Source: Leucothrix arctica (lineage in GTDB: Bacteria > Pseudomonadota > Gammaproteobacteria > Thiotrichales > Thiotrichaceae). Taken from it: a DNA stretch of 64,000 nt. This document shows positions 1 through 64,000 of the stretch, in pieces. The notes below the pieces were generated by a model. The model saw nothing but the letters and a program-made list of their open reading frames with translations, did not search any database and was not told the DNA's origin. The DNA is taken from assembly GCF_003172895.1 (NCBI RefSeq), contig NZ_QGKL01000029.1:124001-188000 (forward strand), in the 5' to 3' direction. Both the position numbers and the translations under genes were made by a program. Within the stretch, counting starts at the first letter, position 1, and the number at the start of each line of letters is the position of its first letter.

Positions 1-879
1 TTCTCGAAAGGTATTCACCTGATCATTGACCGTGTGACGGAGCAGAAGAAGATCCTCGCATTCTTTGCCAGTGACGGTCGTTTGTTCTTTGTTATTCCAA
101 TGGGTAACAAAACATCGATTGGTACAACCGACACTCAAGTGCAAAGCCCTGATGTCAGCGTGACTGAAGAAGACCGTGAGTTCGTTCTCGAAAACATAAA
201 CTCGCTACTCGACTTTGATACACCAGTGACTAAGAAAGACATCATCGCGGAACGTTGTGGTGTGCGTCCTTTAGCTCAAAAAGGCGGTGACGGCATTGCG
301 AACTGGGTGCAGTTATCACGTAAGCATGCAGTTGATCAGAACAAGGCAGACCAACACATCAGCATCTTCGGTGGTAAAACAACGGACTGCATAAATGTAG
401 GTAATGAAATCGCTGACTTGGTCAAAGATATGGGAATCGAGTTACCGCATGAAAAATTCAAATGGTATGGCGAAGATAGTGATGCCGTTCGCGACGAGTT
501 TTATCATCAAGCTAAACTAATGGAGCTTGACGCATACACGGTTGAAGGATCATCTGAGCCATTAACACAGCGCTTGTGGCGTCGTTATGGTGGTCGTTCT
601 TTAGAGCTTCTGGAAGACATTCGTCGTGATTCCAGCAAGGCACAACGCTTGATGAAAAATGCAGAATATTTACGCTGTGAGATTGAGTACACCGCACAGC
701 ATGAAATGATAACTAAGCTAGAAGACTTTATGCGTCGCCGCTCTAAGATTTCTCAAGTGGTTCGTCATGAAGATATTATCGACGCACCCGGCCTGAAAGA
801 GGCCTGCAAAATATTCTTTGGGGATGATGCAGAGGCGAAGTTACAAGAGTATGTCGATGCGGTTGAGAGTAGCCGTTAA
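1..879 (+). CDS. GlpD-like FAD-dependent glycerol-3-phosphate dehydrogenase, C-terminal part
   Basis: The reading frame is open from base 1, so the gene begins outside the window; no start is assigned. The visible 292 residues open with a KGIHLIIDR stretch and continue through RPLA and FGGKTT motifs. These are typical of the FAD-binding and C-terminal half of GlpD/GlpO-type dehydrogenases, which oxidise sn-glycerol 3-phosphate to dihydroxyacetone phosphate at the membrane. The helical C-terminal domain is complete and ends in TAA at 877. It differs clearly from the full-length GlpD at 27150-28691, so this is a paralogue, perhaps using another substrate. It converges on the TRAP operon with only 16 bases between them. 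Confidence 0.75.
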   Translation, partial: FSKGIHLIIDRVTEQKKILAFFASDGRLFFVIPMGNKTSIGTTDTQVQSPDVSVTEEDREFVLENINSLLDFDTPVTKKDIIAERCGVRPLAQKGGDGIANWVQLSRKHAVDQNKADQHISIFGGKTTDCINVGNEIADLVKDMGIELPHEKFKWYGEDSDAVRDEFYHQAKLMELDAYTVEGSSEPLTQRLWRRYGGRSLELLEDIRRDSSKAQRLMKNAEYLRCEIEYTAQHEMITKLEDFMRRRSKISQVVRHEDIIDAPGLKEACKIFFGDDAEAKLQEYVDAVESSR

Positions 880-895
880 AGCAGACTGAGCTTTA

Positions 896-1969
896 TTATT
901 CAGGCTTGATGCTTGCCCTTAGATCCAACACTTTCCCAACCGTTCTATTCCAGTTAGCCGTACACTCAGGGCCACAGCGCTTCACCCATCTTGGTAAAAT
1001 CACATCTCGTGCAACCTTGTCTCTTATCGCCAAATCAGCAGCCAACGGCTCTACCAAGGTCATATTCCCAATCTCACCTAAACTACATGGCCCCGTTGAT
1101 AAACAGGCCAAGGCTACTTCATCTTCGGTTGCGGTTTCTCGCCACATTTCATCAGTCAGCTTGTTCATTTCGTTTTGTAAGGTGGTTTGTAGCGGCTTAT
1201 CTAGCAGATTCCACTTGTCCATATTCATCGCGCCAAAGGCTAAACCCCAACCCACACGCAACTTAAAACCATAAGGTGCTATTTCATATAACTGGGTGGT
1301 ATAGGCTGACATAGTGCCAGTGATCGCACAGTCTATTGAGCCATTCAACAAGGCATCAGGCACTTCTTTATAAGGTGCATTGACAGGAGTCGCGCCAACA
1401 CCTTCAACAAAATCACTTAGGGTTTCCAAGTAAACACGGATGCGCTTACCCTTTAAATCGTGGATACCACTCACCAAACTTTTGCACCAAATCATTTGGC
1501 TAGGGAATGGGTAAAGTGTCATCAACTGAGCATTGTATTTTTCTTTAAACGCTTGTGACAATGTAGGGAAGTAAGACTCGGACACTTGCCTCTGCACATC
1601 AATATCTTGAGTCAGAGATGAGAGATCAGCGCCTTCGAAAATAGCGCTTTCAGGAGAGACATAACCAGGCAGGCCAAATGCAAAATCAAAAACGCCCTGC
1701 TTTACTAGACGCATAATCTCTATGCCTTGCAAATCCAATTCGGTCTGCGGCGTTATTTCACTAACAATTTGCTTATCGGTAACTTGAGCCACACGTTCAT
1801 TCCAGAACGGTCCCTCATGTTTTTGGTAATTTGTGAAGTAGCCCCATGTGCCAACCGCTTTAATAATGACGGATTCAGCAGCGAATGCCGAAGAGAGCTG
1901 GCAAAAAAACAGGCAAAAACTAAGTAATACCATGCGGACATGCTTATTGGAAATCACAGAAAAAACCAT
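896..1969 (-). CDS. Second TRAP-type periplasmic binding protein (DctP family)
   Basis: 357 residues with an N-terminal signal peptide ending near SSAFAAE. The body matches the DctP fold: an early GTWGYF strand, DLKGKRIRVY near the middle, and an NGSIDCAITG segment that corresponds to the ligand-lobe crossover. A GGAG Shine-Dalgarno sits in front of the ATG at 1969. It is the last gene of the P-Q-M-P operon, 59 bases after the large permease, and is only distantly similar to the first binding protein. It probably gives the same permease a second ligand, or acts as a sensor accessory; the ligand is unknown. It contains four late cysteines (ACLSTGPCS and RCGPEC regions), unusual for the family. 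Confidence 0.8.
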   Translation of the reverse strand: MVFSVISNKHVRMVLLSFCLFFCQLSSAFAAESVIIKAVGTWGYFTNYQKHEGPFWNERVAQVTDKQIVSEITPQTELDLQGIEIMRLVKQGVFDFAFGLPGYVSPESAIFEGADLSSLTQDIDVQRQVSESYFPTLSQAFKEKYNAQLMTLYPFPSQMIWCKSLVSGIHDLKGKRIRVYLETLSDFVEGVGATPVNAPYKEVPDALLNGSIDCAITGTMSAYTTQLYEIAPYGFKLRVGWGLAFGAMNMDKWNLLDKPLQTTLQNEMNKLTDEMWRETATEDEVALACLSTGPCSLGEIGNMTLVEPLAADLAIRDKVARDVILPRWVKRCGPECTANWNRTVGKVLDLRASIKPE

Positions 1970-2028
1970 AGGATACTCCGAGGAAACTAAGCCCAGAGTA
2001 TCCTGATTTTTGCTTACTGACCAGTACC

Positions 2029-3333
2029 TTATGAGGACATAAGTGTTGGTAGGTAAAGCACCAGATTTGGAAATAGGGTAATAATCACGATAGCGCTGGC
2101 TATGATAAAGAAGAACGGCAAGGCGGCTTTAGCCACATAGAAAATATTCTTACCAGTGAGCGCTTGAATAACGAATAAGTTAAACCCAACTGGCGGTGTA
2201 ATCTGTGACATTTCCACGACCAATACTAGGAATATGCCAAACCAAATAAGGTCGATATCTGCCTGAATAACCATAGGTAATACAACCGAAGTCGTCAGCA
2301 CTATCACCGAGATTCCATCTAGGAAACAGCCCATAATCACAAAGAATATCGTCAGATAAACAATCAAACCAATTGGCGATAAACCTAAGGTTGCAATCCA
2401 CTCCGCTAGTGCGTTTGGTATCCCAATAAAGCCCATTGCTAATGTCAGAAAGTGAGCGCCTACAAGGATCAAACCTAACATACACGAATTCTTAACCGCC
2501 CCAACGATGCTGCCACCAAGACCTGCCCAGCTGAAACTGCCCAGCATTGCAGATAATAACAACGCACCTGCCACACCCAGAGCAGCAGCCTCTGTTGGCG
2601 TAGCAAAACCTTGGTAAATTGACCCTAAAACACCACCAATCAATATCATAATAGGGATCAACTTTTTAAGTGAGTTGATTTTCTCTTTAAAGGTATAGGT
2701 CTTTTCATCCGCTGTGTTGTTTGACTCTTTGTTGAGCAAAGTCCAAATAACAGTGTAAAGCATGAACAACACGATCAACACTAGGCCAGGTAATGCACCT
2801 GCCAAAAACAAACGCGCAATAGAGACTTCGGCTGACACACCATAAACAATCAAAATGATTGACGGCGGTATTAATAGTCCCAGCGTACCGGAACCCGCTA
2901 AGGTACCAATTGCCATTTTCTCGCTGTAACCACGCTTCTTAAGCTCAGGTAATGTCATCCGTCCGATGGTTGCTGCAGTAGCCGCTGATGATCCCGACAC
3001 GGCCGCAAAAATACCACAGCTTAAAATATTAACGTGTAATAACTTCCCAGGTAACTTTGATAACCAAGGCGATAACCCTTCAAATAAATCTTGTGATAAA
3101 CGCGTTCTAAATAAGATCTCTCCCATCCAAATAAACAAAGGCAGAGCTGTCAATGACCAGCTAGTCATCGCACTCCAAGATGAGGTGCCCAGCAATAAGC
3201 CGATACTGTTATTTTCGATCAACAATAAGCCTATGACTGAAACACCTGTTAGCGTCAGTGCAACCCAAATACCTGAGGTCAGCATTAGTATTAGGCAAAC
3301 GAATAAAATAAAGCCAATAAATGTGATATCCAT
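2029..3333 (-). CDS. dctM: TRAP transporter large permease subunit DctM
   Basis: 434 residues, almost entirely hydrophobic, about 11-13 membrane segments. Family hallmarks include SGSSAATAATIGRM and the later LIPPSIILIVYG, both in the conserved first half, and ITPPVGFNLFV near the C-terminus. This is the sodium-coupled translocation subunit of tripartite ATP-independent periplasmic transporters. The ATG at 3333 has a GGAG Shine-Dalgarno and lies three bases past the stop of dctQ, so the two are translationally coupled. The likely substrate is an organic acid, inferred from the DctBD-like regulators next door; the sequence does not fix the ligand. Confidence 0.93.
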   Translation of the reverse strand: MDITFIGFILFVCLILMLTSGIWVALTLTGVSVIGLLLIENNSIGLLLGTSSWSAMTSWSLTALPLFIWMGEILFRTRLSQDLFEGLSPWLSKLPGKLLHVNILSCGIFAAVSGSSAATAATIGRMTLPELKKRGYSEKMAIGTLAGSGTLGLLIPPSIILIVYGVSAEVSIARLFLAGALPGLVLIVLFMLYTVIWTLLNKESNNTADEKTYTFKEKINSLKKLIPIMILIGGVLGSIYQGFATPTEAAALGVAGALLLSAMLGSFSWAGLGGSIVGAVKNSCMLGLILVGAHFLTLAMGFIGIPNALAEWIATLGLSPIGLIVYLTIFFVIMGCFLDGISVIVLTTSVVLPMVIQADIDLIWFGIFLVLVVEMSQITPPVGFNLFVIQALTGKNIFYVAKAALPFFFIIASAIVIITLFPNLVLYLPTLMSS

Positions 3334-3336
3334 GAT

Positions 3337-3852
3337 TTACTCCATGCTCTCTAAGCTTTCTTCATTTGAGAGGTATTCGGGGGTCTTTCCTTTCAACATA
3401 ACGAGAGTGTTATCCAAAATAGCGATGAATAAAAATAAGGAACCAACAGCCATAGGAAGTTGAACCAACCACAGATCCACAGCTAAGTAGGTATCTGATA
3501 CTTCCTCATAAATGTAAGACTCATAAACCGTGTAGATTGTGTAAACCATCAAAAATCCACTAATTAGCAGTCCAATAAACAGGTTGAATATCTCAAGGAT
3601 GCGGCGAGTAGATGCCGATAATCGTATTAGCAATATCGACACTCGAATATGACCACCGTTGTTAAAGGTGAAAGCCAACCCAAAAAAAACGGTTGCTGAC
3701 AATAACCACCCAGCAAAATCTTCGGATGAGGGAATCACGTACTCCATCGATCTAGCCACGATTTGCGCCAAAATAAGCAGCGTCATCGTAACCAAAGAAG
3801 CACCTGATAAAAAAAGAGATGTGAAATAAAAACAGCGTTTCAGTAATTGCAT
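3337..3852 (-). CDS. dctQ: TRAP transporter small permease subunit DctQ
   Basis: About 171 residues with four predicted membrane segments, the usual length and topology of DctQ. The conserved segment around SEDFAGWLLSATVFFGLAF is the family signature, an EF(S)RY/E-type helix followed by a W and FG pair. I place the start at the ATG at 3852; an in-frame TTG six bases earlier is possible. It works with the large permease to dock the binding protein. The stop is three bases before the dctM start, and the gap to the first binding-protein gene upstream is about 85 bases. Confidence 0.9.
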   Translation of the reverse strand: MQLLKRCFYFTSLFLSGASLVTMTLLILAQIVARSMEYVIPSSEDFAGWLLSATVFFGLAFTFNNGGHIRVSILLIRLSASTRRILEIFNLFIGLLISGFLMVYTIYTVYESYIYEEVSDTYLAVDLWLVQLPMAVGSLFLFIAILDNTLVMLKGKTPEYLSNEESLESME

Positions 3853-3937
3853 TGCCAATATCCATTAACTAGAAAAAAACGACTCTGGGAGTAACCAACT
3901 CACAACCCAGAGTCGCTGTGGTTATGACGTGTTGGCT

Positions 3938-4921
3938 TTACTGAGCATTAAACTCATTAACAATGTTGATACCCGTCTGACCAGCTTCTTGTAACCATTC
4001 GGTGACCATAACTTCACCAATCGCACGCATTTCTGTTTGCAACTTTTCAGTTGGCTCAGCAACGGTCATGCCGTTCTTTTTTAAAGTAGCTGTATCTTCA
4101 ACTGCCAGCTGACGACCTAGAGCCCAACCTTTCTTTTCTGCATTAGCAGCAGCAGTCAAAATCACTTGCTGCGTCTCTTTATCAAGACCATCAAAGAAAC
4201 GTTTGTTAACAAATGTCATGTTCTTTGGAATCCAAGCATGAATAGTCGTGAAGTTTGAAATGTAGTCCCAACTCTGACCATTAACACCGGTACTTGGCGA
4301 GGTGATCATTGCGTCAATCGCGTTAGTAGTAAACGCTTGAGCAACGTCACTGAAAGGAATGTTTACAGGGGTTGTATCCATTAAGTCCGCTAGACGCGAA
4401 GTTGTTGGGCTGTATGCACGCATTTTTAAGCCCTTTAAGTCACTTAGACTTGCAACAGACTTTTGCGTGTATAGATCCTGTGCTGGCCAAGGTGCAGCAT
4501 ATAGCAGCATCAACTTATCTTTATCAAGGGCCTTTTCTAGCTCTTTCTTTGAAGCTTTATACAGCTTCTCAGCACCGTCAAAATCAGTCGCTAAGAATGG
4601 GATATTATCTAACTTGAAGATAGGGGCGTTGTTACCCAAACGACCAATAAAGACTTCACCAATTTGAACTTGGCGTGACTTAACAGCACGGTGGATTTCA
4701 GGGTGTTTGATCAGAGAACCACCAGAGTGAACCTTGATGGTCAGCTTGCCATTAGACTTCGCATTAACTTCTTCTGCAAAGCTACGCGCTACTTGAGTGT
4801 GGTGCGTACCATCGCCATAAGGTGTTGGAAAGTCCCAACGATCAGCAGCACTTGCAGTAAATGATGCGACTGTTAACGCAGACACACATAGAGTTACCAA
4901 ACTGCGAGTTAAAAAATTCAT
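3938..4921 (-). CDS. dctP: TRAP transporter periplasmic binding protein (DctP family)
   Basis: About 327 residues from the chosen ATG at 4921, which is preceded by a GGAGGA Shine-Dalgarno and begins a clean signal peptide (MNFLTRSLVTL to SAADRW). An upstream in-frame ATG at 4975 would add 18 non-signal-like residues and is rejected. Family features are FAEEVNAKSNGKL near the N-terminus, DLKGLKMRAY, and the NAIDAMITSPS segment. First gene of the TRAP operon. It lies directly downstream of a sigma-54 promoter and two palindromes, so the neighbouring histidine kinase and response regulator probably control it. The ligand is unproven; dicarboxylate-like acids are a reasonable guess. Confidence 0.92.
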   Translation of the reverse strand: MNFLTRSLVTLCVSALTVASFTASAADRWDFPTPYGDGTHHTQVARSFAEEVNAKSNGKLTIKVHSGGSLIKHPEIHRAVKSRQVQIGEVFIGRLGNNAPIFKLDNIPFLATDFDGAEKLYKASKKELEKALDKDKLMLLYAAPWPAQDLYTQKSVASLSDLKGLKMRAYSPTTSRLADLMDTTPVNIPFSDVAQAFTTNAIDAMITSPSTGVNGQSWDYISNFTTIHAWIPKNMTFVNKRFFDGLDKETQQVILTAAANAEKKGWALGRQLAVEDTATLKKNGMTVAEPTEKLQTEMRAIGEVMVTEWLQEAGQTGINIVNEFNAQ

Positions 4922-4978
4922 GTAAATCCTCCAAAGATTATATTCCGGCAACGAAAACTCATTGCTTAAAAACATAAC

Positions 4979-4994
4979 TGCAAGCGCTGTGCCA
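4979..4994 (-). promoter_or_regulatory. Sigma-54 (-24/-12) promoter of the TRAP operon
   Basis: On the minus strand the sequence reads TGGCAC, five bases, then TTGCA, an exact match to the sigma-54 core with the invariant GG and GC at the right spacing. It is about 58 bases upstream of the dctP ATG. The neighbouring regulator carries a GAFTGA loop, which is the sigma-54 contact of enhancer-binding proteins, so promoter and activator fit each other. Confidence 0.85.
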
Positions 4995-5063
4995 AGACTG
5001 AAAAAAGTCTAAAAGTGCCCGTTACTGCTTGCTCTGGAGATTTTAATAAAAGAAATAACACAT

Positions 5064-5119
5064 TAACTGAGTCAATTTTGACTCAGTTATATTTAAGCCA
5101 TTGAGTCAAAAATGACTCA
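5064..5119. promoter_or_regulatory. Two palindromic enhancer-like sites for the DctD-like regulator
   Basis: Site 1 at 5064-5089 is a perfect inverted repeat with 12-base arms (TAACTGAGTCAA, two bases, then its complement). Site 2 at 5102-5119 shares the core as TGAGTCA, four A residues, TGACTCA. The centres are about 34 bases apart, roughly three helical turns. They sit about 110 and 145 bases upstream of the expected start of the TRAP transcript, the usual place for sigma-54 activator sites. Assignment to the adjacent regulator is inference. Confidence 0.75.
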
Positions 5120-6472
5120 CTAAGAAAGATAGTCATTACGATCCAAACCATGCTTCTTCATACGCAGATAAAGCTTCTTTCGGGGAACCCCTAAAGCCTC
5201 AGCGGTTTGTTCTGCATGACCATTATGTTCAGTTAGCGCAGCGTCAATTACTGCTAGCTCGTGCTTATCCATACTCTCTTCAAGGTTACCTGACCCAACA
5301 ACGGGCGCTGAATCTTGCTCAGTGCTCACTGGTAAACCTAAAAACCAACGCTCAGCGACATTGCGAAGCTCGCGTATATTACCAGGCCAACTCTTACCGC
5401 TTAAACGATGCAATAAACTATTGGGAATAGGCTCCGCTTTGCGCCCAGAGCGCTGGCTCGACTGCTCAACGAAGTGCTTAAATAACAAAGGAATATCGTC
5501 TTTTCGCTGTGCCAACGTCGGAATATCCACACTGGCAACATTGATGCGGTAGTAAAGGTCTTCCCTAAACTCACCCTTTTCAGCCGCCTCTCGTAAATTG
5601 ACTTTGCTGGCAGCCAGTACGCGTATATCTACATTCACATCAGTATTGCCACCAAGGCGCTGTAACACGCGCTCTTGTAATACCCTAAGCATTTGAACTT
5701 GTAGTGATGCTGGCATACTTTCTATTTCATCCAAAAATAGTGTGCCACCATTAGCGTATTCGATCTTACCGATGCGTTTTTTCAAGGCGCCAGTAAACGC
5801 GCCACTCTCATGGCCGAACAGTTCACTCTCTATAATCGATTCAGACAGCGCGCCACAGTTGATTGCCACAAAAGGCTTATTCGCACGACTGCTAAAGTCA
5901 TGCAAACACCGAGCAACTACCTCTTTACCCGTGCCTGTTGCTCCGTTGATGATGAGATCAACATCTACCTGCGCCAGTTGTAGCACCATTTCGCGCAGTC
6001 GTTGTAGCTGAGGCGTTTGACCAATCATGCGTGACTCAATCACGTGTTGACCGTCAACGGCTTGACGCAACCTTCGATTTTCCAACACTAGCTGACGCTT
6101 TTTACTCGCCCGTTGAATAGTGTTGATCTGATGCTCTGAGTCATTAGTTTTTTCCAAAAAATCATATGCACCCATACGAATAGCCTGAATCGCAATGGCA
6201 ATATCTGCGTGCCCACTAAACATAATCACGGGAATATCTTGGTCGATGTCTAAAATAGCCTGTAATACATCAATACCGTCCATGATATCCATACGCACAT
6301 CACAAATGATTACGCCCGGCCACGTTACTGAGCATTGAGCAATACCGTCTTTAGGATCTTCATAGGCGCTCGCCTGATAACCCTCTAGCTCTAGTGTTTG
6401 CAGCATCGCATCGCGAACGATTGCTTCATCATCAATAATGATGACCTGATTAAGATTGTCCAGATCGCTCAT
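5120..6472 (-). CDS. Sigma-54-dependent response regulator, DctD-like
   Basis: About 450 residues from the ATG at 6472, chosen for its AGGA Shine-Dalgarno; an upstream in-frame ATG at 6517 is less likely. Domains in order: a receiver (acidic pair near residue 14, phospho-acceptor Asp near 58 in IICDVRM), an AAA+ domain with Walker A GATGTGKE, the GAFTGA sigma-54 loop, Walker B LFLDEIE, and a Fis-type helix-turn-helix at the C-terminus (AEALGVPRKKLYLRMKKHG). It overlaps the end of the kinase gene by 23 bases and converts the kinase signal into transcription of the TRAP operon. The stop is next to the palindromic sites it presumably binds. Confidence 0.93.
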   Translation of the reverse strand: MSDLDNLNQVIIIDDEAIVRDAMLQTLELEGYQASAYEDPKDGIAQCSVTWPGVIICDVRMDIMDGIDVLQAILDIDQDIPVIMFSGHADIAIAIQAIRMGAYDFLEKTNDSEHQINTIQRASKKRQLVLENRRLRQAVDGQHVIESRMIGQTPQLQRLREMVLQLAQVDVDLIINGATGTGKEVVARCLHDFSSRANKPFVAINCGALSESIIESELFGHESGAFTGALKKRIGKIEYANGGTLFLDEIESMPASLQVQMLRVLQERVLQRLGGNTDVNVDIRVLAASKVNLREAAEKGEFREDLYYRINVASVDIPTLAQRKDDIPLLFKHFVEQSSQRSGRKAEPIPNSLLHRLSGKSWPGNIRELRNVAERWFLGLPVSTEQDSAPVVGSGNLEESMDKHELAVIDAALTEHNGHAEQTAEALGVPRKKLYLRMKKHGLDRNDYLS

Positions 6473-8402
6473 GAATTCCTTGTGTGTGTCGAGGTAGCTG
6501 TAAACAGAATGTCGCACCGATTTCCTGCTCGGTATCGATACTTAACTTACCGCCAAAATTTTTCACCAGATTATAAGAAATAGATAAACCTAAACCGAGA
6601 TTTTGGCCACGTTTTTTAGTCGTGAAGAACGTGTCAAACACCTGCCCTCTCAGCTCTTTGGCAATGCCTCTACCATTATCACTTACCTTGATATCCACAA
6701 TATCATCCTGTCGTTCACAGATAATTTGAATACGCTTTTCATCGTTATCAGCCACTGCATCTAAAGCATTAGTTACGAGGTTAACTATGACCTGTTCTAA
6801 CTGAACGGGATCTGCATATACCTGTGTATTAGCAATTGATTTATCAATATCTAAGGTAGTTTCTGCCAGTATTTTATGACCACTTAACATCAACATCGCA
6901 TTATCAACTGCTTGTTTTACTTCGACCACCACCACATTGTCCTGCTGGCCTTTTGCCAATGACTTTAGTTGGGTAATGGTAGAAATAATGCGCTTCGTTA
7001 GCAGCGTAATGTGCGTCAGGTTTTCCTCTGTTTCTTTCAAACGCCCCATCTGAATCAAACGAGAGCTATTGTGGGTGTAATGACGAATCGCCAACAGCGG
7101 CTGATTAATTTCATGAGAAATGCCCGCTGATAGCTGCCCTAATGCGGCCAACTTACCTGACTGTACTAGCTCTTCTTGCAAGGTGCTAAGCTGGTCACGG
7201 AAGCTCATCAATGAGCGCGCCATTGCGCCGATCTCATCATTACCACCAACGGGGACGTCTTGTTCTAAATTTCCTTTCGCAATTGATCTCATCGCAGTAT
7301 TCAGCGTGGTAATACGCCCTACGATATTGTGCCCGATATACAACCACACGATCAGAATCGAAAAGAGCAAGCTGCCACCCACCAAAAATATCGCCCAAAT
7401 ACGACCTTGCTTAATCGTTGCCTGTACGTTTTGAGCAGCTTCTTGTGCTGCTAATTCGGCTTGTCGAGACTGCTTACTGAGTTCGGTATTCAGTGTATTC
7501 AAGTCTCTGCGAATTTTCGCTAATTGTAGCTGACCATCTTCTTTGTTTAAGCGCTCGTCTCGACGTATTGAAAATATATTATTTGAGCCCTGGGCCAATA
7601 ACATCAGATCTGTAATCGACTGTCTGAGTCCCTTATAGCCTGTTAGGCGCTTTAGGCGAGTCAGGTCTTTATTCAAGCTATCAACAACTTCACCCGAGTG
7701 AATACGAGTAGCAATAAAAGAACTCAAGTCAGGTAAATGCTGTACGCGATCAATCAAACTAGCCAGCAAGTTAAAGTCCGCTTTCACGCGATACAACACT
7801 TCTAAGCTGCCATCTAGCAACAGGGGTGGCCGTGGTTGCTTGTTATAATCAAAACGGCTTGGTCGCTTACGCTGTGCGTTCTTAATCAGGCTATCTATAT
7901 CACTGACAAAAGTAGCAGCTTGCCACCGTAGATCCTCACTAAATGCTTGTTTAGCCTTATCTAGATCAAGTTGTTTACTAATGTTTTGGTTAAGCCTTTC
8001 TAGCGGCTCAAGTAAGGTTTTGATATGCGCAGCAATCGCTGCTTGATTTAGATTATCTGGCGTCGTGTCGGAAGCTTGTGGCAGAAGACTCAACATTGCT
8101 TCTACGTTCTGGTTCAGATCACGCCATATTTGTTGCTGTGTTTTTTCATCTTTTGCCGCGAGCAGTGTAGGCGCTCTAACGGTTATGCTGGTGCCATATT
8201 CTTTCAGTTCAGCCATCAGTTGCAACGAGTGCATATTCACCTGAACAACGCGACTTAACTCTTGTTCAATGCGATTGTAAGAGACCCACCCAACATTACT
8301 TGCCAACAGTGTGAATACCGTCAATACCGCAAACGCTAGGAATGAGCGACCACGAATTCCTAACCACTTTGCCTTCGTTATATTTTTATCAGGTAGCATC
8401 AT
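6450..8402 (-). CDS. Membrane sensor histidine kinase, DctB/TorS-like
   Basis: 650 residues. Membrane segments at about 20-40 and 336-357 bracket a long mostly helical periplasmic region of about 295 residues. This looks like a helical-bundle sensor, not the PAS-type sensor of classical DctB. A HAMP linker follows (358-410), then the HisKA dimerisation helix with phospho-acceptor His near 430 (ISHEINQP), and a HATPase domain with N box NLVTNALDA, DNGRGI and GLGLSIS. It is co-translated with the response regulator and presumably senses the TRAP substrate, perhaps through one of the two binding proteins. The periplasmic domain is not assigned to a named family. Confidence 0.9.
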   Translation of the reverse strand: MMLPDKNITKAKWLGIRGRSFLAFAVLTVFTLLASNVGWVSYNRIEQELSRVVQVNMHSLQLMAELKEYGTSITVRAPTLLAAKDEKTQQQIWRDLNQNVEAMLSLLPQASDTTPDNLNQAAIAAHIKTLLEPLERLNQNISKQLDLDKAKQAFSEDLRWQAATFVSDIDSLIKNAQRKRPSRFDYNKQPRPPLLLDGSLEVLYRVKADFNLLASLIDRVQHLPDLSSFIATRIHSGEVVDSLNKDLTRLKRLTGYKGLRQSITDLMLLAQGSNNIFSIRRDERLNKEDGQLQLAKIRRDLNTLNTELSKQSRQAELAAQEAAQNVQATIKQGRIWAIFLVGGSLLFSILIVWLYIGHNIVGRITTLNTAMRSIAKGNLEQDVPVGGNDEIGAMARSLMSFRDQLSTLQEELVQSGKLAALGQLSAGISHEINQPLLAIRHYTHNSSRLIQMGRLKETEENLTHITLLTKRIISTITQLKSLAKGQQDNVVVVEVKQAVDNAMLMLSGHKILAETTLDIDKSIANTQVYADPVQLEQVIVNLVTNALDAVADNDEKRIQIICERQDDIVDIKVSDNGRGIAKELRGQVFDTFFTTKKRGQNLGLGLSISYNLVKNFGGKLSIDTEQEIGATFCLQLPRHTQGIHERSGQS

Positions 8403-8454
8403 GACTAATGATTATATCGCAAAGTGGGCTTCCCCATCCTATTGATGAGCGCAC

Positions 8455-8492
8455 AAAAAAGCCGCTACCCAGTAAAACTGAAAGTAGCGGCT
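8455..8492 (-). terminator. Intrinsic terminator after the DUF2853 gene
   Basis: On the minus strand AGCCGCTAC and GTAGCGGCT form a nine-base-pair stem followed by a run of T residues (8455-8460 on the plus strand as A). It lies about 16 bases past the stop of the DUF2853 gene. Confidence 0.85.
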
Positions 8493-8507
8493 CTTCAACA
8501 AAACAAA

Positions 8508-8849
8508 TTAACTGTAAATTGATTCTTTCTTAAAGTGCTTAGCTAGCATGTAGTAAATAACTGCACGATGCTTGTTCGGGTTTGATTTGCCGTAGGTTGC
8601 AATAACTTCAGAAATTGCTTTGTCCAACTCAGGTCCGTCAGCAAGACCTAACTTCTTGATCAAGAAGTTGTTCTTTACTGTATCTAGTTCAGTCTGGTCG
8701 CTACCAGCAACTGTTGATGCATCTTTGTTGTAGATAGATGGGCCACAACCGATAGTTACCTTCGTTAGAAAGTCCATGTCAGGTGTGATTTTGCATTTTT
8801 CTTTTAAATCCGTTGCGTACTTAGCAATTAAATCATCTCTTTTACTCAT
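8508..8849 (-). CDS. DUF2853 family small protein
   Basis: 113 residues, soluble and without a signal peptide. The strongly conserved blocks LTKVTIGCGPSIYN, ASTVAG, NNFLIKKLGL and TYGKSNPNKHRAV match the DUF2853 family, which has a helical fold and no known biochemical role. Length is standard. It is a single-gene unit with its own intrinsic terminator. Family identity is firm; function is unknown. Confidence 0.88.
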   Translation of the reverse strand: MSKRDDLIAKYATDLKEKCKITPDMDFLTKVTIGCGPSIYNKDASTVAGSDQTELDTVKNNFLIKKLGLADGPELDKAISEVIATYGKSNPNKHRAVIYYMLAKHFKKESIYS

Positions 8850-9006
8850 GACATCCTCAGTTTTTTAGTTTATTGGTGCGCTTACTGTACATCACTCTTT
8901 ATGACAGTACAAAAAATACAATGCCCTACCTTAACTCTGCTATAAGAAGCTGCACCTAAAACAAGAGTATGCTAACGTCACACACGTATACATATCGAAA
9001 ATAATC

Positions 9007-9948
9007 ATGGCACAGCACTACGACATTATTGGTGACATTCACGGTTGCAACAATACGCTTATCTCTATGCTAGAAGCGTTAGGTTACGCAAAAAAAAGTG
9101 ATTACTATCAACACCCTAACCGTAAAGTAATTTTCGTTGGTGACTTCATCGACAGAGGTCCACTGCAGTTAGAAACTATACGCACCGTGCGTGCAATGGT
9201 CGCTGCCAATCAAGCACATGCCGTGATGGGCAACCATGAATTCAACGCTATCGCCTACATAACTCCTGACAAAGTCGAAGGTGGTTATTTACGCGCACAT
9301 ACCAGTAGAAACAGGCGTAACCACCGTGCTTTTCTCCAAGCGATGGAGCAACACCCAGAACAGTATGAAGATGTCATCAATTGGTTTAAGACTTTACCGC
9401 TCTGGTTAGACTTAGGTAATTTACGCATTGTTCACGCCTGCTGGGACCAGTTAGGTATTGATCAGATAAGTGAAACCTACTCCGCTGACGGCTTAATGGA
9501 TGAAGCGTTATTCATTGCCAGTAACGACCCTAGCAAGTGGGAATTCCATGTGGTGGAAAACTTACTCAAAGGTAAGACCATTAAGCTGCTAAACAACCAC
9601 ACATTCACAGACCCAAATGGCATTACTCGTGACAACATGAGAATCCGCTGGTGGGATAATAAAGCCACGACCTATAAGTCTGCCTTTATGGGCGCTGCTC
9701 GTGACATTGAACATATCAACGATACCGCGATTGATACCGAGCACCTCATCATTTATGAAGAAGATGAAGTGCCGCTACTGATCGGGCACTACTGGATGCA
9801 AGACGAGCCAGCGCTGCTCGCACCCAATATTGCCTGTGTTGATTACAGTATCGCTAAGCGTAACGGCAAGCTCTGCGCCTATCGCTGGGATGGTGAGTCT
9901 AAGTTAGACTCGGCTAAGTTTATTTGTGTACCACGCCTAGAGTCTTAA
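9007..9948 (+). CDS. Calcineurin-like metallophosphoesterase, PPP/ApaH-like
   Basis: 313 residues. The metal-binding motifs are all present: GDIHG near residue 9, GDFIDRG near 45 and GNHEF near 76, followed by later histidines (IVHACWD and the GHYWMQ segment). This is the di-metal phosphatase fold shared by ApaH and bacterial PrpA-type protein phosphatases. Whether it acts on phosphoproteins, dinucleoside polyphosphates or small molecules cannot be told. The 3' end overlaps the convergent aminopeptidase gene by 12 bases. No partner gene indicates a pathway. Confidence 0.85.
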   Translation: MAQHYDIIGDIHGCNNTLISMLEALGYAKKSDYYQHPNRKVIFVGDFIDRGPLQLETIRTVRAMVAANQAHAVMGNHEFNAIAYITPDKVEGGYLRAHTSRNRRNHRAFLQAMEQHPEQYEDVINWFKTLPLWLDLGNLRIVHACWDQLGIDQISETYSADGLMDEALFIASNDPSKWEFHVVENLLKGKTIKLLNNHTFTDPNGITRDNMRIRWWDNKATTYKSAFMGAARDIEHINDTAIDTEHLIIYEEDEVPLLIGHYWMQDEPALLAPNIACVDYSIAKRNGKLCAYRWDGESKLDSAKFICVPRLES

Positions 9949-11010
9949 CGCTTTAAGTTGCTGAGTACGCGCTTCCTTAGATAGCTTTGACAGCGCCTCT
10001 ACTGCCTCATAAAAACGTAACCAATCACTTCCAGAGCGCTCAAATAGCGTTTCAAATGCTGATACCCAACCATGGTAATCCCCAAACAGCACTAGAGAGG
10101 CATTGTTAAGCGGCTTAGCAATCCAACGGTCATAACCGTCACTGCCACCACCCTGTTGTCTCAATAGCTTATAGTCGGCCCGTAAGGCGTCAAAGCCATC
10201 TTTTTTAACCTTGGCTAACGCATCCTTATCTGTGGTATTTGTGCGTTTATAAGCCTCAGCCAGTAATTGACGGTGCTTAAGAATCAACGTGACGACTGCT
10301 TTATTGCGCTGCTTTGTCTGCTGATACTTTGAGATAAGCGCTTCACTATCTGACGCTTGTGTTTTAGCCCAACTTTCAATGCCCATAAATTCAACCGCTG
10401 TCGCAAACGACTCATTAAACGCAGTATCACCGGCTTGGTAGACTTGCTGATGCGCTAACTCGTGAAAGATTAAACCAGCCAAATCAAGATCAGAACGATT
10501 CAGCATCGAACTAACCACTGGGTCAGAAAACCACCCTAAGGTTGAGTAGGCAGATGCTCCACTTAACACAACATCATGTCCCTTTGACTTGAGTTGGTCG
10601 GCAAAGGCCTGAGCGTCGGCCTTATCAAAGAAGCCTCGATAAGACACACAGCCCGCGACAGGGAAACAGTGCTGCATGGGCTTGGTACTGTAAGCCTCAG
10701 TTACCACAACATTCCAAACCACTGCTGGCCGCTTAAGATCTACGTATTGTCGATAACTGCCGTTATCAGGCAACTTTAACTCACTCACCGCAAACACGCG
10801 TGCCCGCTGGATAATAGCCAAACGACGAGCTAACTCTGGCTTTGTCGTGGGGTCTTCAATAACCGTGGTAATAGGCGTTCGGCCAAGCATGATTTTGCTG
10901 TGCCCGATGGCCGCTTGAGAATAAAACTGCACTGACTCACACGCACTCAGCCCAAGCAAAATCAGCAGCGCCCCACCACCCACTATAAACTTAACCAACC
11001 GTTTACTCAT
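9937..11010 (-). CDS. Lipoprotein zinc aminopeptidase-like protein (PF10023 type)
   Basis: 357 residues. The N-terminus is a lipoprotein signal with LSAC lipobox (Cys near residue 24), so the protein is probably anchored to a cell-envelope membrane. The metallopeptidase motif FHELAHQ (HExxH) is followed by NESFATAVEFMG, where the Glu gives the third zinc ligand. This combination is characteristic of the family annotated as putative aminopeptidase. The ATG is preceded by a TAGGGGAT Shine-Dalgarno. Substrates are not known for the family. It is a stand-alone gene, convergent with the phosphatase gene. Confidence 0.82.
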   Translation of the reverse strand: MSKRLVKFIVGGGALLILLGLSACESVQFYSQAAIGHSKIMLGRTPITTVIEDPTTKPELARRLAIIQRARVFAVSELKLPDNGSYRQYVDLKRPAVVWNVVVTEAYSTKPMQHCFPVAGCVSYRGFFDKADAQAFADQLKSKGHDVVLSGASAYSTLGWFSDPVVSSMLNRSDLDLAGLIFHELAHQQVYQAGDTAFNESFATAVEFMGIESWAKTQASDSEALISKYQQTKQRNKAVVTLILKHRQLLAEAYKRTNTTDKDALAKVKKDGFDALRADYKLLRQQGGGSDGYDRWIAKPLNNASLVLFGDYHGWVSAFETLFERSGSDWLRFYEAVEALSKLSKEARTQQLKALRL

Positions 11011-11131
11011 ATCCCCTAGCCCCTTATGGTTATCGCATCTGACTACGATTCGTTCGCGTAACTGTTAACAACATGAACTAATGATTGTAGTGATGTCTTA
11101 CACATTACAATATTAATAAAGGTGTACAACA

Positions 11132-11788
11132 ATGAAAAGTAAGCTATTACTCGCTGCCAGTCTATTATTTACCGCTAACGTCGCTTTCGCAGAAGGTGAA
11201 CGCGTTAATATTGGGGATTTCTCTAAAGGCTCTATCGCAGGCTGGGAAGTTAAAGAATTCGCTGGCAAAACAAACTATGAAATTAAATACCAAGGCAACC
11301 GCAACGTACTGACTGCAAAGTCAACAAACGGCGCAGCGTCAGCACTTGGTGTACGTAAGAAAATAGACCTCACTAAGACACCATTTCTCAACTGGAGCTG
11401 GCGAGTTGACACCCCATTACCACCACTAAAAGAAGCAACTAAAGCCGGTGATGATTATGCGGCACGCGTCTACGTAATTATTGATGGTGGCTTGTTTGTA
11501 TGGAAAACACGCGCACTCAATTATGTATGGTCAAGTAAGCCAGACAGCCGTGGCCAAAAGTGGAACAACCCTTTCCTACCTCGTAACGCACGCATGTTAT
11601 CTGTTCGTGACAGCCGTAACGGCCCAGGACAATGGTTAACTGAAAAGCAAGACGTCGCTGCTGACTTCCAGAAGTTATATGGCTTTACACCGCGCTCTAT
11701 CGACGGTGTAGCGATTATGACCGATGCTGACAACAGTAAAGGCATTGCTGCTGCCTCATATGGCGACATATATTTTACCGCAAAATAA
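11132..11788 (+). CDS. DUF3047 family exported protein
   Basis: 218 residues with a signal peptide (MKSKLLLAASLLFTANVAFAE). The core has FLNWSWRVD, YAARVYVIIDG, LNYVWSS and the late GVAIMTDADNSKG and ASYGDIYF segments, which match DUF3047 proteins. The predicted fold is a beta sandwich like carbohydrate-binding jelly rolls, so a role in the periplasm binding sugars or envelope polymer is possible but unproven. It is followed by a strong hairpin and precedes a sugar transferase gene by about 250 bases; no operon link is evident. Confidence 0.8.
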   Translation: MKSKLLLAASLLFTANVAFAEGERVNIGDFSKGSIAGWEVKEFAGKTNYEIKYQGNRNVLTAKSTNGAASALGVRKKIDLTKTPFLNWSWRVDTPLPPLKEATKAGDDYAARVYVIIDGGLFVWKTRALNYVWSSKPDSRGQKWNNPFLPRNARMLSVRDSRNGPGQWLTEKQDVAADFQKLYGFTPRSIDGVAIMTDADNSKGIAAASYGDIYFTAK

Positions 11789-11801
11789 TCATATTCAGAC
11801 A

Positions 11802-11841
11802 CGGTATTAGGCTAGATAAACTGGCCTAATACCGCTCATCT
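11802..11841 (+). terminator. Intrinsic terminator after the DUF3047 gene
   Basis: CGGTATTAGGC (11802-11812) pairs with GCCTAATACCG (11824-11834), an 11-base-pair stem, followed by a T-rich stretch with TTTT. It begins 14 bases past the stop codon. Confidence 0.75.
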
Positions 11842-12038
11842 TTTATTCAGTTAGAATTAACCACTTATCCCATTTCGGGGTGCGCTCCCATCCCCCTTGG
11901 CTTATATTTAACTCACAGCAGTGCAACTAATGAAGCTTAATCCCCCCAGATGGCTTCAAACGTCAACATAAGACGTCCTAATAATTAAAATAATGCATTG
12001 GAAACAACCTACGGGTTGAATCCTAAGGAGCAACAAAT
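11842..12038 (+). other. Upstream region of the sugar transferase gene
   Basis: About 200 bases without a coding frame. It has a C-rich segment near 11888-11900 and an AAGGAG ribosome-binding site just before 12039. No recognised riboswitch or JUMPstart-like element was seen. Confidence 0.4.
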
Positions 12039-12689
12039 ATGAGTGTTACTACAACAGATTTAAACAATTACACTTTAAACGATATAGATTCACGTCTACC
12101 AAGCAACTACTTAAGCACCAAACGTGCCTTAGACATTATTGCGATCACCACAGTACTGCCATTCATTGCTGTTATTATGGTACTTACGGCTATCGCAATT
12201 AAGCTAGAGTCTTCAGGCAACGTCTTTTTCTGGCAGAAACGTGTTGGAATGAACGGTAAGGTATTTAATATGCTGAAGTTTCGCAGTATGACTTCAGACT
12301 CTGAAAAGCACGGTTCTCAGTTCGCTCAAAGCGATGATATGCGAGTAACTCGTGTCGGGAAATTTATTCGTAAGTTTCGCGTTGATGAGCTTCCACAAAT
12401 GTGGAATGTAGTTAAAGGAGATATGAGTATTATCGGTCCACGTCCTGAGCAAGAAAGTTTTGTTAACGAATTCAATCAAACGATTCCTAACTACTCTCTT
12501 CGTCACATCGTTCGTCCTGGAATCACTGGTCTTGCGCAAACTGAGCAAGGTTATGTTGCAGATGCAAACGGTACAGTGACTAAGCTTAGATATGACCTAT
12601 ACTACATCCGTAATCTGTCATTTATGACTGATTTTCAGATCACTTTAAAAACGATCTACACTATTCTTACTGGTTTTGGCGCACGCTAA
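12039..12689 (+). CDS. Polyprenyl-phosphate sugar-phosphate transferase (bacterial sugar transferase family)
   Basis: 216 residues. One hydrophobic hairpin near residues 30-55 anchors it in the inner membrane. Family motifs follow: FWQKRVGMNGKVF, LKFRSM, FRVDELPQMWNV, GDMSIIGPRPE, and VRPGITGLAQ. These define the short monotopic phosphoglycosyl transferases that start exopolysaccharide, O-antigen or glycan assembly by moving a sugar-1-phosphate to undecaprenyl phosphate. The donor sugar is unknown. It has an AAGGAG ribosome-binding site and its own terminator, and no polysaccharide cluster surrounds it, which is unusual for an initiating enzyme. Confidence 0.9.
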   Translation: MSVTTTDLNNYTLNDIDSRLPSNYLSTKRALDIIAITTVLPFIAVIMVLTAIAIKLESSGNVFFWQKRVGMNGKVFNMLKFRSMTSDSEKHGSQFAQSDDMRVTRVGKFIRKFRVDELPQMWNVVKGDMSIIGPRPEQESFVNEFNQTIPNYSLRHIVRPGITGLAQTEQGYVADANGTVTKLRYDLYYIRNLSFMTDFQITLKTIYTILTGFGAR

Positions 12690-12752
12690 AATTGTTTGAA
12701 TATAACCCTTCGTTAGGTCAAGGATGACTTAGCAAAGGTACCTACCCTCCCC

Positions 12753-12773
12753 AGCGACTTAGTCGCTTTTTTT
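12753..12773 (+). terminator. Intrinsic terminator after the sugar transferase gene
   Basis: AGCGAC, loop TTA, GTCGCT, then seven T residues: a short but canonical rho-independent terminator about 64 bases past the stop. Confidence 0.85.
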
Positions 12774-12918
12774 GTACCCGTAATTTGTACCCCTTTGATA
12801 ATTAAGTACTACCTTCATATTTAATTATTTCGGTGTATAGTAATCACCTACATTTTTGCCAAACTTCTATCAGTGGAGTTTCATCAATGTTCAGTTACCC
12901 CAACATAAGGAAATAATA

Positions 12919-13689
12919 ATGAAAACTAAACAAGAAATAGTTTCAAACTGGCTCCCTCGCTACACAGGCGTCTCTGTAGACGCTATCGGTTCGTATATTT
13001 TGTTAGTCAACTTTAGTAGCTACGTTAAGTTGTTTGCTGAGTGGAATGATGTGCCGGTCGATGGTCAAGATCGTAACATGATTAGCGCAACGGCTAATGA
13101 CATCACCATTATCAACTTCGGTATGGGTAGCGCAAACGCTGCTACCATCATGGATTTGCTAACGGCGGTTAAACCGAAAGCTGTCCTATTCTTAGGAAAG
13201 TGCGGCGGTCTAAAACAAAAAAATGAATTGGGTGATTTGATTCTCCCGATTGCAGCAGTACGAGGCGAAGGTACGTCAAACGACTATATGCACCGAGATG
13301 TACCTGCATTGCCTGCCTTTAGCCTGCAAAAAGCAGTGTCTACCACCATACGTAATCATAATTGTGACTATTGGACAGGGACGGTTTACACTACAAACCG
13401 CCGAGTTTGGGAGCATGATGAAGATTTTAAAGAGCACCTTCGTCAACTGCGCTGCATGGCTGTCGACATGGAAACAGCAACATTATTTGTTGCAGGCTTC
13501 CATAACGAAATACCTTCTGGTGCGTTGCTACTAGTTTCTGACCAGCCGATGATTCCTGATGGTGTTAAGACAGAAGCTAGCGACCAAGTTATTACAGAGA
13601 ACTTTGCAAACCGTCACTTGCAGATAGGTATCGACTCACTAAACGAGTTGAAAAATGCAGGCGCTACGGTTAAACATCTTCGTTTTTAA
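12919..13689 (+). CDS. amn: AMP nucleosidase, short form
   Basis: 256 residues from the ATG at 12919, selected for its AAGGA ribosome-binding site; the in-frame ATG at 12856 would add 21 unrelated residues. It opens with IVSNWLPRYTG and has INFGMGSANAATIMDL, LFLGKCGGL and AVDMETATLFVAGF, the nucleoside-phosphorylase-fold motifs in the arrangement seen in the short AMP nucleosidases (about 258 residues, common in Bacteroidetes). It hydrolyses AMP to adenine and ribose 5-phosphate, helping set the adenylate pool. It lacks the extra N-terminal domain of E. coli Amn. The next gene starts about 40 bases downstream on the same strand. Confidence 0.85.
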   Translation: MKTKQEIVSNWLPRYTGVSVDAIGSYILLVNFSSYVKLFAEWNDVPVDGQDRNMISATANDITIINFGMGSANAATIMDLLTAVKPKAVLFLGKCGGLKQKNELGDLILPIAAVRGEGTSNDYMHRDVPALPAFSLQKAVSTTIRNHNCDYWTGTVYTTNRRVWEHDEDFKEHLRQLRCMAVDMETATLFVAGFHNEIPSGALLLVSDQPMIPDGVKTEASDQVITENFANRHLQIGIDSLNELKNAGATVKHLRF

Positions 13690-13729
13690 TAGCGACCTTT
13701 TCAAACCTAATCATTAGTACTTATTGTTC

Positions 13730-14395
13730 ATGAGCGCAGATTCTAGAGAGATTTATAGTAACCAGACGGGTATTCACGACAATCTTCAAAAGGTTGTTTT
13801 GAGGCACTTACAGTCTCCCTTTTTGAAGCCTCCTGCTCAACATACGATTGATGCGTTTGAAGCAGTTACTCGTACCATTGCAACAGAGTCCAAGCCGTTA
13901 ATTATGGACTCTTGCTGTGGCACGGGCACTAGTAGCCGTTTGATTGCAGAGGAAAATCCTCATGCTTGGGTGATTGGTTTAGACCGCTCCTCAAAACGCT
14001 TAGGTAAAGAGTACGAAGATAAGCTGCCTGATAATCTGATCATGGCGCAAGCCGATTGTGTCGACTTTTGGAAACTCGCAAAAGAAGCCAATTGGACACT
14101 CGAAAAACACTTCCTGCTCTACCCTAACCCTTACCCAAAGTCAGTACAGCTTAAGTATCGCTGGCATGCGCACCCTGCGTTTACAGACTTGTTGGCACTA
14201 GGTGGTTTATTGGAAGTGCGAAGCAATTGGAAAATATATATCGAAGAGTTTTGTGAGGCGCTTAAACTGGCAGCGCAGGACTCAGAGGGGTGTGAGTTGT
14301 ATGACCCCGCCGGACAATACACTACGCTGTTTGAGCGCAAGTACTGCCAAAGCGGGCAACCAGTTTATCGCTGTTTAAGCACTGTCAGCCGTTGA
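13730..14395 (+). CDS. TrmB-like SAM-dependent methyltransferase (paralogue)
   Basis: About 221 residues from the ATG at 13730 (a TTG two codons earlier is possible). It has a Rossmann SAM-binding motif near [11 protein letters not shown], an acidic strand end at VIGLDRS, and [10 protein letters not shown] where TrmB has its PDPWxK motif. This resembles tRNA (guanine-N7) methyltransferase, but the true TrmB is at 51863-52549, and the RHxKRR block of TrmB is absent here. The substrate is therefore uncertain; a different RNA or small molecule is likely. Same strand as amn with a short gap, so possibly co-transcribed. The 3' end overlaps convergent cobT by 21 bases. Confidence 0.7.
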
Positions 14396-15391
14396 AACAC
14401 CTGCTGACTCAAAGCTTGCCATATCACTTAAAAATGCAACTGCACTCTTAATCAACGGGTAAGCAACGGCACAACCTGTGCCTTCACCAAGGCGTAAACC
14501 AAGATCAAGCAGTGGCTCTGCATCTAACGTGTCTAACATCAAACGATGCCCAGACTCTCCAGACGTGTGGCAGAAAATAGCGTTGTCTTTCAGCGCTGGC
14601 TCAATAGCCGCAGCAACCATGTATGCAGCTGTTGCGATAAAGCCATCAACCAGTACAACCATACCCTGCTTCTGAGCTTCTAACATACCGCCACAGATTT
14701 GCGCGACTTCAAAACCACCGTAAGTTTGCAAGACCATACGCGGGTCAGAAATGTCACCGTGTCGCTCTTTAGCTTCAGCGAGTAGCTCAAACTTGCGATG
14801 CATCCCCTCATCATCCAAACCTGTACCACGACCGATACAGCGCTCTAACGGAAGACCACAAAGCGCGCTCATGATCAAGCTAGCCGAGGCTGTGTTACCA
14901 ATCCCCATCTCACCAAAACCGATAATATTACAACCGTTTTTAGCAACATCAGCAACAATAGCAGCCGACTTGTCAAAACACGCCTGTAACTGCTCAGCCG
15001 TCATCGCTTGCTCAGTAATGTAACTCGCGGTGCCATATGCAATCTTGGCATCGATAAGGTGTGGCGCGTCGGCAAAATCGAAATTAACACCCGCATCAAC
15101 CACTTTTAAAGCGATATCATTTTGCTGACAAAAAGCATTAATCGCTGCGCCACCATTCAAGAAGTTCATCACCATTTGGAAAGTCACTTCTTGCGGGTAA
15201 GCACTCACGCCGGCCTTTGCTGCGCCATGGTCACCAGCGAACGTTAAAATCGTTGGATTACTTAACGTAGGCGTCAGACTCTGTTGAATCTTAGCGACTT
15301 GAAATGCGACTTTCTCAAGCGTACCTAGAGAACCCACTGGCTTAGTTTTGCCGTCGATCGCTTGCTGTATTTGCTGGTCAAAAGTGCTCAT
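14375..15391 (-). CDS. cobT: Nicotinate-nucleotide--dimethylbenzimidazole phosphoribosyltransferase
   Basis: 338 residues, close to the usual CobT length. Typical blocks: [10 protein letters not shown] at the N-terminus, [39 protein letters not shown], and [14 protein letters not shown] carrying the catalytic glutamate. It makes alpha-ribazole phosphate, activating the lower base during cobalamin assembly or remodelling in the cytosol. No other cobalamin gene is in the window, so it may serve salvage. It follows the ferredoxin gene by only nine bases and shares its transcript. No cobalamin riboswitch was recognised upstream of the pair. Confidence 0.95.
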
Positions 15392-15400
15392 ATTAGCCTT

Positions 15401-15721
15401 TTAGAATTGTGATTCAGGTAGGTGAACTTTTAGGCCTTCCATTTCAGTAGTAATCGTAACCTGACAGCTTAAACGACTGTTCTCTTTCGGGTTACTCACG
15501 ACTTCCAGCATCTCTTGTTCCATCTCAGTTGGTGCTGAAACTTTGCTAACCCATGCATCATCAATATAGACATGACACGTTGCGCAACTCATTGCTCCGC
15601 CACACTCTGCCAAAATACCGTCAATACCATTATTAACCGCGCCATCCATCACGCTGCTGCCAACGGGAACATCTGCTTCGTGCTGTGAACCGTCAAATGC
15701 TACATAAAAAACTAAAGCCAC
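15401..15721 (-). CDS. [2Fe-2S] ferredoxin, adrenodoxin/putidaredoxin type
   Basis: 106 residues. Cysteines in CGGAMSCATCHVY (C-x5-C-x2-C) plus a fourth in RLSCQVT give the vertebrate-type/bacterial P450-type [2Fe-2S] site. Length matches the family. The start is GTG at 15721 with a strong AAGGAGG Shine-Dalgarno at eight bases. It is the first gene of a two-gene unit with cobT. Such ferredoxins feed electrons to monooxygenases or to Fe-S assembly; its partner is not visible here. Confidence 0.9.
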   Translation of the reverse strand: MALVFYVAFDGSQHEADVPVGSSVMDGAVNNGIDGILAECGGAMSCATCHVYIDDAWVSKVSAPTEMEQEMLEVVSNPKENSRLSCQVTITTEMEGLKVHLPESQF

Positions 15722-15758
15722 TGTCAGCCTCCTTATTATATTGAGTTAATTGCGACGT

Positions 15759-15788
15759 ATTATACCAAGCTTTTTGCACGTTAAACAA
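15759..15788 (-). promoter_or_regulatory. Candidate sigma-70 promoter for ferredoxin-cobT
   Basis: On the minus strand a perfect TATAAT (15759-15764) lies 18 bases downstream of TTGTTT (15783-15788), about 40 bases before the GTG start. The -35 is weak; the -10 is ideal. Confidence 0.5.
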
Positions 15789-15967
15789 AAGGCTCGAATT
15801 AAAAAGGACTTGCCTCAAAAGTAAGCGGCCATAACGACTAAGAATGTGAACATAAAAGTGGTAAATATCGGTTGCACTGATAGCCACTCAGGCAGAATAT
15901 AGCGGCTAACGACTGACCGAATTACACAGCCATAGCTGTACTAACTGCATTTTGTAGCGAGAACCAC

Positions 15968-17206
15968 ATGAATACCCTACTACTCATTTTGATTGGCTTA
16001 GGCTTCCTCAGCATTGTTATCGAAGATCTTACTCATATAAACAAAGCTAAAACCACCCTGTTTTTTGGTAGCCTCGTTTGGCTGCTGTACTTCATTGGTC
16101 AGTCACCGCACACAGAAGAAGTGCATCTCGCGCTCAATGAAAACCTATTGGAAATTGCCACCTTATGGCTATTCCTATTATCTGCCATGACCTTTGTTGC
16201 CTACCTCAACAACCGCAACCTTATCTCCGGCATCGTCCTCAGACTGCTGCCCCAAAAACTGAGCAAACGCACCTTACTATTTATGACAGCCCACTTTGCG
16301 TTTGTGTTCTCATCGTTGGCCGATAACGTCACGAGTACTTTGGTGTGCATGAGTTTGTTGTTGCCACTCAACTTATCGAAGAGTGACTTCCTCCGCTTTG
16401 CTGCGGTGACAGTGTTTGGCGTTAACTCTGGTGGCGTCTCGCTAATCACGGGTGATGTGACGACGCTCATGGTGTTCATGGCAGACAAAGTGACTATCCC
16501 TAACTTGCTACTACTTATCGTACCCGCTTACTTTGGCTTAATAGCCTTAACGCTAGTGTTAGGTTTAAAGCTGGAAGGCGATGTCATCGTTGAACATGAA
16601 AAGAAGAAAATCCCGGGAATAGATCTAATCGCTGGCGGACAGTTTCTCCTAACCATCGTCGCTATTCTTGCCCTAAATATTATGTATGACGTGCCGCCTG
16701 TACTGACATTTTTAGTGTCTTTAGGGCTGCTATTCTTAATCATGCAGTTCCTCAACGGCGATGAAGACATGATGCGCAATGTTCGCATGATCGAGTTCGA
16801 TGCGCTGCTATTCTTCCTAGGTGTATTGCTGATGGTCGGCATGCTGAAGCAGCTTGGCACACTGAGTAACTTAAGTGATTTGTACACGATCATGCCTACT
16901 CCCATCGCAAATTACGTACTAGGCTTACTCTCGTCATTAGTGGATAACGTGCCACTAACAGCGGCCGTCTTACACTCTGAAGTGAGCATGGATGACGGTA
17001 ACTGGTTGAGTCTTGTGTATGCAGTTGGTGTAGGTGGTTCGCTACTGATCATTGGCTCTGCAGCAGGTATCATTGCGATGAGTAAGGCAGGACATGAGTT
17101 GCTAAGCTTCATGAGTTACGCACGTTTTTCAGGTCACTTGCTATTGGCGTATACCATTGGGTTTGCAGCCAGCTGGGGAGTCGGCCACATGTTAGCCTTG
17201 GCTTAG
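15968..17206 (+). CDS. nhaD: NhaD-type sodium/proton antiporter
   Basis: 412 residues with about 12 membrane segments. Landmarks are the SSLADNVTSTLV segment containing an intramembrane Asp-Asn pair, GVNSGGVSLITGDVTTLM, and LSSLVDNVPLTAAV near the C-terminus, the repeated ion-transporter signature of the NhaD family. It exports sodium in exchange for protons at the inner membrane, consistent with a saline habitat. Length is slightly shorter than the roughly 470 residues of Vibrio NhaD. It is separated from the divergent ferredoxin gene by about 246 bases. Confidence 0.9.
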   Translation: MNTLLLILIGLGFLSIVIEDLTHINKAKTTLFFGSLVWLLYFIGQSPHTEEVHLALNENLLEIATLWLFLLSAMTFVAYLNNRNLISGIVLRLLPQKLSKRTLLFMTAHFAFVFSSLADNVTSTLVCMSLLLPLNLSKSDFLRFAAVTVFGVNSGGVSLITGDVTTLMVFMADKVTIPNLLLLIVPAYFGLIALTLVLGLKLEGDVIVEHEKKKIPGIDLIAGGQFLLTIVAILALNIMYDVPPVLTFLVSLGLLFLIMQFLNGDEDMMRNVRMIEFDALLFFLGVLLMVGMLKQLGTLSNLSDLYTIMPTPIANYVLGLLSSLVDNVPLTAAVLHSEVSMDDGNWLSLVYAVGVGGSLLIIGSAAGIIAMSKAGHELLSFMSYARFSGHLLLAYTIGFAASWGVGHMLALA

Positions 17207-17224
17207 TAACACACAAGCAAGCTT

Positions 17225-17251
17225 GTTACCGCATGTATATCGTGCGGTAAC
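17225..17251. terminator. Hairpin between nhaD and the DUF1294 gene
   Basis: GTTACCGCA and TGCGGTAAC form a perfect nine-base-pair stem with a nine-base loop, starting 18 bases past the nhaD stop. There is no T-run, so it may be a weak terminator or an RNA-stabilising element. Confidence 0.5.
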
Positions 17252-17283
17252 ACTCCTTCTACACAACACAAAGGATCAAACGA

Positions 17284-17661
17284 ATGCGAACTTTCTCAAT
17301 ATCGCTAAGCTTGTTATTTCTACTGGCTTTGGGACTTTTAACGTTATTTGGAAAGCTGCCAACCATTGCGCTTGCAGCCTATCTCGTGCTCAGTTTGATA
17401 ACCTTTGTCATGTACTGGAAAGACAAAAACGCCGCTCGAAAAAACGAGCGACGTACACCTGAAAACACACTGCATTTACTGGCGTTATTTGGTGGCTGGC
17501 CGGGTGCGTTAATTGGTCAACAAAGGCTGCGTCATAAGACCCAAAAAGTATCTTTTAGAGTGGTGCTTTGGTTAACTGTTATTGGCAACCTAGCCATGCT
17601 AACTGGCTTCCTTTACGCAATAGACTCACTGTCTTTCTTAGAAAAGTTAGCCGTACAATAA
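17284..17661 (+). CDS. DUF1294 family inner-membrane protein
   Basis: 125 residues with four hydrophobic segments. The conserved DUF1294 signature is intact: YWKDKNAARKNERRTPE, then LLALFGGWPGALIGQ and RHKTQKVSFR. These are integral membrane proteins of unknown role, in some genomes fused to a cold-shock domain, which is absent here. It follows nhaD on the same strand, separated by a hairpin. Confidence 0.85.
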   Translation: MRTFSISLSLLFLLALGLLTLFGKLPTIALAAYLVLSLITFVMYWKDKNAARKNERRTPENTLHLLALFGGWPGALIGQQRLRHKTQKVSFRVVLWLTVIGNLAMLTGFLYAIDSLSFLEKLAVQ

Positions 17662-17676
17662 CGTTAGCTTGAAGCC

Positions 17677-18342
17677 CTAAACTGTTTCTGCACACGCCTC
17701 ATACTCATCAAGTACCCACTCTTCCTGCTGTGCAGCAGCCAGCCACTCTTGCATTTCAGGTAGTGCTTTCATCGCTTTAGCCCAGTTATTAAAGGCAGGT
17801 GAAACGTCCAAGCCATAGCCCAACACGCGCCACATAACGGGTGCATACATCGCATCGACAATACCGAACTGACCACATAAGAAGTCACCTTCTGGCTTAT
17901 CAACCGCCTCAAACTTCGCCCATAAAGCAGCAATTCGCTCCAAATCACCTTGTATTAGCGCCAACTGCTCTTTAGATAAACGCTTATTGCTACGGCAGTT
18001 CATTGGGCAAGCTTGACGCAAATTCATAAAACCTGAGTGCATTTCACTACTCACACAACGCGCTAAGGTACGCAGCGAGGCACTTTCAGGCCACAACTGA
18101 CGGTCAGGATACACTTCAGCTAAGTGTTCCATGATCGCTAAACTATCCCAAACGATTGCACCATCATGTTCTAGTACCGGCACTTGTGCAGGAATAGCGA
18201 AGCGCTCGCCCAACTTATCCAAACTGTCACCGTGATAAAAAGGAAGAATGGTTTCTTCAAAAGGAATGTTCGCCACCTTCATCGCAATCCAAGTGCGTAG
18301 TGACCACGACGAGTAATTTTTATAAGCGATATAGAGGTGCAT
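17677..18342 (-). CDS. Glutathione S-transferase family protein
   Basis: 221 residues. The N-terminal thioredoxin-like domain has YSSWSLRTWIA with the activating Ser, the cis-Pro region QVPVLEHDG, and WDSLAIMEHLAE that binds the glutathione gamma-glutamyl group. An all-helical C-terminal domain follows with FGIVDAMYAPV, the N-capping Asp motif. The substrate is unknown; it probably conjugates or isomerises electrophiles in the cytosol. It is transcribed away from a LysR gene starting about 100 bases away, a layout suggesting that regulator once controlled it. Confidence 0.88.
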   Translation of the reverse strand: MHLYIAYKNYSSWSLRTWIAMKVANIPFEETILPFYHGDSLDKLGERFAIPAQVPVLEHDGAIVWDSLAIMEHLAEVYPDRQLWPESASLRTLARCVSSEMHSGFMNLRQACPMNCRSNKRLSKEQLALIQGDLERIAALWAKFEAVDKPEGDFLCGQFGIVDAMYAPVMWRVLGYGLDVSPAFNNWAKAMKALPEMQEWLAAAQQEEWVLDEYEACAETV

Positions 18343-18444
18343 ATTTAATTCCTTGCTTCAAATTTCAGAAGCGTTAACTATAGAATGGCAATAGAAACAT
18401 AAAAAGCGAATATTTCAGACTTAATCATTCGGATAATCAGCACA

Positions 18445-19324
18445 ATGACACCTCACCAAGTTCGAAGTTTATTAGCCGTTGCAGACCTTGGTAGTGTCAG
18501 ACTCGCTGCTAAATCCCTTCACCGTGCGCCATCCAGCATATCTGCTCAAATCAAAGAACTTAGCTTGGAGCTCGGTATCGACTTATTTGAGCCAGTGGGA
18601 CGACGTATCGTATTGAGTGCTGCTGGTAAGCAGCTATTACCTAGTTTTCGGCAGTTTAATTTACTGGTCAACGACATCACTCAAGAAGCCCAGAGCATTG
18701 CATACGAACCGAAAGGTGAATTAAAACTGTTCGCCCCTAGTTCAATGTGTATTTACCGTTTGCCAAAGCTGATTGAAGCACTTCAACCAGCTGCACCTCA
18801 AATTGAAGTTTTACTGACGCATGAGCCTTTCGATTATGTGCGAGCTTTACAGCATGGGGAGATTGATGCAGCCATCATCATGGAAACAGAGGAATCAGAA
18901 CAGTGGCACTATCATTATATAAACGATGAAGATGTGATTTATGTTTGTCACCCTCGAAGCTATCAAAAAAACAGCACTATCACTAGAAGCTTTATCGCAA
19001 CTGCCACTCATCACTACCGACCCTGACTGCAGTTATAGAATCCATGCGGAAGCTCACTTTAAAGCGCATAATTTGACCTTAAAGCCTCGTCAATCTTTTG
19101 CAAATGCAGAAGTTGTGCGCCGTTGTTTATTAGCAAACTTAGGGATAGGTTTGCTGCCGGCCTGTGTGGTCGAAGAAGACTTAGCGGATGGAAAGCTCAT
19201 GCAACTGAACGTGGAGAGCGTACCTTATAAGTTTCGCTCTTCGTTAATTTATCCTAAGAAGCGGAAGTGTTCGCCTAAGTTGTTAGCCTTGATTGATGTT
19301 ATAAATCACTACACGGACAAGTGA
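18445..19324 (+). pseudogene. LysR-family regulator with a +1 frameshift
   Basis: The first frame (18445-19026) gives the winged HTH (TPHQVRSLLAVADLGSVRLA) and the first half of the effector domain, then runs into unrelated residues and stops. The second frame, visible from 18941 to 19324, continues the domain with LEALSQLPLITTDPDCSYR and the FANAEVVRRCLLANLGIGLL block typical of LysR proteins. The switch falls on a run of seven A residues at 18965-18971. With six A residues the frame would read through smoothly to give about 292 residues. It could be a real inactivating mutation, a phase-variable tract, or a sequencing error. It is divergent from the GST gene. Confidence 0.8.
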
Positions 19325-19649
19325 TTGCGGGAAGGTAATCCAACTGCTTCTCACGGAATAACGCAAATGCCAATTGCACTTTATCATCTACATAACCGAT
19401 AGCATCCGCGTCGGTATCTAGTGACTGAGACTCTTTAGATTCGTACAACCAGCCACCACAACCAAAACCTACCATTGGTAAATCTGCTGGCTCAATAGAG
19501 GGATCTTCTGCTATTTCTACAAGCAATACATTACTTTTTAGCTGCAAGTACCATGAGTATCCATTTACACGTCCACGGGCTTTAGTCTGAGCGCCTAATA
19601 CTAAGTGCCCAGACCAATTTTCACCGGTGATTTTAAGCGTATCAGCCAT
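19299..19649 (-). CDS. Small uncharacterised protein coupled to glpK
   Basis: About 116 residues from an ATG at 19649 that overlaps the glpK stop (ATGGCTGA), which argues for translational coupling; a longer upstream start inside glpK is less likely. No domain is recognised. The sequence is soluble and acidic with two cysteine-containing patches (GFGCGGW and TCPCSDL). It may have a beta-rich fold. Its position at the end of the glycerol operon suggests an accessory role in glycerol metabolism, but that is only context. The 3' end overlaps the convergent broken LysR gene by 26 bases. Confidence 0.65.
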
Positions 19650-21138
19650 AGCTAATCGTACTCTCAACCGCCCGCTTCCAACCATCATACTTCTTAGCTC
19701 TAAGCTGCTCATCTATCAATGATTTAAAGCTTCTGTCCAAAGCCCACTCTTTCGCAAACTGCGCAGGCTCAGGATACAAACCCGACTGATACCCCGCCAA
19801 ATAAGCAACACCCAGAGCAGTCGTCTCCAACACTGTCGGACGGTCAACTTCACAATCCAACATATCCGCCAAAAACTGCATCGTCCAATTAGATGCTGTC
19901 ATTCCACCATCCACTCGCAACACCAACTCAGTATCCTGCAATTCGCCACTATCCGCTCGCATCGCATCAATCAAATCTAAGGTTTGATAAGCCACACTCT
20001 CAAGCGCTGCACGGGAAAACTCATTTGGCCCTGTATTTCGAGTAATGCCAAACATCGCACCACGCACATTTGGGTTCCAATAAGGCGCACCTAAACCAAC
20101 AAATGCAGGGACTAAATACACGTCTTCTTTCGGGTCAGCCGCCTTTGCCATTGCCTCTGTTTCAGAGGCTTCTTCGATCACACCAATACCATCACGCAAC
20201 CATTGAACAGCCGCACCCGCTATAAATATTGAGCCTTCTAATGCGTAAACCGTCTTACCATCAAGTTGATAAGCGATGGTTGTTAATAGATTATTTTTAG
20301 ACGTTACTGCTTTGTCGCCAGTATTAACCATGGCGAAACAGCCTGTGCCATAAGTGGACTTCATCATGCCCGGTTCAAAACACGCTTGCCCGACCATAGC
20401 TGCGTGTTGATCACCCGCAACCCCACCGATGTGAATTGCCGCACCCAACTCTGACTCTGCACAGTGACCAAAGTCAGCAGAGCTATCTTTCACTTTTGGC
20501 AATAAGCTTTTAGGAATTTCAAACGTCGTGAGAATCTCGTCATCCCACTGTCCTTCGTGGATGTTGTAAAGCATCGTACGACTCGCATTACTCGCATCCG
20601 TGACATGGTGTTTGCCACCCGTCAGTTTCCAGATCAGCCACGTGTCTACCGTCCCTGTATATAACTCACCATTGGCTGCGCGCTCTTTTGCACCGTCTAC
20701 GTTTTTAAGCAACCAATGTAGTTTTGTACCGCTGAAATAGGGGTCGGCACGTAAGCCTGTTTTCTCAGTAATCATGGCTTCTAAGCCCTGATCTTTTAAG
20801 CTTTGACAGAAGTCTGCAGTGCGGCGGTCTTGCCAAACGATGGCGTTATACAGTGGTTCGCCCGTGATTCTATCCCATAGCACTAAGGTTTCACGCTGAT
20901 TAGTGATACCGATACTCGCGATATCTGAAGGCATTAAACCTGCTTCTTTTATCGCTTGAGCAAACGTCGATTTAACCGTATTAACTAAGTCACTTGGATC
21001 GTGTTCAACCCAGCCAGAGTTAGGGAAATGCTGAGTAAACTCTTCTTGCGCGCTAGCAATCGCCTTTAAGTCTTTATCAAAAATAATACAACGGGTAGAG
21101 GTCGTGCCTTGATCGATAGCTGCAATAAAATGACTCAT
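19642..21138 (-). CDS. glpK: Glycerol kinase
   Basis: 498 residues, the standard GlpK length. FGGY-kinase motifs are all present: [15 protein letters not shown] at the N-terminus, TNQRET, VWQDRRT, the [10 protein letters not shown] segment, STYGTGCF, and [15 protein letters not shown]. It phosphorylates glycerol to sn-glycerol 3-phosphate in the cytosol, supplying GlpD. It is downstream of the uptake genes in the glp operon, but an intrinsic terminator separates it from glpV, so its level may be set by read-through or an extra promoter. Confidence 0.97.
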
Positions 21139-21161
21139 ATTTTCTCCTACTTCAAACGTAC

Positions 21162-21195
21162 AAAAAAGGGACTAGCGCCGTGGCGCTAGTCCCTT
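21162..21195 (-). terminator. Intrinsic terminator between glpV and glpK
   Basis: On the minus strand AAGGGACTAGCGCC and GGCGCTAGTCCCTT form a 14-base-pair stem with a tiny loop, followed by a T-run (six A on the plus strand at 21162-21167). It lies 26 bases past the glpV stop and about 24 bases before glpK. Confidence 0.88.
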
Positions 21196-21220
21196 AGTTT
21201 AACTCAAGTTTTAAAACTAA

Positions 21221-22936
21221 TTAACTCTTAGTCCAAGACTTGATCAACTCATCATAATCGATGGTTTCTGGCTTTGGCTTTTCATTGCTAAGCTTCGCTT
21301 TTGGCGAGCCCGGCTGGCTTAACCAGTAGTCACGAGATTTCTTCTCGTTCAACTTAGGACCACAGTCACCCTGTACATTTGCTCGCTCCAAACGACTCAT
21401 GATTTTGTCCTGAGCTTCAGCCAATGACGTCATTGCTTCTTGAGGTGTTTTCGCACCTGATGAAGCATCACCAATGTTCTGCCACCAAAGCTGCGCTAGC
21501 TTAGGATAGTCAGGAACGTTAATACCAGTAGGCGACCACTGTAGACGAGCTGGCGAACGATAGAATTCAACCAAACCACCTAACTTAGGCGCACGTTCAG
21601 TGAAACTTTCATGCTGAATATCACTCTCACGAACGAACGTTAAACCGACGTGACTCTTCTTCAAAGAAACCGTCTTAGACACAACAAACTGTGCATACAA
21701 CCACGCCGCTTTACGACGCTCAGGTGGTGTGTTCTTCATTAATGTCCAAGAACCTGCATCCTGATAGCCTAGCTTCTGACCTTCTTCCCAGTACGCGCCA
21801 TGAGGTGAAGGAGCCATACGCCACTTAGGCGTACCATCTTCATTCATAACAGCCTTTGCACCTTCTGGATCAACCAATGATGCTGTAAATGCTGTGTACC
21901 AGAAAATCTGTTGAGCAACACCACCCTGACTTGGCACAGGGCCAGACTCCGAGAATGTCATCCCTTGTGCATTTGGTGGCGCAAATTTCTTTAACCACTC
22001 AACGTACTTAGTCACAGAGTAGACCGCCGCTGGGCCGTCTGTTGCACCACCACGCTCAACTGTTGAGCCGACTGGACGACAACCTTCTGCACGAATCCCC
22101 CACTCATCAACTGGCAAACCGTTTGGAATACCTTTGTCTCCAGCACCTGCCATTGACAACCAAGCATCGGTGAAACGCCATCCTAGTGATGGATCTTTCT
22201 TACCGTAGTCCATGTGACCGTAGAACTTCTCACCATCAATCTCACGACCCGTAAAGAACTCAGCGATGTCCTCATAAGCAGACCAGTTAACTGGCACACC
22301 TAAGTCATAACCATACTTCGCTTTAAAGTCAGCTTTGATGTCTTCGCGCTTAAACAGGTCATAACGGAACCAGTAAAGATTAGCGAACTGCTGATCAGGA
22401 AGCTGGTAAAGCTTGCCGTCTGGGCCTGTTGTAAATGACGTACCAATGAAGTCTTTGATGTCCAGCATTGGGTTAGTAACATCTTTACCATCACCAACCA
22501 TATAGTCAGATAAAGGTACAACTTGCTGGTAACGATAATGCGTTCCGATCAAGTCTGAGTCATTGATGTAAGCATCGTAGATACTCTTACCCGATTGCAT
22601 TTCAGTTTGCAGTTTTTCAACCACATCACCTTCACCAATCAGGTCATGAGTGACTTCAATACCTGTAATTTCTGCAAAGGCTTTAGCTAGCGTCTTTGCT
22701 TCGTACTCATGCGTTGCAATCGTCTCTGACACAACATTGATCTTCATGCCTTTGAAAGGCTTAGCAGCGTCAATAAACCACTGCATCTCTTTCAGCTGAT
22801 CATCCTGTGACAGGGTTGATGGTTGAAACTCTTCCGTTACTAGACGCTTAGCCGCGTCCATATCTGCCATCGTCACCTGCGAGTAGCCTGAAAACAGGAC
22901 TGCTGCAATGACCGTTGATAACAATTTAACTTTCAT
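21221..22936 (-). CDS. glpV: Glycerol ABC transporter substrate-binding protein
   Basis: About 571 residues from the ATG at 22936, chosen for its GGAGGAAGG Shine-Dalgarno and the signal peptide that follows (MKVKLLSTVIAAVLFSGYS). The longer frame to 23056 adds 40 residues lying within the glpU gene and is rejected. It is a large periplasmic binding protein of the extracellular-solute family 1 fold, with EFQPSTLS and INVVSETIATHEYEAK typical of the glycerol-binding GlpV of alphaproteobacteria. It delivers glycerol to the GlpPQ permease. Position between glpU and glpK matches the known gene order. Confidence 0.88.
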   Translation of the reverse strand: MKVKLLSTVIAAVLFSGYSQVTMADMDAAKRLVTEEFQPSTLSQDDQLKEMQWFIDAAKPFKGMKINVVSETIATHEYEAKTLAKAFAEITGIEVTHDLIGEGDVVEKLQTEMQSGKSIYDAYINDSDLIGTHYRYQQVVPLSDYMVGDGKDVTNPMLDIKDFIGTSFTTGPDGKLYQLPDQQFANLYWFRYDLFKREDIKADFKAKYGYDLGVPVNWSAYEDIAEFFTGREIDGEKFYGHMDYGKKDPSLGWRFTDAWLSMAGAGDKGIPNGLPVDEWGIRAEGCRPVGSTVERGGATDGPAAVYSVTKYVEWLKKFAPPNAQGMTFSESGPVPSQGGVAQQIFWYTAFTASLVDPEGAKAVMNEDGTPKWRMAPSPHGAYWEEGQKLGYQDAGSWTLMKNTPPERRKAAWLYAQFVVSKTVSLKKSHVGLTFVRESDIQHESFTERAPKLGGLVEFYRSPARLQWSPTGINVPDYPKLAQLWWQNIGDASSGAKTPQEAMTSLAEAQDKIMSRLERANVQGDCGPKLNEKKSRDYWLSQPGSPKAKLSNEKPKPETIDYDELIKSWTKS

Positions 22937-22962
22937 TTTCCTTCCTCCGTGATTACGATTTT

Positions 22963-23241
22963 TTACACCCAACGAAATACACAAAACGCGTAGATGCAAC
23001 ACACTAACAATGCCCACCACAACGGTGAACCAAACATTGCCAACCAACCTAAACAAATAAATGCGCTGCCTAGCAATGACATAAATAACCGGTCGCCCGG
23101 TGTTGTTTCGAACCGCAAGATGCCCATTTTTGGCGACTGCGGATACTTAATTGAAAAGATCGTCATACCGATCAGTGCTAACACGATAGAGCCGAAAAAC
23201 GCGCCGGTCTGCCATGTCCATCCCATCCAAGCTAAATCCAT
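22963..23241 (-). CDS. glpU: Small membrane protein of glycerol ABC operon (DUF2160)
   Basis: 92 residues with three hydrophobic segments. It begins MDLAWMGWTWQT, and FETTPGDRLFMSLLG is the conserved block of DUF2160 proteins that accompany glycerol ABC transporters. Its exact role is unknown; it may support the permease. It lies between the second permease gene and the binding-protein gene, as in the rhizobial glpSTPQUV operon. Confidence 0.85.
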   Translation of the reverse strand: MDLAWMGWTWQTGAFFGSIVLALIGMTIFSIKYPQSPKMGILRFETTPGDRLFMSLLGSAFICLGWLAMFGSPLWWALLVCCIYAFCVFRWV

Positions 23242-23252
23242 ATCTAATCCTC

Positions 23253-24056
23253 CTAGACGCGGCCTAAGGCAAAGCCTTTAGCGATGTAGTTTCGAACAAA
23301 GTAAATAACCAATGCACCCGGTACGATTGTCAAAATACCTGCTGCGGCAAGCACTCCCCAGTCCATCCCCGCGGCGGAAACGGTTCGTGTCATGGTTGCA
23401 GCAATTGGCTTTGCAACTACCGACGTCAAGGTACGTGCAAGCAGTAACTCTACCCATGAGAACATGAAGCAGAAGAACGCCACTACACCGATACCTGATG
23501 CAATCAATGGCATGAAAATACGCGTGAAGAATCGTGTAAAGCTGTAGCCATCAAGGTAAGCCGTCTCATCTATTTCCTTTGGAACACCAGACATAAAGCC
23601 TTCCAAAATCCATACCGCTAACGGTACGTTAAACAGACAGTGAGCCAGTGCTACCGCAATGTGTGTGTCAAACAAACCTACCGAGCTGTAAAGCTGGAAA
23701 AATGGCAATGCAAATACTGCAGGTGGTGCCATACGATTTGTTAGCAACCAGAAGAACAAGTGCTTATCACCCATGAAACGGTAGCGAGAAAAAGCATAAG
23801 CTGCGGGTAGTGCCACACAGATCGAGATTACCGTGTTCATCAACACATAAGTAATGGAGTTGATGTAACCCGAGTACCAACTTTTGTCGGTAAAAATCGT
23901 CATGTAGTTTTCAAAGGTGAGATTTTGAGGCCATAGCGAGAAGCTATTTAAAATCTCGTTATTAGTCTTCAAACTCATGTTCAGCAACCAGTAAATCGGC
24001 AGCATCAAGAACAGGATATAGAGGAACATCACCATACCACTTTTAGTCACTTTCAT
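23253..24056 (-). CDS. glpQ: Glycerol ABC transporter permease GlpQ
   Basis: 267 residues with six membrane segments. The EAA loop involved in ATPase contact is at EIDETAYLDGYSFTRFFTRI. It belongs to the MalG/UgpE-like inner-membrane component family, the second permease of the glycerol importer. It starts three bases after the glpP stop. The name follows rhizobial GlpQ and is not the E. coli glycerophosphodiesterase of the same symbol. Confidence 0.88.
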   Translation of the reverse strand: MKVTKSGMVMFLYILFLMLPIYWLLNMSLKTNNEILNSFSLWPQNLTFENYMTIFTDKSWYSGYINSITYVLMNTVISICVALPAAYAFSRYRFMGDKHLFFWLLTNRMAPPAVFALPFFQLYSSVGLFDTHIAVALAHCLFNVPLAVWILEGFMSGVPKEIDETAYLDGYSFTRFFTRIFMPLIASGIGVVAFFCFMFSWVELLLARTLTSVVAKPIAATMTRTVSAAGMDWGVLAAAGILTIVPGALVIYFVRNYIAKGFALGRV

Positions 24057-24059
24057 AGT

Positions 24060-24929
24060 TTAGCCCTCCTTCTTGTCTAGGCTGTTCATCACGGTGTAGA
24101 AGATGAAACTCATTAACAAAATAATTAAGAAATAGATCAACGAGAACGCTGCTGCAGGGCCAAGGTCAAACTGACCGATTGCCATTTTCACTAAGTCTAT
24201 TGATAAGAATGTGGTCGAGTTTCCTGGGCCACCACCGGTTAATACAAACGGCTCGGTGTAGATCATGAAGCTGTCCATAAAGCGCAGTAACACTGCGATT
24301 AGCAACACTCCATGCATCTTGGGTAGCTGGATATAGCGGAACGTTGCCCACTTACTCGCACCATCGATACGGGCTGCTTGGTAGTAAGCTTCAGGGATAG
24401 ATTGCAAACCTGCAAAACAAAGCAGTGCAACCAGTGACGTCCAGTGCCACACGTCCATTACAATAATGGTGATCCATGCATCAACTGCATTTTGTGTGTA
24501 GTTATAGTCGAGGCCGAGTGCGGCAATGGATGCACCGAGTAAACCGATATCAGCACGCCCGAAGATCTGCCAGATCGTTCCTACTACGTTCAAAGGAATC
24601 AGTAACGGCAGTGAGATCAGTACTAAACACAGTGACGACTTCCAACCTTTTGACGGCAAGTTCATGGCAATAAAAATACCGAGCGGCACTTCAATCGCAA
24701 GAATAATAGTACTGAATAAGAACTGACGACCCAACGCATCATGGAAGCGCGATGAGGTCATGATTTCTTCAAACCACTCAAATCCTGCAAAGAAGAATTG
24801 GTTGTTACCAAAGGTATCTTGAATCGAATAATTCACTACCGTCATCAACGGTAATAGCGCACTAAAGGCGACCAGTATCACCACTGGTAACACCATAAAC
24901 CACGCTTTGTTATTCCATGTTTTAGTCAT
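24060..24929 (-). CDS. glpP: Glycerol ABC transporter permease GlpP
   Basis: 289 residues with six membrane segments and a long first periplasmic loop (NYSIQDTFGNNQFFF). The EAA loop is at IPEAYYQAARIDGASKWATF. It is MalF/UgpA-like and pairs with GlpQ. The ATG at 24929 overlaps the end of glpT by eight bases, indicating coupled translation. Later residues include LTGGGPGNSTTFLSI, common to sugar and polyol permeases. Confidence 0.88.
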   Translation of the reverse strand: MTKTWNNKAWFMVLPVVILVAFSALLPLMTVVNYSIQDTFGNNQFFFAGFEWFEEIMTSSRFHDALGRQFLFSTIILAIEVPLGIFIAMNLPSKGWKSSLCLVLISLPLLIPLNVVGTIWQIFGRADIGLLGASIAALGLDYNYTQNAVDAWITIIVMDVWHWTSLVALLCFAGLQSIPEAYYQAARIDGASKWATFRYIQLPKMHGVLLIAVLLRFMDSFMIYTEPFVLTGGGPGNSTTFLSIDLVKMAIGQFDLGPAAAFSLIYFLIILLMSFIFYTVMNSLDKKEG

Positions 24930-26016
24930 GAGACAACCCTCCTTCGACTAGCCAATCATTGGAATAGATATTGATACGGCTCTGATCGAAGACCATGTTA
25001 GTAAAATCATCGGTAATAGCGACGTTTTCAGGAACGATCGCGCTAACGTCATTACCATTAAAATCAACATGAACAATTTTATGACGACCAATATCTTCGA
25101 TGCGTTTAACACTTACTTTGAAGCTACCCGCACTCGGTGCTGCACTTAACGTGACAAACTCCGGACGAATACCAAGCTCCACTTTGTCGCTGTCTTTAAT
25201 CTCATAGCTTGCTGCTAACTCAACCGTTTCACCTGCGATAACTGCCTGCGAACCAGTAATTTTAGCGTCTATAAAGTTCATACCTGGACTGCCGATAAAG
25301 TATCCAACAAAAGTATGTTGTGGCTTATCGAACAACTCTTCTGGCGTACCGATTTGAACAACATAACCGTCATGCATCACGACGACTTTATCTGCAAAAG
25401 TCAGTGCTTCTGTTTGGTCATGTGTTACATAAATCATTGTACGTTTTAAACGTAAGTGCAGTGATTTCAACTGCATACGTAAAAGCCATTTTAGGTGTGG
25501 ATCGATTACTGTTAGCGGTTCATCAAACAAGATAGCAGCAACGTTTTCGCGCACTAAACCACGCCCTAGAGAGATCTTTTGTTTAGCATCCGCAGTTAAA
25601 CCACGGGCCTTTTTATTCAAGACATCCGTCATTTCCAGTATTTCAGCGATGTTTAGCACACGCTCTTTTATGGTTGCTTCGTCATGCCCACGATTACGCA
25701 ATGGAAACGCCAAGTTGTCATATACAGACATCGTGTCATAAACAACTGGGAACTGAAAAACCTGAGCAATGTGACGTTCTTCTGTTGGAAGATTAGTAAC
25801 ATCCACGCCGTCAAATAAGACCTGCCCTTTACTCGGATGTAGTAACCCAGAAATAATATTGAGTAAGGTAGACTTACCACAACCCGACGCACCTAGTAGC
25901 GCATACGCTTTGCCGTCTTCCCAAACGTGATCGATTTGTTTTAGTGCGTAATGACCTTCTTCCGAAGCATTCGGGTCATAACTATGCGCTAAACCTTTTA
26001 AGTGAATTTCTGCCAT
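24922..26016 (-). CDS. glpT: Glycerol ABC transporter ATP-binding protein GlpT
   Basis: 364 residues. Walker A GASGCGKST, Q-loop VFQFPVVYD, and Walker B AAILFDEPLTVID, followed by a C-terminal TOBE-like regulatory domain (ELGIRPEFV). The ABC signature LSGGQ is degenerate: the corresponding place reads LTADAKQKISLGRGL. This matches the known asymmetry in which GlpT-type subunits carry a divergent signature and partner the canonical GlpS. The name is rhizobial GlpT, not the E. coli glycerol-3-phosphate antiporter. Confidence 0.87.
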   Translation of the reverse strand: MAEIHLKGLAHSYDPNASEEGHYALKQIDHVWEDGKAYALLGASGCGKSTLLNIISGLLHPSKGQVLFDGVDVTNLPTEERHIAQVFQFPVVYDTMSVYDNLAFPLRNRGHDEATIKERVLNIAEILEMTDVLNKKARGLTADAKQKISLGRGLVRENVAAILFDEPLTVIDPHLKWLLRMQLKSLHLRLKRTMIYVTHDQTEALTFADKVVVMHDGYVVQIGTPEELFDKPQHTFVGYFIGSPGMNFIDAKITGSQAVIAGETVELAASYEIKDSDKVELGIRPEFVTLSAAPSAGSFKVSVKRIEDIGRHKIVHVDFNGNDVSAIVPENVAITDDFTNMVFDQSRINIYSNDWLVEGGLSHD

Positions 26017-26022
26017 AGCTTT

Positions 26023-27111
26023 CTATGCCACCTTCGCTAGTTCTGGTGCGCGCACCATTTGTTCGTTTTCATCAAAGATATAAGCATTCGATGGGTCAAC
26101 ATAAACCGTCAATGTTGATCCTGACTCTGGGTGATGAATACCGTGTGCCAAAGAGACCCAGCGCTGATCACCATGTAGTAGATGAACGAAGCTTTCTGAG
26201 CCCGTGATTTCAACGACGCTAACAGTCACTTCAATGGCTAAAGCATCATCGCTAGGACGGTGCAGCATTAAGTGGTTTGGGCGAATACCGACCGTATATT
26301 GGCCATTATCTAACGTAGTAAAAGCACCTGTTGCAGTACGTGTCTGCTCACCTTGGACATGTAACTCCCCCCCTTGTTTGGTGATTTTTAAGAAGTTCAT
26401 GGGTGGTTCAGAGAATACGCGAGCGGTCGTCATATCTTTTGGATTACGGTAGACGTCTAGTGTTTTTCCGAACTGTGCGATTCTGCCTTCGGACATCGCT
26501 ACCGTGTTACCACCTAGCAATAGTGCTTCGGTTGGCTCAGTCGTCGCATAAACAAATACGGCACCTGACTCGGTGAATATTTTTGGCATTTCTTCACGAA
26601 GCTCTTCGCGAAGTTTATAATCTAGGTTAGCCAATGGCTCATCAAGCAGCACTAAGTCTGCATCTTTAACCAAGGCTCTGGCGAGTGCACAACGCTGTTG
26701 CTGTCCACCTGATAACTCCAACGGCTTACGCTGTAGCATCGGCGTTAGCTTCATCAACTCTGAAGCTTCCATGACTTTTTTATCAATGGCTTTATTACTT
26801 AAACCACGAATGCGGAGAGGAGATGCAATGTTCTCGTAAACCGTCATCGCAGGATAATTAATGAACTGCTGGTACACCATCGCAATATTGCGTTTTTGTA
26901 CAGGCACGTCATTCATTCTGTCGCCATTCCAAGAGATATCTCCCGTCGTCGGCTTATCCAGTCCCGCCATTAAACGCATTAGGCTCGTCTTACCCGCTTG
27001 AGTAGGACCTAATAATACGTTTAGGCTTCCTGCGGTTAAGGTCAGGTCGAGTGGGTAAATATGTGTATTACCGCCAACGACACTGGATACCTGTTCCAGC
27101 TTAAAGCTCAT
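26023..27111 (-). CDS. glpS: Glycerol ABC transporter ATP-binding protein GlpS
   Basis: 362 residues. Walker A is GPTQAGKTSL, the Q-loop is VYQQFINYP, the signature LELSGGQQQRCALARAL is intact, and Walker B is LVLLDEPLANLD. The usual switch histidine reads ATTEPTEAL, where canonical importers have a His after the strand, so this subunit may lack it. A TOBE domain follows (VGIRPNHLML). It has an AAGGAGG Shine-Dalgarno and is six bases upstream of glpT. Together they form the heteromeric ATPase of the glycerol importer. Confidence 0.88.
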   Translation of the reverse strand: MSFKLEQVSSVVGGNTHIYPLDLTLTAGSLNVLLGPTQAGKTSLMRLMAGLDKPTTGDISWNGDRMNDVPVQKRNIAMVYQQFINYPAMTVYENIASPLRIRGLSNKAIDKKVMEASELMKLTPMLQRKPLELSGGQQQRCALARALVKDADLVLLDEPLANLDYKLREELREEMPKIFTESGAVFVYATTEPTEALLLGGNTVAMSEGRIAQFGKTLDVYRNPKDMTTARVFSEPPMNFLKITKQGGELHVQGEQTRTATGAFTTLDNGQYTVGIRPNHLMLHRPSDDALAIEVTVSVVEITGSESFVHLLHGDQRWVSLAHGIHHPESGSTLTVYVDPSNAYIFDENEQMVRAPELAKVA

Positions 27112-27149
27112 GCTCTCTCCTCCTTGTAATTACTTAACGCTAAATATCG

Positions 27150-28691
27150 TTAGCCAACGTTTGATACCACTTTGCTTACTTCTGACTGCTGCGCAAACCA
27201 GTCAGCCACTTCAGTACGCTCACTTTCTGTCATGTGTAAACCAAGTTTAGTACGTCTCCACAAAACATCTTCAGAAGTTGTTGCCCATTCCACATCTTGT
27301 AGATAAACCAACTCTGTTTCGGTCAATGTTGCGGCAAAAGATTGCCCAAGATCTTCTTTAACCTTCGCACCTTCCAGTAAACGCCATGCCAGCATCCCGT
27401 AAGCTTTGAACAATCGCGTTGCCCACTGCTCACTCAAAAATGGAAAATCACTCTGTAACTTAGCCGTCAGCTGATCCACTTCTGAAACACCAAACTCACC
27501 ACCTGGTAAGCTTGCCTCACTCGTCCAAGCCTTACCCATATTCGGTAAGTAATTGGCTAGCTTCTCCAGCGCGTCTTCCGCTAAATGACGGTAAGTTGTT
27601 ATTTTTCCACCGAAGATATTCAATAATGGCGCTTTACCTTCAACATCCGATACTTTCAACACGTAGTCACGGGTGGCTTCTTTCGCTTCGCTCGCACCAT
27701 CATTAAACAGAGGTCGCACACCCGAGTAAGTCCAAACAACCGACTCACGTGTGATTGATTTTTTGAAGTAAACACTGGCTGCATCACAGATATATTGTGT
27801 TTCTCTTTCCGTGATTTCCACGGGAGTATCCATACTGTCGTGTTCTTGGTCGGTCGTCCCTAGCAAAGTAAAGTCTTGCTCATACGGCACCGCAAAGATG
27901 ATGCGGTCATCAGCATTTTGAAAAATATAGGCACGGTCATGGTCGTAAAGCTTAGGAACAATCACGTGACTACCACGGACTAAACGAACATTCTTTTGAT
28001 CTGCTTTTCGCTCATTAATAGCGCCCAATAACTCATCAACCCAAGGGCCTGCGGCATTGACCAAGGCTTTCGCTTTGATCATTCGCGATGAGTTATCAAT
28101 ATTTGATTTCACCGTGACGTGCCAAATACCGTCTACACGCTCTGCATGGGTACAGCGAGTTTGCGTGTAGATATCAGCGCCATGCCCTTTGGCATCCAAG
28201 GCGTTGAGTGCAACTAGTCGTGCATCGTCGACCCAGCAATCTGAGTATTCGAAGCCCTTTTTGAACATATTAATCAAAGGCTTGCCGCACTCATTAGTGC
28301 GAAGGTCTAACGTTTTAGTCGCGGGTAACAGCTTTCTGCCACCGATGTGGTCATATAGGAATAGGCCACAACGCAGCAGCCAAGCTGGGCGTAACTCTTT
28401 ATGGTGAGGTAATACAAAGCGCATCGGCCAAATAATATGAGGTGCGCTTTTTAATAATATTTCGCGTTCGGTTAACGCTTCACGTACCAAACGAAACTCA
28501 TAATGTTCTAAATACCTTAGGCCACCATGAATTAATTTTGTACTTGATGAGGATGTTGCTTGAGCTAAGTCGTCTTTCTCAAAAAGAGCCACCGATAGAC
28601 CACGACCCGCAGAATCCCTAGCGATACCGCAACCGTTGATGCCGCCGCCAACAACAGCAACATCGTATGTTGTCTCTAATGATTTCCTCAT
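27150..28691 (-). CDS. glpD: Aerobic glycerol-3-phosphate dehydrogenase
   Basis: 513 residues, full-length GlpD. The FAD-binding VVGGGINGCGIARDSAGRG is near the N-terminus, then TSSSSTKLIHGGLRYLE, HVIVPKLYDHDRAY, the LLGTTDQEH segment, and FGGKITTYRHLAE. It oxidises sn-glycerol 3-phosphate to dihydroxyacetone phosphate at the inner-membrane surface and passes electrons to quinone. First gene of the glp operon, 38 bases before glpS, and divergent from glpR with phased TTCG repeats between them. Confidence 0.96.
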   Translation of the reverse strand: MRKSLETTYDVAVVGGGINGCGIARDSAGRGLSVALFEKDDLAQATSSSSTKLIHGGLRYLEHYEFRLVREALTEREILLKSAPHIIWPMRFVLPHHKELRPAWLLRCGLFLYDHIGGRKLLPATKTLDLRTNECGKPLINMFKKGFEYSDCWVDDARLVALNALDAKGHGADIYTQTRCTHAERVDGIWHVTVKSNIDNSSRMIKAKALVNAAGPWVDELLGAINERKADQKNVRLVRGSHVIVPKLYDHDRAYIFQNADDRIIFAVPYEQDFTLLGTTDQEHDSMDTPVEITERETQYICDAASVYFKKSITRESVVWTYSGVRPLFNDGASEAKEATRDYVLKVSDVEGKAPLLNIFGGKITTYRHLAEDALEKLANYLPNMGKAWTSEASLPGGEFGVSEVDQLTAKLQSDFPFLSEQWATRLFKAYGMLAWRLLEGAKVKEDLGQSFAATLTETELVYLQDVEWATTSEDVLWRRTKLGLHMTESERTEVADWFAQQSEVSKVVSNVG

Positions 28692-28721
28692 GTCACTCGA
28701 ACCTTACCGAATAATTTATGC

Positions 28722-28786
28722 TTCGAGTATGTTCGAATATTTTCGTTTTAGCAATTGAATATTCGTTTTTTGTTTATTTTATTTCG
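28722..28786. promoter_or_regulatory. Candidate GlpR operator: phased TTCG repeats
   Basis: TTCG occurs at 28722, 28732, 28742, 28762 and 28783, spacings of 10, 10, 20 and 21 bases, so all lie on one face of the helix. The segment TATGTTCGAATATTTTCG at 28728-28745 resembles GlpR half-sites of other bacteria. The repeats lie between the divergent glpD and glpR genes and would serve both. Confidence 0.7.
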
Positions 28787-28865
28787 TTATGAGATATGTC
28801 AGATAAATTTGAATCAACTTTTAAAGAAATTTCAGATATGCTTGCGTGTCAAAAGGGGAAGATAC

Positions 28866-29633
28866 ATGCAGCTATCACTACGCCAGCAACAGATAATGAA
28901 TGTTGCGCGCCAAGATGGAAGAGTCACTGTAGACGGACTGGTACAGTCATTTGACGTCACACCACAGACCATTCGAAAAGATTTAAACTCACTTTGTGCC
29001 GGCAAATTATTAGTTCGGGCACATGGGGGGGCAATACTCGCATCAGGTACTGAAAACGTACAATATGAACAACGTCAGGCATTATATTCCGAAGAAAAGA
29101 AACAAATCGGTGCACTGTGTGCAGCCCAAATTCCTGACAATAGTTCGCTGTTTATTAATATTGGCACAACAACTGAAGCCGTTGCGAGTGCGCTGTTAGA
29201 GCACCATAACCTGATGGTGGTGACTAACAATCTCAACGTCGCGAACATCTTGCTACAAAACACCAGCTTTGAAATTATCATTGCAGGTGGTGTGTTGCGA
29301 CATCGTGATCGTGGTATTACGGGGGAAGCGACGGTAGACTTTATCAAGCAGTTCAAACTGGACTATGCGGTAATCGGCACATCCGCTTTAGATGAGCAAG
29401 GCGCCCTGCTCGACTTTGACTACCGTGAAGCGCGAGTCACACAAACGATTCTCAGTAATGCGCGTGAACGCTTTTTGGTGTCTGATAAAGGAAAACTAGA
29501 ACGTACTGCGCCCGTAAGAGTTGGGCATGTGTCTCAACTAACAGATGTATTTATGGATGAATGCACCTCGGACGAGCTACAAGTAGTGTGTGAACAGCAC
29601 AATGTAACTATTCACACACCTGATAAGCCTTAA
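28866..29633 (+). CDS. glpR: DeoR-family glycerol regulon repressor
   Basis: About 255 residues from the ATG at 28866, which has an AGGGGAAG ribosome-binding site and starts the typical MQLSLRQQQIMNVARQDGRV; the in-frame ATG at 28755 would add 37 residues overlapping the regulatory region. The HTH with TVDGLVQSFDVTPQTIRKDL is followed by the sugar-phosphate sensing domain (NIGTTTEAVASAL, TNNLNVAN, GITGEATVDFI, DYREARVTQTI). It probably represses the glp operon and is released by glycerol 3-phosphate. The 3' end overlaps the next convergent gene by four bases. Confidence 0.92.
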   Translation: MQLSLRQQQIMNVARQDGRVTVDGLVQSFDVTPQTIRKDLNSLCAGKLLVRAHGGAILASGTENVQYEQRQALYSEEKKQIGALCAAQIPDNSSLFINIGTTTEAVASALLEHHNLMVVTNNLNVANILLQNTSFEIIIAGGVLRHRDRGITGEATVDFIKQFKLDYAVIGTSALDEQGALLDFDYREARVTQTILSNARERFLVSDKGKLERTAPVRVGHVSQLTDVFMDECTSDELQVVCEQHNVTIHTPDKP

Positions 29634-30136
29634 AGATCGGCTACTTTACCAATATGCTTCAGTGCTGCTTTGTACCACTCTTCGATTGAAGGGTGGTCAG
29701 CCAAACCAAGCTCAGCAAACTCATCAGCTTTACTATCAACCGTCACACCCAACAACTTAAGCGCTTCGTTAACTGCACTTGGCGCGTCAGCTAGCGTTTG
29801 TTTAGGCTCAAAAATAACTTCGCCAAACTCCCAAACCATTGCTGAGTCATGACCTGTTTCACTGTCCGACTGGATATAAGCAACCTTACCCACCTGCGAC
29901 AACATATTTGCCACCCACATCGCAGACGTAGTCAGCTCTGAAAACTCTGCATGCGGTGTATCCGCTTCACCCGTCACCTCTGCCAATCGTTCACGCAACT
30001 GTGGCGTCATTGGTACTAAACCAAAGCCCTGCGACAAGCCAATCGACTTCGCTGGCGGTGGTGTTCCTTCGTTAAACCCGTGTTCAAACTCTCGAACTAC
30101 GTCTTCTATAGCAATAAATCCATGTAGTGAATGCAT
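29630..30136 (-). CDS. Uncharacterised soluble protein downstream of the ABC operon
   Basis: 168 residues from the ATG at 30136 (an in-frame ATG at 30160 is possible). No known domain recognised. It is acidic and largely helical, with no signal peptide. Notable segments are GFGLVPMTPQLRERL and SAMWVANMLSQVGKVAY, and the ending SIEEWYKAALKHIGKVADL. It lies about 80 bases past the ABC ATPase stop in the same direction, so it could be the last gene of that operon. Confidence 0.65.
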   Translation of the reverse strand: MHSLHGFIAIEDVVREFEHGFNEGTPPPAKSIGLSQGFGLVPMTPQLRERLAEVTGEADTPHAEFSELTTSAMWVANMLSQVGKVAYIQSDSETGHDSAMVWEFGEVIFEPKQTLADAPSAVNEALKLLGVTVDSKADEFAELGLADHPSIEEWYKAALKHIGKVADL

Positions 30137-30212
30137 GTTACATCTGTACCATTTCAGCAACGTCTAGTTGCCGTTTAGTTTTAGGAATGGGTAAGTCTTT
30201 GCTAACGCTATA

Positions 30213-31010
30213 TTAGCTCAACAACAAGCTGTCATCTGACAACTCTTGACCCTGTTGATTTTGCTTAAACAGGTCTAATAAGTCACGCACGGTCAGGCCT
30301 TTACGCTCATCACCCGACACATCAAATACGATCTTCCCTTCATGCAACATAATCGTACGCGTACCGACTTCCAACGCCTGTTGCATACTGTGCGTGACCA
30401 TTAGTGTGGTTAGCTTATTTTCTTGAATAATTTGATTGGTTAGGTCAAGTACAAACGCGGCTGTCTTAGGGTCAAGTGCCGCCGTATGCTCATCTAACAA
30501 TAGAATTTTTGCAGGCTGTAACGACGACATAAGCAAGCTAATTGCCTGACGTTGACCACCTGAAAGCAGTCCCATTTTATCGCCTAAACGATTCTCTAAA
30601 CCCAAGCCTAAACGCGCTAACTGCTTCTTAAACACCTCACGGTTTTTATCGTTTAAAGCACTCACAAAACGAAACTTCTGACCACGATGCCACGCGAGTG
30701 CCATGTTTTCTTCGATGCTTAAGTTCTCACAGCTTCCAATTAACGGGTCTTGAAACACGCGTGAAATCAAGCCTGCTCGCTTTGAAACGCTCCACTTTGT
30801 GACGTCTTGATCACCAATCAACACCTTACCTTTACTCGCACTAATATCGCCACTTAAGGTGTTAAGGGTCGTTGATTTACCCGAGCCATTACTACCAATA
30901 ACCGTGACGAACTCACCTTCATTAATTGTTAAATCAATACCTTTAACCGCACGTGTTTCTAACGGTGTGCCCGCGTTAAAAGTAACGTGGATATTTTCTA
31001 GGTAAATCAT
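30213..31010 (-). CDS. TrpXYZ-type ABC transporter ATP-binding protein
   Basis: 265 residues. Walker A IGSNGSGKST, Q-loop VFQDPLIG, signature LLSGGQRQAISLLM, Walker B ILLLDEHTAALDPK, and H-loop MVTHSMQQAL. The phrase EHTAALDPKTA and the overall sequence match the COG1101 ATPases that accompany COG2984 binding proteins and COG4120 permeases. It overlaps the permease gene by four bases (ATGA). Reported substrates for the family include tryptophan or tyrosine; the ligand here is not determined. Confidence 0.88.
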   Translation of the reverse strand: MIYLENIHVTFNAGTPLETRAVKGIDLTINEGEFVTVIGSNGSGKSTTLNTLSGDISASKGKVLIGDQDVTKWSVSKRAGLISRVFQDPLIGSCENLSIEENMALAWHRGQKFRFVSALNDKNREVFKKQLARLGLGLENRLGDKMGLLSGGQRQAISLLMSSLQPAKILLLDEHTAALDPKTAAFVLDLTNQIIQENKLTTLMVTHSMQQALEVGTRTIMLHEGKIVFDVSGDERKGLTVRDLLDLFKQNQQGQELSDDSLLLS

Positions 31011-31897
31011 GCCTTAATCCTCGCCATGATATTAGACTTGAGCCTTGGCGCAACGATCGCAAAGGCAACCAGTACCGCAGTAACAAGGTTAAGATCTTGT
31101 GCTTTCAAACCGATAAAGTCAGCATTCAACGCAAGCGCAATCGCGAAACGATAGAGGATAGAACCAACGATACACGCCAGTAACGCCAACATAATAGTCT
31201 TGGTACTCATGACCGCTTCACCACCGATTACCGAGGCTAAACCAATCACGATAACACCCACACCCATAGTGATATCTGCACTACCTGCTGACTGTGCAAA
31301 CAAGCTTCCCGCCACTGCGACAAGGCCGTTTGACACTGCCATACCAATGATAATCATACGGTCAGTATTGATACCTTGAGACGCAGCCATTCGAGCATTT
31401 GCACCCGTCGCACGCATCGCTAAACCCGGTTGAGAGTTTAAAAACCAAAGTAGTATAAAGAACACAACTAACACAATCACCCCAAAGACAATGGGCGTAG
31501 ACGTGTAATAAGGAATAGACCAGTCATCCGTCGGTGATAACACCGTATTTTCACCGAGTAGTGCCACGTTGGGCTTACCCATAATGCGGAGATTGATCGA
31601 ATATAACGCTATCATCGTCAATATCGACGCCAATAGATTAAGAATTTTTAGTTTTACATTCATCAATGCCGTGACGATTCCCGCCAACATGCCCCCTCCA
31701 AACGCAGCTAGCGTTGCTAACCAAGGGTTCATGCCTGACACGATCAATACCGCGCTAATGGCAGCTCCCATTGGGAAGCTACCATCGACGGTTAGGTCAG
31801 GAAAATTCAGAATTCTAAAGGAGAAAAATACTCCAAAAGCGACTAATGCAAAAATCAAACCGCTCTCTAAGGCCCCAAAAGCCGCAATCGAACTCAT
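31007..31897 (-). CDS. TrpXYZ-type ABC transporter permease
   Basis: 296 residues with about eight to nine membrane segments, related to the branched-chain amino acid LivH family (COG4120). Conserved points include FPDLTVDGSFPMGAA near the N-terminus, MRATGANARMAASQGIN in the cytoplasmic ATPase-coupling loop, and VIGLASVIGGEAVM. It is placed between the binding-protein gene and the ATPase gene, as usual for the family. Confidence 0.88.
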   Translation of the reverse strand: MSSIAAFGALESGLIFALVAFGVFFSFRILNFPDLTVDGSFPMGAAISAVLIVSGMNPWLATLAAFGGGMLAGIVTALMNVKLKILNLLASILTMIALYSINLRIMGKPNVALLGENTVLSPTDDWSIPYYTSTPIVFGVIVLVVFFILLWFLNSQPGLAMRATGANARMAASQGINTDRMIIIGMAVSNGLVAVAGSLFAQSAGSADITMGVGVIVIGLASVIGGEAVMSTKTIMLALLACIVGSILYRFAIALALNADFIGLKAQDLNLVTAVLVAFAIVAPRLKSNIMARIKA

Positions 31898-31938
31898 CCA
31901 GTATCCTTACCATTGTTGGTTTTATAAATTAATAGTGA

Positions 31939-33132
31939 TTACTTTTTTATAGCTGCAGCTGCTTCTCTTGCCGCTTCTACTGCTGTATCTGCGACTTCTT
32001 TAGCAACTACCTCTGCTTTAGCTGCTGCTTCTTTAGCAACCTCTACTGCTTTGTCAGCCGCTTCTTTTGCCATCGCCATTTCTTTATCAGACTCAACCTT
32101 AGCGGCGGCGTCTGCTTCAGCTTTTGCCGCTGCTTCCATTTCTGCTTTTAGTGACTCTTCACTGATCACCACTTTAGCCGACTCAACAAACTCTTTAGAC
32201 AGTCGTACGCCCATTTTCAACGCTGACTCTGGGTTAACAAATAACTCAGTCTTAGACACGCCTTGAGGAATGATGTCGATTGTCTTTTGGCCTTTCAAAA
32301 TAGAGACAACGATCTTTCCAGTTTGGCGACCAAGGTCATAGTAGTTGAAGCCCAATGCAGCCGCTGCACCACGTTTTACTGAGTCAGTATCTGCTGCAAT
32401 CACCGGAATCTTAGCTGCGTATGCAACCTTGATAACTGACTCAAAAGCAGACACAACTGTGTTATCTGTTGGAATGTAAATCGCGTCAACCTTACCCACT
32501 AACGAGCGAGCTGCTGCCAATACGTCAGATGACTTTGGAGAACTACCTTCAACAACCGTCATACCTAGCTCTGGCGCATACTGCTTAACAAGCTCAATAA
32601 GTACCACTGAGTTAGTTTCACCAGGGTTATAGATAACACCCAAACGTTTAGCCGTAGGAACGATCTGTTTTACTAGCTCCATCTGAGCTTTTACAGGAGA
32701 CAAGTCAGAAACACCCGTCGCGTTCTTATTCCCTTCTGTGACAGACTTAACCAGCTTCGCACCAATTGGATCAGTTACTGCCGAATACACCAATGGAATA
32801 CCACGTGCAGAAGCAGCTAATGCCTGAGCCGACGGAGTCGCTATTCCAACAACAACATCTGGATTTTCACCGGCAAATTTCTTAGCAATTTGTGATGCAG
32901 TTGCAGGCGCGCCCTGCGCACTTTCATAAGACCACTTCAGGTTTGTACCTTCAACGTAACCTTGTGCTTCTAGCTCGTCTTTAACACCTTGGCGAGCTGC
33001 GTCTAACGCTGGATGCTCAACAATTTGAGTGATTGCAACATGCTTGTCAGCGGCGAATGATGCCGAAGTCATACCCAGTAATAGTGTACCTGCTGCCAAC
33101 GTAAAGGCTTTTGATAATTTGTTCTTAATCAT
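31939..33132 (-). CDS. TrpX-type ABC substrate-binding protein with alanine-rich repeat tail
   Basis: 397 residues. A signal peptide (to ASFAADK) is followed by a COG2984 binding-protein domain at about 30-325, with ITQIVEHPALDAARQGVKDE, GIATPSAQALAA, LGVIYNPGETNS and the YIPTDNTVVSA segment. The last 70 residues are an unusual Ala/Lys/Glu tail. It includes three clear 11-residue repeats (355-365, 366-376, 377-387) starting AKEAADKAVEV, AKEAAAKAEVV and AKEVADTAVEA, then a partial fourth. Such tails form long amphipathic helices like those of LEA or stalk proteins and are not part of the normal fold. First gene of the transporter operon. Confidence 0.88.
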   Translation of the reverse strand: MIKNKLSKAFTLAAGTLLLGMTSASFAADKHVAITQIVEHPALDAARQGVKDELEAQGYVEGTNLKWSYESAQGAPATASQIAKKFAGENPDVVVGIATPSAQALAASARGIPLVYSAVTDPIGAKLVKSVTEGNKNATGVSDLSPVKAQMELVKQIVPTAKRLGVIYNPGETNSVVLIELVKQYAPELGMTVVEGSSPKSSDVLAAARSLVGKVDAIYIPTDNTVVSAFESVIKVAYAAKIPVIAADTDSVKRGAAAALGFNYYDLGRQTGKIVVSILKGQKTIDIIPQGVSKTELFVNPESALKMGVRLSKEFVESAKVVISEESLKAEMEAAAKAEADAAAKVESDKEMAMAKEAADKAVEVAKEAAAKAEVVAKEVADTAVEAAREAAAAIKK

Positions 33133-33414
33133 GTGGCGCTCCTCTTGTTTTTTTAGTCGTGATACCTCGCAACGTGGGGAGTAGGAAGTTGCTAACTAAT
33201 ACACCACGTTATAGATAACTTGAATCTACGCTAGTAAAAAAGATACGTCAATTATGAGTAAGCACGATAAAAAGGAACAATTCCTAACAATAAAATCATC
33301 TCTACTCCAATTGAATCAGTGAGCTTATTTACTCACTTTCTGCGCTTAACTAGATAAGCGGTCATAAGAAACCTCTATCAAACACTATCAATCAAAACAT
33401 CGAGGGAGTTCGAT
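33133..33414. other. Divergent intergenic region
   Basis: About 280 AT-rich bases between the ABC operon (leftward) and a small secreted protein gene (rightward). No riboswitch or strong hairpin was recognised. A GAGGGAG ribosome-binding site precedes 33415. Confidence 0.4.
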
Positions 33415-33846
33415 ATGAGTACTTTAAAAGTTGCGGAAATTTTATCTTTAATTGGCATGATGCTATTGCCAGCAGTGACCATGGCAGGTAGTTGCAAAAA
33501 TATAGACATTACCATTCAGGATCATACGGGTGGTGAGTTCAAAATTAAGAAAATATGGCACTATGACTATGCGTCACAGGAGTGGCGTACCAACATCGCC
33601 GCGAATAGAAACCTGCAAAACAACTACAGCACCACTTACCGAAAAGACCTTCAAAAGGTAAAAGGTGAAATGACGAGAGTCGCCGTTTTATACCACCAAT
33701 ATGACATTCAGGTGGAACGGTGGGCACAAAGCGCAAGCTTTGCCTGCCACAAAGGAGATAGTGTCGTCGTTAATGCAGATGAGCCCGGTACGATGGCTAT
33801 TTTTGAACGGCCACCTATGGAAGGCAGGCCAATTGCTAGCTACTAA
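33415..33846 (+). CDS. Small exported protein of unknown function
   Basis: 143 residues with a signal peptide cleaved after TMAGS. The mature part has two cysteines (GSCKNID and FACHKG), possibly a disulfide, and a beta-rich pattern (NIDITIQDHTGGEFKIKKIW). No family was recognised. A strong GAGGGAG ribosome-binding site supports translation. It stands alone, divergent from the ABC transporter. Confidence 0.7.
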   Translation: MSTLKVAEILSLIGMMLLPAVTMAGSCKNIDITIQDHTGGEFKIKKIWHYDYASQEWRTNIAANRNLQNNYSTTYRKDLQKVKGEMTRVAVLYHQYDIQVERWAQSASFACHKGDSVVVNADEPGTMAIFERPPMEGRPIASY

Positions 33847-33938
33847 TTCACTGTCACCTAATCATCAGGCCAAACGCTACGGGTACTTTATAAGATAACC
33901 CGTAGCGGTTAATGGTAAGAACTAGCACCCATCAGGCA

Positions 33939-34265
33939 TTAAGTTTTTATTAGCCCCACCACCTCATCCAAAGCACCTAGCAAGTTATTGATGCTCCGAA
34001 CAGCGAGTAATAAGTTACTTTCCTTTTCAATAAACTTATCAAGCTTAGCGGTTACTTCCTTAAGCTCATTCCCGCACTTTTTGTTTATCTCTGCAAGTTT
34101 GACTGCCTCAATATCGATAATTCTCTTGGTGATGCGATGTAAGTTGTTCGCATACTTTTCCTGATCATCTAAAGACCAACCTTTAAGCTCATAAGCAGCA
34201 ACCTCATACAATTTGTTACGAGCGTTACGCAATGAATCTAATGACTCTTGTACAAGTATAGACAT
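33939..34265 (-). CDS. Small helical (coiled-coil) protein
   Basis: 108 residues, no signal peptide, nearly all alpha-helical with heptad-like patterns (SLDSLRNARNKLYEVA, LKEVTAKLDKFIEK). No known family. It starts 32 bases after the lipoprotein gene stop in the same direction, so both are probably one transcript. A role as cytosolic partner of the lipoprotein is only a guess. Confidence 0.65.
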   Translation of the reverse strand: MSILVQESLDSLRNARNKLYEVAAYELKGWSLDDQEKYANNLHRITKRIIDIEAVKLAEINKKCGNELKEVTAKLDKFIEKESNLLLAVRSINNLLGALDEVVGLIKT

Positions 34266-34297
34266 CTGTTTCTCCCCATTCAGACTTAATGATTTAT

Positions 34298-35215
34298 CTA
34301 TTGAATAATGCTTCTAGATTGATCTCTGGATTCGTCCAAAGCATCAAGTGTTTCTAAAAAGTCATTAACATCCACTAACATCATATCAACCGCACCAATA
34401 TCTCTTTTGCCGCGCAAAATATCTTCCCAAGCTTGACGCAGTGCTTCATGCGCTTCTTTAACACTTGCAAAAATTGGCGCTGACTGTTGTAACTCAAACC
34501 ACTGACGACGACTCTCTACCCAAGTCGATTCATCGAAGTGCTGACCTTTAGTGTCTATATAAGGAGCAACCACATTTTCATACAAGTACATACGACTCCT
34601 GGTATCCAGTCGATCCTGCAAAATACCTAAAATCTTTGCTAGCTGCTTTTCCTGAAGTAATAACTGTTTGGCGATAATTGGCGCATCTCGCTTTAACGCT
34701 GCTTTAATATTGGCAGCATAATAAGAACCAATCATCATGCTTCCGATTTTACTGATATAACCTTCTTCACTTTCAGTGAGTACCGCTTTTTCTCCAGAAG
34801 AACGCGCATGAATACGGCTACTAATCCTTCCGACGTTAACCCCAACATCATTTTTAAGCTCAGAGTCAGCAAGCCCTTGAAGGTTTAAAAAATAGCTATT
34901 CATCAAGACAGTGTGACCACGAAAAGTATTAATTTCACCGATCAGATCTTGCAGAGTTTCGTTCTTCTCCTCGAGCATCTTTCTTGGATTCGTTCCATTT
35001 CTAGTACGCACCAAGATCTTCGAATCAACATTGATTACCTGCTTAATTGTTTCATCAAGCAACTCATTCACTGTCTCGGTATAAGCAACACTAGACGCAG
35101 ATAAATTTTGGCTTTTAGTAACGGTGTTACTTGAGCAAGCTGTTAGAGAAATAATTACCACCCCCGTGGAAAGTAGACTCAATCTACTCCTTAGCACATA
35201 CCCTAATAATCGCAT
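34298..35215 (-). CDS. Uncharacterised lipoprotein, helical
   Basis: 305 residues. An N-terminal lipoprotein signal with LTAC lipobox (Cys near residue 27) suggests membrane anchoring; the residue after Cys is Ser, favouring the outer membrane by the E. coli rule. The mature part is almost wholly helical with charged segments (VNELLDETIKQVINVD, LLLQEKQLAKILGIL). No family was recognised. First gene of a two-gene unit with the coiled-coil protein. Confidence 0.68.
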   Translation of the reverse strand: MRLLGYVLRSRLSLLSTGVVIISLTACSSNTVTKSQNLSASSVAYTETVNELLDETIKQVINVDSKILVRTRNGTNPRKMLEEKNETLQDLIGEINTFRGHTVLMNSYFLNLQGLADSELKNDVGVNVGRISSRIHARSSGEKAVLTESEEGYISKIGSMMIGSYYAANIKAALKRDAPIIAKQLLLQEKQLAKILGILQDRLDTRSRMYLYENVVAPYIDTKGQHFDESTWVESRRQWFELQQSAPIFASVKEAHEALRQAWEDILRGKRDIGAVDMMLVDVNDFLETLDALDESRDQSRSIIQ

Positions 35216-35542
35216 TACCTACCCCTTTTTAACCAAAAGCCCCATTTCAAGATCAAACAATAACCAATTTATGTTTAAATTTAAAGCACTAAATACTATT
35301 TACGGTGCTTATATATGTAAAAACTTTCTGTAAGCGGGTGTGATTTCTACTACAGTAATTACATCACTATTACATGGAAGTATATAAATCGGGTCGTACC
35401 GCACTAGACCATGCAACGTTGAAAAAGCACTACGACATTATGGTGATTTGCGATGAATTAAAAACAGATACTGTTTTAAGTCGTAACGGCTAGTGAGAGC
35501 GGGCATTAACAATAACGCCCGCACTTATTATAAAGCTCAGTA
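35216..35542 (+). other. Intergenic region with a 39-codon ankyrin-like remnant
   Basis: About 330 bases without a full gene. A short frame at 35374-35493 encodes SGRTALDHATLKKHYDIMV, similar to the end of an ankyrin repeat (G-TAL-A, then a helix with DI). It has no convincing ribosome-binding site. It may be the leftover 3' end of a decayed ankyrin-repeat gene, or chance. Confidence 0.3.
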
Positions 35543-36541
35543 TTACTTAAGCGTCTTACGCAAAAAATCTAGCACTAACTCTTGATGCTTAAGCTGAAAC
35601 ACTGCTCGATCAAATCCTTCTTTATCCACACAAATCATCTCCCATAACCTCGGCTTAGCCGCTTTTAGTTCAGCGTTACATGGCTTCATAAAAGCAAAAT
35701 GTCCAGCATCTTCAACATTATATATTTCAGGATTATTCTTCAAACCAGCTAATATAGGAACAACATTGCTTTCATAAGGCACATTCACATCCAACGCGCC
35801 TGACCATATTTGCATTGGGACATTAATCATATTTAGGCTCGCTGCTGTATAAGCAAAACCAAAGGCAGGCGCAACGGTTACAACCGCTTTAATTCTTTTG
35901 TCTTTGCCTGAAATATCCTGCCCAGACTTAGCCATACCACTGTTTTCAACCTCTTTATCCAAACCCATTTCACAGACCCTCTCTGTTGGCTGTTCGTCAC
36001 AAAAGTCAGTTAACTGCTTAACATTAACCTCCGCTCCCGCCAACGACATCACCGTATAACCACCCGCTGAAAAGCCGTAGACTGCGGTTTTCTCAACATC
36101 AAGCGCTGCACGCTGCTTCCATTGTGTGTGCATATAATCAATAACCCGTGACACATGGCGTGGGCGATCAACCATCCAACGCGACGCAGGGTAACTTTCA
36201 TCATCGTCGTTGTTACCGGTATGAGTCGGTGCGGCTACCACAAAACCTGCATCCGCTAAGCTCTTTGCGAGGTCGGCATGCCCTCCCATCCAACCACCAA
36301 AACCATGAGAGATAATGACTAATGGTAGCTTCTCTCCTTTGACTTTTCCCTTACGCGCCAAGGCTTGCCTGAAAGGCGTGTTTGGTTTTGTCGGCGCTAC
36401 CGAATCACTGGGATACCAAATACCAACCTCCAATGTTTTATCATCGGGATCAGGAACGTTTTGGAACTGAAAACCTGTACTCATCGCAGCGTGATTAAGG
36501 AGTAAACCGAAACCAATACCTAATAATTTTAAAGACGTCAT
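35543..36541 (-). CDS. Exported alpha/beta hydrolase, dienelactone hydrolase / PAF-acetylhydrolase-like
   Basis: About 332 residues from the ATG at 36541, preceded by GGAAGGT; an ATG five codons earlier is possible. A signal-like N-terminus leads into WYPSDSV, the oxyanion-hole motif ISHGFGGWMG, the nucleophile elbow YGFSAGGYT, an Asp region near WSGALDVNVPYES and a late His in EDAGHFAFM. It is probably a periplasmic esterase or lactonase with an unknown substrate. It is divergent from the AraC gene, with a direct-repeat operator between them, so the regulator probably controls it. Confidence 0.82.
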   Translation of the reverse strand: MTSLKLLGIGFGLLLNHAAMSTGFQFQNVPDPDDKTLEVGIWYPSDSVAPTKPNTPFRQALARKGKVKGEKLPLVIISHGFGGWMGGHADLAKSLADAGFVVAAPTHTGNNDDDESYPASRWMVDRPRHVSRVIDYMHTQWKQRAALDVEKTAVYGFSAGGYTVMSLAGAEVNVKQLTDFCDEQPTERVCEMGLDKEVENSGMAKSGQDISGKDKRIKAVVTVAPAFGFAYTAASLNMINVPMQIWSGALDVNVPYESNVVPILAGLKNNPEIYNVEDAGHFAFMKPCNAELKAAKPRLWEMICVDKEGFDRAVFQLKHQELVLDFLRKTLK

Positions 36542-36614
36542 ATCATTACCTTCCAAGATTGTTTGTCATGAGTCCAACTTACGCTTCACCCTGCTATTGC
36601 GCGCCCTAGATCGT

Positions 36615-36644
36615 GATATAGGTCGTTCCAAATCAAGATATAGG
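36615..36644 (+). promoter_or_regulatory. Direct-repeat operator typical of AraC regulators
   Basis: GATATAGG occurs at 36615-36622 and 36637-36644, exactly 22 bases (two helical turns) apart, each within a TC-N2-GATATAGG-N-C context. It lies between the hydrolase gene and the AraC gene. AraC proteins commonly bind direct repeats with this spacing. Confidence 0.65.
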
Positions 36645-36685
36645 CCATACTCAAGCTGTATTTATAGAGAACTAATCATCTTATT

Positions 36686-37762
36686 ATGTTGTTTATTCCG
36701 CTCCCCTTTGTACTGACATTGCTCCTGTGCATTATTCTGTTTCGGCTCTACCAACAGCGCGAAACCTTGCCTTCTAGTCAGCTATTTTTAACGCTGATTA
36801 GCACCTATACACTTGGCACAGCATTGGTTGGTATTCGTTGGGGATACGGCATTACGGCAGTGCAACCAATCATGGCTGTATGCGCGGTGAGTTGGGCGAT
36901 TTTGGCGTGGCTGTGTTTTCGTAGTCTGACTATCGAAGGTGCTTCAATAATCTGGCGAAAGGACTACGTACATGCACTTCCTGTCGTAGCAGTCCTATTA
37001 CAAATACTGCTTATGCCTGATCTGATTGATATACTCATCATCGCGACAGATGTGTTTTATGGATACCTACTGCTAAAGCTTGCACGTCAAGGCCAGAGCG
37101 CTTTAAAAACAGTTCGACTAGAACAAGTCACGACGGTGCATAAAGGCCTTTACGCTACCGCTTATATATTAATGTTATTTGCAGTACTTGATGTCGTTAT
37201 CTTTATCGATATTGAAATCTTCGGCGGCAAGTACGCAGCCAGCTTAATCACCTTTGCCAATATCCCTATGATCTTTGCTTTGGGTTTTGTTGCGTCATTG
37301 GCGAGTCAAAGTCAGCCTCAAACTAGAGTAGTCGAAGCTAATGGTGAGTCGGTTTTAAAAAGTGTACCCGACCAAAGTGCAACGAAGGAAACTGAAAGAG
37401 CAGACACTGACCTTAGTACTGATAAAGCACTGGTTGAACGCCTCGATAAATTTATGCGTGAGACAGAACTGTACAAAGACGTTGATCTCAACCTCGCCAA
37501 ACTAGCGCGTAAGTTTGGCATCCCTACCCGCCAAATATCCGCAGCGGTTAACAAGGTCAAAAGTATCAATGTCTCGCAGTATGTCAATGCTTACCGAGTG
37601 CAGGCACTTTGTGAGTTACTGGAGTCGAGTGATCAACCGATTATTCAACTGCAACTAGAGACAGGCTTCCAAACTAAGTCTAACTGCAACCGTGAGTTTT
37701 TAAGAGTGACGGGACTTAGCCCAAGTCAGTGGCGAGAGCAAAAGCGTCAACCAACTAGCTAA
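36686..37762 (+). CDS. AraC-family regulator with N-terminal membrane domain
   Basis: 358 residues. The first 210 residues hold about six to seven hydrophobic segments, and the last 100 form the two-HTH AraC domain (LARKFGIPTRQISAAVNKV, then IIQLQLETGFQTKSNCNREF and TGLSPSQWRE). A charged linker joins them. Membrane-bound AraC proteins of this design sense a signal at the inner membrane and act directly on DNA. It is divergent from the hydrolase gene, which it likely controls. Confidence 0.88.
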   Translation: MLFIPLPFVLTLLLCIILFRLYQQRETLPSSQLFLTLISTYTLGTALVGIRWGYGITAVQPIMAVCAVSWAILAWLCFRSLTIEGASIIWRKDYVHALPVVAVLLQILLMPDLIDILIIATDVFYGYLLLKLARQGQSALKTVRLEQVTTVHKGLYATAYILMLFAVLDVVIFIDIEIFGGKYAASLITFANIPMIFALGFVASLASQSQPQTRVVEANGESVLKSVPDQSATKETERADTDLSTDKALVERLDKFMRETELYKDVDLNLAKLARKFGIPTRQISAAVNKVKSINVSQYVNAYRVQALCELLESSDQPIIQLQLETGFQTKSNCNREFLRVTGLSPSQWREQKRQPTS

Positions 37763-37825
37763 CTCACTTAAAGTGGGAGGTGCTTTTACTATCAAAGTAT
37801 TGACGTTAAAAATTGCATGCACCCT

Positions 37826-37876
37826 TTAACATAGTTAACATTTTTATTGACATAATTGATAACAAAAACATACCCT
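37826..37876 (+). promoter_or_regulatory. Candidate promoter and repeat operator of the STAND-HipA module
   Basis: TTAACAT is directly repeated at 37826-37832 and 37835-37841, just upstream of TTGACA at 37847-37852, which is followed after 18 bases by TACCCT. The promoter is weak at the -10. The repeats are a possible autoregulatory site for the HTH domain, as HipB-type proteins bind their own promoter; inference only. Confidence 0.35.
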
Positions 37877-37906
37877 GATCGTTCAATCCAACGATAGGCA
37901 AAACCT

Positions 37907-40483
37907 GTGTCCACCACCATTGAATCTGAACTCTTTATCAAAAGAGTCAAACAGCTATTACAAAACAAACGTTGGACACAATCAGAGTTAGCGCAAAAAA
38001 CAGGATTGTCGACCCCACAGCTTTCCCGCTTGTTGTCTGGTAAAAACAAGCGCGTCCAGCAAACAACTATCGATAAGATACTGCATGCGTTTGAGCTGAC
38101 ACAGGCGCAATTCTTTGAGCAGAGCACAATGCCCGAAGTCAGCCCACCCACGTTAAATACCAACAGCATGTACTCCGACCGCTTACCCACGGTTTCAGGC
38201 AAGTTTATTGGCCGCGAGCGCGAGCTAGCTGTTTTAGATGATGCCTTAGCAAATCCTGAAATCAATATCCTGCAATTCATCGCACCCGGTGGTACGGGCA
38301 AAACAAAGCTTCTGCGCCATTGGTTAAATAACTCACGCGACAAAGCGCCCGTGATGATTGCATGGTCGTTTTATTCGCAAGGTGCGACGGTTAATAAACA
38401 GCTTTCGACTAGCCCGTTTTTCAAACACGCTTTAAACCTGCTGCAAGCAGATCAGCACACTTTCTCTTCGGACGAAGAGAAAGGCGATTATCTTGCGAAT
38501 TTATTGCGTGCTCGCCAGTGTTTATTAGTCCTCGATGGGCTAGAGCCAATGCAACACGCTGACCCTGCTAACCGTGGCGAGCTTAAAGATCGCGCACTCA
38601 GTCGTTTACTGAAAAATTTAGCAGGTCAGCCGAGCAAGCTGTGCATCATCACTAGCCGTATCGCGGTGTATGAACTAAGCGATCGCAACTCGGTGCTGTC
38701 ATATAACCTGCAAAATCTTGAAACTTCTGACGGTATTAACTTGCTGGAGTCGCTAGGTGTTAAAGGCCCACGCCAAGCTATTCGCCAAGCGGTTATCGAC
38801 TACGCTGGACATGCGTTAGCGTTGAGCTTATTGGGAAACCTACTCAGACTGCGTTACCAAGGTAATATTAATAAGCGAAATGTGCTGCCGCCGCTGATTC
38901 AGGGCAGCCGAGATAAGAACAGCCGCCATGCATTCAAAGTCATGCAAGCGTATCAAGACTGGTTTGCTGGCACAGCAGAACTCTCATTACTGTATCTGCT
39001 AGGCATGTTCGATCATCCAGTGACGCTGTCTGCGCTAGAGGCCCTTTGGCAGGCAAACATTAAAGACCTCACTGAGGGTATTTCTGAAGAAGATTGGTAT
39101 CAAGCGATTGATAGTCTGCGTAATGATCATCACATACTCACCCAAGCTGAGTTTGACGATGACCATCACAACTTCCAATCGCTAGACTGTCATCCTCTGA
39201 TACGTGAGTACTTTGGCCAGCAGTTAGCGAGCAAGCAACCAGAGACGTGGAAGCAAGCGCACCAATGCCTCTATGAATACTACAAAGCAGTCCCTGATAA
39301 AGAGCAGCCGGATACCCTAGAAGAAATGCAGCCGCTGTTCCATGCGGTTAAACATGGGTGTACCGCAGGGCTTTACGAAGAAACTTTTGAGGATGTTTAT
39401 TGGCAGCGTATTTGCCGACAAAACGAGTTATACCTCACGGTTAAACTGGGTGCCTTTGGCGACGAGTTAGCGACGATTGCCAACTTCTTTGCAGTGCCTT
39501 GGGATACTTTTAAAGGTGACTTGCCCGATGAATATACCTACTTCTTGACGTCATCCGCAGCGATGAGTTTGAAGGCGCTAGGGCGTATTAAAGAAGCACA
39601 TCGCCCTGCAAAAAAACTCCTTTCTATTATCGTGAGTTTTGGACAGTGGGAAGCCGCAGCAACCTACTCGGAAGACCTTTGCCAACTTCAGCTCACATTA
39701 GGCAACCTGAGTGAGGCATTAGAAACTGCCAAGCTTGGTTTGAGCTATGCAGACAACTCAGAAGATACGCTTAAAAAGGCGATATCCCGCGCTGTTTATG
39801 CCCGCGCATTATACCAAACGGGTGATACTGAAGGTGCATTGGACTATTACCAAGCCTGTAAAACCATTCAACAAGAAGGCAATTTAGAAGCGCCCTACCT
39901 TGATGCGGTTTGGGGATATGGTGAGTTGTTGATTGAGCAAGAACAGTTGGATGATGCGACACAAAGCACGCTTGAAATTAACCGATGGTTTACTCAAGCC
40001 AAGCCGTCGTCAGCCTCTTTATTACCGTTGACGCTTAATACGTTAAACCTTGTGAGAGGCGCATTGGCACAAGGGGAGTACTCGCTTGAGGCTATAGATC
40101 AAACAGTTAACTCCCTCCGTAACTTAGGTCGCAAAGACTTATTGCCGCTAGGACTTATTGCCCGTGCTGCTCTATGTCGTGAAACTGGCTTATTTGTGCA
40201 AGCGCATCAGGACTTGGCGGAAGCATTTGATATTGCATCACCCTCAGGTATGCGGCTTTATTTAACTGACTATCATCTAGCCATGGCGAAGTTGCTATTA
40301 AAGCAGTGGCAGCAACAACTTCTGGATGATACCACCCAAGATAAAATCCAAGATCATATCGCTCAAGCAACCGTGCTGATTGATGAGACTGGCTACCACC
40401 GACGAGATAATAAGGTGGCTGCACTCATCGGCCCAAGCGCTATTAAGCCCGAAGCACAACAAGAGTGGAGCGAAGAATGGTGA
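37907..40483 (+). CDS. HTH-STAND NTPase-TPR protein paired with HipA
   Basis: 858 residues with a GTG start; no nearer ATG exists before residue 75. Order: an Xre-type HTH at about 10-70 (WTQSELAQKTGLSTPQLSRL), a STAND/NB-ARC-like NTPase at about 95-440 and helical TPR-like repeats to the end. The NTPase has FIGRERELAVLDDAL, Walker A GGTGKTKL with Lys near 132, Walker B CLLVLDGLE near 205-213, a TSR sensor near 249-251, a GHALALSLLG segment and HPLIREYF near 429. Its stop overlaps the hipA start. In HipBA systems this place belongs to HipB, a small HTH antitoxin, so this may be a HipB-like repressor fused to a signal-gated switch. That function is inference. Base composition does not obviously differ from its neighbours. 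Confidence 0.85.
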   Translation: MSTTIESELFIKRVKQLLQNKRWTQSELAQKTGLSTPQLSRLLSGKNKRVQQTTIDKILHAFELTQAQFFEQSTMPEVSPPTLNTNSMYSDRLPTVSGKFIGRERELAVLDDALANPEINILQFIAPGGTGKTKLLRHWLNNSRDKAPVMIAWSFYSQGATVNKQLSTSPFFKHALNLLQADQHTFSSDEEKGDYLANLLRARQCLLVLDGLEPMQHADPANRGELKDRALSRLLKNLAGQPSKLCIITSRIAVYELSDRNSVLSYNLQNLETSDGINLLESLGVKGPRQAIRQAVIDYAGHALALSLLGNLLRLRYQGNINKRNVLPPLIQGSRDKNSRHAFKVMQAYQDWFAGTAELSLLYLLGMFDHPVTLSALEALWQANIKDLTEGISEEDWYQAIDSLRNDHHILTQAEFDDDHHNFQSLDCHPLIREYFGQQLASKQPETWKQAHQCLYEYYKAVPDKEQPDTLEEMQPLFHAVKHGCTAGLYEETFEDVYWQRICRQNELYLTVKLGAFGDELATIANFFAVPWDTFKGDLPDEYTYFLTSSAAMSLKALGRIKEAHRPAKKLLSIIVSFGQWEAAATYSEDLCQLQLTLGNLSEALETAKLGLSYADNSEDTLKKAISRAVYARALYQTGDTEGALDYYQACKTIQQEGNLEAPYLDAVWGYGELLIEQEQLDDATQSTLEINRWFTQAKPSSASLLPLTLNTLNLVRGALAQGEYSLEAIDQTVNSLRNLGRKDLLPLGLIARAALCRETGLFVQAHQDLAEAFDIASPSGMRLYLTDYHLAMAKLLLKQWQQQLLDDTTQDKIQDHIAQATVLIDETGYHRRDNKVAALIGPSAIKPEAQQEWSEEW

Positions 40484-41790
40484 AAACACTAACGGTTTTA
40501 ATGAATGGTTTGTTGATCGGTCACCTTCGCAAATCTAGCGAAGGCGGTATGTCTTTTCGCTATGATGAGTCATGGCTAACCACGCCCGACAAGCGCCCTA
40601 TTTCAATGCATTTACCGACTGAGCCAGCGCTGCACACGGGCGATCAGGTGTATAATTTTTTCGACAATTTACTGCCTGACAACCCTGCGATTCGAACGCA
40701 TATACAACAACGCTTTGCTGTACGCAGTAACCACCCTTTTGATTTATTAGAAGCGATTGGTAAAGACTGCATCGGGGCTATTCAACTGTATCGCTCAGAT
40801 GAAACGCCTCATTTATTACGCGCCATTGTCGGTACACCGCTCTCCGAAGATGACCTAAAACAGAAAGTCGCTTCAAGCAGAACCGCACCACTAGGCATGA
40901 CACCTTCACACGAAGATTTTCGAATATCATTGGCAGGTGCGCAGGATAAAACCGGTTTTCTTTGGCATGACAATCAATGGCAAACGCCCGAAGGCACAAC
41001 GCCGACCACGCATATTATTAAACTGCCGATTGGTAAGATTGACCATAACTCGATTGATCTCACCGACAGTGTTGATAATGAGTGGCTCTGTTTAAACATT
41101 TTGCGTTTATATGGATTGGACATTACCAATGCTGACCGCTTAACCATCGCCGACACTACCGTGCTGGCTGTTGAGCGCTTTGACCGTCGGCTATCCAGAG
41201 ATAAAAGCTGGATCATGCGCTTGCCGCAAGAAGACATGTGCCAAGCCCTTGGTTACTCTTCTGGGCAGAAGTATCAAGCAGATGGTGGCCCCGGCATGGT
41301 GGAAATCATGAAGCTACTTGAGCGCTCGGACAATGCTGAAAAAGATCGTCATGACTTCATGAAAATCAACTTTCTGTTTTGGTTGATGTGCGCACCTGAC
41401 GGACACGCTAAGAACTTCAGTATCTTTATACTGCAAGGCGGCAAGTTTAAAATGACACCTTTTTACGATGTGCTTTCGCTTTACCCGCTCATGGCTAACC
41501 GCCAGATCAATCAGCGTGATATCAAAATGGCGATGGGCTTAAAAGGCAGCAAGCAGTATTACAACTGGTATGGCCCAAGTCTTACTATTGATCATGTTCT
41601 CTCAACAGCAGACCAGTGCGGCTTTAGTCGCGACATCATGTATGACATTGTGAAGACGGCTTTGGCTCAGACTGAGGAAGTGATTCAAAAGGCTGAGCAA
41701 TTGATTCCGAGCGACCTTTCTCGTGACGTGAGTAACTCGATTTTTGATGGTATGCGCACGACAGCAGCGCGACTAGAAAAGCAGTTATAG
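40477..41790 (+). CDS. hipA: HipA-family serine/threonine kinase toxin, full length
   Basis: 437 residues from the ATG at 40477, overlapping the upstream stop as ATGGTGA with GGAG seven bases before. The HipA N-terminal subdomain covers about 1-110. The P-loop segment RISLAGAQDKTG carries Ser151, matching the E. coli autophosphorylation Ser150. Lys182 in HIIKLP, Asp308 in APDGHAKNFS and Asp331 in PFYDVLS correspond to the ATP, catalytic and magnesium residues. The kinase therefore looks active. E. coli HipA phosphorylates glutamyl-tRNA synthetase and induces dormancy; the target here is unknown. Its partner is the HTH-STAND protein; no HipB-size gene is nearby. Confidence 0.9.
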   Translation: MVKTLTVLMNGLLIGHLRKSSEGGMSFRYDESWLTTPDKRPISMHLPTEPALHTGDQVYNFFDNLLPDNPAIRTHIQQRFAVRSNHPFDLLEAIGKDCIGAIQLYRSDETPHLLRAIVGTPLSEDDLKQKVASSRTAPLGMTPSHEDFRISLAGAQDKTGFLWHDNQWQTPEGTTPTTHIIKLPIGKIDHNSIDLTDSVDNEWLCLNILRLYGLDITNADRLTIADTTVLAVERFDRRLSRDKSWIMRLPQEDMCQALGYSSGQKYQADGGPGMVEIMKLLERSDNAEKDRHDFMKINFLFWLMCAPDGHAKNFSIFILQGGKFKMTPFYDVLSLYPLMANRQINQRDIKMAMGLKGSKQYYNWYGPSLTIDHVLSTADQCGFSRDIMYDIVKTALAQTEEVIQKAEQLIPSDLSRDVSNSIFDGMRTTAARLEKQL

Positions 41791-41823
41791 CCAAGCATTT
41801 TAACCGCCATTAAGCTGACAAAC

Positions 41824-42717
41824 TCAGCCTAGTGACGGGCTTCCTCGATGACTTTCTTCAATCATAAAGTCACGAAACGCACGGTTAGCCATCGATAAAT
41901 ATCCCTGCTTTCGCCACGCAACTTGTATGTCGAGCAGGAAGTCTTCAGTAAACGGAATCGCCACCAAACCCTCACCCTCTTGCAAGACGATATCCAAAAA
42001 GGCAGTGATACCAAACCCCTGACGCACAAATGATTTCATCAATGGAATCAGATTGGTTTCGATACTCACATTGAGCTCAATACCCGCTTTCTCTGCTAGC
42101 TGATCGATCAATTGACGGTGAAAATATCCCGGCTTAAATATCGCTAACTCTTCACGCAAAAACTCCTCAACACCAATAGTTGGCCGAGAAGCAAAGCGAT
42201 GATCTTCCGCAACGGCAGCCACCATTGGCACCTGCATAATCGAAACGCCTTCTAGTGACGGCAAAATCGTGTCTGACTCGACAAAGGCTAAATCCACTTC
42301 CCCCTGCTCCAACATCGACTGCAACTTCACTGTGCCTGCATCCACGATCGACAGTTTAATGTCTGGGTAACGGTGTCGAAACGCCATCAAGAGCGATGGA
42401 AAATGATATGAACCCAACATCCCAGGAATACCGACACGCACCAAGCCACTCTCCAAACCTTGCAGCTCGTTCATGGCATTACGTGCATCATCAACCCGCT
42501 GCGTCACGGTTTTGGCGTGACGATAAAGTACCTCGCCCTCGTCGGTTAAACTGAGGCGACGCTCCAAGCGGTTAAATAAAGGAAAACCAACCTCCTGCTC
42601 CAGCCGTTTAATCGACATACTTATCGCAGGCTGAGCAATCGACAGTGCCGCTGCTGCACCGGTGAAGCTACCGCAATCAACCACCGCACAGAAATAACGT
42701 AAGACCTTACTTTCCAT
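41824..42717 (-). CDS. LysR-family transcriptional regulator
   Basis: 297 residues from the ATG at 42717, preceded by AAGGGTG. The N-terminal winged HTH has LRYFCAVVDCGSFTGAAAALSIAQPAISM, split around the recognition helix, followed by a two-lobed effector-binding domain (RVGIPGMLG, VDAGTVKLQSMLEQGEVDLAF). It resembles CynR/CbbR-like regulators. It is divergent from an MFS transporter, which it probably controls; the inducer is unknown. Confidence 0.88.
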   Translation of the reverse strand: MESKVLRYFCAVVDCGSFTGAAAALSIAQPAISMSIKRLEQEVGFPLFNRLERRLSLTDEGEVLYRHAKTVTQRVDDARNAMNELQGLESGLVRVGIPGMLGSYHFPSLLMAFRHRYPDIKLSIVDAGTVKLQSMLEQGEVDLAFVESDTILPSLEGVSIMQVPMVAAVAEDHRFASRPTIGVEEFLREELAIFKPGYFHRQLIDQLAEKAGIELNVSIETNLIPLMKSFVRQGFGITAFLDIVLQEGEGLVAIPFTEDFLLDIQVAWRKQGYLSMANRAFRDFMIEESHRGSPSLG

Positions 42718-42837
42718 CAATAACACCCTTGCTCTCAGTAGAACTCATGCAACATATAATGATACAAACCATCACAAACATATATTTTTATTATATTAAG
42801 CGGATCTTTATACTCACGCATCCTATTATTTGTACCG

Positions 42838-44043
42838 ATGACGCTTATGAATACACAGCAACTGACACGCGCTATTGTTGCGCTCTGCCTAGGCTCTATT
42901 GCCGTATTCATTAACTTGTATGCGGCTCAACCTTTACTGCCTGTATTCGCTAACGAGTTCCAACTTACCGAGCTAGAGGCCGCTCGTAGCTTGACGATCA
43001 GCACTTTCATGCTGGGTCTTTCTCTACTGTTTTATGGGCCGCTGTCTGACGCGATTGGTCGTAAAGTTATCATGTCCGTGACTTTGGTCTGTATCACCAT
43101 TACAAGCTTTGCCTTGAGTTACGCGAGTAGTTATGAAGAGCTACTGTTGTTACGCGCCTTACAAGGCTTCTTTCTAGGCGGTATTCCTGCAACCGCGGTC
43201 GCTTATATTGGTGAAGAGTTTCCTCGTGCTAAAGTCGCCGCGATCATTGGGTTCTACATCAGCGCTAACTCTATCGGTGGTATCACAGGGCGCATACTGG
43301 GTGGTTTTGTCAGTGACTTAGCCGACTGGCAAACGGTATTTTTAGTAGTAACCGTGATCAACACTATCATCACTAGTTACTTCATTTTGGCACTGCCTGC
43401 CTCAGTGTCGTTTATACCGCAAAAGCTACGTCTCAGCTCTACCGTTCACAAACTTTATGGACACCTATGCAATCGCCAATTGCTGGTCGCGTACTTCATT
43501 GGCGGCTTTCATTTTATGATTGTTTTAACGCTGTATAGCTACATCATTTTTGTATTGGCTGACGCACCCTACTCACTCTCTTCAAGTTGGCTGGGCCTAC
43601 TATTTTTAACCTATGCGAGCGGTACAATTGGCTCTGCTTTCATTGGCACAATAGATAAGAAAATCTCCTGTGCGCGACGCATTATAATGGGCACATGCTT
43701 CATTATCGTCGGCACTCTTTGTACTCTCCAAGGCAGCTTAATGATGATAATTAGCGGCTTGCTTATTAGTACCTTTGGCTTTTTTGTGGCGCACTCAAGC
43801 TTATCTGGATGGGTCAACACACATGCCATTGGCGCTAAGGCCAGCGCCTCGTCGTTGTACTTGGTTTTTTACTATATGGGTGCAAGTTTGGGCACGCGCT
43901 ACCTTAACCCTTTTTGGGATTTGGCAGGCTACCCTGGGGTCGTTGCAGCATCAATTGTGACGCTAAGTGGTGTATTGGTCGCGGGTGCTTGGCTGTGCAG
44001 ACAGGAATGCCGCAACAAAGCGACTACGTTACAAACAATTTAA
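42838..44043 (+). CDS. MFS transporter, YnfM-like efflux family
   Basis: 401 residues with 12 membrane segments. Features include YAAQPLLPVFANEF near the first helix and the MFS loop motif GPLSDAIGRK between helices 2 and 3, then LRALQGFFLGGIPA. This matches the YnfM/arabinose-efflux-like subfamily. The ATG at 42838 is followed by another three codons later; no strong ribosome-binding site decides. It pairs with the divergent LysR gene. The substrate is unknown. Confidence 0.87.
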   Translation: MTLMNTQQLTRAIVALCLGSIAVFINLYAAQPLLPVFANEFQLTELEAARSLTISTFMLGLSLLFYGPLSDAIGRKVIMSVTLVCITITSFALSYASSYEELLLLRALQGFFLGGIPATAVAYIGEEFPRAKVAAIIGFYISANSIGGITGRILGGFVSDLADWQTVFLVVTVINTIITSYFILALPASVSFIPQKLRLSSTVHKLYGHLCNRQLLVAYFIGGFHFMIVLTLYSYIIFVLADAPYSLSSSWLGLLFLTYASGTIGSAFIGTIDKKISCARRIIMGTCFIIVGTLCTLQGSLMMIISGLLISTFGFFVAHSSLSGWVNTHAIGAKASASSLYLVFYYMGASLGTRYLNPFWDLAGYPGVVAASIVTLSGVLVAGAWLCRQECRNKATTLQTI

Positions 44044-44136
44044 TAAATTACAGACTATTGATATAGATCAAGTTATTCATTGAGATTGCCTGATACAGTT
44101 AATTCATTACTTAATAACTCTATTGGAGAGACTCTT

Positions 44137-44298
44137 ATGACTTACTTATTTAGCCTATCTGGCGCTCTAGTTATTCTGACAATACTTGCGATGATTTTTG
44201 GTATGGGTTGGTTAGCCCATAAAATGTATAAGCTTTCTGCTAAGCCTAGAGTTGAGATTGTACATGATGATATTGATGATCACGCGCCACAACACTAA
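44137..44298 (+). CDS. Small single-pass membrane protein
   Basis: 53 residues from the ATG at 44137, which has a good TTGGAGAG ribosome-binding site; a longer frame to 44080 lacks one. One membrane helix (about 5-30) with a GMGWLAHKMY end, then a short acidic, His-rich tail (VHDDIDDHAPQH). No family recognised. It stands between the MFS gene and the nrt terminator. Confidence 0.6.
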   Translation: MTYLFSLSGALVILTILAMIFGMGWLAHKMYKLSAKPRVEIVHDDIDDHAPQH

Positions 44299-44313
44299 CA
44301 GTAGTTTTAAGGC

Positions 44314-44340
44314 AAAAAAAAGACCTCCAAATAGGAGGTC
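44314..44340 (-). terminator. Intrinsic terminator of the nrt operon
   Basis: On the minus strand GACCTCC, a short loop and GGAGGTC form the stem, followed by eight T residues (A on the plus strand at 44314-44321). It lies about 40 bases past the stop of nrtD. Confidence 0.88.
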
Positions 44341-44380
44341 AAATCACTTCAAGGTACAACAAGGTAAAACTTAAAATTCT

Positions 44381-45265
44381 TTACTTAACAGATACTAATG
44401 CAGGTGATACTTCTTTCTGCTCTGCCATAACTTCCTCAACAGCCTTTTCAACCACAGGCTCTGGCACTGCTTCAGCTTTTTGTCCATGACGCTCATACAA
44501 GAAACTCAACACAGCCTTACGGCAGCGAATGTATTCTGGCGTCTCAGACATCGCCACTCGATCACGAGGGCGCTCAAGATTTACATCTAGAATTTCACCG
44601 ACGGTAGCCGCTGGGCCATTGGTCATCATCACGATACGATCAGACAGTAGTACCGCCTCATCCACGTCATGCGTGATCATAATCACGGTGTTACCCAAGT
44701 CCTTTTGAATCTCCATCAACGAGTCTTGCAAGTGAGCACGTGTTAACGCATCCAATGCACCAAATGGCTCATCTAGAAGCAGTACTTGTGGCTCCATCGC
44801 CAATGCACGAGCGATACCGACACGCTGCTTCATACCGCCTGAAATCTCATCAGGACGTTTGTGCATCGCATGATCCATGTGAACTAGACCGATGTTGTAC
44901 TCAATCCATTCCTTCATTTCAGCTTTTGTCTTCTTGCCTTTGAAAACACGCTTTACTGCTAGCTCAACGTTTTCATAAGCAGACATCCAAGGCAGTAATG
45001 AATGGTTCTGGAATACAACCGCACGCTCTGGACCCGGCTCATTAACTTCTTTACCGTCTAATATAATGCCACCTTCAGTAGCCTGATAAAGGCCAGCAAC
45101 AAGGTTTAGCACGGTTGACTTGCCACAGCCCGAGTGTCCGATAATCGACACAAACTCGCCTTTGGCAATCTTTAAATTTACTTTATCTAGCGCACGATAA
45201 GGGCCCGTTGGTGTTGGGAAATCAATAGACGCTTGCGAAATTACTAAATGTTCTTTAACTGTCAT
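44381..45265 (-). CDS. nrtD: Nitrate/nitrite ABC transporter ATP-binding protein
   Basis: 294 residues. Walker A GHSGCGKST, Q-loop VFQNHSLLPW, signature ISGGMKQRVGIARAL and Walker B LLLDEPFGALD, H-loop ITHDVDEAV. It belongs to the NrtD/SsuB/TauB-like group, and the SGGMKQRVGIARALAMEP stretch is typical for nitrate importers. It lacks the extra binding-protein-like domain of cyanobacterial NrtC. The C-terminal 40 residues are acidic and not conserved. AAGGGAAT precedes the ATG. Last gene of nrtABD. Confidence 0.92.
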   Translation of the reverse strand: MTVKEHLVISQASIDFPTPTGPYRALDKVNLKIAKGEFVSIIGHSGCGKSTVLNLVAGLYQATEGGIILDGKEVNEPGPERAVVFQNHSLLPWMSAYENVELAVKRVFKGKKTKAEMKEWIEYNIGLVHMDHAMHKRPDEISGGMKQRVGIARALAMEPQVLLLDEPFGALDALTRAHLQDSLMEIQKDLGNTVIMITHDVDEAVLLSDRIVMMTNGPAATVGEILDVNLERPRDRVAMSETPEYIRCRKAVLSFLYERHGQKAEAVPEPVVEKAVEEVMAEQKEVSPALVSVK

Positions 45266-45277
45266 TGTCTTATTCCC

Positions 45278-46252
45278 TTAACGTAGTGCTTGTGACTTAT
45301 CCCAAGATGCATACTTCTGAATCACTAGCATGCCTCGGTCTAGTAAGTATCCTAAGATACCGATCACGATAACCGCGACCATAATACGTCCCAGTGAGTT
45401 AGAGCTTCCGTTCTGGAATTCATCCCAAACGAACTTTCCTAAACCTGGGTTCTGCGCCAGCATTTCTGCGGCAATCAGTACCATCCAAGCAATACCAAAC
45501 GACAGACGTAAACCTGTGAATATCATTGGTATAGCTGACGGCAATACAATCTTTACAACATGCGTCCACCAGCTCAGGCGTAGTACCTTACTAACGTTCT
45601 GCAAGTCTTGACTAATATTGGCTACACCGACAACTGTGTTGATAAGCGTTGGCCATAAACAACACAGCATGACGGTGATCGCCGAGGTGACAAATGCCTT
45701 TTCAAACATCGGGTCATCCGACACATAAGTCGCACTCACGATGATGGTTACGATAGGCAACCATGCCAGCGGAGAGACCGGTTTGAAAATCTGTATCAGC
45801 GGGTTAATCGCTGAGTAAACAGTTTGGCTCAGGCCAGCAACGATCCCGATCGGAATGGCGATTAATGAGGCTATGATAAAACCAGTCATCACCGTCAATA
45901 AGCTCGTCCATATCTGATCGAAAAACGTCGCCTTACCCGTGTATGGGCGTATCTTAACAACAGCATTTGGATCTTTCTCTAACTTTGCAGCATTACGTAC
46001 TTCTTGACGCTCTATGAAAGCAACTTCTTTTGCACGTGCTTCTTGGTGTTCATCTACCAATCCCACAAACTGCTGGAACACTTGACTCGGGCCAGGAACA
46101 GCACCGAGAGATGTGACAATCTTGGGAGCACCCACCTGCCATATACCAAGGAAGAGAAAAATTCCAATTAGCGGGATGGCTGCATTTTTAAGTGCTGGTA
46201 AAAACCATTCCATACTAAATGTTTTGCTAGCGTTATCGTTACGCTCAGACAT
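45278..46252 (-). CDS. nrtB: Nitrate/nitrite ABC transporter permease
   Basis: About 324 residues with six membrane segments. The ATG at 46252 fits the AAGG ribosome-binding site better than the ATG two codons earlier. A periplasmic insertion (residues about 55-105) between the first two helices is typical for nitrate-type NrtB. The EAA-like loop is near DLQNVSKVLRLSWWTHVVKIVLP (split). The SFGIAWMVLIAAEML segment is strongly conserved. It pairs with NrtD to import nitrate or nitrite. Confidence 0.92.
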   Translation of the reverse strand: MSERNDNASKTFSMEWFLPALKNAAIPLIGIFLFLGIWQVGAPKIVTSLGAVPGPSQVFQQFVGLVDEHQEARAKEVAFIERQEVRNAAKLEKDPNAVVKIRPYTGKATFFDQIWTSLLTVMTGFIIASLIAIPIGIVAGLSQTVYSAINPLIQIFKPVSPLAWLPIVTIIVSATYVSDDPMFEKAFVTSAITVMLCCLWPTLINTVVGVANISQDLQNVSKVLRLSWWTHVVKIVLPSAIPMIFTGLRLSFGIAWMVLIAAEMLAQNPGLGKFVWDEFQNGSSNSLGRIMVAVIVIGILGYLLDRGMLVIQKYASWDKSQALR

Positions 46253-46294
46253 ATTCATTCACCTTTATTTCTTTTTAAGCCCAGTTAAAAAACC

Positions 46295-47701
46295 TTACAG
46301 CTTGTCTTCGCCTTTCAGACCAATCGGGAAGGATTTTAGGTAGTCGTTTGGCTTTGTTCCGTCAAACGTAATGTTGTCGATAAACTCAGTTTGTGGCTTC
46401 TTAAATCCTGTCTCTGTCGTAAAGTCAGGGAAGTCAGCCGCTTTTAACGTACCCGCATCAATTAGCTCTTTTGCAGCTTTTGCATAGATGTCAGGACGGT
46501 AAACGCTCTTAGCTGTCTCTTCGTACCAAGCATCATCTTTAGCATCAGAGATCTGACCCCAGCGACGCATCTGCGTTAGGTACCAAACAGCGTCTGAGTA
46601 GTAAGGGTATGTTGCGTTGTAACGAAAAAATACGTTGAAGTCAGGGATTTCACGCTTGTCGCCTTTCTCGTATTCAAATGTACCCGTCATAGAGTTAGCA
46701 ATTACTTCCTCATCTGCACCAACGTACTCTGGCTTAGCTAGGATTTTTACTGCTTCTTTACGGTTAGCATTGTCGTTAGCATCCAACCACTCACCTGCAC
46801 GGATAAGTGCTTTAACTAGACGAATAGTCGTATTTGGATACTTGTCAGTGAACTCTTTGTTCAAACCAAATACTTTCTCTGGGTTATCTTTCCAGATCTC
46901 GTAGTCAGTAATAACCGGTACACCGATTCCTTTAAATACAGCCTGTTGGTTCCATGGCTCACCTACGCAATAACCGTGGATCGTTCCTGCTTCCATTGTT
47001 GCTGGCATTTGAGGTGGAGGTGTTACAGAAAGCTGAGCCATCGCGTCAATTTGACCAGATGTGTCGCCTTTGTGTGGTGCATAGTAACCAGGGTGGATAC
47101 CACCGGCTGCTAGCCAGTAACGTAGCTCATAGTTGTGAGTCGATACTGGGAATACCATGCCCATTTTGAAAGGCTTACCTTCGTCGATAAACTCATCAAC
47201 AACTGGCTTGAGGTAGTCAGCTTTAATTGGGTGAACTGGCTTGCCGTCAGCCTGCATTGGTACGTGCTTCTTCATTCGCTCCCAAATATCATTGGAAACC
47301 GTGATGCCGTTACCGTTCAAATCCATTGAAAATGGTGTAACGATGTGAGCTTTTGTACCGTAACCGATCGTTGCAGCAATTGGCTGACCCGCCAACATGT
47401 GTGCACCGTCAAGTTTACCGTCGATAACACCATCAAGTAGAACCTTCCAGTTCGCTTGAGCTTCTAGTGTTACGTAAAGACCTTCGTCTTCGAAAAAGCC
47501 TTTTTCATAAGCAATTGCTAGTGGAGCCATGTCCGTTAGTTTGATGAAACCAAACTTTAACTCTTCTTTTTCTGGCTCGCCTACTTCAGCGTGAACCGAG
47601 CTTGCGCCTAAAATTGAAGCTCCAATCGCTACACTAACTGCTAACGCACTCAAGCTGCGTTTGATAAATGAGCGACGTGCGTTTTGCTGACCTTTCAACA
47701 T
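46295..47701 (-). CDS. nrtA: Nitrate-binding protein of the ABC transporter
   Basis: About 468 residues from the ATG at 47701 (AAAGG upstream; an in-frame GTG at 47710 is too close to it). The N-terminus has a twin-arginine-like RRSFIKR motif before the hydrophobic segment, so Tat export is likely. The body matches NrtA/Cmp[36 protein letters not shown], the [26 protein letters not shown] region and [16 protein letters not shown]. It binds nitrate or nitrite in the periplasm. First gene of nrtABD and directly under the sigma-54/ANTAR leader. Confidence 0.94.
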
Positions 47702-47723
47702 GCTTAACACCTTTATTAATCGT

Positions 47724-47786
47724 CAAAAAACAAAAACGCCCCGTCCTACGCCACCTAGAATTACCTTGTGGTTCAGTACGGGGCGT
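47724..47786 (-). terminator. Leader terminator (attenuator) upstream of nrtA
   Basis: On the minus strand ACGCCCCGT (47778-47786) pairs perfectly with ACGGGGCGT (47736-47744), followed by TTTTTGTTTTTTG. A further CCAC/GTGG pair can close inside the long loop. It ends about 25 bases before the nrtA ATG, and so would stop transcription unless NasT intervenes. Confidence 0.88.
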
Positions 47787-47804
47787 CATTACCCTAAAAT
47801 TGCG

Positions 47805-47855
47805 AACTTCGACATCTTTGCCTGAAGTTATTGCGTTCCATCATCGTTGATGAAC
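47805..47855 (-). promoter_or_regulatory. Two-hairpin ANTAR target RNA (NasT antiterminator site)
   Basis: Reading the minus strand, hairpin 1 (47835-47855) is GUUC-AUC with loop AACGAU closing on GAU-G-GAAC. Hairpin 2 (47805-47829) is AACUUC-A-GGC with loop AAAGAU closing on GUC-GAAGUU. Both loops have six bases with A at position 1 and G at position 4, the known ANTAR RNA signature. They sit between the sigma-54 promoter and the leader terminator. The pair is expected to be bound by phosphorylated or released NasT (51170-51751) to prevent termination. Confidence 0.85.
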
Positions 47856-47869
47856 TGCTGATTAACTTA

Positions 47870-47886
47870 ATGCAAAGGACGTGCCA
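47870..47886 (-). promoter_or_regulatory. Sigma-54 promoter of nrtABD
   Basis: Minus strand TGGCAC, five bases, TTGCAT: an exact -24/-12 match with GG and GC in phase. The predicted start is near 47860, only a few bases before the first ANTAR hairpin. Nitrogen-starvation control by NtrC is the likely logic; no convincing NtrC site was identified by eye. Confidence 0.88.
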
Positions 47887-48037
47887 ATTATTGGAAAACA
47901 GCGCTAAAAGACAGTTGGAAAGCGGTTTCTGACTGTTTTTAACAGGGTATTTGAGTGATAGCGTTGTGCGCAAAGATGGGGCAATTGCAAAATAAAATAG
48001 GGGTAACTGTGCTTTGCTATGGGGCAAAAATCAGTTT

Positions 48038-48394
48038 TAGCGATACTTTAAAGTCATCTACCACTATCATCCTGTGATCAACCTTGATCATCTTGGCAAT
48101 ATTGTTGAGATTAAATATAACGCACATATAGCGGAGATTTTTGATCTACCGGAGTCGGTTATGCATGACTACTACGTGGCATATCGTGACCTTATGCAAC
48201 GTTTACAGCTCCCTAAGTACCAGATTCAAATCGAGTTAGTTGAAGGTATGATGGCGGTGTTTGATAACCGTCGAATGCTGCATGGACGTCAGTCTTATGA
48301 AGCGACGGGTAAGCGCCATTTGCGGGGTTGTTATGTTGACCGTACTGAGTTTAAGAGTCGGCTGCGCGTGCTGGCGAAGCGTTACACGTCGTAA
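48038..48394 (+). pseudogene. C-terminal fragment of a gamma-butyrobetaine/TauD-type dioxygenase
   Basis: About 105 readable residues starting after a TAG at 48038. They match the last quarter of gamma-butyrobetaine hydroxylase-like 2-oxoglutarate/iron dioxygenases: VINLDHLGN, EGMMAVFDNRRMLHGRQSY, and GKRHLRGCYVDRTEFKSRLRVL. These include the distal iron-ligand His and the 2-oxoglutarate-binding Arg region. The N-terminal catalytic part with the HxD pair is absent upstream. It is a truncated remnant, lying between nrtA and an aminotransferase gene. Translation from the GTG at 48074 is possible but would not give an active enzyme. Confidence 0.75.
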
Positions 48395-48503
48395 TAGTTT
48401 GTTGCGCTATGAGTCAGATACTTAACTAACTTTAGTGCGAAGATCGCAATAGAGTATTCTAAATCAGAACCGTTATTTGCTTTTTCAGTACTTATACGAC
48501 TCT

Positions 48504-49838
48504 TTAGCTAGCGTTCTTAGTAACAATCGCTTCAGCCAAGGCTTTGTCAGCGGTGTCTTCCAACCACGCTAAGTCTACATGTCTATGTGACTCACAGATA
48601 AACCAAGGCTCACGCGAATCAGGTTCCAGCATGATGCCGTACTTGATCAGGTTCATCGCAAACTCTGTGTAAAGCTCACTGTCCGTCGCCTTCCAGTCAC
48701 GGTAGTTAGTCGGTACAACGTCACCAAAGTGGATACCAAACATAGAGTCTGGTCCTGCGAATTTATGGGTAATGCCATGCTTTGTGAATACACGACTCAA
48801 CACTTGCTGAATGTCAGCGCCTGCTTTGTTGATGGTGTCAAGTGCATCTGTTTCATTAAGCACGGTTAGCGTCGCTTTTGCTGCACTAAGTGCGACCATA
48901 TTGGCAGTATACGTTCCGCCATGAGTCACACCTTTCACACCAAAGCTAATCACATCCATCACATCTGCACGTCCACCAAAAGCAGCTACTGGGTAACCAT
49001 TACCCATCGCTTTTGCATAAGTCGTTAGATCAGCATGAATACCATACAGTGCCTGTGCGCCACCCTTGCCAACACGGAAGCCCGTTTTCACTTCATCCAT
49101 AATCAACAAAGTACCGTTCGCGTTACACATGTCGCGTAATTTTTGTAGGTACTCTTGTGAAGACGCGATGCTACCGCAGTTACCTAAAATAGGCTCAATC
49201 ACGATCGCGGCAATGTCATTTCCAACACGCGCGAATACTTCATCTATCGCTTCAAAGCTATTCAAAGGAACAGTCTCTAAATGCTCACGGCTAGCTTCTG
49301 GTATACCGACACCAAATGATGCAATTTCAGGGGCTTTACCCGACTTGTTGTCCCAGTTATCAACATCGGACTTCCACATCATTTCGTCATACAAGCCATG
49401 GAAACCGCCTTCTACAACCACAATTTTGTTACGGCCAGTAAAACCACGCGCTGTACGCACTGCACCTAGAACGGCCTCAGTACCTGAGTTTGCAAAGCGG
49501 AGTTTTTCGATGTTTGGACACATCTCTTTTATCAACTCGACAACTTCAGAGTCAAGGTCTGTGGAAAATCCTGAGATGGTACCGCGAGTCGTAATCGCTT
49601 CGACGACTGCTTGGTCAATACGCGTATCACGGTAACCCAAAATGATTGGGCCATAAGCCAAACGGAAGTCTACAAACGTTTGGTCATCTGCATCAGTAAT
49701 GGTGCAACCTTCGCTGGACTTAACAAATACGGTGTTGTCTTCACCCCAGTAACGATAGCTGTCAGCAACACCCATAGGCATATTAGTATGGGATTGCTTA
49801 AGTAGGCGTTCGGTATTTGGCTTAGATGGGTTACTCAT
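48504..49838 (-). CDS. Class III PLP-dependent aminotransferase, glutamate-1-semialdehyde mutase-like
   Basis: 444 residues. Class III features: GYRDTRIDQAV, FANSGTEAVLGAVRTAR, EGGFHGLYD, DEVKTGFRVG (Asp that contacts the PLP ring nitrogen), YAKAMGNGYPVAAFGG with the PLP Lys, and GGTYTANMVALSAA. It is close to HemL-type aminomutases, yet differs in many positions, so the true HemL is probably elsewhere. It lies between the nasTS genes and nrtABD, on the same strand; it may be part of the nitrogen-controlled transcript. The substrate is unknown. Confidence 0.85.
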   Translation of the reverse strand: MSNPSKPNTERLLKQSHTNMPMGVADSYRYWGEDNTVFVKSSEGCTITDADDQTFVDFRLAYGPIILGYRDTRIDQAVVEAITTRGTISGFSTDLDSEVVELIKEMCPNIEKLRFANSGTEAVLGAVRTARGFTGRNKIVVVEGGFHGLYDEMMWKSDVDNWDNKSGKAPEIASFGVGIPEASREHLETVPLNSFEAIDEVFARVGNDIAAIVIEPILGNCGSIASSQEYLQKLRDMCNANGTLLIMDEVKTGFRVGKGGAQALYGIHADLTTYAKAMGNGYPVAAFGGRADVMDVISFGVKGVTHGGTYTANMVALSAAKATLTVLNETDALDTINKAGADIQQVLSRVFTKHGITHKFAGPDSMFGIHFGDVVPTNYRDWKATDSELYTEFAMNLIKYGIMLEPDSREPWFICESHRHVDLAWLEDTADKALAEAIVTKNAS

Positions 49839-49949
49839 GGTGTCGTCTTCTAAAATTAAATATTGCGCGCATGATACAGCACACCTTTGACGTTCGTATG
49901 AAATATTACCCTGTTAGCAGTAGGTGTAATACTTTATCCAACGTTGAGG

Positions 49950-51170
49950 TTAAGGGTTAAGCTGACTCACCTGCCCCGACAAACGCGCCAATGTGATCTG
50001 TGAACTCCCCATCGCAATAGGCTTACTGGCTCGTTTCAACACCCAAGCAGATTGATTAACTGTTTCTGCTTTATGGTTATCCAATGGGTAAGGCAATCCG
50101 AGCTTTTCAGCAACATCTCGATAAACGTCAAGTTTATACACTGAGTCTAAAACAGCTTGTTGATCCACTGACTTTTTCAACTGGCCACCCTGTGACATCT
50201 GCTGTAAAAAGAAAGCACCATGTGAGTGCCAAGGAATCGTCGCTCCGTGACGGTAGAAGCAATTAAAGTCAGGCAAAGTACGCGCTGGTTCATCGAGTGA
50301 GAACTGATATTGCCCCATCAGTGGCCCTCTAATCTGCTCAAGCGGCACATTAAGATAGTCTTCACGCGACATCCATTCAGCGGTTTGCGAACGACCATGA
50401 GGATGATCTAACCATTGTGCAGCTTCCAGTAAAGCAGCCACGATCGCACGATGCGTTTGTGGATTCTGTGCTGCCCATTTCTGAGTCACACCGAGTACTT
50501 TACCAGGGCCATTATTCCAAATTTCGTAACTGGTAATCGCAACACTGCCGATGCCTTGTTGAACTGCGACTTGATTCCACGGCTCACCTGAACTGTAACC
50601 GTCAATTTCGCCACTCGCTAATTGTGCAACCATCTGCGGAGGTGGAATCACTTTCAGTTCAACATCATTTACAGGATCAATACCTGCGTCTTCTAACCAT
50701 GCATTAAGCAGGTAATGATGTTGTGAATACGGAAATACATGCGCAAATACGAGTTTGCGATCAGGCTTAGCGTCAATGAGCTTTTTAAGGGCCGTCGCTT
50801 TTAGTGGTGTTGACTCGAAACAGTCAGAACAAATTGTTTTCAACTCATCCATTAACGTATTAGATAAGGTAATGGCCGAACCATTTAACCCCATACTAAA
50901 AGCACTTTGCATTGGTATGCCAAGCCCATCAATACCCAGTGTCGCAGCCAGTGGCATAGGTGCAAGCATGTGTGCCGCATCTAAACTACCAAATGCCACA
51001 CGATCGCGAATATTTGCCCACGAGACTTCACGCTCTAAACTTACTTCTAAGCCGTACTTTTCAAACAAGCCACGCTCTTGCGCTGCTACTAACACGGCAC
51101 AGTCAGTTAACGGTAAGAAGCCAATTTTGAGTTCGGTTTTTTCGGGTCTGAAAAGTGGTGCCGCATTCAT
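49950..51170 (-). CDS. nasS: NasS nitrate sensor (NrtA-like, cytosolic)
   Basis: 406 residues without any signal peptide. The body is the NrtA/CmpA binding fold (LKIGFLPLTDCAVLVAAQERG, HMLAPMPLAATLG, VIPPPQMVAQLASGEIDGYSSGEPWNQ in parts, and FNCFYRHGATIPWHSHG). Lack of a signal peptide plus its pairing with an ANTAR gene marks it as NasS. NasS binds NasT without nitrate and releases it when nitrate or nitrite is present. The ATG overlaps the nasT stop (TAATG). Confidence 0.92.
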   Translation of the reverse strand: MNAAPLFRPEKTELKIGFLPLTDCAVLVAAQERGLFEKYGLEVSLEREVSWANIRDRVAFGSLDAAHMLAPMPLAATLGIDGLGIPMQSAFSMGLNGSAITLSNTLMDELKTICSDCFESTPLKATALKKLIDAKPDRKLVFAHVFPYSQHHYLLNAWLEDAGIDPVNDVELKVIPPPQMVAQLASGEIDGYSSGEPWNQVAVQQGIGSVAITSYEIWNNGPGKVLGVTQKWAAQNPQTHRAIVAALLEAAQWLDHPHGRSQTAEWMSREDYLNVPLEQIRGPLMGQYQFSLDEPARTLPDFNCFYRHGATIPWHSHGAFFLQQMSQGGQLKKSVDQQAVLDSVYKLDVYRDVAEKLGLPYPLDNHKAETVNQSAWVLKRASKPIAMGSSQITLARLSGQVSQLNP

Positions 51171-51751
51171 TATGCGTCACCGAGTAATGACATCGCCGCA
51201 ACAAAATTGCGAGATGCATCACCTATTTTCATGTTTCTATCCATCGCCATTTTGCGGAGCAACTGATAAGCCTCTTCTTCACTCAGGTTGCGGTGCTGCA
51301 TCAGAATACCTTTTGCTTTATCCACATCCTTACGGTCTTGAAGACGTAGCTTAGTGTCTTCAAGTTCGATCTTTAACTTCTGAAAGGCTTTAAAATTGGC
51401 AATCGCCACATCCATAATCGAACTCAGACGACTAGCGGATAAGCCATCAACAATGTAAGCGCTAACGCCCGCATTGATGGCTGCTTCCGTCGTTTCATGA
51501 TCACTGTGTTGAGCAAAGAAAACAACGGGCTTAGGTGTTTCGCGGTTAACCGTGCGCAAAGACTCAAGCGTGTCACGATCAGGACTCGCCATCTCGATAA
51601 TAATCACGTCGGGCGCATGCTGTCGCACTTGCCCCATAAGGTCTTTACTACTATCAACGCAGATAACATCGGTCGCATCCATTGCGCTTAACTCATCTTT
51701 CAAGCTATTTGATCGTTCTGCGTTGCCGTCAACCAGCATTACTTTAAACAT
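51170..51751 (-). CDS. nasT: NasT nitrate antiterminator, receiver-ANTAR protein
   Basis: About 193 residues from the ATG at 51751, supported by AAGGCGG; a GTG six codons upstream is possible. The N-terminal half is a receiver-like domain (KVMLVDGNAERSNSLKDEL) that lacks the acidic pair of true receivers; PDVIIIEMASPDRDT has Glu where the acceptor Asp is expected. The C-terminal ANTAR domain has VDKAKGILMQHRNLSEEEAYQLLRKMAM (split), the three-helix RNA-binding bundle. It prevents termination at the nrtA leader when released by NasS. Confidence 0.92.
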   Translation of the reverse strand: MFKVMLVDGNAERSNSLKDELSAMDATDVICVDSSKDLMGQVRQHAPDVIIIEMASPDRDTLESLRTVNRETPKPVVFFAQHSDHETTEAAINAGVSAYIVDGLSASRLSSIMDVAIANFKAFQKLKIELEDTKLRLQDRKDVDKAKGILMQHRNLSEEEAYQLLRKMAMDRNMKIGDASRNFVAAMSLLGDA

Positions 51752-51788
51752 GTACTCAGCCGCCTTCACTAGGTTTACATAATTATAT

Positions 51789-51805
51789 AAGCAACCTTTA
51801 TGCCA
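51789..51805 (-). promoter_or_regulatory. Sigma-54-like promoter of nasTS
   Basis: Minus strand TGGCAT, five bases, TTGCTT, with GG and GC correctly spaced, about 40-50 bases before the nasT start. One base differs from the TGGCAC consensus. Confidence 0.65.
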
Positions 51806-51862
51806 GCCACTGGCGTTGCTTAAATCGGTAATAGAGTGGCCCGAAGTATTGGTACAGTAAGC

Positions 51863-52549
51863 TTAGACGCGTTCGAACAATAAGTCCCAAACGCCATGCC
51901 CAAGTTTTAGGCCACGGTTTTCAAACTTAGTCAGTGGTCGGTAGTCTGGACGTTCAGCGTAACCGCCTTCTGGGGCTTGGTTAGTATAATCAGGCGCCGT
52001 GGTCATCACATCTAACATTTGAATCGCGTAATCTTCCCAGTCCGTTGCTAAGTGCAGTACGCCACCTTTTTTCAACTTAGTCGCTAACAGCGCCACAAAC
52101 TCAGTTTTGATAATGCGACGTTTGTTGTGGCGTGTTTTGTGCCAAGGGTCAGGGAAATAAACTTGAATGCGATCAATCGAGCCATCAGGAATCATCTGGT
52201 TGATGACATCGACCGCATCATAATGCATAACACGCACGTTAGTTAACTCGCCCTCACCAACTAGGTGCAATAAGTGGCCAACACCGGGACGATGTACCTC
52301 TAGACCAAAGAAGTCTCTTTCGGGTGCTTCTGTTGCCATATGTGCTAGCGATGAGCCATTACCAAAACCAATTTCTAAGGTAATCGGCGCTTCACGACCG
52401 TAAGTTTCTTTGAAGTCTAACGACTTGTCTGTGAACTCAATACCATACAGTGGCCATTGTGTTTCTAAGGCTAGCTTTTGACCTGAGGTAAGACGGCCTT
52501 GGCGAAGAACAAAGCTTTTGAGTCGGCGGTTTTTTAGCTGATCAGTCAT
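51863..52549 (-). CDS. trmB: tRNA (guanine-N7)-methyltransferase
   Basis: 228 residues, the usual length. Motifs: LEIGFGNGSSLAHMA for SAM, FFGLEVHRPGVG, VYFPDPWHKTRHNKRRI, the strongly conserved TrmB block, and LHLATDWEDYAIQML. It modifies G46 of tRNAs. The canonical RHxKRR stretch separates it from the paralogue at 13730-14395. It ends with a KFENRGLKLGHGVWDLLFER segment, typical of the family. Confidence 0.96.
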   Translation of the reverse strand: MTDQLKNRRLKSFVLRQGRLTSGQKLALETQWPLYGIEFTDKSLDFKETYGREAPITLEIGFGNGSSLAHMATEAPERDFFGLEVHRPGVGHLLHLVGEGELTNVRVMHYDAVDVINQMIPDGSIDRIQVYFPDPWHKTRHNKRRIIKTEFVALLATKLKKGGVLHLATDWEDYAIQMLDVMTTAPDYTNQAPEGGYAERPDYRPLTKFENRGLKLGHGVWDLLFERV

Positions 52550-52630
52550 GAATGTGTCGATTTAAAATAACGAAAGAAAGAATAATAAACCGAAACGGAG
52601 GTAGAAGGAAATTTGAGGAGAGAAAGACAC

Positions 52631-52667
52631 AAAAAAACCGCAGATAGTGGTTAAACCATCTGCGGTT
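52631..52667 (-). terminator. Intrinsic terminator after the lipase gene
   Basis: On the minus strand AACCGCAGAT and ATCTGCGGTT form a ten-base-pair stem with a 12-base loop, followed by seven T residues. It lies about 25 bases past the lipase stop. Confidence 0.88.
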
Positions 52668-52691
52668 GTTTAGCGTTGTTTGCCTGAGTGC

Positions 52692-54104
52692 TTAGTTACT
52701 TTTTAACTGATTAAAGAGTGCTAAACCTGCAAACGAGCAATATACCCCTGTTTGACCATGAATATCTGCTAACCCAATATCAGCTGATTGCCATGCCTGC
52801 TGTACACCTACAAATGGGTAGTCAGGATTTAAGGCATCAGTAAGGTCTAGGTTAATAACCAAACCTCCTGCAACGTAAGGACTCCAGTGAGTAGCCATCG
52901 CGTCACTGTTTATCGAATGATAAACAACTGGATCAGTACTTGCACCACACATAAGTAACGGTGAAGACGGTGCCCATGAATCACGTAAATCCGCATCCTT
53001 CAGTAGTGAACGCACCTGAGTTACTGGCTCAGCACCATTCGTTAAATAGTCAGTCACATAGCTAGTTCTGAAGCTATCGGCTATTAGGTGATCTTCACCA
53101 AAAGCAGCGGTATTTTGAGCACCTGCTGGCGCTTCACCACTAAATAGCTGATATTCCGGCAAGCCAGACTCATCAAATCCACCCGGACGCGGCAATGCAT
53201 TATCTGCAAAGCCTGCATACTGTTCTGCATAGACTTCACTTGGCTCATCATAGATATCGTTTGCACGATCTAAAGCAGTTAATAGCATCGGTGCAAACTG
53301 TGTCGCACCACCATTAACAAAACCGGCAAACACGGTATCCATAAAATCTAGTGTTGCATAAGGACCAGATACTGGCATTGACCCAGTAACCGTCTCATCT
53401 TTAGCTTCTAGGGCTTTATGTGTAGCCATTGCTACATAACCACCTTGAGACAGTCCAGATACAAACAGGTCTGATGACATAGTCGCTTCGAGCAGAGTAG
53501 AGTAACTACGTGCATACTCAAGGGCATCGATCATTTCAGTACTTTGCTGTGCTTCGTCAAGGTATGGGTGATAACCCAAATTTGAGTCAGCATAACCTGC
53601 GTAGTTTGGTGCTACGACGACATAACCTTGTGATGCATAGGATGCCAATAGCAACACTGCTTCGCTTGATGCAGGATTAGTTGAGTCAATTGCAAACTGA
53701 GACAAGTCATAATTTGTGTCAGTATTTGTGCCATGTGCGTATAGAACAACAGGACGTGCGCCAGAACATAGCTCATTATCACCTGTTGGTACTGGTGCCA
53801 TAACAACACCGCTTGACGTCGCTGCTTCGCCTTTACCGCCAACTGTGTCATAAGTAATGCGACTTACTTTTACGTCACACAAGTCACCTGTACCACCAGA
53901 GGCAACAACCGTCGCCTTAACGCCCGCAAATAAAGCGGCACTTGCCGCGCCTTCTGCCGTTAGTCCAGCATAAACATTTGCGCCTGCATAAGCTGTTTGC
54001 TTAGGCCAGTCAACCGTACTTGGTTCATCACTACTGCCGTTACAACCTTGAAGCACGAAACCACTGCATAATAATAACGGTAGAACTTTGATTTTATTTA
54101 ACAT
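52692..54104 (-). CDS. Secreted lipoprotein lipase / esterase
   Basis: 470 residues. The signal ends in a LQGC lipobox (Cys near 21), followed by a Ser/Gly-rich spacer. Alpha/beta hydrolase features: VVLYAHGTNTDTNY, YVVVAPNYAGYADS, nucleophile elbow FVSGLSQGGYVAM, and a late MCGASTDPVV with the acidic residue. It resembles secretory lipases of the LIP type. It is directly downstream (11 bases) of a FadL-like porin gene, pointing to extracellular lipid breakdown with import of the released fatty acids. Confidence 0.82.
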   Translation of the reverse strand: MLNKIKVLPLLLCSGFVLQGCNGSSDEPSTVDWPKQTAYAGANVYAGLTAEGAASAALFAGVKATVVASGGTGDLCDVKVSRITYDTVGGKGEAATSSGVVMAPVPTGDNELCSGARPVVLYAHGTNTDTNYDLSQFAIDSTNPASSEAVLLLASYASQGYVVVAPNYAGYADSNLGYHPYLDEAQQSTEMIDALEYARSYSTLLEATMSSDLFVSGLSQGGYVAMATHKALEAKDETVTGSMPVSGPYATLDFMDTVFAGFVNGGATQFAPMLLTALDRANDIYDEPSEVYAEQYAGFADNALPRPGGFDESGLPEYQLFSGEAPAGAQNTAAFGEDHLIADSFRTSYVTDYLTNGAEPVTQVRSLLKDADLRDSWAPSSPLLMCGASTDPVVYHSINSDAMATHWSPYVAGGLVINLDLTDALNPDYPFVGVQQAWQSADIGLADIHGQTGVYCSFAGLALFNQLKSN

Positions 54105-54115
54105 ATTTCAGCCCC

Positions 54116-55498
54116 TTACTTAAAACGATAGTTAACTGACAACGCAGCAGAAAAAGCATCTGCTTCAACATCAGCACGGGTGTAATAATCAGTAGACCCT
54201 GGAGAGGTATAGTTAATCGTCGTATCGTCTGGGACAACAATTGACAAGCTACCATCAATACTCAGCTTCTTATTCATTTGGTGACTCATACCCGCTGAAT
54301 ACCACATTGAGTCTGCACGAGGTGCACGCGGTGTACGATGTAGAGAACTTGGCGTTGGGGTTGGATCGTATGCCACACCGGCACGCAATTTAGTTTTCTG
54401 AGATAACTGATAAGTTAAACCAGCACCGACACGAACCGTATCTTCCCACTCTAGGCTTGTGACTGAATCCTCTGCTGGCGTGTCAGGAAATACGATACGA
54501 ATTTCAGGAACACTAGACCATTCTGTCCAAGTGACATCACCGTGAAGTGTCAACTTGTTAGAAAGCTGTGAGGCAAATGCTAAAGATAGTGATGCAGGTA
54601 GATCTAGATCAGTTGTAGTGTCTTGAGTACTTAAACCAAAGGCATCTAGTGCTGCGCTACTCACTGCATTTTCTAGACCATTGTGATCAAACTCAGCCTC
54701 ACCATCCATCTCATATTTTACTGTTGAGCGATAGCCAACCGAGATAGTCGTTGCTTTCGTTGGGTGATATGCAAAACCAAGGTTTGCGCCATAAGCGATA
54801 CCCGACGCTTCAACTGATACATCGGTGTCAGTTGTACTGTTTGAAGTAGATGTTAAGCCAGCATCAGTACACGCTTGTGTTGTAGTCCCCCCCAGTGAGG
54901 CAACTTTACGACACGCTAGAAATGCATCAACAGACTTAGATAGCGTCGCGCTACCGTACTGTAGGCTGACACCTGCACCAATATCTAGCTTGCTGTTTAA
55001 GCGCCATGATAATGCTGGGTTGATATTGATTGTCGTTAGCTGTGACTCAGTCGCTTCATAACGAGCGAAACTGTCATCTTCATACTCACTTGATACACCG
55101 AAAGGTACGTTAATACCCAAACCAAACGCCATATTACCAATATCACGTTTGTAGAATAGACTAGGAGCGACACTTATTCCGCCTGGCTCAGCCATACTCT
55201 CACCAATAACAGGTGTTCCACCGCCAGCGCTAGCAATTGTACTTCCCGTATTTTGCACATTTAAGTCAGCACCTATGATCGATAGTCCACCGTTGACTTG
55301 AGTGCCTTCAACTGAAGATAGTAATGCAGGGTTGTACCACATGACTGAAGCGTCTTCAGCCATCGCATGTCCTGTTGCCGAGTTTCCACCACCAGACGCA
55401 CTTTGTACTGTCAAACCAAAGCCTGCTGCTTGTAGAGTTGACGTCGCTAGACTCAGGGAAATACATACAGCCAATGTGCTGTACCGATTAATGCTCAT
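54116..55498 (-). CDS. FadL/TodX-type outer-membrane hydrophobe channel
   Basis: About 460 residues from the ATG at 55498 (GAGGAG upstream); a longer frame to 55561 adds no signal-like residues. Signal peptide to LQAAGF, then the FadL N-terminus GFGLTVQSASGGGNSATGHA, the conserved SVMWYNPALL (NPA) motif, and many amphipathic beta strands ending in aromatic VNYRFK. It imports long-chain fatty acids or similar hydrophobic compounds across the outer membrane. It is upstream of the lipase gene in the same transcript. Confidence 0.9.
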   Translation of the reverse strand: MSINRYSTLAVCISLSLATSTLQAAGFGLTVQSASGGGNSATGHAMAEDASVMWYNPALLSSVEGTQVNGGLSIIGADLNVQNTGSTIASAGGGTPVIGESMAEPGGISVAPSLFYKRDIGNMAFGLGINVPFGVSSEYEDDSFARYEATESQLTTININPALSWRLNSKLDIGAGVSLQYGSATLSKSVDAFLACRKVASLGGTTTQACTDAGLTSTSNSTTDTDVSVEASGIAYGANLGFAYHPTKATTISVGYRSTVKYEMDGEAEFDHNGLENAVSSAALDAFGLSTQDTTTDLDLPASLSLAFASQLSNKLTLHGDVTWTEWSSVPEIRIVFPDTPAEDSVTSLEWEDTVRVGAGLTYQLSQKTKLRAGVAYDPTPTPSSLHRTPRAPRADSMWYSAGMSHQMNKKLSIDGSLSIVVPDDTTINYTSPGSTDYYTRADVEADAFSAALSVNYRFK

Positions 55499-55692
55499 AA
55501 GATAATACTCCTCAGATTTATCTATTCTTATTTGTATAGCCGCTATTTGATAAGCCCACACTTGCCACTATCCGCGCAGGGTTACCGATCAGAAAATTAC
55601 TGATCTTTCACGTTTTACACGGTGCAATATTTCCCGAGTATAACCAATGACAAAAGGCATCAAACTTAATGACAAATAAGTTCTGCACTTTT

Positions 55693-56742
55693 TTATTGAA
55701 TAACGCCGCCCATAAATCCGCCGATTTTTTTACTCAGATCAACCGACCGTTCGGGATTACGCAAACCCATCAATACCTTGGTTCGCATATCAGGCAGTGT
55801 CATTAGGTCAACTAACAATATGTTAAAGACATTTTGCTCTTGCAACGCCGCAGCTTCCAAGAAGTTTTGTAATAAAGACTCCTCTTGTAAATCTAACCAG
55901 CAGCGTCCCGATATAGCGGCCAATAAGTCTATATTTCCCGCCAGTGTTGAATTAAGTAATTTTTTAATTATCACAACACGTGACTGTTTAGCCTCACTAC
56001 TGGATAAAGCACGTAATAAAGAAGCCAACAATGGCGGCTGTGGTGACTCTTTAGCAGCCTCCTCTTCCAGCCTTGCAACAACAACTGCGCTTAGTTTCCC
56101 TGAAAACTTTACATGCTCCAATGCCTGCATAAATGTATCTAACGGCATATCTGGAAGCTTAGGAATCGCTGACGCAAGATTTGCAGCATTACCTTCTTGA
56201 GACAAGCGAGCAATAACATCTGCAACACCTTGCAAACCTAAACATTGCCACTGATCAAAGCCTAATTTCCCTGACAAATATTCGCGAGTATGTTCGTAGT
56301 GTTGTGATGGTGGCTGCTTAAGCTCAACAGTCGCCAATGCGTGAAACACCGCTAGTCGATCTTCCCGCGGCTTGAATGAAAACGGGCTTTCTTTCATCGT
56401 ATCTTTATGATCGCCACCTTGTAGATTGGCTTGCATGTTTTCACCAACATTTTCGACCAAATCACGCATAAACGCATCGCGCGACTCTAGCTTTAACGAG
56501 CCCATTTCATCAATTGGGAAGCTCAAAAACCAAATAACGGGCTCTTGTTTTTTCTTCTCGTCCCACAGCAATATCGACAGCCACGCCTTTTGCTGAAATG
56601 GATAAGGGTATAATTCTTCTTGTGACTCAATCGCTGCAAACTTCTGATTAGAAATACGTTGGATCTTTCGTCCCATATCGAACACGCGGTATTGGAAGCC
56701 ACTCATTTCCAAAAAACTACTGATTGATTCCAACTGTTCCAT
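55693..56742 (-). CDS. DUF3549 family protein
   Basis: 349 residues from the ATG at 56742 (GAGG ribosome-binding site); an ATG 15 codons earlier is possible. FQYRVFDMGRKIQRIS, YPYPFQQKAWLSILLW and IWFLSFPIDEMG match the DUF3549 family found mainly in gammaproteobacteria. No signal peptide. The C-terminal half is helical, perhaps a HEAT-like array. Function unknown. Divergent from the FabA-like gene. Confidence 0.85.
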   Translation of the reverse strand: MEQLESISSFLEMSGFQYRVFDMGRKIQRISNQKFAAIESQEELYPYPFQQKAWLSILLWDEKKKQEPVIWFLSFPIDEMGSLKLESRDAFMRDLVENVGENMQANLQGGDHKDTMKESPFSFKPREDRLAVFHALATVELKQPPSQHYEHTREYLSGKLGFDQWQCLGLQGVADVIARLSQEGNAANLASAIPKLPDMPLDTFMQALEHVKFSGKLSAVVVARLEEEAAKESPQPPLLASLLRALSSSEAKQSRVVIIKKLLNSTLAGNIDLLAAISGRCWLDLQEESLLQNFLEAAALQEQNVFNILLVDLMTLPDMRTKVLMGLRNPERSVDLSKKIGGFMGGVIQ

Positions 56743-56875
56743 CACAAACCTCAAGCACACAAAAATAATTTGCGAATAATCGCACACTCACACCACTCTA
56801 ACCAGCAACCACGGCTGAAATCTGAGCCAACCTTAGGGTATACTTGTTGTTTTTTGGATTAACGAAGAATTCATC

Positions 56876-57925
56876 ATGCAAGAATACAGTATTGAAGAAC
56901 TAAACCGTTTAGATGACGAAGCACTGAAAGTGTTGGACTGGAAGAACTTGAAATGTTTGAACGGTCGACTATTGGAGCTTCATGCTGAAGGGCAGCTAGG
57001 AAACGACACGTTTGCTAAATTACCTCGTAAACCTATCCTATGTATCGACCAGATCGAGCGCATAGACGAAGACGGTATTGACGCAACATTTACCTTCCCA
57101 AGTGACGCCGCTGACTGGGCTTATGACACAAACGAGTCGCTTGAAATGTTATTTCAAGATCAGCTAGATCAGTTAGTTGGTTTCTGGGGTTCACGTAAAG
57201 CTGACGGTATTGGTCGCGCACTTTCATCAGGAAACTGCACGCTGCACCAGCCACTTAAGTTTGAAGCGGGTAAGCAAATGACTTTCGCGATGACGCGTAA
57301 GAAGTGGGTTGTTAATAAGGCTACCGGTACAGGTACTGCTATTTTTGATGGCGCGATGCTTGATGCTGACGGCGAGATGATTCTTGAGACTAAGAAAGTG
57401 ATCGTTGGTATTTTGCTACCTGAAGAAATCCACGCACTACGTGCTAAGTACGGCGGCGAGTTAGGTGTTAAAGCAGGTGCTGATGCAAGCACACTGTCTG
57501 GTTTAACTATTCCTGTTCATGACGAAGGCACGATGACTGTTGAAGAAACAGAAAACGGCTTTACCGTGAACGCGACTCAAGCGATTAACCCAACGCTTTG
57601 GCCATTGGCTTATCACTTTAAAGGTGACCCTGTTGTACCTGGTAACTTCGGTACTCACGGTATGATCACGCTGTTAAAGCAAGTGGCTAGAGAGAAACTA
57701 GGTATGTCTAACCCGACATTTAAGTCAATGTTTGCTAAGAAGTTCTCTGGTATGATTTTTGAAGATCCTAAGCAAATTCGCTTTGAGTTAACCGGTGTTA
57801 CTAAGACGGAAGAAGGTACGGTCGTTGCTGCATTGGCAAGTTTGTACCTTGAAACTAGCGATGGTGAATTAATGATTGAAGCGCCTATCTACACATTCAA
57901 AAAGTTGACTGTTGCAGAAGCGTAA
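56876..57925 (+). CDS. Tandem-hotdog FabA-like acyl dehydratase
   Basis: 349 residues, about twice the length of FabA (171). The first half, about 45-195, has ILCIDQIERID and LDQLVGFWGSRKADGIGRAL, the FabA helix with its acidic residue, but no HF-DP-PG motif. The second half, about 200-345, has YHFKGDPVVPGNFGTHGM with the catalytic His. The two active-site elements thus lie in different halves, as in double-hotdog dehydratases such as those of PUFA synthases. It likely acts on 3-hydroxyacyl-ACP or -CoA. It may be linked to membrane-lipid adaptation; the substrate is unproven. Confidence 0.7.
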   Translation: MQEYSIEELNRLDDEALKVLDWKNLKCLNGRLLELHAEGQLGNDTFAKLPRKPILCIDQIERIDEDGIDATFTFPSDAADWAYDTNESLEMLFQDQLDQLVGFWGSRKADGIGRALSSGNCTLHQPLKFEAGKQMTFAMTRKKWVVNKATGTGTAIFDGAMLDADGEMILETKKVIVGILLPEEIHALRAKYGGELGVKAGADASTLSGLTIPVHDEGTMTVEETENGFTVNATQAINPTLWPLAYHFKGDPVVPGNFGTHGMITLLKQVAREKLGMSNPTFKSMFAKKFSGMIFEDPKQIRFELTGVTKTEEGTVVAALASLYLETSDGELMIEAPIYTFKKLTVAEA

Positions 57926-57995
57926 ATAAAAAACCTATGGGCTAGTGACGCTGTGTTGCTAGCTCATATTGGAAAACCTACTACAGTAAATTATT

Positions 57996-58313
57996 ATGCC
58001 TTATTACAAAAATCACGTATTTGTCTGCACCAATCAACGCACCGATGGCCGTGCAAGTTGCCAAGACTGTGGCGCACAAGAGTTACGTGATCACATGAAA
58101 AAACGTAGCAAAGAACTGGGCCTGCTAGGCAAAGGCGAAGTGCGTATTAATAGCGCTGGCTGCTTAAACCGCTGCGATGAAGGCCCTGTGATGGTGGTTT
58201 ACCCACAAGGCACTTGGTATACCTTTATGGATAAAGAAGACATTGATGAAATCGTCGATGAGCATTTGATTAAGGGCAATGAAGTCGAGCGACTCAAGCT
58301 AGAGAATGATTAA
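57996..58313 (+). CDS. Thioredoxin-like [2Fe-2S] ferredoxin
   Basis: 105 residues. Cysteines in VFVCTNQRTDGRASCQDCG and in NSAGCLNRCDEGP fit the thioredoxin-like ferredoxin family (Shethna protein type), with four cluster ligands. It starts with MPYYKNHVFVCTN, typical. It overlaps the start of ubiA by eight bases, so both are co-translated. Role unknown: redox protection or electron transfer are common proposals. Confidence 0.88.
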   Translation: MPYYKNHVFVCTNQRTDGRASCQDCGAQELRDHMKKRSKELGLLGKGEVRINSAGCLNRCDEGPVMVVYPQGTWYTFMDKEDIDEIVDEHLIKGNEVERLKLEND

Positions 58314-59178
58314 TCTCAAACAACAGTTTCCACACTACCTAAAACTCATTCGTTTTGATGGCCCGATAGGGACTTACCTATTGCTTTGGCCTACCTTGTG
58401 GGCGTTATGGTTTGCAGCAAGTGGCATACCTGATGTAAAGATTTTGATTGTGTTTGCCTTAGGCGTTTTTGTTATGCGTTCGGCAGGTTGTGCTATCAAT
58501 GACTTTGCAGATCGCGACATTGACGGCCGTGTTGAACGCACAAACCAGCGTCCTCTAGCGACAGGTGCCATTAGTGCCAAAGAGGCCTTAGGTGTGTTTG
58601 CTTTTTTAGGTTTGGTTGCGCTGGTATTAGCGCTGCAATTGAACTGGCTTGCCATCAAACTATCAGTCGTCGCCCTACTGTTGGCCGCTAGCTACCCTTT
58701 CATGAAGCGTGTTCATATGTTGCCGCAAGTACACCTTGGCGTTGCATTTGCATGGGCTATTCCAATGGCACACGCTGCGGTCACCAATGAAATGCCTGAC
58801 TTAAGTAACTGGTTGGTCTTTTTAGCGACGGTACTTTGGACAACCGCTTATGACACCATGTATGGCATGGCTGATCGCGATGAAGATTTAAAACTCGGTT
58901 TGAAGTCTACCGCTATATTATTCGGTGAAAATGACCGCTTGATTGTAGGTATCTTGCAACTTATAACAATATGGTTGCTGGCCTTCGCGGGGTATTTGAA
59001 TGACTTGGGAGCGTTGTACTTTATTGGACTTGCTGCTGCTTCGACATTCTTTGTTTATCAACAGTATTTAATACGTAAACGCGACCCGTTGCTTTGCACA
59101 ACTGCATTTAAAAATAATAATTGGTTTGGGATGGTTGTGTTTGGTGGCTTAGCGCTGGACTATTTAGTACAAACTTAA
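58306..59178 (+). CDS. ubiA: 4-hydroxybenzoate polyprenyltransferase
   Basis: 290 residues, eight to nine membrane segments. The prenyl-diphosphate and magnesium motifs are NDFADRDIDGRVERT near 65-80 and YDTMYGMADRDEDLKLG near 185-200. It adds the polyprenyl tail to 4-hydroxybenzoate, the second step of ubiquinone synthesis, in the inner membrane. It overlaps the ferredoxin gene. A strong hairpin follows. Confidence 0.96.
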   Translation: MINLKQQFPHYLKLIRFDGPIGTYLLLWPTLWALWFAASGIPDVKILIVFALGVFVMRSAGCAINDFADRDIDGRVERTNQRPLATGAISAKEALGVFAFLGLVALVLALQLNWLAIKLSVVALLLAASYPFMKRVHMLPQVHLGVAFAWAIPMAHAAVTNEMPDLSNWLVFLATVLWTTAYDTMYGMADRDEDLKLGLKSTAILFGENDRLIVGILQLITIWLLAFAGYLNDLGALYFIGLAAASTFFVYQQYLIRKRDPLLCTTAFKNNNWFGMVVFGGLALDYLVQT

Positions 59179-59182
59179 CCGT

Positions 59183-59217
59183 AAAATAACAGGCTGAACT
59201 AGTTACAGTTCAGCCTG
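59183..59217 (-). terminator. Hairpin between ubiA and the outer-membrane barrel gene
   Basis: CAGGCTGAACT (59190-59200) pairs with AGTTCAGCCTG (59207-59217). On the minus strand it is followed by TTATTTTA, so it probably terminates the barrel gene and may also slow ubiA read-through. Confidence 0.65.
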
Positions 59218-59229
59218 CAGCAGAAGCAT

Positions 59230-59835
59230 TTAGAAGTTAAATGTTCCCGTTAAGTTAAGTGTATCAATATCATCAGCTGTGTTGTAACCAGCACCTACTG
59301 AGAACTGATTTGTGAAGTAGTATGCTGCGCCAAAACCGAAACCTGTTTCTGCATCATCTAGAACATCGATGTAACTAATCTCACCATTAATCTCGAACTT
59401 TGGTGTCATCATCGAACGAACACCGACACGTAAGCCATATCCACTTTCATCATCTACAGCTGCAGAATAAAAACCACCAAACCCAGTGGATATCGACAAA
59501 TCTATTTTTTCATAAGAAACAATACCGTAGATATCTGTATTGCCTGCGACTGCTTTACGCGCACCAACACCCAACGATAAAAAGTTTAAGTCAGCATCAG
59601 CCTCATAACCAAAAGCATTGAACGTTTCTAGCGTCAGGCTAGAGTAGCTTCCAGCTAAAAAGAAATTTGAGTTAAGTAACTTAGTACCAGAAAGACCTAA
59701 ACCATCGATATCATCATTATCGCCAACATCAGCCGATAAGTAAGAAATAGATGCTTGGTTCCAGTTCGGTCCTGCCATAACTTGCGTCGATGCAACTGAC
59801 AATAAGACAGCAGCACCCAAAAGTACTTTATTCAT
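59230..59835 (-). CDS. Small outer-membrane beta-barrel protein
   Basis: About 201 residues from the ATG at 59835 (GGAGAT upstream); the in-frame upstream ATG would add 22 residues. Signal peptide ends at VMAG. The mature protein alternates hydrophobic and polar residues in about eight strands with turn-rich loops (NDDIDGLG, YEADADLNF, DDESGYG), ending in the aromatic GTFNF typical of barrel insertion. It resembles OmpW/Omp_b-brl porin-like proteins. Function unknown. Confidence 0.78.
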   Translation of the reverse strand: MNKVLLGAAVLLSVASTQVMAGPNWNQASISYLSADVGDNDDIDGLGLSGTKLLNSNFFLAGSYSSLTLETFNAFGYEADADLNFLSLGVGARKAVAGNTDIYGIVSYEKIDLSISTGFGGFYSAAVDDESGYGLRVGVRSMMTPKFEINGEISYIDVLDDAETGFGFGAAYYFTNQFSVGAGYNTADDIDTLNLTGTFNF

Positions 59836-60010
59836 GTGTATCTCCATGCCCGTATAAAAGTTGTTAGCTAGACCCGTGGGCAACGACCCCAACAAATTCA
59901 TCCAGACTCTGCCTTATACTTAAACCTCTACAATCGTGTTGTCGATTATAAAGTTATGCAAAGCCTACTTCACTGAAGTAGCGTCGACGCCTTAATAAGT
60001 TCAGTTGTCG

Positions 60011-61066
60011 TTAAAAAACCAACTCCAATTGCTCAGGCATTCCCACTGGTGAAAACTGCACTCCAAGCCCAATCAACCTCACCGGCCGCTTTCCTCTCTG
60101 CCAAGCTTGCTCGCACAAATGCCTAAAGCCTTCTTCACTCGGCACTGTTCCGGCCATTTGAATAGTCGTCGTTTCAAAATCATCAAAGCGCAATTTAACG
60201 AATAAGGTACGTGGCCGTAAACTCATACGCTTTTGAGTACGAGCTAGTCGCTCCAAAAATTCCTGATACAACACAGGGACTTCATTTAAGCACCCCACCA
60301 AGTCAGCAATATCCTTCACATAGGTCTCTTCAACACTTAAAGACTTAGGCGTTCGATGTGTTGTGACTGGATGCTCATCAACCCCTCGCGCCAACTCATA
60401 TAAACGCGAACCAAACACGCCAAATTGATCACATAAATGCTGTTTTGAGAAACCCTGTAAGTCACCACACGTTTCAATCCCCATATCTAATAAACGCTGT
60501 CCTGTGACTTTACCCACACCAAAGATTCGTTTTACAGGCAGCTCCAGTACAAACGCATCAATTTCATCAGGCTTTACTACGCATAAGCCATTGGGCTTAT
60601 TCCAGTCACTGGCAACTTTAGCCAGAAATTTATTGGATGCTACACCAGCAGACGCGGTGAGTTTTTCAGTGGAGTAAATGCGGTGAAGAATCTCTTGCGC
60701 CATTAAGGTCGCACTACCGCCACAGTGCTCACTATTACTAACATCAATAAACGCTTCATCTAAAGAGAGCGGCTCAACAAGCTCGGAGTATTGGTAAAAC
60801 AAAGCCTGTATGCGTGCTGACACCTCTTTATATAAATTCATTTGCACGGGTAGCAAAATCAATTGAGGGCATAGTTTAAGTGCTCGAGCGGTCGGCATCG
60901 CCGAATGCACACCAAATTTTCGTGCCTCATAAGAGCATGTCGCAATCACCCCACGTCGAGAACCTGAACCTCCTACGGCGATAGGCTTGCCTTGAAGTGA
61001 TGGATTCTCCCTGACTTCAACTGCGGCGTAAAAGCAATCCATATCAATGTGAATAATTTTTCTCAA
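60011..61066 (-). CDS. dinB: DNA polymerase IV
   Basis: 351 residues. Y-family features: IIHIDMDCFYAAVEVRE with the first catalytic Asp, ATCSYEARKFGVHSAMP, PLSLDEAFIDVS with the second acidic pair, ASNKFLAKVASDWNKPNG, and the HhH segment IFGVGKVTGQRLLDMGI. It copies damaged DNA, and is error-prone. Length standard. No LexA box was identified by eye upstream. It sits beside the fimV locus, divergent. Confidence 0.96.
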   Translation of the reverse strand: MRKIIHIDMDCFYAAVEVRENPSLQGKPIAVGGSGSRRGVIATCSYEARKFGVHSAMPTARALKLCPQLILLPVQMNLYKEVSARIQALFYQYSELVEPLSLDEAFIDVSNSEHCGGSATLMAQEILHRIYSTEKLTASAGVASNKFLAKVASDWNKPNGLCVVKPDEIDAFVLELPVKRIFGVGKVTGQRLLDMGIETCGDLQGFSKQHLCDQFGVFGSRLYELARGVDEHPVTTHRTPKSLSVEETYVKDIADLVGCLNEVPVLYQEFLERLARTQKRMSLRPRTLFVKLRFDDFETTTIQMAGTVPSEEGFRHLCEQAWQRGKRPVRLIGLGVQFSPVGMPEQLELVF

Positions 61067-61195
61067 CGATCAAACCTTTTAAGCATCATCAACGACTCAT
61101 CTTGGTAGCTAATATACACGGTGGTATAGTGAGCAAGGGCTACTATTTCATTAATCTGGTTTATTGCACCTCATGCACTGCATAAGGATGTTAAT

Positions 61196-61924
61196 TTGCA
61201 CCTTGGACGCCGTAATCCGTATAATATCCCCCACAGTTTATACAAGGATGAGAATGTGACGAACTCCCGCAAACACTCTGAAAACACTACACAAACACAA
61301 GCAGCGAATAACACTCGCATTTTGGATGAGTGGCGAAGTCTCAGTTTAAACCTTAAAGGTCAGCCGAAAAACTACCAGCTACACAGTGAGCGTATATTAT
61401 TTGCGCTACAGTCTGGCTTAAATCAGTTTTTAGCCGGCGCCTTACAAGATCTATTTATCGTACTTGGCTCACAAGGCCGCCCGCTACGTGATCGTATGTT
61501 TAGCCTCGTGCTTCCTTTAATAGATCAGCATGATCGCGAATACTTCCACGAATGGTTATCACATAACTCAGATTCAACACTGGGTTGTTATCGCGCATTA
61601 GGCTCAGTATTGATTAGTAAAACGTGTCAAGAAGACATGACAAGCACTGACCCATTCGTTGCAAAGACTACTGGTACGCTCATTGAGCAGTCTCGTTATG
61701 CTATTGCACAAGGTCGTGTCGAAGACGCTCAGGCACTACTCACTAAGGCTATTCATAGTGCTAAAGGAAAGCCTGACATTACTATCGTAGAAGAGCTATT
61801 GAGCCTTTTAGCTGCTACGCGCCAGAAGGATTCACTAGAAACTTTTGCTCGCAACTTAGACCAGCAAAACTTCAAACTATCAAAACACTGGAAACAGGTT
61901 CTGGAATCGTCCAAGGAGTGGTAA
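61196..61924 (+). CDS. Uncharacterised protein upstream of fimV
   Basis: About 222-242 residues; the start is unclear between a TTG at 61196 and a GTG at 61256, both with AAGGATG-like sequences before them. Cytosolic, helical, no signal peptide. The C-terminal part (SRYAIAQGRVEDAQALLTKAI) looks TPR-like. No family assigned. It ends next to fimV, overlapping a possible upstream fimV start, so the two are probably co-transcribed. Confidence 0.65.
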   Translation: MHLGRRNPYNIPHSLYKDENVTNSRKHSENTTQTQAANNTRILDEWRSLSLNLKGQPKNYQLHSERILFALQSGLNQFLAGALQDLFIVLGSQGRPLRDRMFSLVLPLIDQHDREYFHEWLSHNSDSTLGCYRALGSVLISKTCQEDMTSTDPFVAKTTGTLIEQSRYAIAQGRVEDAQALLTKAIHSAKGKPDITIVEELLSLLAATRQKDSLETFARNLDQQNFKLSKHWKQVLESSKEW

Positions 61925-61959
61925 TATCCACGACTAAAAGGGGAAGGACACCCATTCCA

Positions 61960-63258
61960 ATGAAAAAAATTCAAGTACTGGATAATAGACGCATGCCACT
62001 AACAACTAATCTCAACCACCCTGTAAAGCACTTTGCGCTTGCCGTCACCTTGTGTGTCGCGGCTAGTTTAACGAGTGCGGCTGTTGCAGATGATAATTTC
62101 AAACGCACAGTTAAAGCGAGAGGCACGTTGAGCGCTATCGTTAACAAGAACTATATTGATGCAGGTGTTTCACGTAACCAGATCATGGTAGCGATTTTAG
62201 CGGCTAACCCTCGCGCGTTTAAAGGCGGCAATATTAACTTCATGCTGGGTGGCGAAGACTTACGCCTACCGACTGAAGCAGCCATTCAGGACATTTCTGA
62301 AAAAGATGCTCGTAGCTTGCTATCAACACATAATAAATTCTTTCGTAGCGGTAAAACAGGTGATTTAGCACCACCGTCATTTACTTCACTAACGAATGCA
62401 GCAAATGTTGAAAGTCTTGTAAAAGCGAAACAACAGCAAGACGAAAAGCTAGATAACATGGAAGGTGAGCGTGCAAAGCTAAGAGATTTAGTGGCTCGCC
62501 TAGAAGAAGAAAAAGCAAAGCGCGACACTGATTTAAAAGCGCTTGAACAACGTATTCAAGGTTTACAGTCATCATCTGACTCGCTAGGTTCAAGTACTGC
62601 TGACCTTAAGATGCAACTTACCAACGGTGAGTTAACGGGTGACGGCGCGGTACTGCTTGAAAGCTTGCAAGATAAAAACGAAAGCCTAAATGCTCAACTG
62701 CAAAGTGCTCGTAGCGAAATGGCAGAAAGCACTCGTATGGAAATTTCTCTAGAGCGCCGTATGCTTGACGTTCAAAGCGAAAACACTGTATTGGCAGAAG
62801 CGTTGAAAGCTAAAGGTGTATCACCTTCAGACATTAAAGCTCAGCTTGATAATAAGCGAGTACAGGATCAAGCGAACGGTACTGTTCCAGAACCTGCAGT
62901 ACAAACAAATAGCGGTGCACCACAGTGGTTATGGATTTTGCTGCCAGTGTTCGGACTGATCGCTTTGCTAGCATTTCTTTGGAAGCTATTTGGCGGTAAA
63001 AAGAAAAAGACAGCACAACGTGTACAACAGCCTGCGCAAGTAGATGCATTTGCTGATTACAACCGCCCTATCGACCCTGCCGCTGAAATTGAGCAAGAGC
63101 CGCCATTAGAAGTTAGTATTAAAATGGATGTTGCACGTGCTTATATTGAAGCCGGTGACTATGAAAATGCTCGCCAGATGCTAAATGAAGTTATGGACGA
63201 AGGTAACACTCAGCAGATCTTGGAAGCACAAGAAATTTTGGGTCAACTTCCTGAGTAA
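61960..63258 (+). CDS. fimV: FimV-family polar pilus-assembly protein
   Basis: About 432 residues from the ATG at 61960; a GTG at 61918 is possible. Order: signal or membrane anchor, FimV N-terminal domain with LysM-like segment (SAIVNKNYIDAGVSRNQIMVAILAANPRAF, split), a coiled coil at about 140-260, one membrane helix (PQWLWILLPVFGLIALLAFLW), then the conserved FimV C-terminal TPR-like block (KMDVARAYIEAGDYENARQML). It is short for FimV, which often exceeds 900 residues. FimV links peptidoglycan, type IV pili and polar regulation. Confidence 0.88.
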   Translation: MKKIQVLDNRRMPLTTNLNHPVKHFALAVTLCVAASLTSAAVADDNFKRTVKARGTLSAIVNKNYIDAGVSRNQIMVAILAANPRAFKGGNINFMLGGEDLRLPTEAAIQDISEKDARSLLSTHNKFFRSGKTGDLAPPSFTSLTNAANVESLVKAKQQQDEKLDNMEGERAKLRDLVARLEEEKAKRDTDLKALEQRIQGLQSSSDSLGSSTADLKMQLTNGELTGDGAVLLESLQDKNESLNAQLQSARSEMAESTRMEISLERRMLDVQSENTVLAEALKAKGVSPSDIKAQLDNKRVQDQANGTVPEPAVQTNSGAPQWLWILLPVFGLIALLAFLWKLFGGKKKKTAQRVQQPAQVDAFADYNRPIDPAAEIEQEPPLEVSIKMDVARAYIEAGDYENARQMLNEVMDEGNTQQILEAQEILGQLPE

Positions 63259-63340
63259 TAAGCTCAGTTTGCGCACTATCTAAAAGAAAGCCTGACTAAG
63301 TGAGCGCAGCCTAATAAAGCGTTACTCATTAGACAGATAT

Positions 63341-63375
63341 AAAAAAACCTGCCACGTTAAATGGCAGGTTTTTTT
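63341..63375. terminator. Bidirectional intrinsic terminator after fimV
   Basis: AACCTGCCA and TGGCAGGTT form the stem around a seven-base loop, flanked by A-run (63341-63347) and T-run (63368-63375). It serves fimV and genes on the opposite strand. Confidence 0.9.
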
Positions 63376-63393
63376 CGTCTATGAACTATTCAA

Positions 63394-63612
63394 TTACATG
63401 TTTGGATAGCTTGGCCCACCACCACCTTCTGGCGTTACCCTCGTAATATTCTGACTTGAATCTTTAATATCACTGGTCTTATAGTAGATGCAGTTTTGTA
63501 GGTTGACCTGTAATTCAGGTGTCGTAGACTCATTAAGAACAAGTAAATATAATTTCATGGATAAATTGTGTAAATTAAATGCTCGTTTTACTGGTTTCTT
63601 CTGGGTGTTCAC
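63394..63612 (-). CDS. Possible small protein downstream of epmB
   Basis: Up to 72 residues from 63612, or 54 from an internal ATG at 63558; neither has a clear ribosome-binding site. The longer form overlaps the epmB 3' end. The ending [12 protein letters not shown] is glycine-rich. It has no recognised family. It may be real because it fills the gap before the terminator, but evidence is thin. Confidence 0.3.
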
Positions 63613-64000
63613 GCACGAGCTTTGGCACCAAATATCCCGCTACTTGTGACTTTAATTCCTCAAGCAAAATCTTTGACGCATCATCACCGATATCAAAATG
63701 CGCAGCACCTTGCACAGCGTCAAATACATGAAGGTAATACGGCATCACATCACACACCAACAAGCGGCGACTCAATGCTTCCAAGGCTTCTACTGAGTCA
63801 TTCACACCTTTAAGTAAGACACTTTGGTTAAGCAGTAAAACACCTATCGCAGCCAATTTGCCTAACGCATCTGCCACCTCATCATCTAACTCTTGGGCAT
63901 GATTAGCATGAATAACCATCACTACTTTTAAGCGTGTTTTCTGCATCCATGATAGACAATGATCATCAATCCGCTGAGGAATCATAATAGGTAGCCGGCT
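63575..64000 (-). CDS. epmB: EF-P beta-lysylation protein EpmB, C-terminal part
   Basis: The frame is open to the window edge, so the start is outside; the visible 141 residues are the C-terminus. [36 protein letters not shown] (split), [20 protein letters not shown] and [16 protein letters not shown] are the conserved lysine 2,3-aminomutase/EpmB end segments. EpmB is a radical-SAM PLP enzyme that makes beta-lysine for elongation factor P modification. The radical-SAM cysteines lie outside the window. Confidence 0.88.

What the first reader, a model, noticed from the sequence alone, without database searches (positions are those of the whole stretch)
37907..41790. HTH-STAND-TPR protein overlapping a full-length HipA kinase: candidate new toxin or defence module
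Seen: an 858-residue protein with an Xre-like HTH, a STAND-type NTPase (Walker A with Lys near 132, Walker B near 205-213) and a TPR-like C-terminus, whose stop overlaps the ATG of a HipA kinase with its key residues intact (Ser151, Lys182, Asp308, Asp331). Known: HipA normally pairs with HipB, a small HTH antitoxin, and STAND proteins with TPR sensors include phage-sensing Avs-type defence. Inference: the HTH part represses and restrains HipA while the STAND-TPR part senses a signal and releases it, giving triggered dormancy. I know of no described system with this layout.
Basis: partly seen in the sequence, partly recalled or inferred. Interest (0 to 1): 0.85.

Follow-up and report, generated by a model that had tools for sequence, protein, structure and literature searches.

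The report
HipA toxin tied to immune-receptor-like protein
A bacterium has replaced the small antitoxin that normally restrains the growth-stopping kinase HipA with a large receptor-like protein that ends in the antitoxin's signature tail, suggesting that a cell-stress or infection sensor directly controls a dormancy toxin.

Summary
An 858-aa HTH-STAND-TPR protein (37907-40483) overlaps by 7 nt a full-length E. coli-type HipA (40477-41790) with all four key residues. No hipB-like gene lies in the window.

New evidence:
(1) The STAND-TPR core (residues ~86-840) belongs to a Thiotrichales family of about 45 ORFs. Its N-terminal slot is exchanged: TIR/SEFIR in most, hydrolase, ParA-like or membrane segments in others, HTH here and in one 67%-identical relative whose contig ends mid-gene.
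(2) The protein ends in WSEEW-COOH. Relatives never end in W. Among 369 gammaproteobacterial genomes, W-x-E-E-W at a real C-terminus is essentially a signature of HipB directly upstream of HipA.
(3) The HTH itself is a generic Cro/C1 type, not a close HipB.
(4) A 36-bp promoter/operator-like stretch is 33/36 identical to the relative's, although synonymous sites are saturated, and occurs once per genome.

Best reading: an NLR-like receptor has taken over the antitoxin seat of hipBA, keeping HipB's tail, so a sensed signal would release HipA. The fusion is shown; caging, trigger and phage defence are inferred. The pair with HipA is seen once, not in a defence island. New variant of known kinds.

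The parts
37834..37869 (+). Conserved promoter/operator-like element GTTAACATTTTTATTGACATAATTGATAACAAAAAC (holds a TTGACA -35-like hexamer and an 8+12+8 imperfect inverted repeat at 37841-37868)
   Evidence: 33/36 identical to L002 2602-2637, 37 bp upstream of the start here; best 40-mer 34/40 against at most 25/40 in shuffles; one copy per genome; coding synonymous sites saturated between the two
37878..37895 (.). Perfect 6+6 inverted repeat ATCGTT-CAATCC-AACGAT just before the start codon; possible second operator, not conserved in L002
37907..40483 (+). HTH-STAND-TPR protein, 858 aa, GTG start, candidate sensor-antitoxin
37943..38119 (+). Cro/C1-type HTH (residues 13-71), generic Xre type rather than HipB type
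   Evidence: conserved in L002 (57% identity over residues 1-75)
38192..39214 (+). STAND NTPase with winged-helix region (residues about 96-436); Walker A K132, Walker B D210, HPL motif 429-431 invariant
39527..40429 (+). TPR-type helical repeats (residues about 541-841), presumed sensor
40430..40480 (+). HipB-type C-terminal tail, residues 842-858, ending WSEEW-COOH; disordered in the model
40477..41790 (+). HipA Ser/Thr kinase, 437 aa, ATG inside the last codons of the STAND gene; S151, K182, D308, D331 intact

Best explanation
This is a hipBA-derived module in which the small antitoxin HipB has been replaced by an NLR-like receptor. A STAND-TPR protein of a family that elsewhere carries TIR or other effectors has acquired a DNA-binding HTH at its N-terminus and, at its C-terminus, the last residues of a HipB (W-x-E-E-W). 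Proposed working: at rest, ADP-bound, the protein represses its own promoter through the HTH and holds HipA through the HipB tail (in E. coli HipB the C-terminal Trp sits in a HipA surface pocket and the tail is the Lon degron). When the TPR region meets its signal, the STAND domain exchanges nucleotide and oligomerises; this frees or exposes HipA and lifts repression. HipA then phosphorylates its target (glutamyl-tRNA synthetase in E. coli) and stops growth. Shown: domains, intact motifs, effector-slot exchange in the family, HipB-type tail, gene overlap, conserved promoter element. Inferred: complex with HipA, repression, trigger, release, toxicity, target.
For: STAND-TPR core 35-50% identical to ~45 ORFs whose N-terminal part is TIR_2 in 18 of 28 aligned members, otherwise SEFIR-like, hydrolase, ParA-like or membrane segments; HTH only in window and L002. 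C-terminal WSEEW here, no terminal W in any intact non-HipA relative. 65 HipB partners of related HipAs: 51 end in W, 15 of them in WxEEW, one even in EWSEEW; the class-wide pattern search found this ending on real-length ORFs only in HipBs next to HipA, one 186-aa exception, and the window. The window's HipA groups with the W-tail HipAs (92/89) and keeps 8 of 9 residues that separate them from non-W HipAs. Tail flexible in the model. Promoter element conserved with L002 and unique in both genomes. Overlapping genes, no other hipB near, only one HipA in the genome.
Against: The HTH-STAND/HipA pair is seen once; L002 has the HTH and promoter but its contig ends at residue 436 and no hipA was found in that 81%-complete assembly. 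The HTH is not HipB-like, so the large HipB-HipA body contact known from E. coli is probably absent. In E. coli the tail and Trp88 were reported dispensable for HipA binding and to act as a Lon degron (PMC3376134), so the tail alone may not cage HipA. Part of the EEW coding may be kept as ribosome-binding sequence for hipA. No experiment.
Confidence: 0.5

Rival explanations
1. Ligand-controlled transcription switch: the HTH-STAND-TPR protein works like MalT or AfsR-type regulators, controlling the hipA promoter. HipA is made only when the ligand is present; the protein is not a direct antitoxin, and the tail is a leftover of the hipB 3' end or a degron.
For: Generic HTH, STAND-TPR as in MalT/AfsR; conserved unique promoter element just upstream of its own gene; E. 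coli tail dispensable for HipA binding (PMC3376134).
Against: hipA is in the same operon behind the regulator, translationally overlapped, so both proteins are always made together; the tail keeps the exact C-terminal motif of partner HipBs; a free HipA with no binder would be toxic at basal expression.
Confidence: 0.25
2. Tail as degron or sequence relic: a recombination broke into hipB and put an HTH-STAND gene in front of hipA, keeping the hipB 3' end only because it carries the ribosome-binding site and start of hipA. The two proteins do not work together.
For: GGAG lies 5 nt before the hipA ATG inside the tail codons; only one instance of the pair; HipA branch is long (0.84 against a median 0.31).
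Against: HipA keeps all catalytic and W-clade residues, which is hard to keep without restraint if it is toxic; the terminal Trp codon, downstream of the ribosome-binding site, is also kept; both ORFs are intact.
Confidence: 0.17
3. HipA is restrained by an unlinked HipB and the STAND gene is an independent defence receptor that uses HTH as output domain.
For: HTH domains do occur as N-terminal modules in STAND conflict systems (PMC7159879).
Against: No HipB-like ORF in 64 kb; no second HipA in the genome; the HipB-type tail would be unexplained. The rest of the genome was not searched for HipB.
Confidence: 0.08

Closest known systems
hipBA type II toxin-antitoxin module, clade I HipA (E. coli; Gerdes et al. 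2021, PMC8262856)
   Same: Full-length HipA with all key residues, upstream overlapping HTH-bearing partner gene, partner ends in the conserved C-terminal Trp.
   Different: Partner is 858 aa with STAND and TPR domains instead of ~85 aa; its HTH is not HipB-like. None of the ten Hip gene organisations in that survey has an NTPase partner.
TIR/SEFIR-STAND-TPR receptor-like proteins of Thiotrichales and relatives (this work; kind described as STAND conflict systems in PMC7159879 and PMC8195603)
   Same: Same STAND-TPR core at 35-50% identity, same tripartite layout.
   Different: Effector slot holds an HTH and the effector is a separate kinase; a HipB tail follows the TPR region.
Avs / bacterial NLR-like antiphage STAND proteins
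   Same: Fold class: Avs3, Apaf-1 and plant NLRs among the structural matches.
   Different: No PADLOC match to Avs for this protein, no nuclease or protease effector, no defence island.
HipAD (DS-6), HipA-family kinase antiphage system (PMC13092281)
   Same: HipA-family kinase with a non-HipB partner; precedent for HipA kinases in phage defence.
   Different: Partner there has DUF3037/DUF1829, absent here.
HipBST / split HipA systems
   Same: Hip kinase with altered restraint.
   Different: Here HipA has its own N-subdomain (Couple_hipA 5-104) and no HipS.

Membership tests
hipBA toxin-antitoxin module | Full-length HipA kinase with Gly-rich-loop Ser and catalytic Lys/Asp/Asp | tested here: met
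hipBA toxin-antitoxin module | Small HipB antitoxin (about 80-110 aa, HipB-type HTH) directly upstream | tested here: not met
   Upstream gene is 858 aa; HTH scores 9.8 bits with a HipB model; 64 of 65 comparison HipAs have a small HipB
hipBA toxin-antitoxin module | Partner ends in the conserved C-terminal Trp tail | tested here: met
   WSEEW
hipBA toxin-antitoxin module | Operon autorepression through an operator | tested here: inconclusive
   Conserved promoter element with inverted repeat, unique in the genome; binding not tested
hipBA toxin-antitoxin module | HipA toxic alone and neutralised by partner | not testable with these tools
   Needs expression tests
STAND (NLR-like) receptors | STAND NTPase with Walker A/B and winged helix, plus C-terminal repeats | tested here: met
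STAND (NLR-like) receptors | N-terminal effector domain in the same chain | tested here: not met
   HTH instead; candidate effector HipA is encoded in trans
STAND (NLR-like) receptors | Ligand-triggered oligomerisation | not testable with these tools
   Single-chain model only
Avs antiphage systems | Match to Avs profiles / defence-island setting | tested here: not met
   PADLOC gives only weak HTH matches; ten neighbours are transport and metabolic genes with no specific defence match
HipAD (DS-6) | DUF3037/DUF1829 partner | tested here: not met

The most novel reading that the evidence does not exclude
A toxin-antitoxin module whose antitoxin is itself an NLR-like receptor: the STAND-TPR protein cages the HipA kinase through a transplanted HipB tail and releases it on sensing an invader or stress, so that a dormancy toxin has become the trans-acting effector of an immune-receptor-type switch.
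Probability: 0.38. Interest if true: 0.87.

Novelty: new variant of a known kind. Interest (0 to 1): 0.7.

Why it matters
How HipA is set free in nature is unsettled. A receptor that sits in the antitoxin place and keeps the HipB tail would give HipA a defined trigger and makes the question testable in one protein. It would also show that effectors of STAND immune-type receptors can be swapped for a toxin acting in trans, joining two large fields (persistence toxins and bacterial NLR-like immunity). The selective keeping of the W-x-E-E-W tail, when the rest of HipB was lost, also bears on whether that tail does more than serve Lon.

Tried and rejected
HTH derived from HipB: rejected, a HipB model gives only 9.8 bits and the conserved SxFEN segment is missing. 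Tail as chance: rejected by the class-wide pattern search. Tail forced by overlap with the hipA ATG: not enough, most hipBA junctions with WxEEW do not overlap this way. More HTH-STAND/HipA pairs: none in 63 genomes of the order, 369 of the class and 339 of the phylum, in plasmids, phages or viral contigs; in the class and phylum searches only the two best candidates per genome were scored, so an HTH paralogue could be missed. hipA in the L002 assembly: not found, uninformative because the second half of the STAND gene is missing there too. Synteny: the LysR neighbour is not found in the six other genomes of the genus, so an empty site could not be shown. Literature searches for STAND, NLR, Avs or NB-ARC terms with HipA gave no described system (50 and 51 read); the held library lacks most subscription papers. 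No Rfam match or tRNA in the window.

Full report
WHAT IS THERE. The window lies in a 4.75-Mb genome of the Thiotrichales type (a 67%-identical relative in the same family is titled uncultured Thiotrichaceae). ORF 37907-40483 (+) encodes 858 aa from a GTG; hipA starts at ATG 40477 and ends at 41790, so the two genes overlap by seven bases, gAATGGTGA. HipA matches E. coli HipA over its whole length (2wiu_A, E 1e-105) with Couple_hipA and HipA_C domains, and Ser151, Lys182, Asp308 and Asp331 are all present. It is the only HipA-like place in the genome at E<=1e-3.

THE STAND-TPR CORE BELONGS TO A FAMILY WITH AN EXCHANGEABLE EFFECTOR. Residues about 76-845 are 35-50% identical to some 45 ORFs in the same order and to fewer elsewhere: 33 of 63 genomes of the order, 19 of 369 of the class and 22 of 339 of the phylum have a match of any quality. 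Of 28 aligned members, 18 carry TIR_2 and 11 match SEFIR; others carry alpha/beta-hydrolase-like (L091, L100, L057), ParA-like (L023) or membrane-anchored (L103, L109, L013, L014) N-termini. Only the window protein and L002 (67% identical over residues 1-436) carry an HTH. L002 is cut by its contig end, and hipA was not found in its 81%-complete assembly. Walker A and B, the HPL motif and other STAND positions are invariant. The predicted structure (mean pLDDT 83, pTM 0.75) matches the STAND-TPR protein 6mfv best, then Apaf-1, CED-4, Avs3 and plant NLRs.

THE C-TERMINUS IS A HipB TAIL. After the last core helix (TGYHRRD...), relatives end within 9-27 residues on unrelated letters; the window protein ends IGPSAIKPEAQQEWSEEW. 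E. coli HipB ends AKNASPESTEQQNLEW; its last Trp was described as universally conserved, bound in a HipA surface pocket, and the last 16 residues as the Lon degron (PMC3376134; PMC10627512). I collected the partners of related HipAs: of 65, 64 are small HipBs; 51 end in Trp, 15 of these in W-x-E-E-W, one in EWSEEW. A DNA pattern for W-x-E-E-W-stop over 369 gammaproteobacterial genomes found, among ORFs of real length, only HipBs immediately upstream of HipA, one unrelated 186-aa ORF, and the window protein. Tail type follows the HipA tree. The window's HipA lies among the W-tail HipAs (28-row group, 92/89), next to a group that includes WxEEW members, on a long branch (0.84), and keeps 8 of 9 residues that mark W-tail HipAs.

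THE HTH IS NOT A HipB. A profile from 20 HipBs gives 9.8 bits for the window and 14.3 for L002; Pfam HTH_26 (Cro/C1) fits best, although E. coli HipB is the top, weak, match among solved structures. So the piece retained from HipB is the tail, not the DNA-binding body.

THE PROMOTER IS CONSERVED. Window 37834-37869 is 33/36 identical to the matching stretch of L002, upstream of both start codons (best 40-mer 34/40; shuffles at most 25/40), while coding synonymous differences between the two genes are saturated (pS 0.84 against pN 0.22). The element holds TTGACA and an 8+12+8 inverted repeat, and occurs once in each genome at up to 3 mismatches. This fits an operator for self-regulation by the shared HTH; binding is not shown.

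SURROUNDINGS. Neighbours are an AraC-type regulator, an alpha/beta hydrolase, a LysR-MFS pair, ABC transporters and an aminotransferase; ten of them give no specific defence match (ABC-ATPase cross-hits only) and there is no Rfam match or tRNA. GC content is unremarkable. There is no other HipB-like ORF in the window.

MECHANISM. Best supported: an NLR-like receptor that took the antitoxin seat of a hipBA operon. At rest it represses the operon and holds HipA through the HipB tail; on sensing through the TPR region it reorganises and frees HipA, which stops translation. The fusion and the intact parts are shown by sequence; restraint, trigger, release and target are inferred from E. coli HipBA and from STAND biology. 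The main tension is the E. coli report that the tail is dispensable for HipA binding and acts as a degron. If that holds here, the tail would make the receptor labile rather than hold HipA, and triggered loss of the receptor would be the release step. The main rivals are a ligand-controlled transcription switch and a non-functional relic.

NOVELTY. A survey of 1,239 Hip kinases lists ten gene organisations, none with an NTPase partner. The STAND conflict-system surveys do not mention HipA. HipAD is a HipA-family defence system with a different partner. Within the library held, no described system has this layout. It is a new variant joining two known kinds, seen once intact. Conservation of the pair is the main open point.

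Noticed in passing
L107, L009, L023 (G007:C42:36000-54435): Array of at least five STAND-TPR paralogues with different N-termini (SEFIR/TIR types, one ParA-like KGGVGRS) side by side; an apparent effector-swapping cluster.
   Followed up: partly
L129 (G346:C2, upstream of HipA at 28766-30058): A 268-aa HipB-like partner with a HipB-type HTH and a ~190-residue extension in place of the Trp tail, next to a 42%-identical HipA: another non-standard HipB.
   Followed up: partly
L024 1489-2627 (G009:C35): HipA ORF lacking the N-terminal subdomain (306 aa) directly overlapping a normal HipB ending in EQEW; probably a decayed hipBA.
   Followed up: no
L111-L147, L198-L224: HipB tail type (WxEEW, other Trp, EDIF/TEY) follows the HipA tree, which suggests the tail co-evolves with HipA rather than being only a degron.
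   Followed up: partly
window 37878-37895: Perfect inverted repeat ATCGTT-CAATCC-AACGAT between promoter and start codon, absent from L002.
   Followed up: partly
window 36686-37762: AraC-type regulator with a long N-terminal part that looks membrane-spanning, ending just upstream of the module; terminator-like stem at 37763-37777 separates them.
   Followed up: no

Follow-up and report, generated by a model that had tools for sequence, protein, structure and literature searches.

In the 64,000-nt stretch of Leucothrix arctica DNA analyzed here (GCF_003172895.1, contig NZ_QGKL01000029.1, positions 124,001-188,000, forward strand; hereafter the window), the nrtABC operon is preceded by a leader that very probably functions as a NasT-controlled antitermination element behind a sigma-54 promoter. 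Its anatomy, its conservation and covariation in related bacteria, and its co-occurrence with NasT were directly established. The leader carries three hairpins with A1/G4 hexaloops (A at loop position 1, G at position 4), designated P1, Pm and P2 in the order of transcription. Because two-layer control, with initiation by sigma-54/NtrC and elongation by NasT/NasS, is established for NalA, the Pseudomonas nirBD leader (PMC12830290), the central reading stands without being novel, and what is new is the conserved third hairpin. We found no description of a third hairpin in the literature searched, a negative that is weak for NalA.

Promoter, hairpins and terminator upstream of nrtA

All leader elements before nrtA lie on the minus strand of the window (Table 1). 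A preceding sequence-only reading had described a sigma-54 box, two hairpins with loops AACGAU and AAAGAU, a nine-base-pair GC-rich terminator stem, and nasT and nasS genes a few kilobases away. The box and both hairpins are present, the latter both of the A1/G4 type, and nasT and nasS are located 2-4 kb upstream of nrtA on the same strand. The terminator and its T-run were also recovered, but the stem consists of 10 pairs, rather than nine, enclosing a 33-base, partly paired cap. P2 was absent from the earlier anatomy, in which the AAAGAU hairpin corresponds to the middle one of the three.

Table 1. Coordinates of the features discussed, numbered by position in the window
Feature	Position	Strand	Characteristics and evidence
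Sigma-54 promoter (-24/-12)	47870..47886	-	TGGCAC-N5-TTGCAT; sequence, exact-pattern count, relatives, rpoN
Hairpin P1	47835..47855	-	Loop AACGAU (A1, G4), transcript 5' end; sequence, helix covaries in relatives
Middle hairpin Pm	47806..47828	-	Loop AAAGAU (A1, G4), C-G closing pair; sequence, covariation, unselected loop counts
Hairpin P2 (candidate antiterminator)	47781..47794	-	GGGU-AAUGAC-GCCC, loop A1/G4; sequence, same place in relatives
Intrinsic terminator	47731..47787	-	Arms 47787-47778 and 47744-47735, then T-run; folding energies
Controlled operon nrtABC	44381..47701	-	ORFs, Pfam, NCBIfam
nrtA	47701-46295	-	ATG at 47701
nrtB permease	46258-45278	-	ORFs, Pfam, NCBIfam
nrtC-like ATPase	45265-44381	-	ORFs, Pfam, NCBIfam
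nasS	49950..51170	-	NMT1_2-family putative nitrate sensor, NasT partner; domain search
nasT	51170..51769	-	Receiver-like and ANTAR domain; domain search
Sigma-54-like box before nasT	51790..51805	-	TGGCATAAAGGTTGCT; pattern match, kept in close relatives

From the position of the sigma-54 box, transcription is predicted to start near 47860. Two exact matches to TGGCACN5TTGCW are present in the window, versus 0.05 expected from base composition. With one mismatch allowed, the four occurrences in the window are no rarer than chance (3.67 expected), and support for the box thus comes from its position and its conservation, including a box at the equivalent position in two same-genus relatives (L010 and L011). 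The other exact box of the window (4979-4994) immediately precedes a gene for a TRAP-type solute-binding protein (3938-4975, minus strand); the neighboring genes, as judged from their translations, encode a regulator of the NtrC family (5120-6517) and a sensor kinase (6450-8402). Between nasS and nrtA are an aminotransferase gene (48504-49838, minus strand) and, on the plus strand, a fragment encoding the C terminus of a TauD/TmpA-type dioxygenase (48074-48394). In the two same-genus genomes carrying the cluster, just ~475 nt separate the nasS match from the nrtA match, so the segment 48074-49838 looks like an insertion.

The fold of the 136-nt leader is better than that of 200 of 200 dinucleotide shuffles (z -3.7). 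The P1 stem is weak and bulged (-3.4 kcal/mol), and linkers of 6 nt and 11 nt separate P1 from Pm and Pm from P2, respectively. The loop end and 3' strand of P2 are the first bases of the terminator 5' arm, and the two structures are therefore mutually exclusive. Predicted energies are about -28 kcal/mol for the terminator versus about -4 kcal/mol for P2; in the predicted minimum-energy fold all three hairpins are present when the transcript reaches the end of P2, and P2 is gone once the terminator is out. Under the scan criteria used, this is the sole site on either strand of the window where an A1/G4 hexaloop overlaps a terminator arm.

In the ANTAR mechanism as reported for EutV, the second hairpin is mutually exclusive with the terminator, and linkers of 5-12 nt work while those of 3 or 14 nt fail. 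Both linkers of the window leader fall within this range. Two adjacent A1/G4 hexaloop hairpins, which define the dual-hexaloop motif, are provided by Pm and P2 (P1 is also A1/G4), and the overlap with the terminator belongs to P2 and not to the P1 and Pm combination that the sequence-only reading had taken as the working switch. Since the second ANTAR hairpin must exclude the terminator and neither P1 nor Pm touches it, these two cannot work alone, and we rejected them as the full switch. By analogy with EutV, Pm and P2 would be the classical ANTAR pair, with P1 as an extra hairpin 6 nt before Pm. The number of hairpins exceeds that of the dual-hexaloop motif by one that covaries in relatives; we regard the leader as a variant within the class, since the published "dual" definition does not strictly forbid more.

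Conservation of the leader and its association with NasT

Relatives were drawn from 115 related genomes and 80 named loci, the latter being the best 80 of at least 583 relatives. In total, 107 regions upstream of nrtA were taken at an NrtA identity of at least 60%, 98 of which were kept after dereplication. A terminator was found in 83 of the 107, and in 77 an A1/G4 hexaloop overlaps its 5' arm. With loop letters unselected, the overlapping hexaloop is A1/G4 in 69 of the 75 dereplicated terminator-bearing leaders, and every other letter pair occurs at most twice. Slightly different terminator rules gave either 69 or 70 dereplicated nrtA leaders with P2; L011 was counted as P2-bearing by eye (the scan chose another helix), and L013 (loop GAAGCU, with G1) as P2-lacking. 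At L021, L025, L026, L062, L081, L087, L104 and L110 a sigma-54 box lies 34-88 nt before the matched nrtA start and no leader was found; the contig of L025 (genome G053) also carries a NasT-like gene, with 30% identity.

Among the 70 P2-bearing nrtA leaders, 14 contain one or more additional A1/G4 hairpins located after the 5'-most one and before P2. A single upstream A1/G4 hairpin was seen in 30, and the other 26 showed none at the energy cut applied. An A1/G4 middle hairpin was observed in 14 of the 32 nrtA leaders with linkers of at least 18 nt (0.69 expected from shuffles) and in 7 of 10 nirB leaders (0.12 expected). When the best hexaloop 16-32 nt before P2 was taken with its loop unselected, which was possible in 36 of 70 nrtA and 10 of 11 nirB leaders, 38 of these 46 had G4, 32 had A1 and 38 were closed by a C-G pair. 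The resulting consensus (C-G, A1, G4) is the one reported from in vitro SELEX with NasR. The middle loop is variable at positions 2, 3, 5 and 6, and in some lineages its first base is G. In the three-hairpin leaders the 5'-most loop is the best conserved, with A2 in 29 of 29, C3 in 21, G5 in 22 and C6 in 25; A1 and G4 of this loop were selection criteria, and the middle loops in the same set were pre-filtered for A or G at position 1 and G at position 4. The spacing between Pm and P2 is tighter in the relatives than that between P1 and Pm.

Counted from the start of the sigma-54 box, the 5'-most A1/G4 loop lies 35-45 bases downstream in 18 of 27 nrtA spacings (54-72 bases in the rest) and 43-48 bases downstream in 10 of 11 nirB leaders. 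This places the 5'-most hairpin at the start of the transcript, which suggests, but does not show, that NasT loads early on the leader transcript. Two nrtA leaders of Candidatus Thiodiazotropha (L042 and L054) have four A1/G4 hexaloop hairpins each, and in L042 two of them seem, by eye, to stand side by side within a larger stem. In one related genus (L023, L024, L027 and L032-L034), the linker and terminator loop of the nrtA leaders contain repeated CTCCTCC tracts that resemble anti-Shine-Dalgarno sequences and could act as a trans RNA; the window leader is without them.

A covariance model, R1, was built from a MAFFT alignment of 17 leaders (8 nrtA and 9 nirB) from which the sequences of this genome were left out. 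The P1/Pm/P2 structure is paired in 95.2% of the alignment cells, compared with 84.2% after shuffling and no more than 50% when the structure is slid along the alignment. Changes on both sides of a pair were found in 35 cells (10.1 in shuffles), and the covariation score of 0.416 (0.197 in shuffles) was reached by none of 500 shuffles. The P1 and Pm helices both covary. The sequence of P2 is the most constant part of the alignment, and because it is invariant among the 17 leaders it is uninformative on covariation either way. In the window, R1 finds the nrtA leader at E 6.4e-8; a weak match at 16745-16806 (13.9 bits) was taken as chance. Over the whole genome only two strong sites were found, before nirB (57.3 bits) and before nrtA (37.4 bits), the next match scoring 15.9 bits (E 1.2). 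R1 is a family-level model that misses most distant leaders, and on 41 chosen loci it matches nine at E 0.1.

The presence of the leader follows that of NasT. An nrtA leader was found in 19 of 22 NasT-positive genomes versus one of five NasT-negative genomes, the exception (G058, leader L019) being an 85% complete assembly. For nirB, 49 upstream regions from 47 genomes were analyzed, out of 60 matches in 58 genomes; L180 and L202, which were not placed, and nine further matches are left out of this set. A nirB leader was found in 17 of 31 NasT-positive and in none of 16 NasT-negative genomes, and within the window's own family in 16 of 20 versus none of 13 (p 5e-6, an indicative value as the genomes are not independent). 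No leader was found at the examined nirB gene in 14 of the 31 NasT-positive genomes; these genes are possibly operon-internal, and the upstream region of one of them (L206) appeared by eye to be coding. A sigma-54 box is kept near 15 of the 16 nirB genes of NasT-negative genomes, where 0.3 would be expected by chance. Based on the presence counts for nirB and nrtA, the promoter layer thus stands without the NasT layer, while the leader tracks NasT.

The predicted NasT regulon and related RNA families

NasT is the sole ANTAR protein of the genome, and the NasS-like protein is ~40% identical to the NrtA query. In the receiver-like domain of NasT (51170-51769), IIIEMASP was read by eye where the phospho-acceptor Asp is expected, which would be compatible with NasT being controlled through NasS instead of phosphorylation. 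The sigma-54-like box before nasT is found at -36 in all three closely aligning loci of the genus (L119-L121, from this and two same-genus genomes), and a strict sigma-54 box precedes nasT in 10 of 30 nasT loci; sigma-54 promoters ahead of nasT-type genes have been predicted earlier (PMC12316311). Both rpoN and ntrC were found in the genome. A search for NtrC sites by a pattern with up to three mismatches gave 20 matches versus 26.6 expected from shuffles.

The second strong R1 site belongs to the nirB-nirD-nasA operon (C8). Its leader begins with TGGCAC-N5-TTGCT, followed by a hairpin with the loop AACGGC, a middle hairpin with the loop GUCGCU (G at position 1), and GGGU-AAAGAA-GCCC overlapping its terminator. 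As judged from the leaders, nrtABC and nirBD-nasA define a predicted two-operon NasT regulon in this genome.

Rfam gave no match at gathering score in the whole window, so that the ANTAR-model hit anticipated by the sequence-only reading did not appear; the best sub-threshold match of the nrtA leader is the narK RNA (RF03032), at 28.3 bits against a gathering score of 43.2. Against P11 (RF00625) the leader scores 18.7 bits, below the gathering score of 70. A second RF03032 candidate elsewhere in the genome (C12, E 0.12) was dropped because the family-specific model did not recover it. The RF03032 model opens with GGCAC..UUGC, which is sigma-54-like, and continues with NasT-type hairpins; its first positions look like promoter DNA and not transcribed RNA. 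One genome (G223) has RF03032 and RF00625 both over cut-off, 3.6 kb apart, in the order nasS, nasT, narK RNA, MFS gene, kinase gene, P11 and nirB. Besides its sigma-54 box, the P11 copy contains three hairpins of the A1/G4 hexaloop type, while the narK RNA copy, a full-length match to the model, has two. The three-hairpin form is therefore not confined to this genus. Taken together, this suggests that the narK RNA and P11 families are one kind of element with promoter DNA inside the models.

The P11 RNA, which we take to be the same RNA as NalA, as fits its position before nirB, resembles the window leader in its sigma-54 promoter, NasT/NasS and leader terminator, with NtrC involvement presumed here. 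The RF00625 copy that scores over cut-off, L236, likewise shows three A1/G4 hexaloops (AACGUG, ACAGAG and AAAGGC). The window leader differs in its low P11 score and in preceding nrtABC, not nirBD. By its anatomy and the sequence features examined, which include a sigma-54 box before the leader and both NasT and NasS in the genome, it is a putative member of the NalA-type kind. It shares with the narK RNA the sigma-54-like start and the NasT-type hairpins, although it remains below the gathering score and has three hexaloop hairpins where the narK copy over cut-off, situated after nasS-nasT and before the MFS gene, has two. The eutP leader of Enterococcus faecalis, controlled by EutV, is similar in its A1/G4 hexaloops, a second hairpin overlapping the terminator and a linker of 5-12 nt, but it responds to another signal through another partner and has two hairpins. 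The nasF leader of Klebsiella oxytoca is likewise an element of nitrate antitermination, with a C-G closing pair, A1 and G4; its motif is two-hairpin and NasR, unlike NasT, senses nitrate itself.

Probable antitermination and a possible role of the third hairpin

In the Paracoccus leader, mutation of hairpin HI severely lowers expression and mutation of HII hardly does (PMC5424462). Nitrate is reported there to release NasT from NasS, and NasT binds the nasA leader (PMC3795266). For the window leader we infer that NasT binds it, that transcription terminates within it, that NtrC activates its promoter, and in which sequence these steps occur. Under nitrogen scarcity, sigma-54 polymerase, presumably activated by NtrC, would initiate near 47860, and P1 and Pm would fold on leaving the polymerase. 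Without nitrate, NasS would hold NasT, the emerging P2 would be taken into the stronger terminator, and transcription would stop before nrtA. With nitrate, NasS would free NasT, which would load on P1/Pm and then hold P2, so that the terminator could not form and nrtABC would be read. P1 would serve as an extra upstream NasT hairpin beside the Pm and P2 pair, and nirBD-nasA would be under the same NasT through its similar leader. The two-layer logic proposed in the sequence-only reading is well supported by comparison as a probable scheme, whereas the hairpin pair assigned to it would not work alone.

We tentatively suggest a three-hairpin relay in the NasT leaders of many gammaproteobacteria, in which a NasT dimer would be caught on P1 once the polymerase clears the sigma-54 promoter, then move to Pm and on to P2 as these emerge, outpacing the terminator. 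The authors of the RNA-bound EutV structure (PMC8934654) proposed that the two hexaloops of an RNA cannot be occupied by the same dimer, which would instead be captured by a recruitment hairpin and passed on to the antiterminator hairpin. Such a hand-over would accommodate a third hairpin in series, which would be odd for a dimer bridging two, and an odd number of equal-type, C-G-closed hairpins fits one dimer per hairpin better than pair-bridging. It is also possible, though we would not favor it, that the leader is an ordinary two-hairpin ANTAR switch in which Pm and P2 suffice and P1 is a leftover, or a 5' stability hairpin unused by NasT. Two hairpins are reported to be enough in eutP, most P2-bearing nrtA leaders have one or no A1/G4 hairpin upstream (30 and 26 of the 70), and the Pm-P2 spacing is the tighter. 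Against this, the 5'-most loop is the best conserved in three-hairpin leaders, and its helix covaries.

Besides its cis function, the terminated leader might have a trans-acting one, either as a small RNA or by sponging NasT; P11, the counterpart in Pseudomonas, is catalogued by Rfam as an sRNA gene, and the EutX RNA, which has an extra single hexaloop, sequesters EutV (PMC8934654), but for the window leader we consider such a role unlikely. It is very improbable that P1 and Pm form the NasT site and block termination from a distance with P2 unused: their 6-nt linker falls in the EutV working range, but neither hairpin overlaps the terminator, and P2 is the most constant in alignment and A1/G4 in nearly all terminator-bearing leaders. 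Least credible, and strongly disfavored by the covariance matches, the covariation, the shared occurrence with NasT and the presence of a sigma-54 box immediately ahead of the hairpins, is that a terminator lying after other same-strand genes merely ends upstream transcription, with the hairpins there by chance.

The EutV structural study raises the question of whether an ANTAR dimer spans two hairpins or moves from the recruitment to the antiterminator hairpin (PMC8934654). Three-hairpin leaders occurring beside two-hairpin ones make this question testable, and the NasT-negative genomes show the promoter layer without the leader.
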